Below, one piece after another: positions 1 to 26,583 of a DNA stretch of 26,583 bases. The DNA is taken from positions 1 through 26,583 of the IMG/VR virus record IMGVR_UViG_3300046007_004675; one strand, written 5' to 3'. The notes below the pieces were generated by a model. The model was not told where the DNA came from. It saw only the letters and a list, made by a program, of their open reading frames with translations, and did no database searches. Origin of the DNA: a virus. Both the position numbers and the translations under genes were made by a program. Position 1 is the stretch's first letter. Every line of letters starts with the position of its first letter.

Positions 1-1450
1 TTGACCCACTTGACCCACTTGACCCACTTGATCCACTTGTACCACTGGTACCACTTGTACCGCTAGTGCCGCTTGTACCACTAGTGCCATTTGTACCATT
101 AGTGCCGTTTGTACCATTTGATCCACTTGACCCACTTGATCCACTTGATCCACTAGTACCGCTTGTACCGCTTGTACCACTTGTACCACTTGTTCCGCTT
201 GTACCACTAGTACCGCTTGTACCACTTGTGCCGCTTGTACCACTGGTGCCATTTGTCCCATTACTACCGGATGATCCACTATTACCAGATGATCCACTTG
301 TACCGCTTGTACCACTTGTACCACTTGTTCCACTAGTACCACTTGTGCCACTGGTGCCATTTGTGCCGCTTGTGCCGTTTGAACCACTGCTTCCACTTAT
401 ACCAGATGTGCCACTTGTGCCACTAGATCCGCTCGATCCACTTGACCCACTGGTACCACTCGTACCACTAGTACCACTGGTGCCACTAGATCCGCTTGTA
501 CCACTTGTACCACTTGATCCACTTGTACCACTTGATCCGCTGCTACCACTTGTACCACTTGATCCATTTGTACCACTTGTGCCACTAGATCCGCTTGTAC
601 CACTGGTGCCACTGCTACCACTAGTACCGTTTGTGCCACTTGTACCACTGGTACCACTTGTACCACTAGTACCACTTGTTCCGCTACTACCACTTGTTCC
701 GCTGCTTCCACTGGTGCCTGATCTACCGCTTGATCCTCTTGTGCCACTTGTGCCGGTTGTACCGCTTGTAGTACTTGTACCACTTGATCCGCTTGATCCA
801 TCTAATAAACCACTACTACCGCTTGTACCACTGCTTCCATTTTCTCCACTAGTTCCACTGGTTCCTATATCGCCACTTTGACCGCTACTACCACCCTCAC
901 CATTTGTACCGCTTGTGCCTTGACTACCACTGGTACCTGAAGATGTGCTTGTACCGCTTGTGCCGCTTGTATTGCTTGTTCCGCTTGATCCAGCTGATCC
1001 TTTTTCTCCGCTACTACCACTACTACCACTGGTGCCTGTGCCTGAAGTACCACTGGTGCTGATATTACCGCTTACACCTATGATGTATCCGCATGCATCA
1101 AACGAAAAAGTTATGGTTGCGGTATTATCATTATTGAGTACTATTGTTTCTGGTATTAATTGATTGAAATTCTCGTCGTATGTTTGAATTAATACTAGAT
1201 CTGAGTTTAAATTATGATCAAATACCCAAGTTTTTGATTTTTGATCGCATGGTATTTGTTTAGTAGCAACATTGTTGAAAAACTGAGAACTGGTTCGACA
1301 ATAAATAATTTTACGTAATTCGTCGATTATTTTAAGAAACAGCTCTGTGGTAGGATCTTTAAAAGTCGCTGTTAATTTTTTATAATCATACAGAGCATTA
1401 TCCAATTTTATTGGAGAAACCTCGCATGGATCTTTCTTTAATGTTGACAT
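1..1450 (-). CDS. Collagen-like Gly-X-Y repeat fibre protein, 3' end beyond window
   Basis: The frame is open for 483 codons from ATG at 1450 to the left edge and has no stop, so the C-terminus is missing. Residues 1-124 form a non-repetitive head; its second half (TWVFDHNL, then LIPETIVLNNDNTATITFSF) resembles a small beta domain common in phage tail fibres. From about residue 125, glycine recurs every third residue for roughly 358 residues, mainly as Gly-Thr-Ser and Gly-Ser-Ser with occasional Asn, Gln, Glu or Lys and essentially no proline. Codons for the repeat are varied (ACA/ACC/ACT, AGT/AGC/TCA, GGT/GGC/GGA), which argues for selection on the protein. The gene follows the gp15-like gene in the same direction. 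A virion fibre or adhesion role is inferred. The plus-strand frame full of Pro-Leu-Val is only its mirror. Confidence 0.88.
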   Translation of the reverse strand, partial: MSTLKKDPCEVSPIKLDNALYDYKKLTATFKDPTTELFLKIIDELRKIIYCRTSSQFFNNVATKQIPCDQKSKTWVFDHNLNSDLVLIQTYDENFNQLIPETIVLNNDNTATITFSFDACGYIIGVSGNISTSGTSGTGTSGSSGSSGEKGSAGSSGTSNTSGTSGTSTSSGTSGSQGTSGTNGEGGSSGQSGDIGTSGTSGENGSSGTSGSSGLLDGSSGSSGTSTTSGTTGTSGTRGSSGRSGTSGSSGTSGSSGTSGTSGTSGTSGTSGTNGTSGSSGTSGTSGSSGTSGTNGSSGTSGSSGSSGTSGSSGTSGTSGSSGTSGTSGTSGTSGSSGSSGSSGTSGTSGISGSSGSNGTSGTNGTSGTSGTSGTSGTSGTSGTSGSSGNSGSSGSNGTNGTSGTSGTSGTSGTSGTSGTSGTSGTSGTSGTSGSSGSSGSSGSNGTNGTNGTNGTSGTSGTSGTSGTSGTSGSSGSSGSSGS

Positions 1451-1519
1451 TTCTTATAAATATAACGATACGGTTAAGTAACACCGTGTAAGTGTTAAAA
1501 ACATAAATATTAATTATAT

Positions 1520-2908
1520 TTAATTAAATAGAGAAATTGGTATTCTTCTCCACTGTCCTGCGCTGTATATATAAAAATAATTACCGTCGTAGCTTACCCA
1601 ACCATCTTCACCATAATCTGATGATTGATATGGTACTTGATGATAGAATTTGTCAGGAAATCTTTGAAATACTCTAAAAGCGGTATTTATTGGTCTTTTA
1701 TTTGCAGTTGTGTAAATAGGATTGCCATTGCAATCGTATCCACTGATATAGGTTTGACTATTATAGTCATAATCAAATGTAGCAATTTCTCTTTTTAACC
1801 ACCCCGCTGGATATTGATAAACATAGATATATTTAGAATCATATGCTAACCAACCATTTTCTCCATAATCGGTGATAGATTTTGGAGCTGGATGAAATGG
1901 TGTTTTGGTAACACCTTCAAAACTGGGTTGTATTTTATTATATCCGTCTAAATTTGTTACTTTATTTACGTTTAGTGCCATTGTACCTTGACCTGTTACA
2001 TCTGTGTAATCCAATGGACTATCTTTTAAATTGTTGCTATTCTTAATAATATTGTTTGAAATGTTTTCCATTTCACCTGCACTAGCAATTGCATTTTCTT
2101 GCAACATTACTTTTCTTACTGTAAATAGCTTTTGAGTGGTATTTTTTACCCCGTCTAAATTTGTTATGTAATTTTCATTTAACAAATATGCATTGACATT
2201 TATATCAAATGATGTTTTGATATTACGATCTTCACCTTCATTGATTTCTTGTTCGATGCTATAACTGTCTATTCTGGCTCTGAACTTAAATCTTTCTGCG
2301 TCTCCCCAGTAATCTTTAGCTGCATAATTGATTTGTTCCAACAGCTTATTGTTTTGATCTACATAATCAGTCCAAATGATACATTCGTATGTAATATTTA
2401 CTTGAACTGGTAAACTTACACTGTAAATTTGTTTGGTTGGCTTGCTTGCAAACGCACCTTTGTTCATCAAATCAAATCTGTCATATTTGTTTTTCTCGCT
2501 ATAATTCATTATGGTTTCATAACTCAAATAACGATTAAATGTTGCAAGATCTTTGTTATTTTCTACACTTTTTCTACGAATCATAACAGCTGGCAACAAT
2601 ATTTTGCCTTGATTGTCTCTGATATGACCAAACTTTTTCATAGCAAACCATCTTTCTGGATTGCCATATATAATTGGCACCTTGACAACTTCACCATTAT
2701 CGTTTACTTGTAGTCTTAAAGTACTATCTAATGTGTTGATAATAGCTGTATCAACGTCCAATAACGTTACAGTAAAATTCTTTTGTTTATCTGTATCACG
2801 ACGAGTTGCGTTGGCTCTATTATAGAACTTTTTAACATCTGATTGCGCAGATGCGTTTTCAATAGGATTTGGTGGCGGATTTGTATTAGTATTTGGACCC
2901 CAAGACAT
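1520..2908 (-). CDS. gp15: Tail completion/sheath stabilizer gp15-like protein with C-terminal repeats
   Basis: A 462-residue protein that directly follows the gp14-like gene with a 3-base gap, matching the T4 order 13-14-15. Residues 45-250 have the look of T4 gp15: VKVPIIYGNPERWFAM near 76-90, LLPAVMIRR near 104-112, YECIIWTDYVDQ near 174-185, and a strand-rich part ending NVNAYLL near 243. In T4, gp15 caps the sheath and tube and joins the tail to the head neck. T4 gp15 is about 272 residues; this protein carries about 200 more. The extension includes two copies of a motif, DYGENGWLAYDSKYIYVY (347-364) and DYGEDGWVSYDGNYFYIY (431-448), each followed by W-x-R-x-x-I-x-x-F. Such motifs occur in phage fibre and surface proteins. 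The gp15 assignment rests on position plus weak similarity. Confidence 0.68.
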   Translation of the reverse strand: MSWGPNTNTNPPPNPIENASAQSDVKKFYNRANATRRDTDKQKNFTVTLLDVDTAIINTLDSTLRLQVNDNGEVVKVPIIYGNPERWFAMKKFGHIRDNQGKILLPAVMIRRKSVENNKDLATFNRYLSYETIMNYSEKNKYDRFDLMNKGAFASKPTKQIYSVSLPVQVNITYECIIWTDYVDQNNKLLEQINYAAKDYWGDAERFKFRARIDSYSIEQEINEGEDRNIKTSFDINVNAYLLNENYITNLDGVKNTTQKLFTVRKVMLQENAIASAGEMENISNNIIKNSNNLKDSPLDYTDVTGQGTMALNVNKVTNLDGYNKIQPSFEGVTKTPFHPAPKSITDYGENGWLAYDSKYIYVYQYPAGWLKREIATFDYDYNSQTYISGYDCNGNPIYTTANKRPINTAFRVFQRFPDKFYHQVPYQSSDYGEDGWVSYDGNYFYIYSAGQWRRIPISLFN

Positions 2909-2911
2909 AAA

Positions 2912-3481
2912 TTATGTTTGTCTTTCTACTAGGTTAATTTTGCTTAGTCTTGTGTAATGAGTATTAACAATCAAACTCCAAGACTTATCAGGATGACCAC
3001 CCAAGAATTGTTCTTGAACTACGTTATCAATTTCATAATAACGTTCATTGTAAAGCACCAAATCGCCAATTTCTGGGAAATAGTTCGTGGTAATACAATC
3101 ACGTTCTCTAAATCTGTAAACAATATCTTGTTTTCTATCAGGTCCATATCCTTGATTTTCTGTGTTAATGTCTTCACGTTGCACCAAACAACTCAAGTCT
3201 ATACCAGAGTAAAAAACCTTACCCTTGTCACTACTGCTTTCACCGTAGATATTGGTATTGGTTTCATAAGCTGCAATTTTAAATACTTGTACAACGCATT
3301 CGATTATATCACCGATTAATTCAGAATTAACACTTCCCAAAAAATTTATATCTCTTGGAGAAAAGTATCTACCGGGAGAATAATTATTGTTATAAATACC
3401 CACATCTTTACGTGTAGATGTCCAGTATTGCTTAAAAGCTGGATTTTGTTTAGGGTATTGTGGTGATACAGGTGCTGCCAT
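2912..3481 (-). CDS. gp14: Neck protein gp14-like
   Basis: A 189-residue protein between the gp13-like and gp15-like genes with gaps of only 3 bases on each side, so the three are surely co-transcribed. In T4, gp14 forms part of the neck that closes the packaged head and accepts the tail. The segment IIECVVQVFKIAAYETNTN, the following charged linker and DIVYRFRERDCITTNYFPEIGDLVLYNERYYEID fragments (about residues 118-152) fit a beta-rich neck protein, shorter than the 256-residue T4 gp14. An AGGA lies seven bases before the ATG, one of the few recognisable Shine-Dalgarno-like sites in the window. Assignment is by order and partial resemblance. Confidence 0.68.
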   Translation of the reverse strand: MAAPVSPQYPKQNPAFKQYWTSTRKDVGIYNNNYSPGRYFSPRDINFLGSVNSELIGDIIECVVQVFKIAAYETNTNIYGESSSDKGKVFYSGIDLSCLVQREDINTENQGYGPDRKQDIVYRFRERDCITTNYFPEIGDLVLYNERYYEIDNVVQEQFLGGHPDKSWSLIVNTHYTRLSKINLVERQT

Positions 3482-3484
3482 AAA

Positions 3485-4714
3485 TTATCCTATATAAATG
3501 TGTAGTGGTACTCTGGAAAGCATCTTATTCATTTCTTCGCTTTCCTTACCTTTATTTTCCAATTGATTGACTCGCAAGGTTTTTTCCAACATATCTCTCA
3601 ATTTATCAAGCAATGTGTCTTTTTCCTCCTTGGCTTCAGAACGTAACTCCGCACCGTCAAGAGTTACTTCGCCACCTGGAATTGGTACTGTACTATATTT
3701 TTGTAATATACGTCCCAATGTTTCTTTGCACAAAGCCAAGAAATATTTCTTGATCCACTGTTTGCCTGGTTGATTTATCTTACAATATGTACAGTATTCG
3801 TATGGTATATCACTTGGATCGCTAATGTATTCATAACGAGATCCACTATAAAAGTTGGTAATATCACGTTCACTTTCAACTATATAATCTATATAAACTT
3901 TGAAATTGTCGGTTGGAATTGGAAATATTCTCAACTTATTATTACCTAGAATTTCAAAACTATATGCGCTTTTACGAACCATATCATTAAACTCAATAGC
4001 TTGTACACGTTCCAAGTCTTCAAAGATCGGAGTCATTAAGAATTGTGTAGCAGGACTGTATGCGCTAAATCCCATTTCTGTTAGTACGTTACTATAACTC
4101 ATACCAGTCATACTAAACGGATCATAAATACGAGCAATTGCTGGCGGTCTTTGGTGAAATACACGTTTAACTTCGATACGAGAGCCTGTCAAGTGTTCAA
4201 TATCTTTACCAATCAATTGATTTAAGTCATAAACTTGTTGTGTGCTGCTTGGATTAACACTGCCACTGACAGTAATATAATTGCGTTTAACTTCATATTC
4301 GCCACCAACAAGTGCTTCTGCACCATATTGTTTGCTCAATTGAATTATAAAAGGCAATCCTGTACTTTTTACTCCTAGACCTGTTAAATTTTTGTATTGG
4401 TTTTGTGGTAATCCTTGTAAATTTACCATATTATTAACGATGTTGAATTCGTTAACTACACGGTTATATTCCAATACAGATTCTTCAAAACAGGCATAAA
4501 AATTAACATCGATCATTTCAATATCGACAATAGGATAACCCAAACGTTTTGCTGCCCACATAGCACTACTACTACAATCATTTTCAAAAGTAGTTTCGCC
4601 AGATCCTGTGTTACAACTTTCGCTTAAGTAATAACCAAATGGCACAGTGTTTTGAGTAACACTACTACCACTCCCAGGCCATCTTACCCTATCTTGATCT
4701 AAATTAGCACTCAT
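3485..4714 (-). CDS. gp13: Neck protein gp13-like
   Basis: A 409-residue protein that heads the neck trio. The N-terminal motif RVRWPGSGSS (residues 9-18), then the PFGYY segment and AAKRLGYPIVDIEMIDVNF (near 54-72), is typical of neck proteins annotated as gp13 in marine T4-like phages, where the fold binds the portal side of the neck. The C-terminal part (about 310-400) is helical and charged, with KKYFLALCKETLGRIL followed by a coiled-coil-like KEEKDTLLDKLRDMLEKTL. The box TATTTATA ends four bases before the ATG. T4 gp13 is about 309 residues, so this version is longer. A neck role is likely; the exact T4 numbering is less certain. Confidence 0.7.
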   Translation of the reverse strand: MSANLDQDRVRWPGSGSSVTQNTVPFGYYLSESCNTGSGETTFENDCSSSAMWAAKRLGYPIVDIEMIDVNFYACFEESVLEYNRVVNEFNIVNNMVNLQGLPQNQYKNLTGLGVKSTGLPFIIQLSKQYGAEALVGGEYEVKRNYITVSGSVNPSSTQQVYDLNQLIGKDIEHLTGSRIEVKRVFHQRPPAIARIYDPFSMTGMSYSNVLTEMGFSAYSPATQFLMTPIFEDLERVQAIEFNDMVRKSAYSFEILGNNKLRIFPIPTDNFKVYIDYIVESERDITNFYSGSRYEYISDPSDIPYEYCTYCKINQPGKQWIKKYFLALCKETLGRILQKYSTVPIPGGEVTLDGAELRSEAKEEKDTLLDKLRDMLEKTLRVNQLENKGKESEEMNKMLSRVPLHIYIG

Positions 4715-4771
4715 TAATTATAAATATCTAAACAACAAAAATATACAGTTTATAATTTGTTAATTCACATA

Positions 4772-6091
4772 TCATATTTTTTCATCCGTTTTATCAGCTG
4801 TACCTTTCAATTTACTTGATATTTTATTTAAATAATTCTTGATTTTATCTTTATAGATCTGTTTAGCAGTAATATTGTTTGGCTCTGTTGGTGCGCGATC
4901 ACCCCAATGAATTTTTTGTGTAAAATACTTATCTCCAAATCTTTTCCTCAATTCCTTGGTTCTTATTACGAATGTATCTTCTGGTCCCTTATTTTGTATT
5001 ATACCCAAGGCAAATGCGTCTTTTAATCTAAATCCCTTCATCTTTAATCCGGCGATTACACCCACGGGTTTACCTGTATCAGGATCAATTGGTCGATCAC
5101 TATCGTCTAAAAATCTCAAATCGGTTCTATCTGCATCAATTACTTTATAACCACGATAATATTCTGGTAATTCATCAAATATTGCGGAAATATTACCACC
5201 AGCCTTCAAATATTTTTCACATTCTATATTGTTTTGTAAAGTTTCTTTTCTTGAAAAAGTCATATGTGGTTTTGAAGGATCTTCAAGACTTTGCATTGCC
5301 CATTTAAACACGGCTGTATAGTCATAAAATTTAACATCTGGATTTGCAGATTTCCAACTTTCCAATTTTTTATGAAAATCAAGATCGCTCGTACCGTTTA
5401 ATCTAACCGATAACTTTAAATTGTATTTAGCAGCCACTTTTTTCAAAAACTCCATTTCAATTTGCAATCTTTCAATGAAGTCTTCAGGACGCATTGGATT
5501 CAATATTCTACCACGTTTACCTTCGGGTCCGGGTCTACCTTTGCCATAAAATCTATCTATAATTTTTGGATCTGTAGGAATATTTTTCATCTCATCAGAT
5601 GTCAATTTGTCACCAAACAACCAACGAGTTTTTCTAGCTCTTGCTGCTAATTTTGCTTTTAGATATGCAGGGTTACCAGCAAAATTCAAACAACCAGCGT
5701 TACATTCCGGACTTTTCTTTGGACACACTTCGTGACCTGATGAATCAGAGGGAGCCAAATATAAAATTGCAGTCAAATATCCTTTGTCATCTAAGAAAGA
5801 CTTCAGTGTTTTTGGATCGTTTAATACACTCAACAGTTTTAATCTTCCTTGAGTGTCTCGGGCAATATTCTTCATTAATTCGGCCAACTCAAAACTAATA
5901 GGCTCCTTTTTGTTCGCTTCAGTCAAACATATCTTTAAATTGTTATCGGTATCATTTATAGCTTCATATAGAGATTGATTTACGCAATTTTTACATTCAC
6001 ATACAAACGTATCTAGTGGGATAATACTGTCATCAGGTAACCCAAGTGTTTCGTACATTTTAACTTCTGTTAATAAATCAATAAATTTCAT
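4772..6091 (-). CDS. GP88-like cysteine-cluster protein with putative capsid-targeting start
   Basis: A 439-residue protein. Residues about 105-360 match the pattern of the phage GP88 family (recalled from memory): ILYLAPSDSSGHEVCP, cysteines at 123, 130 and 134, RARKTRWLF (151-159), VRLNGTSDLDF (229-239), FYDYTAVFKWA (255-265), HMTFSRKE (276-283), then GGNISAIF and VIDADRTDLRFLD (317-329). The cysteine group suggests metal or iron-sulphur binding. Extra cysteines sit at 31, 33 and 36. The function of the family is unknown. The N-terminus MKFIDLLTEV matches the putative capsid-targeting signature shared by six other minus-strand proteins, with LTE as a possible gp21 site. The start overlaps the stop of the preceding gene by four bases (ATGA), implying translational coupling. 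Confidence 0.8.
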   Translation of the reverse strand: MKFIDLLTEVKMYETLGLPDDSIIPLDTFVCECKNCVNQSLYEAINDTDNNLKICLTEANKKEPISFELAELMKNIARDTQGRLKLLSVLNDPKTLKSFLDDKGYLTAILYLAPSDSSGHEVCPKKSPECNAGCLNFAGNPAYLKAKLAARARKTRWLFGDKLTSDEMKNIPTDPKIIDRFYGKGRPGPEGKRGRILNPMRPEDFIERLQIEMEFLKKVAAKYNLKLSVRLNGTSDLDFHKKLESWKSANPDVKFYDYTAVFKWAMQSLEDPSKPHMTFSRKETLQNNIECEKYLKAGGNISAIFDELPEYYRGYKVIDADRTDLRFLDDSDRPIDPDTGKPVGVIAGLKMKGFRLKDAFALGIIQNKGPEDTFVIRTKELRKRFGDKYFTQKIHWGDRAPTEPNNITAKQIYKDKIKNYLNKISSKLKGTADKTDEKI

Positions 6092-6354
6092 ATGTGTTTT
6101 GTTATTCTTACTTTTAGATTACCTGTGCCTTTTATTACACGGTGGTATGTTTCTTTAGGTATAAATATTGTTTCTTTAAGTAATTGTGGTAAATTATTAT
6201 CTAATTGAAAGTGCCAATTGTTATTTTCTATAACTTCAACGGTTCTGTCTTCACGATCTATATGCCATTCCAGTTCGTGAGTAGCTACATCGGAACTAAA
6301 TTCTCTTATATACTGACTGTTACCCAGTGGGTTTTCTATAAACGGTAGACTCAT
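6088..6354 (-). CDS. Small cupin-like protein
   Basis: An 88-residue protein between two minus-strand genes, overlapping the upstream gene by one base and the downstream GP88-like gene by four. The pattern ELEWHIDREDRTVEVIE (27-43), a WHFQLDN strand, and FIPKETYHRVIKGTGNL (64-80) looks like a single short cupin barrel, with His31 and His71 as possible metal ligands. Small cupin-like proteins of this kind occur in marine T4-like phages; no function is known to me. Its tight packing suggests co-production with the GP88-like protein. Confidence 0.6.
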   Translation of the reverse strand: MSLPFIENPLGNSQYIREFSSDVATHELEWHIDREDRTVEVIENNNWHFQLDNNLPQLLKETIFIPKETYHRVIKGTGNLKVRITKHI

Positions 6355-6962
6355 TACCAGTATTTACCTTTACCTTTATTACCCAACGATTTCATTCTAT
6401 GACTTCTGCAACTCCAATATCCAGCCGTTGTTCTATCTTTCTTTTGACTACATCTGTGTCTAGCTGCAAAACTCTTACGACGAGCCTTGCTACTAGCTCT
6501 GCTTCTCATATTTGGATCTCCAAATGTTACTTTTTTAACTTTGCCATTCTTAGATTTAACATATACAGCATATTTTTTAGGACCGCCGGGTGTTCTAAAT
6601 GGTCTACTTAAATTAACAGTGCGTCCTCTATGCTTAAGTTCCATCAATAAATCTTCTTCGTCTTCGATAGGCGCATCCAAATACACTTCTCTACCTTCAA
6701 ATATAGCCTTTTTACCCAAATCACTTTCAACCAATTCAGCGTCAGCGTCACACAATTCTATTAAATTTTGAAAATACAAAGTACGAACTTCTTCGATTAA
6801 ATCAAAATAAGACTCACTATAGGTTCTAAAAATGTTTTCGCTAAGTGGAATTTTATTGTCAATATGATAACGTAAATAAGAACTCATCACTGGTTCTATG
6901 TTCTTAGGATGTGCCATCGGACACAACGAATCGTTCTCTATTAAGTCATTAAGTTTGATCAT
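6354..6962 (-). CDS. Conserved phage protein with basic Cys/Arg-rich C-terminal domain and putative capsid-targeting start
   Basis: A 202-residue protein and the first of the leftward accessory group. The N-terminus MIKLNDLIEN matches the putative capsid-targeting signature, with LIE as a possible cleavage site. The middle (about 30-110) is acidic and helical. The C-terminal 85 residues hold SRPFRTPGGPKKYAVYV (119-135), KVTFGDPNM (143-151) and RRKSFAARHRC (161-171), followed by a strongly basic tail with GYWSCRSHRMKSL. This C-terminal arrangement recurs in T4-like phage proteins of unknown function and could bind nucleic acid or metal. The gene starts divergently from the plus-strand lipoprotein gene across a 45-base gap that contains facing TATAAATA-type boxes. 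Confidence 0.72.
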   Translation of the reverse strand: MIKLNDLIENDSLCPMAHPKNIEPVMSSYLRYHIDNKIPLSENIFRTYSESYFDLIEEVRTLYFQNLIELCDADAELVESDLGKKAIFEGREVYLDAPIEDEEDLLMELKHRGRTVNLSRPFRTPGGPKKYAVYVKSKNGKVKKVTFGDPNMRSRASSKARRKSFAARHRCSQKKDRTTAGYWSCRSHRMKSLGNKGKGKYW

Positions 6963-6965
6963 ATT

Positions 6966-6973
6966 GATAAATA
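6966..6973 (+). promoter_or_regulatory. Possible T4-type late promoter box (GATAAATA), rightward
   Basis: GATAAATA differs by one base from the T4 late consensus TATAAATA and ends 34 bases before the ATG of the plus-strand lipoprotein gene. It faces the matching leftward box at 6996-7003. AT-rich DNA makes chance matches possible. Confidence 0.35.
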
Positions 6974-6995
6974 TTAGTTTTATTATAAAAAATAA

Positions 6996-7003
6996 TATTT
7001 ATA
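6996..7003 (-). promoter_or_regulatory. Possible T4-type late promoter box (TATAAATA), leftward
   Basis: On the minus strand this reads TATAAATA, an exact match to the T4 late promoter consensus, ending 33 bases before the ATG at 6962. It also lies four bases before the plus-strand ATG at 7008, where it reads TATTTATA. That reversed form recurs before other starts, so its role as a promoter is uncertain. Confidence 0.4.
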
Positions 7004-7007
7004 TTAT

Positions 7008-7973
7008 ATGAACTTTAAAAAACAACTGTTTTACACCATCGTAATTTTAATACTAACCGGTTGTATTTCGTCTGAAGTTAGACCGGCGAAGCAAGTTACA
7101 ACTGCACAAGACGCTGTTGCTAAACAAGAAGCCAAAGTAGATAATACGATGGTAGAGTTGGAAAAAGTAGAAAAAGGCAAACGTGTACAAGCATCGTCTT
7201 TGTCTATAGGTATTCAACACTCTTTAAGTCAAGTAACAAACCCGTCAGTACAAGTAGATACTGCTAAATCACTCAATGAACGTGTAATTTCTATAGTTGG
7301 ATCACCACACATAGATGAAATTAAACGTATAAAAGCTACCGTTGATTTATTAAACAGTCAAGTTGCTGAGGAAAGAAAAAAGGGTGATCAATTACTATCA
7401 CAACGTGACGAAATCATAAACAAATTGCAAAAAGAAAAGTCTGCTTTGAAAGAAAAGTATGACGATGAATTATGGCAAATGACTGATAAAGCAAAAGAAA
7501 TTGCAAAAGAAGCTGATCAAAGCAAGGCTACTTTGGATGCTATGAGTGGTATGTTTGGTCTTAATGCTGTATTTTGGGGTTTAAAAAAGTTCTTTGTTAG
7601 TGCAATGACCGCAATTATCATATTTGTTGTGGTATTTGTTATATTAAGAATATTAGCAACAGTACATCCAGCAGCTGGTGCAGCATTTAGTATATTTAAT
7701 ATGATTGGTTCTGGATTACTAAGTTTGGTAAAAGCATTAACTCCACATGCATTTGAATTGGCTAACTTCGCTTCAAAAGACAAAGTTGATGAATTCAAGT
7801 CTCCACTTGTTAAAATAGTTGATGTAATTCAAGAACTAAAAGAAAAACAAAAAGAATCTCCTGATAGAGTATATCCATTGACTGAAGTATTGAAAAGATT
7901 TGATAAAGAAATGGATAGTTCCGAAAAAGAATTGATTGATGATATTCTAAAAGAACAAAAGTGGATTAAATAA
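7008..7973 (+). CDS. Phage lipoprotein with coiled coil and membrane segment
   Basis: A 321-residue protein. The start has Lys4-Lys5, a hydrophobic core and the lipobox Leu-Thr-Gly-Cys with Cys at 19, a clear type II signal peptide, so the mature protein would be lipid-anchored. Residues 100-175 are charged and helical with heptad-like leucines (ERKKGDQLLSQRDEIINKLQ), a likely coiled coil. A strong hydrophobic segment follows (about 197-218, SAMTAIIIFVVVFVILRILA), then a Gly/Ala-rich hydrophobic stretch (221-245) and a charged helical tail. It is the first gene of the rightward block and precedes the MscS-like gene. Roles in lysis, superinfection exclusion or as a membrane partner of the next two gene products are all possible; I recognise no family. 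Confidence 0.8.
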   Translation: MNFKKQLFYTIVILILTGCISSEVRPAKQVTTAQDAVAKQEAKVDNTMVELEKVEKGKRVQASSLSIGIQHSLSQVTNPSVQVDTAKSLNERVISIVGSPHIDEIKRIKATVDLLNSQVAEERKKGDQLLSQRDEIINKLQKEKSALKEKYDDELWQMTDKAKEIAKEADQSKATLDAMSGMFGLNAVFWGLKKFFVSAMTAIIIFVVVFVILRILATVHPAAGAAFSIFNMIGSGLLSLVKALTPHAFELANFASKDKVDEFKSPLVKIVDVIQELKEKQKESPDRVYPLTEVLKRFDKEMDSSEKELIDDILKEQKWIK

Positions 7974-8018
7974 ATTAATATTTATATTTATTATATAATT
8001 GTTTTGGATTGTTAACAA

Positions 8019-8426
8019 ATGTTATGTGTTAATAAACTAAAGACGATTATGGATACAAATACAGCACACGTAATATCTCAACAGGTACTAGAATCAACCG
8101 CACAAGATATGACAGGCAAATATGTCTGGATGTTCGTAGCGGGATTAGTAATTCTAATGTTTAAATCAAGCATTGAAAAACTTGCCGCGGCACTGTTTAT
8201 GTTTATTGGGTCCGATTACAAAGAAGATGATGTTGTATATATTGATGGCAAACCCGGCAGAATTGTTCGTGTGGGACTTACAAAAACTGTATTTTTCATA
8301 TATGACGTAGTAGATGGTAAGGTTGTAGGCGGAAGTAAATTAGTTATCCAAAATGAAAGACTAGCTGGTCTAAACATAGAAAAACCACTACCTCAATTGG
8401 ATTTAAGCCGTTTCAAAAAAGACTAA
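8019..8426 (+). CDS. Minimal MscS-like membrane protein (pore helix plus beta domain)
   Basis: A protein of 135 residues from ATG 8019, or 125 from the in-frame ATG at 8049; neither has a Shine-Dalgarno site. A hydrophobic segment (about 35-49) is followed by SSIEKLAAALFMFIGSDY (50-67), which resembles the TM3b pore helix of MscS (SNLAAGVLL in E. coli). Then comes KEDDVVYIDGKPGRIVRVGLT fragments (68-88) and KLVIQNERLAG (107-117), matching the MscS beta domain pattern of G-E/D-x-V-x-[IL]-x-G-x-x-G-x-V and IPN-x-x-[IL]. The two N-terminal helices and the C-terminal cage domain of full MscS (286 residues) are missing. It could form a small oligomeric channel, act as a holin-like lesion, or disturb host channels. 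The gene sits 16 bases before the ankyrin-cyclase gene. Confidence 0.7.
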   Translation: MLCVNKLKTIMDTNTAHVISQQVLESTAQDMTGKYVWMFVAGLVILMFKSSIEKLAAALFMFIGSDYKEDDVVYIDGKPGRIVRVGLTKTVFFIYDVVDGKVVGGSKLVIQNERLAGLNIEKPLPQLDLSRFKKD

Positions 8427-8441
8427 TTTACTAATTAAACT

Positions 8442-10217
8442 ATGGCTATTAACATTTTTACCCACATCAAACGTGGGTTATACGATAACGTCTACAACTG
8501 TATCGAAAAAGAAAAAGTAGATGTCAATCAAAGAGACGATGATACAGGCAATCCACCATTGGTTGTTGCTGTAGAAGAAAATCAAGTGGAAATCGTAAAA
8601 CTACTGTTAAATCACGGTGCAGATCCCAACTGTAAAGATTGGACCAGTAAAAATACAGCACTGGATGTAGCTGAACAAAAAGGTTTTAAAAATATCGCAG
8701 AAATACTACAACAAAGAGGTGCAAAATACAGTAGCGGTAGTAGTTTCCATTTAGCCGCAAAAAATGGTGATATCGTTTCTATTGAAGAAATGTTAGACAA
8801 GGGATTTGATATCAATGAAGTTGACGCTGGCAAAGGTTGGACCGCACTACATTATGCAGTAAATTACGGACAAAAACACTTGGTTGAATATCTAATTGTA
8901 AGAGGAGCTGATGTTAACAAGAAAGATTTCTTGGGTAAAAATAATCCTATTGACGTACTATCCAATACCAATAGAGGTGACATTGTTAAGTTATTGAATA
9001 AGTACGGTGCTAAATCCGCAGGAGGTGTTAGTATTCATTTCTGCGCAGAAACAGGAGATTTTGAAGGTGTACAATCGTTCTTTGATAAAGATGGTAAAAT
9101 CAATGGCAGAGATGAAAAGAATGGATGGATGCCACTACATTATGCCGTTAACGCTAACGATGTTGATATGGTGGAATTTTTGGTACATTTGGGTGCGAAT
9201 GTTAACGGTGCAGATTTCAAAGGTGAAATTGCTCCGTTGGATTTGGCATTTAAGACGGGTAATGTAGAAATGCAAACATATCTGCAATCCAAAGGTGCTC
9301 AAAGAAAAAAGAAACACGATATTGGTGGTGGTGGAAAAGATGTAAACATATACATCACAGATGAAGTTAAAAAGCAAATTGCATTGTTTGTTGAAAAACG
9401 TAATCGTGAAGAAGCTGCAATAAAGAAACACGAAGAAGAACAAGCATCAAAAGAACCAAAGAAAAAAGATGCACCAGCTAAGAAAATTAACTGGAAAGAT
9501 TTCTTGAAACTTAAAGATATTCCAGTGGTAGAAAAGAAAGAAGAAAAGAAGGTAGAAGTTGTTAAACCCGTCAAACAAGTTGTCAAGAAAGTTGAACAAG
9601 TTGATGTAGAAGTCAAATCTGGTAGATTGCAATTGGACGTAGAACAAGAAGGTTATATATTCTTTATGGATATTGTTGCTTATAGTAAGAAAACAACAGA
9701 TGAACAAAAGAAGGCTTGTAAAGATTTGGGTGCATTGGTTAAGTCTACAATGCAATACAAAACAGCTAATGCGCTTGAAAAGTTAATTATATTACCTACT
9801 GGTGACGGTATGGTATTGGGATTCTTTACTTATTTGGAAGATGCAATGAATTGTGCAGTTACTATAGCTAAAGCAGTAAAGGATAGACCGGATTTACAAA
9901 TGAGAATGGGTGTACATTGTGGACCTGTAATACCAATGGAAGATATTAATGGCAATCTCAATATCAGTGGTGATGGTATCAACTATGCTCAAAGAGTAAT
10001 GGATGCAGGTGAAAGCAATCATTTGTTGGTTAGTTCAGCAGTAATGTTAAAATATGATAGACCACCATATGTATTAGTAAATGACTTGGGGGATGTGGTT
10101 GTAAAACACGGTGTAGTTATGCATTTGTATAGTTTACACGGTAGTGATTTTGGTAACAAATCATTTCCATCTAGTAGAGTAAAGAAAGCAGAACCAACAA
10201 CAAATAAACCAGTATGA
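8442..10217 (+). CDS. Ankyrin repeat protein fused to class III nucleotide cyclase domain
   Basis: A 591-residue protein. The N-terminal half is built from three ~95-residue blocks (about 4-94, 95-191, 192-287), each of three ankyrin-type units, with typical WTALHYAVNYGQKHLVEYLI and WMPLHYAVNANDVDMVEFLV helices. Residues 290-395 are a Lys/Glu-rich linker. The C-terminal domain (about 402-567) is a class III cyclase: FFMDIVAYS with metal Asp410, LPTGDG with metal Asp455, RMGVHCGPV (488-496), and GDGINYAQRV with Asn514 and Arg518 in the transition-state positions. The two base-selecting positions appear to be Leu451 and Asn507, neither the adenylyl (Lys/Asp) nor guanylyl (Glu/Cys) pair, so the product is uncertain. 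No signal peptide is seen. The next ORF overlaps it by four bases. Confidence 0.88.
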   Translation: MAINIFTHIKRGLYDNVYNCIEKEKVDVNQRDDDTGNPPLVVAVEENQVEIVKLLLNHGADPNCKDWTSKNTALDVAEQKGFKNIAEILQQRGAKYSSGSSFHLAAKNGDIVSIEEMLDKGFDINEVDAGKGWTALHYAVNYGQKHLVEYLIVRGADVNKKDFLGKNNPIDVLSNTNRGDIVKLLNKYGAKSAGGVSIHFCAETGDFEGVQSFFDKDGKINGRDEKNGWMPLHYAVNANDVDMVEFLVHLGANVNGADFKGEIAPLDLAFKTGNVEMQTYLQSKGAQRKKKHDIGGGGKDVNIYITDEVKKQIALFVEKRNREEAAIKKHEEEQASKEPKKKDAPAKKINWKDFLKLKDIPVVEKKEEKKVEVVKPVKQVVKKVEQVDVEVKSGRLQLDVEQEGYIFFMDIVAYSKKTTDEQKKACKDLGALVKSTMQYKTANALEKLIILPTGDGMVLGFFTYLEDAMNCAVTIAKAVKDRPDLQMRMGVHCGPVIPMEDINGNLNISGDGINYAQRVMDAGESNHLLVSSAVMLKYDRPPYVLVNDLGDVVVKHGVVMHLYSLHGSDFGNKSFPSSRVKKAEPTTNKPV

Positions 10218-10426
10218 GAACAATGCCTTTAGTAAGACAATATCATCCAAGTATTGTTAATACAGACTTGGATGTATACAAAATAAAGGATAGAGTTATG
10301 GCAGCTCCTATAAATAATCACCCTGATCCATTTCAAGTAATAGATAGACTTGGTATCAATAAGATTAATGCTACCAAAATTAGAACTGTAGTATATAATT
10401 CCAAAGGTCTTTTTTATATAATATAA
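10214..10426 (+). CDS. Small hypothetical protein coupled to the cyclase gene
   Basis: A 70-residue ORF whose ATG overlaps the cyclase stop (ATGA), a classic coupling arrangement. ATG at 10223 is an alternative start. The product is mildly basic, has no membrane segment or cysteines, and belongs to no family I recognise. It is followed within a few bases by the -35 element of the promoter for the next gene. Confidence 0.5.
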   Translation: MRTMPLVRQYHPSIVNTDLDVYKIKDRVMAAPINNHPDPFQVIDRLGINKINATKIRTVVYNSKGLFYII

Positions 10427-10429
10427 ATC

Positions 10430-10457
10430 TTGACAGTTAGAGTTATATGGTTATACT
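10430..10457 (+). promoter_or_regulatory. Sigma70-type promoter for Mom-like gene
   Basis: An exact TTGACA (10430-10435), a 16-base spacer and TATACT (10452-10457). The ATG at 10464 begins six bases after the -10 element, so transcription would be expected to start at or next to the ATG, giving a leaderless or nearly leaderless mRNA. The same elements with a 17-base spacer precede the GIY-YIG gene. Confidence 0.72.
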
Positions 10458-10463
10458 GAAATA

Positions 10464-11237
10464 ATGTCGGAGTATTTTGACCCCACATTAATTTACATCA
10501 AAAGCATCAATAAGAATGTTGCAAAAACTCTTATTGAAAAGAATCATTATACACACAAGTGGTCTCTTTGTACTGTAGCTTATGGAGTATACTATAAAGA
10601 ATATGTAGAGAGTACATTCTTTGGTGGTTTTAACGAACGATTAATAGGTGTATTAGTATATGGAAACGCCGTGGGTAGAAATGCTAGTACCAGTATCTCT
10701 TCACTACTTACTAATAACAATGTGTTAGAATTAACACGACTGTGGATTGCAGATGGTTATGGTAAAAATATAGAAAGTTATTGTATAGCTGAAAGCTTTA
10801 GATTATTAAATACTGAATATCCCCACATCAAATGTATTCTCAGTTATGCGGATAGTGAAGCTGGACACGCAGGCACAATCTATCAAGCAACTGGCTTTCT
10901 ATATCAAGGCGATAACTATGTAGATATCGCTATAATGCCTAACTATAGTGTTAGTTTAGTTGGTCCTCCTAACTATGATTGGATACACAGCAGAAGTGTA
11001 TATTCAAGATGGAAAACACACAGCGTAGATAAACTAAAAGAACGTATTGGTAGAACATTCTGGCGCAAACGAGAAAGTGGTAAACATCGTTATATCAAGT
11101 TTATCAGTAACAAAATAGAAAATAAAAAGTTGACTAAATCTCTTAAACATAAAGTTCTACCTTACCCCAAAGATACTTCGTTCAAAGAAGAAGTACAAGA
11201 AATCGTTGTAACATCTACCAACGAATTTTTCGAATAA
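10464..11237 (+). CDS. Mom-like GNAT-fold DNA modification protein
   Basis: A 257-residue protein resembling the phage Mu Mom family, which uses an acetyltransferase-like fold to modify adenines in phage DNA (carbamoylmethyl-type modification) and so block host restriction. Visible features are ARG-free HYTHKW (28-33), LIGVLVYGNA (60-69), ELTRLWIADG (89-98) followed by KNIESYCIAESFRLL, and SYADSEAGHAGTIYQATGF (127-145), the arrangement seen in Mom and its relatives. The C-terminal 75 residues are basic (KRESGKHRYIKF), fitting DNA contact. It has its own sigma70-type promoter unlike the surrounding late-type genes, suggesting earlier expression by host polymerase. Substrate and modification are inferred from the family. 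Confidence 0.75.
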   Translation: MSEYFDPTLIYIKSINKNVAKTLIEKNHYTHKWSLCTVAYGVYYKEYVESTFFGGFNERLIGVLVYGNAVGRNASTSISSLLTNNNVLELTRLWIADGYGKNIESYCIAESFRLLNTEYPHIKCILSYADSEAGHAGTIYQATGFLYQGDNYVDIAIMPNYSVSLVGPPNYDWIHSRSVYSRWKTHSVDKLKERIGRTFWRKRESGKHRYIKFISNKIENKKLTKSLKHKVLPYPKDTSFKEEVQEIVVTSTNEFFE

Positions 11238-11241
11238 AAAT

Positions 11242-11490
11242 ATGAAAGACTATATTACATTAAAGGATGTAAAATCCAGATACAAAGAAGATTTATTATT
11301 CGTAAAAACAAACCCGAAACTGTTTATTATTAATTTATTTACGCAAAATAAACAATTTAGACATTGGGAATATATGTGGATCAAAGTAATAATTGGACTT
11401 ATAAGATTATACTTTGTAAGTTTTATATGTAGATGTAAATTTTGGATTGTTTGTATTTTAAGTGGACATTTTCCTTGGGAAATAAAATAA
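11242..11490 (+). CDS. Small hypothetical membrane protein
   Basis: An 82-residue ORF four bases after the Mom-like gene and likely in the same transcript. The second half (about 46-72) is hydrophobic with aromatic residues and two cysteines (KVIIGLIRLYFVSFICRC, then WIVCIL), probably one or two membrane passes. It ends two bases from the stop of the converging GIY-YIG gene. No family is recognised. A true gene is likely but not certain. Confidence 0.5.
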   Translation: MKDYITLKDVKSRYKEDLLFVKTNPKLFIINLFTQNKQFRHWEYMWIKVIIGLIRLYFVSFICRCKFWIVCILSGHFPWEIK

Positions 11491-11492
11491 AA

Positions 11493-12236
11493 CTAATATT
11501 TTCTTTTATGTAATTTGATCGTGGTTAATGATACTCCATACTTCTCACTTAATGCATTGTTAGTAAAACTACCACTCTTTAAATCATCAACAAATTCATT
11601 CTTTCTAAGCGCAAAATTTCTCTTTTGTTCACTAATCTTACGTTTCATTTCATCACTCATAGCACCACGCTTTTTGCCTTTTAATCCATTATCATAACTG
11701 TAATTAATATTACGATTAGCCAATTTGTCATTTCTCTCCTTGTACTTAAGTGTACCACTGTCAATACCATACTTGTCAACAAACCACTCCAAAGTATAAC
11801 GTCCTACAGCACGATCACGTTGCCTTTCTTTAGCCTCATCACTATGCTTTTTACCGTGCATAGGATTTTTAGCTCCTAGATTAATATCAGATAGTAACTG
11901 ACGAGTTTCTTCTTTATCAGGATTATGTGTAAAATTATCGCCTCCACTTGCGGTTGGGGTAATATTATAACCTATATCACGCATATAGGGTTTAAACATA
12001 TCTAAATAAAATTGTTCTCGTTTAAACAATTCACATTCTATTACATTTTCTAATATAATAAATTCAAAACTGTTTTCCCCGTAAAAATCCCAAGCGTGTT
12101 GTAATTTAGGATTCTTATGTTTATTCTTTTTTAAATCATTTTTATGTTCCCACCAACGACGATCAATATCTTTAGCAGAACCAATATAAAACTTGCCATT
12201 CTTAACATTTGTAATTTTGTATATACCACTTTTCAT
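11493..12236 (-). CDS. GIY-YIG homing endonuclease with NUMOD-type motifs
   Basis: A 247-residue protein. GIY (4-6) and YIG (17-19) are followed by DRRWWEH with the catalytic Arg near 26-27, and KREQFYLD with the catalytic Glu at 74. Two motifs of the DNA-binding NUMOD3 type follow: GAKNPMHGKKHSDEAKERQ (121-139) and LKGKKRGAMSDEMKRKISEQ (185-204). The C-terminal NNALSEKYGVSLTTIKLHK looks like a helix-turn-helix. It is a free-standing mobile gene of the kind scattered in T4-like genomes (T4 seg genes). It lies between the gp23 terminator and the rightward block and has its own promoter. Confidence 0.9.
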   Translation of the reverse strand: MKSGIYKITNVKNGKFYIGSAKDIDRRWWEHKNDLKKNKHKNPKLQHAWDFYGENSFEFIILENVIECELFKREQFYLDMFKPYMRDIGYNITPTASGGDNFTHNPDKEETRQLLSDINLGAKNPMHGKKHSDEAKERQRDRAVGRYTLEWFVDKYGIDSGTLKYKERNDKLANRNINYSYDNGLKGKKRGAMSDEMKRKISEQKRNFALRKNEFVDDLKSGSFTNNALSEKYGVSLTTIKLHKRKY

Positions 12237-12244
12237 ATAATATA

Positions 12245-12273
12245 AGTATATACAAGTTCTATGGTAATGTCAA
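12245..12273 (-). promoter_or_regulatory. Sigma70-type promoter for GIY-YIG gene
   Basis: On the minus strand an exact TTGACA (12273-12268), a 17-base spacer and TATACT (12250-12245). Eight bases separate the -10 element from the ATG at 12236, so the leader would be about one base long. It lies just beyond the gp23 terminator, so the endonuclease is transcribed separately from the capsid gene. Confidence 0.72.
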
Positions 12274-12293
12274 TTATTTTTTATTAGTGCAAG

Positions 12294-12322
12294 AAAAAAC
12301 CCCAACTTTCGTTGGGGTTTTT
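12294..12322 (-). terminator. Intrinsic terminator after major capsid gene
   Basis: An inverted repeat with 12-base arms (12295-12306 and 12311-12322) holding AACCCCAAC/GTTGGGGTT, flanked by A and T runs. In leftward RNA the loop is GAAA and the hairpin ends in a U run. It lies 24 bases after the gp23 stop. It is symmetrical enough to act in both directions. Confidence 0.9.
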
Positions 12323-12346
12323 GAGTTATTTTATTTCTACTAAGTA

Positions 12347-14173
12347 TTATACGGTATCGAGATCGCCGATAATAACTTTTCCATAGAACTCTGGGCGCAC
12401 TACCTTCTTAGCGTAGCGGGTCATTACGCCTCTACGTGGAGTGAAGTTCACTGGATCATAGACCAATGGAGTTTGGATTAGTGGGATATATGGAGCATAT
12501 ACAGCACCGGTTTCTAGGAAGTTGTTTCCACGGAAACCAACCAATACTACGTTATCGGTCATGTATGGGTTCTTGTAAACTTGGAAGCGAGAAGCAAAGC
12601 TACCAACGCGGCTTACGCCCATTGCGAACTTAGCTTGATCACCATCAGTGTTTACTACATATCCTGGGATTGATTCTAGGATAGTTGCAACGTCTGGACT
12701 TACGACCAAGAAGTTTGCACCACCACGTAGGGTCAATTTTTGGATTGTGTTAGATACCTTTTGGATCTTGTTTCCAAGAGTTTGGAACCAAGTGCTCTTT
12801 ACGTAAGCAGTACGGTTTGGTGAACTGTTTGCATTACGTGTGAAGATTGCTTCACCAGTAGTTGCATTCAATCCCTTGCTGAATTCAACACCGATTTGGG
12901 CGGACCAAGCTTCGGTTGTTATGCCTTGAACGGCTTCGTTCAACATGTCTAGGATTTCAAGATCGATTTCCATAGATACATATTCACTCAATAGAGCAGT
13001 AAGTTCTGCTTCTGCGTCGATGGAGTGATATGCGTTCAAGTCTTGAGCCAATTCTGGGGTCCAGACTGCTTTCAACTTACGGGTCTTAGCAACGATTGGT
13101 TCGCTGTTTAGTACCAAGTTTACTTCTGGGATACTGATATCAGTATCGATGCTTTGTGTAGGAACGTTACCAGCGGTACCGGAACCTTCACCTGGGGTCT
13201 TACCAGCTTCGAAGTCACCACGTAGGTTATCGGTAGGTTGTAGACTATAGATCAACTTAACGTTGCTTGCTGCACCACCGAATGCGCTATTAGAAGCGGA
13301 TACGATATATACGGATTGATAGAATGGATTGCTCAAACTACCAGTGTTAATTGCTTTTGAATAGGTGTTCAATACCAAACCATTGCTTCTTAGAGAAGTT
13401 GGTGCAACTGAACCTGAAATCAAGTTGAATGAACGTACTGCGTTCAAGTCAACGTTGTACATATATCCTTGACCAGCAACACCAGTGGTGTTGTCGTCGT
13501 GGTTCAAGATAACCTTGAACAACTTCTTAGCTACGACAGATGCGCTTAATTCAGCAGCAAATTGAACGTCGTTCCAAGAAGCGGTTTGGATGGTGTTACC
13601 AGTTGCGGTTGCAGTTGCACTCTTAGCTAGGGTAATAGCAGAGCTACTTACTGGACGAACTGAATAAGCAAAAGCACCTTGACCGTATAGACCACGTACT
13701 GCGTCATCAGTTGAACCCAACTTCTTACCTGTACCACCAAACAAACTGTCGTTCAATTGCTTACCTGCACGGGTAGTTACGGAACTACCGTTGTTCAAGT
13801 TACGCAAATCACTACCAGGAGCGGTTGTACCATACTTGAAGTCTAGATAGAAAATTAGACCAGATGGTAGATTCATTGGTTGTACGCTGACGAATTCCTT
13901 AGCGGCGATTTCAGCGAATACACGACGTACCAATGGTAGAGCTACACCAGCCCATTGTTCTGAACTGGTAGAGGTACCGGTGGTGGTTGCTTCGTCAAGC
14001 AATTGTTTTGCTTGGTTTTCCAATAGGATTGACATATGTGCTTTTTCAACACCTTGGCAACCTTCTAGGAGGCCTGTCTTTTCCCACTTGGATTGTAGTC
14101 CACGTGTTTCAGCCATCAATTTGGCTTGTGGATTCATATTTCCTGTCAATAGACTTTTTACATCCATACTCAT
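12347..14173 (-). CDS. gp23: Major capsid protein gp23-like
   Basis: A 608-residue protein resembling T4 gp23, which forms the hexamers of the prolate head. Residues 80-110 contain LPLVRRVFAEIAAKEFVSVQPMNLPSGLIFYL, recalling the T4 segment ending in VQPMNSPTGQVFALR. The C-terminal part has SPDVATILESIPGY (near 500) and the end AKKVVRPEFYGKVIIGDL, also typical. A propeptide is likely: LLDE/ATTT at 61-62 fits the gp21 rule (Leu/Ile-x-Glu before Ala or Gly), close to T4's Glu65/Ala66 site. The gene follows gp22 and ends before a strong terminator. Its codon use looks richer in C-ending codons than its neighbours, consistent with high expression. No promoter box is seen in the gap before it, so it is probably read through from gp22. 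Confidence 0.93.
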   Translation of the reverse strand: MSMDVKSLLTGNMNPQAKLMAETRGLQSKWEKTGLLEGCQGVEKAHMSILLENQAKQLLDEATTTGTSTSSEQWAGVALPLVRRVFAEIAAKEFVSVQPMNLPSGLIFYLDFKYGTTAPGSDLRNLNNGSSVTTRAGKQLNDSLFGGTGKKLGSTDDAVRGLYGQGAFAYSVRPVSSSAITLAKSATATATGNTIQTASWNDVQFAAELSASVVAKKLFKVILNHDDNTTGVAGQGYMYNVDLNAVRSFNLISGSVAPTSLRSNGLVLNTYSKAINTGSLSNPFYQSVYIVSASNSAFGGAASNVKLIYSLQPTDNLRGDFEAGKTPGEGSGTAGNVPTQSIDTDISIPEVNLVLNSEPIVAKTRKLKAVWTPELAQDLNAYHSIDAEAELTALLSEYVSMEIDLEILDMLNEAVQGITTEAWSAQIGVEFSKGLNATTGEAIFTRNANSSPNRTAYVKSTWFQTLGNKIQKVSNTIQKLTLRGGANFLVVSPDVATILESIPGYVVNTDGDQAKFAMGVSRVGSFASRFQVYKNPYMTDNVVLVGFRGNNFLETGAVYAPYIPLIQTPLVYDPVNFTPRRGVMTRYAKKVVRPEFYGKVIIGDLDTV

Positions 14174-14225
14174 ATTTTTGTTTCTTTCTATATTAATTAC
14201 TGTTAGGTTTTTACTCGCAAACTAA

Positions 14226-15302
14226 TTACTTCTTGATTCCTGCGAGTTTTTGGAATCTTGAAGCCATTACTTCAGCTTGAGGTTCTACAATGGTAGAATC
14301 AGGCTTTGTACTGGATACTGGTTTGCTTGCCAAACCTTCGGTGATAGTTTGAGCAGTTGTATTGGTCTTTTTCTTGACAACTGATGCACCGGAATTAAGT
14401 GATTCGGCTAAAACTGTATATGCCAACTTGACTTCACGAATATTCTTGGTCAAGTCGAAAGTGTTGATGATCTTCAACTTTTGATCTTCGGTAAGAGCTT
14501 TACCTTTGAACAATTTGTTGGTGTAGAGCAACTTAGCATTCAATAGATTTGTTTCAGATAGAACACTCTTCAAATACTTTACAGTCTTGATGTGTTCGCT
14601 CAATTGAGACTTTAGTTGTTCGTTTTCTTCGTTGATAGCTACTAGAGCTTCTGCCATTTCTTCAGCGGATACTTCTTCCGAGTATTCACCTTCTGAAGGA
14701 GATGGAACTTGAGCTGGGGCTGGAGCTGGTACTTCAGCAGCTGGAGCGGCTGGAGCAACAGGAGCTTCTGGAGCTGGAGCAGGTGCTGGTGCAGCTGCTG
14801 GATCTTCGCCTTCTAGTTCTGCTAGAAGTTCGTCTAGATTAATTTCTTCTTCCATTGAATCATCAGATTCACCGGCATCGTCGGAATCTCCTTCGGATAC
14901 TACTTCACCTTCTAGTTCTGCTAGAATTTCGTCTAGTTCTTCACTAGTTACTTCAGCACCTTCTTCAACGGCAGCTTCTTCTTCAAGCTTTACGTCGAAT
15001 TCTTGCTTACCTGCTGGAGTTGTGTTTTTATTTGAAGCTGGTGATGGTTTGGTTGGGTGTTGTTTTGTAGCAACATTGCTGTCATCCTTACCAATGTTAG
15101 AAGATGCAAGTTTTTCTTCAATCTTGCCTTCTTCACCTTCTGGTGCTTCGGTTTCTTCTGCCATTTCTTCCTTGAGTTTATCTGCAAACATTTCTTTCAT
15201 ACTGTTTGCAAAACTTTCTTCGAGGAAGGTCTTTGCATTTGCCAATGCTGTTTCACGTACAGCCTTTGCATCCGCAATGCTTTCTTTTAATAGATCGCTC
15301 AT
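14226..15302 (-). CDS. gp22: Prohead scaffold protein gp22-like
   Basis: A 358-residue acidic protein starting at ATG 15302 (MSDLLKESIADAK). An upstream in-frame extension to 15467 exists but has hydrophobic, unlikely residues and overlaps the opposite gene. The order is a helical N-terminus, an acidic region with ELDEILAELEGE-type segments, an Ala/Pro-rich linker (about 165-200), a coiled-coil-like part with ALVAINEENEQLKSQLSEHI, and the end ASRFQKLAGIKK, a hallmark of gp22 proteins. In T4 this protein builds the prohead core and is digested by gp21. Several Leu-x-Glu sites are present. Its position just before gp23 agrees. Confidence 0.9.
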   Translation of the reverse strand: MSDLLKESIADAKAVRETALANAKTFLEESFANSMKEMFADKLKEEMAEETEAPEGEEGKIEEKLASSNIGKDDSNVATKQHPTKPSPASNKNTTPAGKQEFDVKLEEEAAVEEGAEVTSEELDEILAELEGEVVSEGDSDDAGESDDSMEEEINLDELLAELEGEDPAAAPAPAPAPEAPVAPAAPAAEVPAPAPAQVPSPSEGEYSEEVSAEEMAEALVAINEENEQLKSQLSEHIKTVKYLKSVLSETNLLNAKLLYTNKLFKGKALTEDQKLKIINTFDLTKNIREVKLAYTVLAESLNSGASVVKKKTNTTAQTITEGLASKPVSSTKPDSTIVEPQAEVMASRFQKLAGIKK

Positions 15303-15403
15303 AATTATATTTCTGCCTTTCTTATTGTTATTTGTTGGTGAAGCTATTGAAGAACTCCAAAGAAGATAAATGTATGTGACATCAAAGAATGATGTATTTG
15401 AAT

Positions 15404-15411
15404 AATAAATA
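15404..15411 (+). promoter_or_regulatory. Possible late promoter box (AATAAATA), rightward
   Basis: In the 155-base divergent gap between the scaffold gene and the rightward DUF3008-like gene, AATAAATA matches seven of eight bases of the T4 late consensus and ends 46 bases before ATG 15458. A leftward AATAAATA lies at 15452-15445. Support is by motif only. Confidence 0.3.
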
Positions 15412-15444
15412 TAATTTAAAATTGAAACAAATGAAAATATTTTA

Positions 15445-15452
15445 TATTTATT
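15445..15452 (-). promoter_or_regulatory. Possible late promoter box (AATAAATA), leftward, for gp22-gp23
   Basis: Read on the minus strand this is AATAAATA, about 142 bases before the gp22 ATG. The upstream unit appears to stop at the terminator at 16416-16388, so gp22 and gp23 need a promoter in this gap; this is the best candidate seen. It is far from the start codon, so confidence is low. Confidence 0.3.
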
Positions 15453-15457
15453 GATAT

Positions 15458-16051
15458 ATGCCTGCAAAAAGCGAAAAACAAGCCAGACTATTTAGATTGG
15501 TAAGAGCACTACAAAAAGGTGGAATCAAATCAAAAGAAGTTTCACCACAAGTTCGTAAGATGGCACGTACCATCAAACCAAGTAGTGTAAAACACTTTGT
15601 TAAATTGAAAGAAATATTGAAAAGTCTTAATGAAGCAGAATATTCATTAAGTGATTTTGATATCATTAAAGGCAAATCATTTAACCAAGTGCTAAAAGAA
15701 AATGAAGGTATTGCGTTTACTAAAAAAGAAATGTTAACTTTTCAAAGTAAACAAGCGGGATTTAGTGGATTTGGAAAAACAAATTTTATTCCTAACCCAC
15801 CAGAAAATACAAAAATAGAAACTGAAATATTTAGTAATGGTAGTACCAAGAAATATGTGTTTAAAAAGCTCATAGATCAAAAAAATGAAAATTTAATTGT
15901 ATATGCTTGTTTTATTCAAAGATCTTATCCTGATAAACCAGACAAAGAAATATTCAGTATGTTAAGTACTGCTTTGGATAAGAATAAAGATTCTGAACAA
16001 ACAAAAACCCTATCTGACTTTATAGATAGAATTAACTCTTATGGCCTATAA
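15458..16051 (+). CDS. DUF3008-like N-terminal domain protein on the opposite strand
   Basis: A 197-residue protein. MPAKSEKQARLFRLVRAL followed by KEVSPQVRKMAR and SVKHFVK resembles the short DUF3008-type domain (from memory) seen in many phage and bacterial proteins of unknown role. After it, LKEILKSLNEAEYS (51-64) includes LNE before Ala, a possible gp21 site, so the protein may be virion-associated. The remaining 130 residues are mixed alpha/beta and charged and resemble nothing I know. The start follows TATTTATT by five bases. It runs against the structural operon and overlaps the next plus-strand gene by 11 bases. Confidence 0.68.
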   Translation: MPAKSEKQARLFRLVRALQKGGIKSKEVSPQVRKMARTIKPSSVKHFVKLKEILKSLNEAEYSLSDFDIIKGKSFNQVLKENEGIAFTKKEMLTFQSKQAGFSGFGKTNFIPNPPENTKIETEIFSNGSTKKYVFKKLIDQKNENLIVYACFIQRSYPDKPDKEIFSMLSTALDKNKDSEQTKTLSDFIDRINSYGL

Positions 16052-16499
16052 TTTCAATCCAAATCTAGCTAAACATATGAATTCCACAAAAGACAATTAT
16101 AAGTTTATAAAAAGAACTGGGGACGAAACTCCATATTCCAACCCAGATGTGCGTTCTATGAATAATAGCTACAACAATTATAAGTCTCCAAAATTAATTA
16201 ACTTTATAAACAATGATAATTTTGAAGAAGAAAAAATGTTTAAGTTAGAAGATATAGATAATCCAAACGGATGGGATTTTACGGAAATTGATATATTGGG
16301 TGAAATGAATTTTCGTATAGATGATGAATACAGAATGTTTTCTGAAATAGAAGTTCCATCTTTAGATATGGTCAACGAGAAAAGAAAAACCTTCGTCTAT
16401 AAAACAGACGAAGGTTATGTGATAGAAGCAAATAGAAGATACGTTTTTGAATCGTTCGATAAAATGTTGGAATTTATTGATTCGATACCGATGAGTTAA
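16041..16499 (+). CDS. Hypothetical protein on the opposite strand
   Basis: A 152-residue ORF overlapping the previous plus-strand gene by 11 bases and the converging minus-strand gene by 26. The N-terminal third is Asn/Tyr/Lys-rich and probably disordered; the acidic middle (NNDNFEEEKMFKLEDIDN) leads to a likely small beta/alpha domain (TFVYKTDEGYVIEANRRYVF, then FDKMLEFIDSI). No family is recognised. A strong inverted repeat at 16388-16416 lies within its coding sequence and looks like a terminator for the opposite strand. Confidence 0.6.
   Translation: MAYNFNPNLAKHMNSTKDNYKFIKRTGDETPYSNPDVRSMNNSYNNYKSPKLINFINNDNFEEEKMFKLEDIDNPNGWDFTEIDILGEMNFRIDDEYRMFSEIEVPSLDMVNEKRKTFVYKTDEGYVIEANRRYVFESFDKMLEFIDSIPMS
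16388..16416 (-). terminator. Intrinsic terminator for leftward unit, inside antisense gene
   Basis: Perfect 11-base arms AACCTTCGTCT/AGACGAAGGTT around a 7-base loop. In the leftward direction the hairpin is followed by a T-rich run (TTTTTCTTTTC). It lies 57 bases after the stop of the minus-strand gene at 16474-16905, the expected place for a terminator of the gp20-gp21 unit. Confidence 0.8.
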
Positions 16500-16905
16500 T
16501 AGTGCCTTCTTGTGGTTTTGGATCAGTGTGTACTTGGTCGGCAATTTCAAAATAACGTTCCAATCTCATACCAACTTGTTCATACAACATTTCAAGTTGT
16601 TTTTCAATTTCTTTCATTTTGTTGGCTTCTTCATACATTTTGGCAGCGTCTCTTTTGATTTCTTTCATATCACGTTCAACCATTTTGGCTTGCATCCAGT
16701 CGCCACATTCTTTAATTGCGTAGCGTTCTGCTAGATTAACAGCCTCCATAATTTTTTGTGCAGTTTCATATACACAATCGGCTTTTAATCCCTTGCGATA
16801 TTCATTATAGGATCTAATAGCACCAACCATTTTTGACTTTTCTTCTTTGGTAAGTGGACTATAAGCTACTTCAGTGGAATTTTCTAGTAAATGTTTTAAT
16901 TTCAT
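16474..16905 (-). CDS. Small helical protein with putative capsid-targeting start
   Basis: A 143-residue protein directly after the protease gene and read in the same direction. MKLKHLLENS matches the shared N-terminal signature, with LLE as a possible gp21 cleavage point. The body is highly charged and helical; residues 75-118 (VERDMKEIKRDAAKMYEEAN and onward) look like a coiled coil. The start is preceded by TATTTATA at four bases. It occupies a place between gp21 and gp22 where prohead core proteins could lie, so a core or internal head protein is the best guess. Its 3' end overlaps the converging plus-strand gene by 26 bases. Confidence 0.7.
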   Translation of the reverse strand: MKLKHLLENSTEVAYSPLTKEEKSKMVGAIRSYNEYRKGLKADCVYETAQKIMEAVNLAERYAIKECGDWMQAKMVERDMKEIKRDAAKMYEEANKMKEIEKQLEMLYEQVGMRLERYFEIADQVHTDPKPQEGTINSSVSNQ

Positions 16906-16917
16906 ACTTTATAAATA

Positions 16918-17520
16918 TTATAATTCTGATAGAATGTTGTGAATAATTCTTTCTACATTACCGTATGGGTTGACAATTGTTCTTTGTTCTACACTTTCAT
17001 TGATTTTGCCTTGAGGATACATAAAGGCACCTTGTGTACTAGGATTGCTTACAAAGTCAAATGCGATCAAATCAAAATCGTCTTGTACAATGTCGGCACC
17101 TTCTCTCATATCTTTTTTAACACTGCCTAATCCTCTGCTGCTAATACCTAATAAAATTCCAGATTGCAATAAATCTCTAAGAATATTACCACTTGGTGTG
17201 GGCAGTATTTCAACTGTTCCAACCAAATCTTTGTCTTCCCAACCCATATCAACAATGTTGTGACTAACGTTCTTTAAGTTAACCACGCTGCTTTCTGGAT
17301 GATCCAACTCACCCATAGCACGACGTTGTTTTACGAAGTTTTGCATATACTTTTCAGCTTCACGCTTTAGTACATCTTCTGGGTACACTCTTCCATTTTG
17401 ATTCTTTGCATCCGCACGTTGTAATACGCCGGTTACGTATAGTTTTCCATCTTTAAGAGATTCATTTAAAGATGTCTTTTTAAATTCAAATGGTAATATG
17501 TCTATCAATACTTGTTTCAT
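16918..17520 (-). CDS. gp21: Prohead protease gp21-like
   Basis: A 200-residue serine protease of the herpesvirus/T4 prohead type that matures the capsid by cutting after Leu/Ile-x-Glu. The start at ATG 17520 (MKQVLIDILPFEF) is chosen over an in-frame upstream ATG at 17583, which adds a Gln/Asn-rich leader inside the previous gene. The start of the fold, GVLQRADAKNQNGRVYP (31-47), is typical. Likely catalytic residues are His74 in RAMGELDHPESS and Ser127 or Ser128 in LGISSRGLGSV; AFDFVSNPST (153-162) follows as in relatives. T4 gp21 is about 212 residues. It sits between the portal group and the scaffold gene, as expected. Confidence 0.93.
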   Translation of the reverse strand: MKQVLIDILPFEFKKTSLNESLKDGKLYVTGVLQRADAKNQNGRVYPEDVLKREAEKYMQNFVKQRRAMGELDHPESSVVNLKNVSHNIVDMGWEDKDLVGTVEILPTPSGNILRDLLQSGILLGISSRGLGSVKKDMREGADIVQDDFDLIAFDFVSNPSTQGAFMYPQGKINESVEQRTIVNPYGNVERIIHNILSEL

Positions 17521-17527
17521 ATATGTG

Positions 17528-18529
17528 TTAAGCTTTAGGTTGTGTTGTTCCTGGTTGTTTTGATTGATCTGGTTGATTTGCAACAGTTGCGTCTTGCTTA
17601 TCTGCGGTTATTGTGTTTTGTGGAACAACATTTTGTTGACTTTGAGGGTCAACCAATGCTTTTGATTTAGCAACTTGATATTGATCTTTTGGTTTCAAAT
17701 TATCAGCATTACCTAAAATTTTAAGTTTAAATCCTGGCTTGATGAAAAATTTAGCTACTTTTTGTTTATTTTCTTCACGACCAATTATTATAATAACGTA
17801 TCTGTCGTAGTAATAATCAATAGCAACACCAGTTACATTTATAGTATAATCTGTCTCAGGTTGTTTATATCCTTTACTGGCTCTAACTACGATTTTCTTA
17901 CCTAAAATTTTGTCTTGGATTGTTTTTTGTAGATTGTTCTTTAATGCCTCGGTTGAACCTTTTAACTTGGTATCAAATGCTGTAAAATCAGGCAATACAT
18001 CATATGTTTTTAAATCTACAGATGGTGAAGGTTCGGCTTGCTTTGGTTGTTGAGTTGGAGGTTGAGCAGGTGACGGTTGTGGAACAGAAGCTTTCTGACC
18101 TTCTTGTTCATATTTTAAACCATTAAAACCTTCAGTAAATGGTAAACTTCCTTGTTTATAACCAATCAAATTTGGATCTAAATTTGGATCATTATGTTGA
18201 ACCAATCCATTTTTATCTGTATATGTATCTCCCAATTCAATTGATTGAGCAGGAGTACTATATGCTGGTTCACTATACATTTGATTTTCCAACTTATAAT
18301 TAGGACTTCTTTTAATTGGCTTAGCTAATTTATATCCCAATTGTGTGTATGTATCTGGTCTTGCTCCTCTTTTGGAAAAAGCAAATGGAGTTCTTGCAGC
18401 GTCACCACCAACAGCAACTGGACCAGAAGCAACAGGTGCGGTACCTGTTGTACTAGCTTCATTTTTAACCTTTAGGTTGGTTAAAATCTTTTTAATCTTT
18501 TGTTTAAGATTTTGCTTCATTTTTGACAT
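17528..18529 (-). CDS. Unassigned head-region protein with Pro/Gln-rich linker
   Basis: A 333-residue protein starting at ATG 18529; TTG at 18532 is possible, and ATG at 18520 is another option. It overlaps the preceding gene by 26 bases. A short basic helix (KQNLKQKIKKILTNLK) is followed by a low-complexity segment with GDAARTPFAFSKRGARP (about 42-58), a motif type seen in cyanophage proteins next to the head genes, then Tyr/Asn-rich sequence and a Pro/Gln-rich linker (about 150-168). Residues 170-280 form a mixed domain with VVRASKGY and VAIDYYYDRYVIIIIGREENK, a probable small beta barrel. The C-terminal 50 residues are Gln-rich. It lies where T4 has genes 67/68, but similarity is not evident. 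Confidence 0.7.
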   Translation of the reverse strand: MSKMKQNLKQKIKKILTNLKVKNEASTTGTAPVASGPVAVGGDAARTPFAFSKRGARPDTYTQLGYKLAKPIKRSPNYKLENQMYSEPAYSTPAQSIELGDTYTDKNGLVQHNDPNLDPNLIGYKQGSLPFTEGFNGLKYEQEGQKASVPQPSPAQPPTQQPKQAEPSPSVDLKTYDVLPDFTAFDTKLKGSTEALKNNLQKTIQDKILGKKIVVRASKGYKQPETDYTINVTGVAIDYYYDRYVIIIIGREENKQKVAKFFIKPGFKLKILGNADNLKPKDQYQVAKSKALVDPQSQQNVVPQNTITADKQDATVANQPDQSKQPGTTQPKA

Positions 18530-19382
18530 CAATCTTTTTAATTTCTTCTATCAATTCGTATACATTTAACAATGAAGTCAATTGATTTTCTTTAATTACG
18601 CCAACACAAGATTTTGTTGAAAACTGACTAATAACTTCATTTATTTTAATTTTAACCACTTCAGAGGTAACATTCTTCACTTGATCTTTTAATACTCCAC
18701 TTATTCTCTTGTACTCTTCGTTGACGTATTTTGTAAATTTACTGGAGTTGGAAACATTAGTAATATATTCTTTTAGAAGTTTCTTTTGATCTGGCAAAAG
18801 ATTGTTGTATTTGGTATTGAAGTTTTCAATCAAGAATTTATAGGCCAACAATCTAACTTCAGCACTTTGATTTCCATAAACATCCATCATTTCTTGTTCT
18901 GACTTCTTTTCTTTTGTTAAGCTCTCAACAATATATTCTCTTGATTCTAACAATTCAGATACATCAAACTTGACTTCACTTTTATCTTGATCTTCAAATA
19001 ATTTGTATATAGAGGCGTATAACTTATAATTTGGAATTTTATTTTTCAAAAATTCGTCTATATTATACTTCTCTTTTATTTCTTTAATTATGTTGTACTT
19101 TTGCTTGTTCAATTCGCGTTCATCTAGTTTGGAACGTGTTTGCAAAACAACATTCAAAAGACGTTCAGCGGAAGAAGCATCTTTGCTTTTTTGTTGTAGG
19201 ATGAAATTGTAAAGTTGCACTTCTTTTCCTAGTTCTTTGCTTTCGTGAAAATACTTGAACATCAGATTTTTGGTAAATGATTCATCTCTCCCCGCTAGAA
19301 TGTCGGCTGTTATTTGTCTAGTGAGTAGTTCAAACAATATTCCAGCATTCTTGAATTTCGAATGTTTTGCTTTCTTGTGCAT
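18504..19382 (-). CDS. Unassigned helical protein between portal and protease
   Basis: A 292-residue almost wholly helical protein that opens with KHSKFKNAGILFELLTRQIT. Proteins with this start occur beside the portal gene in marine T4-like phages; their function is unknown to me. Helical, Lys/Glu-rich segments run throughout, with no cysteine cluster (one Cys near the C-terminus) and no signal peptide. TATTTATA lies 16 bases before the ATG. Position suggests a head assembly role such as a core or portal-associated protein. Confidence 0.72.
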   Translation of the reverse strand: MHKKAKHSKFKNAGILFELLTRQITADILAGRDESFTKNLMFKYFHESKELGKEVQLYNFILQQKSKDASSAERLLNVVLQTRSKLDERELNKQKYNIIKEIKEKYNIDEFLKNKIPNYKLYASIYKLFEDQDKSEVKFDVSELLESREYIVESLTKEKKSEQEMMDVYGNQSAEVRLLAYKFLIENFNTKYNNLLPDQKKLLKEYITNVSNSSKFTKYVNEEYKRISGVLKDQVKNVTSEVVKIKINEVISQFSTKSCVGVIKENQLTSLLNVYELIEEIKKIDVKNEAKS

Positions 19383-19438
19383 ATTATTTATTATTATTTA
19401 TAAATATAATCAATGTGGTTAAATATGTAGGAATTATA

Positions 19439-21340
19439 CTATTCTTTTATATTTTGTTCATCCATAAAAGATTTTTTACTTCCCTCTCGTAATATTTCTT
19501 TTTCTTGGTCTAAAGTTTTTAGTACATCGGTCAATCCTTTAATAGATTCTAGTGATAGCGGAGACTTGTTTTTATACTTGTGCGTCACAGACAAATCACT
19601 ACGTCTATTGTTTTCTAATGTACCCAATGGATCTTCGCCAAATCGATAATCACGTGCATCTTTTCTACCAGTTTGATCACGTTCTGCTAATTTTGGGGGT
19701 GTTGATTTTTCCCCACCAGTTTCACCACCTTTTGGTTCGCCTCCACCTGGCGGTTCTCCGCCTGGCTCACCGCCAGCTGGCTCGGCGCCGCCTGGTTCAC
19801 CACCTGGCCCACCACCGGATCCACCGGCTCCTTCTTTATCGTCCTTGTTTAAGAATGATAATGCTGGATCATTGCCTTCTTCTTCGATTTGTTTAAATCT
19901 ATATGTACCTTTAGCATCATCGATAAGTTGTTTTTGCAACTCAATCATATCTTGATCTGATAAACCAAAAATATTTTCATAGATCCACTTCTTAGAAAAT
20001 ACTTTTTGTTCTTGCATATCTTTGGAGAGTTCGACTTTGCTTTTATATACGTCGATCTTTTCTTTTTCAAAGATAGTAGATGGATTGGTCAATTCCAATG
20101 TAAAATCGACCAACGATTCATCTCTATATCCTTGTGAATATAAATGAATAACCGCAATCTTATTTAACTCACTTACAATAATACGTTGAATACGTTGAAC
20201 AGTTCTAGCAAAACGTATATCTTCAGCTGCCAATGTAGCTTTACCGCTTAGACTTTCATCATAACCTAAAAATGCTTTGGGAATCTTAAGCGCTGCCATC
20301 ATTTTGTTACGCAGATATTCAATATCATCAGTACCTGTCCATTCTAGACCAGACAAGTTTTCGATACTTGTACCACTATCACTACCACGAACTGGCAAGA
20401 AAAAGTCTTCTACCATGTTCTGCAAATTGAATCTTAAATTGTAGTCGCCTGTTTGTTGATCCAAATATGGTACTTTTTTCATTTGATCCATAATGCGTTG
20501 CATATGGTTATCAACTTCATTTGGAGGAATATTACCGATGTCAACCTTGAAAATACGTTTTTCAGGAGCACGCATAATACGATGAATTAACATTGCGTCT
20601 TCCATCAAACTCAATTGTTTCCATACGCGACGAGCACCTTCTAAAGAACTTTTTCCGTATGGCAAAAAGTTACTATCACTCAACAAACGAAAATGTGCAA
20701 TTTGATAATTTTCCAGATCTTCTAGTTTATTACCATATGGAAGGTTGACTTGGAACTTAACAAAATTCTTATTTGATAAATGTGCGTTTTCTACACGGGT
20801 TACATAATAAGTGCTCAATGGTTCTACCAAATAAACACCATATTCAGGGCTAATATGTAAACGTAGATAAAAATCTCCGTATTTGACCATACAACGAGTC
20901 CAACTCCAAAGATTGAATTCGATGTTTAAAATGTCATAAAACAAATTGTGTAGAATTTGCTTGATTTCATCGTTGGATGATTTGATATGAATTACTTCAC
21001 CCATTTCATTTCTAGTTGTACATTCATCTGCATAGATATCCAATGCAGATGCTAGAATTGGATCCATATCCATTGTATCATAATCACGAAATAGTTCTAC
21101 ACGACTACTTTGATATGATAAATTGAAATCTCTTGTGTATTGATTATATGAAGTGGTGCGTAATCTATTAAAACGATCTCTTAAACTATTACGATCTGTA
21201 GCATACTGAATTTCGTCAGTATCAATTACTTTTAATTTTTTACCACCGATATTACGAACAATTACATCATTTGAAAACAAACGTTTCAAACGTGCAAATA
21301 ATGAACGATTGCGTAATTCTTGAAAAGATTTATCTGCCAT
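19439..21340 (-). CDS. gp20: Portal vertex protein gp20-like
   Basis: A 633-residue portal protein that forms the dodecameric ring for DNA entry and exit and the start point of prohead assembly. Characteristic parts are DYDTMDMDPILASALDIYADE (87-107), LIHRIMRAPEKRIFKVDIGN (251-270), FFLPVRGSDSGTSIENLSG (313-331), and LKIPKAFLGYDESLSGKATL (351-370), all typical of T4-family portals. A Gly/Pro/Glu-rich, GC-rich linker (about 504-544) sits before the last 90 residues and is absent from T4 gp20 (524 residues). A TATACT hexamer lies eight bases before the start but lacks a -35 element. It follows TerL by 21 bases. Confidence 0.95.
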   Translation of the reverse strand: MADKSFQELRNRSLFARLKRLFSNDVIVRNIGGKKLKVIDTDEIQYATDRNSLRDRFNRLRTTSYNQYTRDFNLSYQSSRVELFRDYDTMDMDPILASALDIYADECTTRNEMGEVIHIKSSNDEIKQILHNLFYDILNIEFNLWSWTRCMVKYGDFYLRLHISPEYGVYLVEPLSTYYVTRVENAHLSNKNFVKFQVNLPYGNKLEDLENYQIAHFRLLSDSNFLPYGKSSLEGARRVWKQLSLMEDAMLIHRIMRAPEKRIFKVDIGNIPPNEVDNHMQRIMDQMKKVPYLDQQTGDYNLRFNLQNMVEDFFLPVRGSDSGTSIENLSGLEWTGTDDIEYLRNKMMAALKIPKAFLGYDESLSGKATLAAEDIRFARTVQRIQRIIVSELNKIAVIHLYSQGYRDESLVDFTLELTNPSTIFEKEKIDVYKSKVELSKDMQEQKVFSKKWIYENIFGLSDQDMIELQKQLIDDAKGTYRFKQIEEEGNDPALSFLNKDDKEGAGGSGGGPGGEPGGAEPAGGEPGGEPPGGGEPKGGETGGEKSTPPKLAERDQTGRKDARDYRFGEDPLGTLENNRRSDLSVTHKYKNKSPLSLESIKGLTDVLKTLDQEKEILREGSKKSFMDEQNIKE

Positions 21341-21361
21341 ATTATTCTAGTATATAAGTAT

Positions 21362-22951
21362 TTACAACAACCAAGTTAAACTTTCTTTTTTGTCATTTAC
21401 AGTAAATTCCATCGTCTTTTGATGATCAGGTACAGTGCTTACTTGTTTTGGCACAGTTATTTGACTTGTTACTTTTGATATTTTAGAAACCATTGCTTTA
21501 TTATAAGCTATTTGTTCGTTTCTAAGTTTTAAAGCTGTTTCACGAATCCACAATCCAATGCCTAGTGACATAACTAAATCATCATTATATCCCTTCATAG
21601 CCTCAGCTTTAGCTCCATTCCATATAAACACATTCAATTCCTCATAAAGTCTTTTAGACTTGATTATAACACCTTTTTCTCTAAAAAAGTTTTCTAGTTT
21701 ACTAATGATTAATGGTCTATTTTTACTAGTGGTTGTAAATCCGGCCACTAATTTTTTGTCCGCCGAATTTAATTTATTAGTATATGTTTTTTCCACATCT
21801 ATAACAGTTAAATCAGCTGCACTATAAAATGTATTTTGATAATCTCTATCTATAATTTGTTGAAGTGTAGCCCAACCCACGTTATTGTTTTCCACGACTA
21901 ATAACGCATTATTATATTCAGTTGCAACACTTACCAACAAGTTTCCATAATCCTTGGTAGTTAATTGTCCTTTATATTCCGCAACTTGTTCCAATGTTTC
22001 TATGTCAAAGATATGAAATGCGCTATAATCTGCTCCATCTCCTCTCGCACAGTCGGCCGTTAATATGTAATTTTTACTATAATTTGGATAATCCCATATC
22101 CAAAAATCTTGATTATTACCACGTTTTTCAATTGGATCTTTAATATAAGTTTGTTTATAAAACTCTAAAATATCAATACTCACAACTTGATTACCAGATG
22201 TACTAAAATCACAATCACATTCTTGCGCTGCACCTTTTACACCTGACAATTCTGTTTGTTTATCTCTCCAAGCTTGATCTCTTTCTGGATGTAGATGCCA
22301 TGGTAATCGTATTGTTTTAAAGTTGTTCTTACCTTCTTCAGCTTCTACCCACGTTTTATGAAAGAAATTACCAACACCATTTGGCGTACTTAATATAATA
22401 GCTCTACCACCAGTAGACAGTGTATATTGTGATGACAACCAAATTTCTTCAATACCGTCAATAAATGCAGCTTCGTCAATGATTAGTAAAGATAGTGCGG
22501 ATGATCGACCAGCGGTACCAGCAGATGATACTGCTTTGATTTGCGATCCATTTTTTAGACGTAATGAAAGACGATTGTCTTCTACACAGGGAACTTTTAA
22601 CCAAGACGGCAAGTTATCATTAGCAAATCTAACTTTGGTAACGATTTCTTTTGCGGTTTCTTGAGTAATACTAATACAAAGAATATTCTTATCGTTATGG
22701 AATGTCATTAACCACAAACTATAAGCTGCTGTAAGAGTACTAATACCCATCTGACGACTTTTTAATACAATATTAAGACTATTATCTACGAAGTCTGATA
22801 GAGTTGTCTCTTGAAAAGGAAACAATTCAAAGTTACAAGTACCACGAATAGGATGTTGGATCTTAACATACTTTTTCATAAAGTATATTGGATCCTCAAT
22901 ACACTTCTTATACTCTTGCTTTATTATTTCTCTTAGATTTGGCTGACTCAT
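21362..22951 (-). CDS. gp17: Terminase large subunit gp17-like
   Basis: A 529-residue packaging motor. Walker A-like KSRQMGIST (64-72), Walker B LLIIDEAAFI (155-164) and the coupling motif LSTPNG (187-192) form the ATPase. The RNase H-like nuclease has acidic residues at Asp300 (LTADCARGDGADYS), Glu354 (VVENNNVG) and Asp457/Asp458 (GYNDDLVMSLGIGLW). The enzyme drives DNA into the prohead and cuts it to headful length. It overlaps the upstream zinc-ribbon gene by 44 bases, so its translation may depend on that gene. T4 gp17 is 610 residues. Confidence 0.97.
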   Translation of the reverse strand: MSQPNLREIIKQEYKKCIEDPIYFMKKYVKIQHPIRGTCNFELFPFQETTLSDFVDNSLNIVLKSRQMGISTLTAAYSLWLMTFHNDKNILCISITQETAKEIVTKVRFANDNLPSWLKVPCVEDNRLSLRLKNGSQIKAVSSAGTAGRSSALSLLIIDEAAFIDGIEEIWLSSQYTLSTGGRAIILSTPNGVGNFFHKTWVEAEEGKNNFKTIRLPWHLHPERDQAWRDKQTELSGVKGAAQECDCDFSTSGNQVVSIDILEFYKQTYIKDPIEKRGNNQDFWIWDYPNYSKNYILTADCARGDGADYSAFHIFDIETLEQVAEYKGQLTTKDYGNLLVSVATEYNNALLVVENNNVGWATLQQIIDRDYQNTFYSAADLTVIDVEKTYTNKLNSADKKLVAGFTTTSKNRPLIISKLENFFREKGVIIKSKRLYEELNVFIWNGAKAEAMKGYNDDLVMSLGIGLWIRETALKLRNEQIAYNKAMVSKISKVTSQITVPKQVSTVPDHQKTMEFTVNDKKESLTWLL

Positions 22952-23555
22952 ACTTTTCTTCGTAATCTTTTATCTTAGCGTTTAGTTCTTCTAAACGTTT
23001 ATAGAGTAGTTCTAAATCTTTATTTAGATCCTCTAGTATTTTATTATAATCTTGAATGCCTTCCCATCTTTCAAATGAACCATCTTCTTCTAAGAATTCA
23101 ACTGGTTTTCCTTGATTTTCTTCGCAGAACTTTTTACTTTCTTCAAACTTTTTCTTATAATCTTCCAAAATACTACGTTCATTTTTTAAATCCTGAAGTT
23201 CGTTATATACGTCGAACATTCCGATTAATTTAAGATTTGTTTGGAAATCAATAAAACAATCGTAGCAATATCCTGTTTTGGGCCAAACACGATCATCTAA
23301 ATAATTGCCCCAACGAACATCCATCTTACAACATTTACAACGTTGTTCATTGATAATCGTAGCGCGTTTTTGAACTCTACGTTTACTACCATTTTTCCAA
23401 ACCCATTTACGTCCTTGACCATCCTCCCACTCTTCACCTTCTTTACGGGTTGAATTTTCCAAATTAGAATCATATCCTACTTGGACGAATGGACGAACGC
23501 CATCAACATAATCTTTAACAATATCAAGATTGCTTTTACCTAATGCTCTTTTCAT
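22908..23555 (-). CDS. Zinc-ribbon/coiled-coil protein in small-terminase position
   Basis: A 215-residue protein directly upstream of and overlapping TerL. CKCC (73-76) and CYDC (97-100) form a likely four-cysteine zinc ribbon. The second half (120-205) is a long charged coiled coil with LNKDLELLYKRLEELNAKI. In T4 the gene before 17 is 16, the small terminase, which also has a central coiled coil, so a gp16-like role is possible by position, but a zinc ribbon is not a usual feature of gp16. An N-terminal helix-turn-helix is not obvious. The leftward box AATAAATA at 23573-23566 lies ten bases before the ATG. Confidence 0.62.
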   Translation of the reverse strand: MKRALGKSNLDIVKDYVDGVRPFVQVGYDSNLENSTRKEGEEWEDGQGRKWVWKNGSKRRVQKRATIINEQRCKCCKMDVRWGNYLDDRVWPKTGYCYDCFIDFQTNLKLIGMFDVYNELQDLKNERSILEDYKKKFEESKKFCEENQGKPVEFLEEDGSFERWEGIQDYNKILEDLNKDLELLYKRLEELNAKIKDYEEKYESAKSKRNNKARV

Positions 23556-23573
23556 AACAAATATGTATTTATT

Positions 23574-24608
23574 TTATTTCTTAAACTTACTTTCCAAACC
23601 TTTTATAATAAAACTTCCTGTAATTTTGAAAGGATTGTTATAAATATTTGGATCTCTAACCACGATTCCTTCATGTTTATCTAAGTCACCAATCTCACTA
23701 GTAGCATTCTTTAATACTTCATCTCCTAATTTGATAGTGGTTAAATAAACAATGGTATCATTTATAATCTTTTGAACGTCTTGACCGGCAAAATCTTGCG
23801 TAATATTTTTGCTGTTTGAAGCATTAATAAATTGTTCACGGGTGATAAGTGGAAGATCGATTTTTACATTTTTTAACCAGTCTTTTAATGACTTGGTTTC
23901 AGCAACTTCTGTAGGATATAATGTTACTGGTTCTCTCAATACTTTGGCCAAATTTGGATCCGATTTAAATGATGTACCAACGCTGCCTAGTACTTTGAAT
24001 CCATACTTCATTGCAACCTTATTTAATTTATTGATGTAGGACTGCATTGCCGCTTTATCATACGGTATTTCAACAGCAACACGGGATTTTACACTACCAT
24101 CCTTACCAAATGTCTTTGGTTTGATCTCTTTTAAGCCATGAATTGCTAAAAAGTTTCCAATATCACCATAACCAACTACGTTTGTTGTACCTTCTACATA
24201 TTCAATATTAAACAATATATTTGGATTGTTCAACAAGCCCAACTTTTTTAATTCGGATTTGGTACTTGGAATCGCTTCATCGAAAATATTGATTACTTTA
24301 GTTCCAATATTAATAAATCCATGACCTGGTTCAAATCTATTTGGCAAATCTTCGGGTCTCATGCCCTTAATATCAAGTGGTTTTGCTGATCCACGATCCA
24401 TTACAAATTGGCTGTTTATCATACGGATACTTGCATTAACACCGTCAATCTTTACACTACCGGCGCCTTGCTTCAGAGACTTTACTGCTTTCGCAAATAC
24501 ACCTACCAATTTAGCGCCAGTATTTACAAAATCAAATGGATGTGCCATATGTCCACCTGCGCCGCCTTCTTGTATTACCTCACTTAAAATGTTATTTAGT
24601 CTTATCAT
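23574..24608 (-). CDS. Ligase/nucleotidyltransferase-like protein with putative capsid-targeting start
   Basis: A 344-residue protein of a family found in T4-like phages and recalled as DUF6267. MIRLNNILSEVIQE/GG carries the shared N-terminal signature and a good gp21 site (Ile-Gln-Glu before Gly at 14-15), then GGAGGHMAHPFD. The body shows the motif series of covalent nucleotidyltransferases: SVKIDGVNASIR with Lys53 and Arg62 (motif I), ILFNIEYVEG with Glu136 (motif III), KHEGIVVRD with Glu313 (motif IV), and FKITGSFIIKG with Lys328 and Lys336 (motif V). This suggests a polynucleotide ligase or related adenylyltransferase. The spacing between motifs is wide, and activity is unproven. It overlaps the preceding gene by 17 bases. 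Confidence 0.78.
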   Translation of the reverse strand: MIRLNNILSEVIQEGGAGGHMAHPFDFVNTGAKLVGVFAKAVKSLKQGAGSVKIDGVNASIRMINSQFVMDRGSAKPLDIKGMRPEDLPNRFEPGHGFINIGTKVINIFDEAIPSTKSELKKLGLLNNPNILFNIEYVEGTTNVVGYGDIGNFLAIHGLKEIKPKTFGKDGSVKSRVAVEIPYDKAAMQSYINKLNKVAMKYGFKVLGSVGTSFKSDPNLAKVLREPVTLYPTEVAETKSLKDWLKNVKIDLPLITREQFINASNSKNITQDFAGQDVQKIINDTIVYLTTIKLGDEVLKNATSEIGDLDKHEGIVVRDPNIYNNPFKITGSFIIKGLESKFKK

Positions 24609-25365
24609 ATGGTTTTAAAAATGTTTTATCAAATACAGTAATTGCTTTTTTGTAAGAACTCTTAGTTTCGTCTAAACTATTATTAGTAAATTGCCAATTC
24701 CAAAATAATTGGTCTGGTGTTTTGAATCCAAAAAACTGAAGTACTTCTTTTTGTGTTTGTGTAACATCTTTGCCATTCCAATTTTGTCCAGTTGCAATGA
24801 ATCCTGAATCAATATTTTTAACAATATTACTTTCTCCCAACGTAGAATGTCTGTTTTCAATCCAAGTCAATCTTTCGATCAATTTTTGATAAAAACCATT
24901 GGCTTGACCCCATCTCACACTAGCAAAAAATAAAACGGTATCACTTTCAAATAGCTCTTTACTTACTTTCCATAATTCATCGTTCTTATTATTAATACTA
25001 GCCCAACAACGATGTTCTCCTGTTGGGTTTTTTTCTTTATCTTTTAAAGATGAATCTTTTGTACCACAATGATTTCCCCATTTTGACGATACATTGCCCT
25101 CACACGGAACTATATTTAATTTGGTAGTATCTATCAATGATACTTTTTCTTTACCTAATAATTCTTGCATTTTAATTGCTAATTGTGTACTCTTAGCAAT
25201 ATCGTCTTTGTGACCACTCCATCTATTACTGGTAGTTAACAATAGTACTTTGTTCTTGGTACGTAAATAATCTATAGTCTTCTTGTATTTACGAGCATAA
25301 AGATCCATATCTTGCTCGCTTTGAGGAAGTTTGGCTTCTAATAATAAATCGTTTAAACTAATCAT
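24592..25365 (-). CDS. Flavodoxin/FMN-reductase-like protein with putative capsid-targeting start
   Basis: A 257-residue protein from ATG 25365; an in-frame ATG at 25428 would add 21 residues overlapping the previous gene and is less likely because MISLNDLLLE/A matches the signature of neighbouring proteins, with LLE before Ala a near-ideal gp21 site. The body follows the flavodoxin-like plan: KVLLLTTSNRWSGHKDDIAK (39-58) as strand and phosphate loop, VSLIDTTKLNIVPCEG (75-90), cysteines at 88, 100 and 120, and SDTVLFFASVRWGQANGFYQ (141-160) then KLIERLTW, where NADPH-dependent FMN reductases have the flavin-binding loop. Activity as a flavin oxidoreductase is inferred. Confidence 0.7.
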   Translation of the reverse strand: MISLNDLLLEAKLPQSEQDMDLYARKYKKTIDYLRTKNKVLLLTTSNRWSGHKDDIAKSTQLAIKMQELLGKEKVSLIDTTKLNIVPCEGNVSSKWGNHCGTKDSSLKDKEKNPTGEHRCWASINNKNDELWKVSKELFESDTVLFFASVRWGQANGFYQKLIERLTWIENRHSTLGESNIVKNIDSGFIATGQNWNGKDVTQTQKEVLQFFGFKTPDQLFWNWQFTNNSLDETKSSYKKAITVFDKTFLKPYDKTK

Positions 25366-25384
25366 TTTGATAATTGGTATAAAA

Positions 25385-25906
25385 TTATTTGTTTGTTTTT
25401 TTAACGCAGTTGGGATATTTTTTACCAAACAATGTTTTCATACCTTTTTGCGTATATCCCTTCCAACATTTCTCTTCTATATTATTTTCAACCACTCCAT
25501 ATCCAGAACCATATGGAGATGATTTACCAGATTCTGGATTGGATGTTTCTTTATTTAATTTTATTGTTTTTGCTTTTGAGGCCTCTTTACGTTGTATAGC
25601 ATAGTCTAAAGCACTTTTCAATCTGCTTTTAACATTTGGATCTTTAGCATTTTGATAAGCTGCTCTAACTCTCTGATGTATAAGATTTATAATTTGAGAT
25701 TGTCTTTTGTGACTTTTTGATTTAAAACCACTACTAGCTAGTGTATCTTTAATGTCTTGGGATGTTTTAAATTTTACTCTAACCGTATCCTTCGGATTTT
25801 CATCGGTATATAATCGTCTATCAGATCCTTTTGGCTTTTTACCAGTTCCAACTTTTGGATCAGACTCAGATAAAACTTCATTTAAAATGTCAGTTAAACT
25901 AATCAT
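25385..25906 (-). CDS. Conserved phage protein (DUF5872-like) with putative capsid-targeting start
   Basis: A 173-residue basic protein. MISLTDILNE followed by VLSES carries the shared N-terminal signature. GTGKKPKGSDRRLYTDENPK (21-40), then DTVRVKF and SKSHKRQSQIINLIHQRVR, is a conserved module I recall as DUF5872. The C-terminus CWKGYTQKGMKTLFGKKYPN (147-166) followed by CVKK is another short module repeated across marine T4-like virion proteins. The ATG overlaps the previous stop by three bases (ATGA), implying coupling. Function is unknown; basic character and head-type start suggest an internal, DNA-associated protein. Confidence 0.75.
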   Translation of the reverse strand: MISLTDILNEVLSESDPKVGTGKKPKGSDRRLYTDENPKDTVRVKFKTSQDIKDTLASSGFKSKSHKRQSQIINLIHQRVRAAYQNAKDPNVKSRLKSALDYAIQRKEASKAKTIKLNKETSNPESGKSSPYGSGYGVVENNIEEKCWKGYTQKGMKTLFGKKYPNCVKKTNK

Positions 25907-26193
25907 TTTGCTAACTCGTCTAGTTTATTTTGCATTGTCATACCACGAATGACTTCAGGTGTGCCGCCATTGTCTCTATTAAAATAACGTTTATAATTGC
26001 TTAGTGCAACGTCTAATCTAGCCTTATCAATTGGTTCTTTTGATAAAATATCCTTTACCATTTTTAAGTTATTAACTACCAAAACATTTGTGTCATCGAT
26101 TACCTTGTCAATTAACTTTAAAAGAGATGGATCTACGGCGTTTTTAACTTGTGGGTTAGTTAAATCCTCAACGATTCGTGTTAATAGTATCAT
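25903..26193 (-). CDS. Small hypothetical protein with putative capsid-targeting-like start
   Basis: A 96-residue protein from ATG 26193. An upstream in-frame ATG at 26214 would add MICIFIF, which lies in the terminator U-run region and is unlikely. MILLTRIVED is a weaker version of the signature found in the next three genes. The rest is helical: NAVDPSLLKLIDKVIDDTN, then NLKMVKDILSK and LDVALSNYKRYF. The TATTTATA box ends three bases before the ATG. It is the first gene after the sheath terminator and is coupled to the next gene. Confidence 0.65.
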   Translation of the reverse strand: MILLTRIVEDLTNPQVKNAVDPSLLKLIDKVIDDTNVLVVNNLKMVKDILSKEPIDKARLDVALSNYKRYFNRDNGGTPEVIRGMTMQNKLDELAK

Positions 26194-26212
26194 AAATATA
26201 AATATACAGATC

Positions 26213-26246
26213 AAACAAAAAACCCCGCTTATTTCTAAGCGGGGTT
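26213..26246 (-). terminator. Intrinsic terminator after tail sheath gene
   Basis: Perfect 11-base arms AACCCCGCTTA/TAAGCGGGGTT (26221-26231 and 26236-26246). In leftward RNA the loop is GAAA and a run TTTTTTGTTT follows. It lies 24 bases after the gp18 stop and shares the loop and CCCC/GGGG core with the gp23 terminator. Confidence 0.92.
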
Positions 26247-26270
26247 CTGTTTAATTTTCTTTATCCTAGA

Positions 26271-26583
26271 TTAGGCAGAAAATTGAGCGCCCGTTGGGAG
26301 TATATTAAAATCGAGTATAATAAACTCAGCGGTTCTAGTTGGTTGGATATAGATTTGTCCGTAGAGGATGTTACGATCAATCAAGTCAGGAGTATTGTTT
26401 TCAGCATCCATCTTGACTTGGAATGCGTAGATACCGTTACGTTGTTGTACTGATTCCAAGTATGGTGTTACGATACTCAAGAATCGGTTACGTGTAGAAG
26501 CAACATTTTGTTCAAACACCAAGTAGTTGCTTGAACTTGCGATAAACTTCTTCAAGTTGATCAACAAGCGGCGAACATTGATG
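26271..26583 (-). CDS. gp18: Tail sheath protein gp18-like, C-terminal part
   Basis: The frame is open from the right edge to the stop at 26271, giving the last 103 residues; the start lies outside the window, and the TTG at 26567 is not a real start. INVRRLLINLKKFIASSSNY then LVFEQN corresponds to the conserved sheath segment (VRRL, V-F-E-x-N), and GIYAFQVKMDAENNTPDLID, then LYGQIYIQPTRTAEFIILDF, is the typical C-terminal part that interlocks subunits in the contractile sheath of T4-like tails. It ends shortly before a strong terminator. The partial reading makes length unknown, but the family is clear. Confidence 0.93.
   Translation of the reverse strand, partial: INVRRLLINLKKFIASSSNYLVFEQNVASTRNRFLSIVTPYLESVQQRNGIYAFQVKMDAENNTPDLIDRNILYGQIYIQPTRTAEFIILDFNILPTGAQFSA

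What the first reader, a model, noticed from the sequence alone, without database searches (positions are those of the whole stretch)
7008..10426. Rightward membrane-and-cyclic-nucleotide cassette inside the phage structural region
Seen: a lipobox protein with coiled coil and membrane helix, a minimal MscS-like membrane protein, and an ankyrin-class III cyclase fusion lie in tandem, the last coupled to a 70-residue ORF, all opposite to the late operon. Known: some MscS-superfamily channels are gated by cyclic nucleotides, and bacteria use cyclase-plus-membrane-effector pairs (Pycsar) in phage defence. Inference: this phage may make its own cyclic nucleotide signal and membrane response, for host takeover, lysis timing, or blocking rival phages. 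I know of no described phage system with this trio.
Basis: partly seen in the sequence, partly recalled or inferred. Interest (0 to 1): 0.88.

Follow-up and report, generated by a model that had tools for sequence, protein, structure and literature searches.

The report
Phage ankyrin-cyclase paired with mini-MscS pore
Uncultured T4-like phages of lakes and the sea carry a conserved gene pair, an ankyrin-repeat enzyme predicted to make a cyclic-nucleotide signal and a stripped-down MscS-type membrane channel, which suggests that some phages run their own second-messenger switch at the bacterial membrane, probably late in infection.

Summary
At 7008-10426 (+), opposite a T4-like late operon, lie a lipobox/coiled-coil/membrane protein (P1), a one-helix MscS-like protein (P2), an ankyrin-class III cyclase (P3) and a coupled 70-aa ORF; the run continues into a Mom-like gene and o82. 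Where upstream sequence exists, P2 precedes P3 in 62 of 62 related contigs, and P1 precedes both in 60. P2 is an MscS TM3+beta-domain protein (Foldseek; PF00924 in 12 of 14 family members). P3 keeps both metal aspartates, the Asn and the Arg in every homologue checked, with pairwise dN/dS mostly below 0.1. The real unit is P2+P3: ten P1 contigs lacking P2 also lack any cyclase, while distant marine phages carry a 33%-identical ankyrin-cyclase, with a mini-MscS gene within 8 kb in 22 of 41 loci. In some relatives a receptor-type adenylate cyclase replaces or joins P3. P3 has a 70%-identical homologue on a Verrucomicrobiales contig. The cyclic-nucleotide-gated-channel reading is not supported: P2 has no nucleotide-binding domain. 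Best guess, moderate confidence: a late-expressed module coupling a cyclic nucleotide to inner-membrane permeability, most likely lysis timing. No paper found describes this pair; not found in 50,697 cultured-phage records.

The parts
6995..7002 (+). ATATTTAT start signal 13 nt before P1, same element and spacing as before late genes in the window and on a 132-kb relative
7008..7973 (+). P1: lipoprotein (LTGC lipobox), long periplasmic coiled coil, membrane helix about 195-213, conserved C-terminal tail; spanin-like layout
   Evidence: no Pfam/PHROG family
8019..8426 (+). P2: mini-MscS (one pore-helix-like membrane helix + beta domain); likely true start 8049
8442..10217 (+). P3: ankyrin repeats (1-290), charged linker (291-395), class III nucleotidyl cyclase domain (396-575)
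10214..10426 (+). P4: 70-aa protein, overlaps P3 by ATGA, conserved C-terminus KI..VVYNSKGLFY; no family
10464..11237 (+). Mom-like DNA modification protein, next gene of the same rightward run
   Evidence: PF25680 1.2e-44, phrog_1384
11242..11490 (+). o82: small protein of unknown function, last gene of the rightward run

Best explanation
A phage-encoded envelope-signalling module. P3 is an active class III cyclase whose ankyrin repeats tether or gate it; P2 is a minimal MscS-type oligomeric pore in the inner membrane; the two work together so that a cyclic nucleotide (or P3 itself) and the state of the pore are coupled. It is expressed with the late genes and most likely sets when, or whether, the inner membrane becomes permeable, i.e. 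lysis timing; P1 spans the envelope like a spanin and is an optional partner. SHOWN by computation: gene conservation, MscS and cyclase folds, intact catalytic residues, purifying selection, P2-P3 co-occurrence and co-absence within the contigs examined, swap of P3 for another cyclase. INFERRED: enzymatic activity, late expression (shared start signal), physical or signal coupling of P2 and P3, role in lysis timing.
For: P2 directly upstream of P3 in 62/62 contigs with upstream sequence. Ten P1 contigs of 33-230 kb without P2 have no PF00211 cyclase. Marine phages with P2 next to holin and endolysin (L125-L137; PF23987 9e-13, LysM + PF00959) carry, in the two cases where a hit was found on longer contigs, an ankyrin-cyclase elsewhere (L274's 200.8-kb and L272's 53.9-kb contigs). 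22 of 41 marine ankyrin-cyclase loci have a mini-MscS within 8 kb, in several arrangements, including directly upstream on the same strand (L374). In L090 and L114 P3 is replaced by an outer-membrane-type protein + receptor adenylate cyclase + HD protein with P2 kept; other contigs have both cyclases; L178 lacks P2-P3-P4 as a block. Catalytic residues invariant; pairwise dN/dS of the cyclase domain 0.03-0.07 in the pairs with unsaturated dS. Late-type start signal before P1. P1 sits beside a holin-like gene, an XhlA-like gene and a lysozyme-like gene in L181. Published proposal that the envelope pore cluster of related T4-like phages, which also holds an adenylate cyclase, regulates lysis (PMC9004378).
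Against: No cyclic-nucleotide receptor domain found in P2 or, by crude motif search, in two long contigs. 8 of 15 long marine ankyrin-cyclase contigs have no P2 by a narrow profile, and 8 of 9 further P2 contigs (14-44 kb, fragments) show no PF00211 hit. No PF00959 endolysin in the long window-like contigs, so no lysis genes are known near the cassette in this phage. The holin and XhlA assignments next to P1 are weak, and the XhlA-like gene is in only 3 of 41 marine loci. P2 model confidence is moderate (pLDDT 65). The start signal is not strictly limited to structural genes.
Confidence: 0.4

Rival explanations
1. Reverse direction: P2 is the sensor. The mini-MscS reports membrane tension or a second phage's DNA injection, and P3, docked through its ankyrins, answers by making a cyclic nucleotide read by a host receptor (CRP-like), delaying lysis as in T4 lysis inhibition.
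For: P2 has no nucleotide-binding domain but keeps the MscS pore helix and beta domain; no phage CNBD found; the alternative cyclase AC482 is itself a membrane receptor (two membrane helices), as if the input lies at the membrane.
Against: TM1-TM2, the tension-sensing paddle of MscS, are missing; no direct evidence of docking.
Confidence: 0.2
2. Superinfection exclusion or Pycsar-like killing of rival phages: P3 is triggered by a second phage and P2 depolarises the cell.
For: Cyclase plus small membrane protein is the logic of Pycsar (PMC11224242); the cassette is swappable.
Against: PADLOC PycC models do not hit P3; P2 lacks the receptor domain; shares the start signal of late genes, whereas exclusion is usually early.
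Confidence: 0.17
3. Host takeover by cyclic nucleotide (auxiliary gene): P3 and the alternative AC482 raise cAMP or a related nucleotide to reprogramme the host, and P2 is an unrelated osmotic safety valve.
For: P3 has a 70%-identical homologue on a Verrucomicrobiales chromosomal contig beside kdsB and ligA; pelagiphages carry adenylate cyclases as auxiliary genes (PMC9599517).
Against: P3 lacks the usual adenine-specifying Lys and Thr/Asp; P2 and P3 co-occur too tightly to be unrelated.
Confidence: 0.15
4. Counter-defence decoy: P3 floods the cell with a nucleotide that blocks a host cyclic-nucleotide defence.
For: Inhibitory and decoy cyclic nucleotides are known on the host side (titles and abstracts only: PMC12657218, PMC12657230).
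Against: Does not explain the pairing with a membrane pore.
Confidence: 0.05

Closest known systems
Pelagiphage/methylophage T8SS (curli) cluster with FecR and adenylate cyclase (HTVC008M, Melnitz; PMC9599517, PMC9004378)
   Same: T4-like phages; envelope genes plus a class III cyclase on the strand opposite neighbouring tail genes; a role in lysis regulation has been proposed for the pore proteins
   Different: Cyclase is of the CHASE2-membrane type, about 38% like AC482 over the catalytic region and not related to P3 beyond the fold; curli pore in the outer membrane instead of a mini-MscS; no ankyrins
Pycsar (PycC + PycTM/PycTIR)
   Same: Class III cyclase plus small membrane protein
   Different: Phage-encoded, ankyrin fusion, no receptor domain, mini-MscS instead of PycTM; no PycC model hit for P3
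MscS-superfamily cyclic-nucleotide-gated channels (bCNG; from own knowledge)
   Same: MscS pore helix and beta domain
   Different: P2 lacks TM1-TM2, the C-terminal cage and the CNBD
Unimolecular spanins (e.g. T1 gp11; from own knowledge)
   Same: P1 has a lipobox and a C-terminal membrane helix in one chain
   Different: P1 has a long coiled coil and a conserved tail of about 100 residues after the helix; no sequence match

Membership tests
Class III nucleotidyl cyclase (PF00211) | Profile match above cut-off | tested here: met
   23.2 vs 21.9 bits
Class III nucleotidyl cyclase (PF00211) | Two metal-binding Asp and the transition-state Asn and Arg | tested here: met
   Invariant in 14 freshwater, 39 marine and the Verrucomicrobiales homologue
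Class III nucleotidyl cyclase (PF00211) | Adenine-specifying Lys and Asp/Thr (for an adenylate cyclase) | tested here: not met
   Leu/Pro and Asn in P3; present in the alternative AC482
Class III nucleotidyl cyclase (PF00211) | Cyclase activity | not testable with these tools
   needs enzyme assay
MscS superfamily | TM3 pore helix plus beta domain | tested here: met
   Foldseek first 24 hits; PF00924 in 12/14 family members, best 2.7e-7; PDB profile hits only MscS. P2 itself scores below the Pfam cut-off (16.3 vs 20.2 bits)
MscS superfamily | TM1-TM2 and C-terminal cage | tested here: not met
   125-135 aa, one membrane helix
Cyclic-nucleotide-gated MscS (bCNG) | C-terminal CNBD | tested here: not met
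   chain ends about 20 residues after the beta domain; no Pfam hit
Pycsar | PycC-type cyclase | tested here: not met
   no PycC model among hits of P3 up to E 1
Pycsar | cNMP receptor effector (PycTM or CNBD-TIR) | tested here: not met
   no such domain in P1, P2 or P4 by Pfam nor in P1, P2 by PADLOC
Unimolecular spanin | Lipobox plus C-terminal membrane helix | tested here: met
   Cys19 invariant, helix about 195-213
Unimolecular spanin | Outer-membrane disruption in lysis | not testable with these tools
   needs experiment

The most novel reading that the evidence does not exclude
A class of virus-encoded second-messenger circuit: a phage makes its own non-standard cyclic nucleotide with an ankyrin-cyclase and couples it to a self-encoded one-helix MscS pore to decide the moment of membrane permeabilisation, conserved from lakes to the ocean.
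Probability: 0.25. Interest if true: 0.93.

Novelty: new variant of a known kind. Interest (0 to 1): 0.74.

Why it matters
If right, phages use a dedicated cyclic-nucleotide circuit of their own, not only counter-measures against the host's, to control the membrane. The pair is small, conserved and separable, so lysis timing in T4-like phages of uncultured aquatic bacteria becomes directly testable. A one-helix MscS is also a natural test of the minimum that makes an MscS-type pore.

Tried and rejected
P2 as a bCNG channel: no CNBD. P3 as a PycC: no PADLOC hit. P3 as a dead pseudo-enzyme: rejected, residues invariant and pairwise dN/dS mostly below 0.1. XhlA-like gene as a constant partner: only 3 of 41 marine loci. 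P1 in bacterial genomes: none. P3 as a general Verrucomicrobia gene: only 1 of 286 class and 1 of 50 family genomes, so patchy transfer; the direction of transfer is not resolved (unrooted tree). CNBD motif scan of two long contigs gave nothing credible. PDB search with the narrow P2 profile found nothing; the wider one found MscS. AC482 was not found elsewhere on eight long contigs.

Full report
WHAT IS THERE. The window is a 26,583-bp viral contig from a T4-like myovirus: gp23 capsid, protease, portal, terminase and sheath genes run leftward. Its nearest cultured relatives by capsid and terminase are Microcystis phage Mel-JY01 and Flavobacterium phage immuto at about 50% identity. Between 7008 and 11490 a compact rightward gene run interrupts this order: P1, P2, P3, P4 (ATGA overlap with P3), a Mom-like gene and o82. 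P1 carries the same TATTTAT element at -12 that precedes many structural genes; on a 132-kb relative it occurs 27 times within 30 nt upstream of ORF starts against 1.06 expected.

THE PROTEINS. P1 is a lipobox protein with an invariant Cys19, a very long helix and a membrane helix at about 195-213; no known family. P2 alone scores weakly with PF00924. Its AF2 model (pLDDT 65) has a kinked helix and a beta barrel, and its first 24 PDB fold matches are all MscS-family. Distant relatives hit PF00924 at up to 2.7e-7, 12 of 14 members, and the wide family profile matches only MscS in the PDB (E 0.007 at best). So P2 is the pore helix and beta domain of MscS and nothing else. P3 has ankyrin repeats and a cyclase domain above the Pfam cut-off; both metal Asp, the Asn and the Arg are invariant. 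The adenine-specifying positions are replaced (Leu/Pro, Asn), so the product cannot be predicted. In pairwise comparisons with unsaturated dS the cyclase domain has dN/dS of about 0.03-0.07 and the ankyrin part about 0.02-0.05.

CONSERVATION. Of 67 contigs with P3, 60 have P1-P2-P3 in order; five are cut inside P3, and two have P2-P3 without P1 in front (one of these has P1 elsewhere in the contig, L045/L188). P2 therefore precedes P3 in 62 of 62. Many of these contigs are near-identical; at under 97% identity there are 15 distinct P3 sequences. Variants are telling: P2-P3-P4 missing as a block (L178); P3 replaced by an outer-membrane-type protein, a receptor-type adenylate cyclase (canonical; PDB matches to 3.7e-31) and an HD-domain protein (L090, L114); or both cyclase modules present (L035, L040-L044, L062). 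Ten contigs with P1 but no P2 (33-230 kb) have no cyclase of family PF00211.

BEYOND THE TRIO. Distant P2 genes (61-68% identical) in marine T4-like contigs lie divergently next to a holin (PF23987) and a LysM endolysin. Two of the longer such contigs (200.8 and 53.9 kb) encode an ankyrin-cyclase 33% identical to P3 over 517 aligned positions; eight shorter ones show none, which as fragments they cannot exclude. Searching with that protein gave 41 loci; 22 have a mini-MscS gene within 8 kb, in several arrangements including directly upstream as in the window (L374), and three have divergent pairs of mini-MscS genes. By a narrow profile 7 of 15 long contigs contain one, so the link is strong but not absolute in the marine group. 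None of P1, P2, the cyclase domain or the marine homologues is found in 50,697 cultured-phage records.

ORIGIN. A full-length homologue (70% identity, 87% positives) lies on a 65%-GC Verrucomicrobiales contig beside kdsB and ligA. It is rare there (1 of 286 class genomes at the threshold used), so the gene moves between phages and these bacteria; direction unresolved. Prepilin-type proteins in a marine relative also hint at such hosts, but the closest cultured phages infect Flavobacterium and Microcystis; the host is open.

HOW IT PROBABLY WORKS. Shown: a conserved pair, under purifying selection, of an intact-looking cyclase and a minimal MscS pore, where the cyclase type can change while the pore stays. 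Inferred: the cyclase is active, the operon is late, and the pair controls inner-membrane permeability, most likely lysis timing. The lysis link rests on the holin-endolysin neighbourhood of marine P2, on P1's spanin-like layout and its holin-like, XhlA-like and lysozyme-like neighbours in L181 (weak matches), and on the start signal. Direct nucleotide gating is not supported, because no receptor domain exists in P2 and none was seen elsewhere (a crude regex only).

COMPARED WITH THE KNOWN. Closest are the curli/FecR/adenylate-cyclase clusters of pelagic T4-like phages, also opposite neighbouring tail genes (PMC9599517), whose pore proteins have been proposed to regulate lysis (PMC9004378). 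Pycsar shares the logic but membership tests fail. Literature searches found no description of this pair; the library lacks most subscription papers.

Noticed in passing
window 10464-11237 (+): Mom-like DNA modification gene in the same rightward run as the cyclase, conserved in most freshwater relatives.
   Followed up: partly
L090:8424-11297 (+); also L114, L035, L040, L044: Alternative module: beta-barrel-like secreted protein, receptor-type adenylate cyclase (membrane helix, sensor, membrane helix, cyclase domain) and an HD protein (Npun_R2479 family, 7e-15); replaces or joins the ankyrin-cyclase.
   Followed up: partly
L355:5878-6700, L368:5588-6407, L373:4839-5659: Divergently transcribed pairs of two different mini-MscS genes.
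   Followed up: no
window, e.g. 6995-7002; contig G521: TATTTAT element at about -12 before many genes, about 25-fold more than expected; no Shine-Dalgarno seen in the upstream sequences listed. Phage late promoter or initiation signal of an unknown kind.
   Followed up: partly
window 11496-12236 (-): GIY-YIG/NUMOD3 homing endonuclease next to the capsid gene, present or absent among close relatives.
   Followed up: no
L211:4876-6660 (+): Verrucomicrobiales chromosomal ankyrin-cyclase 70% identical to the phage protein, rare in its family.
   Followed up: yes
L053:7060-8008, L181:9963-10895: Two-helix periplasmic-sensor-like protein and a small holin-like protein next to P1.
   Followed up: partly
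window 15458-16499 (+): A second rightward gene pair inside the late region, the first gene with the same start signal; function unknown.
   Followed up: no
L348:9417-11386 (-): Two prepilin-type proteins encoded by a marine phage near its ankyrin-cyclase.
   Followed up: no
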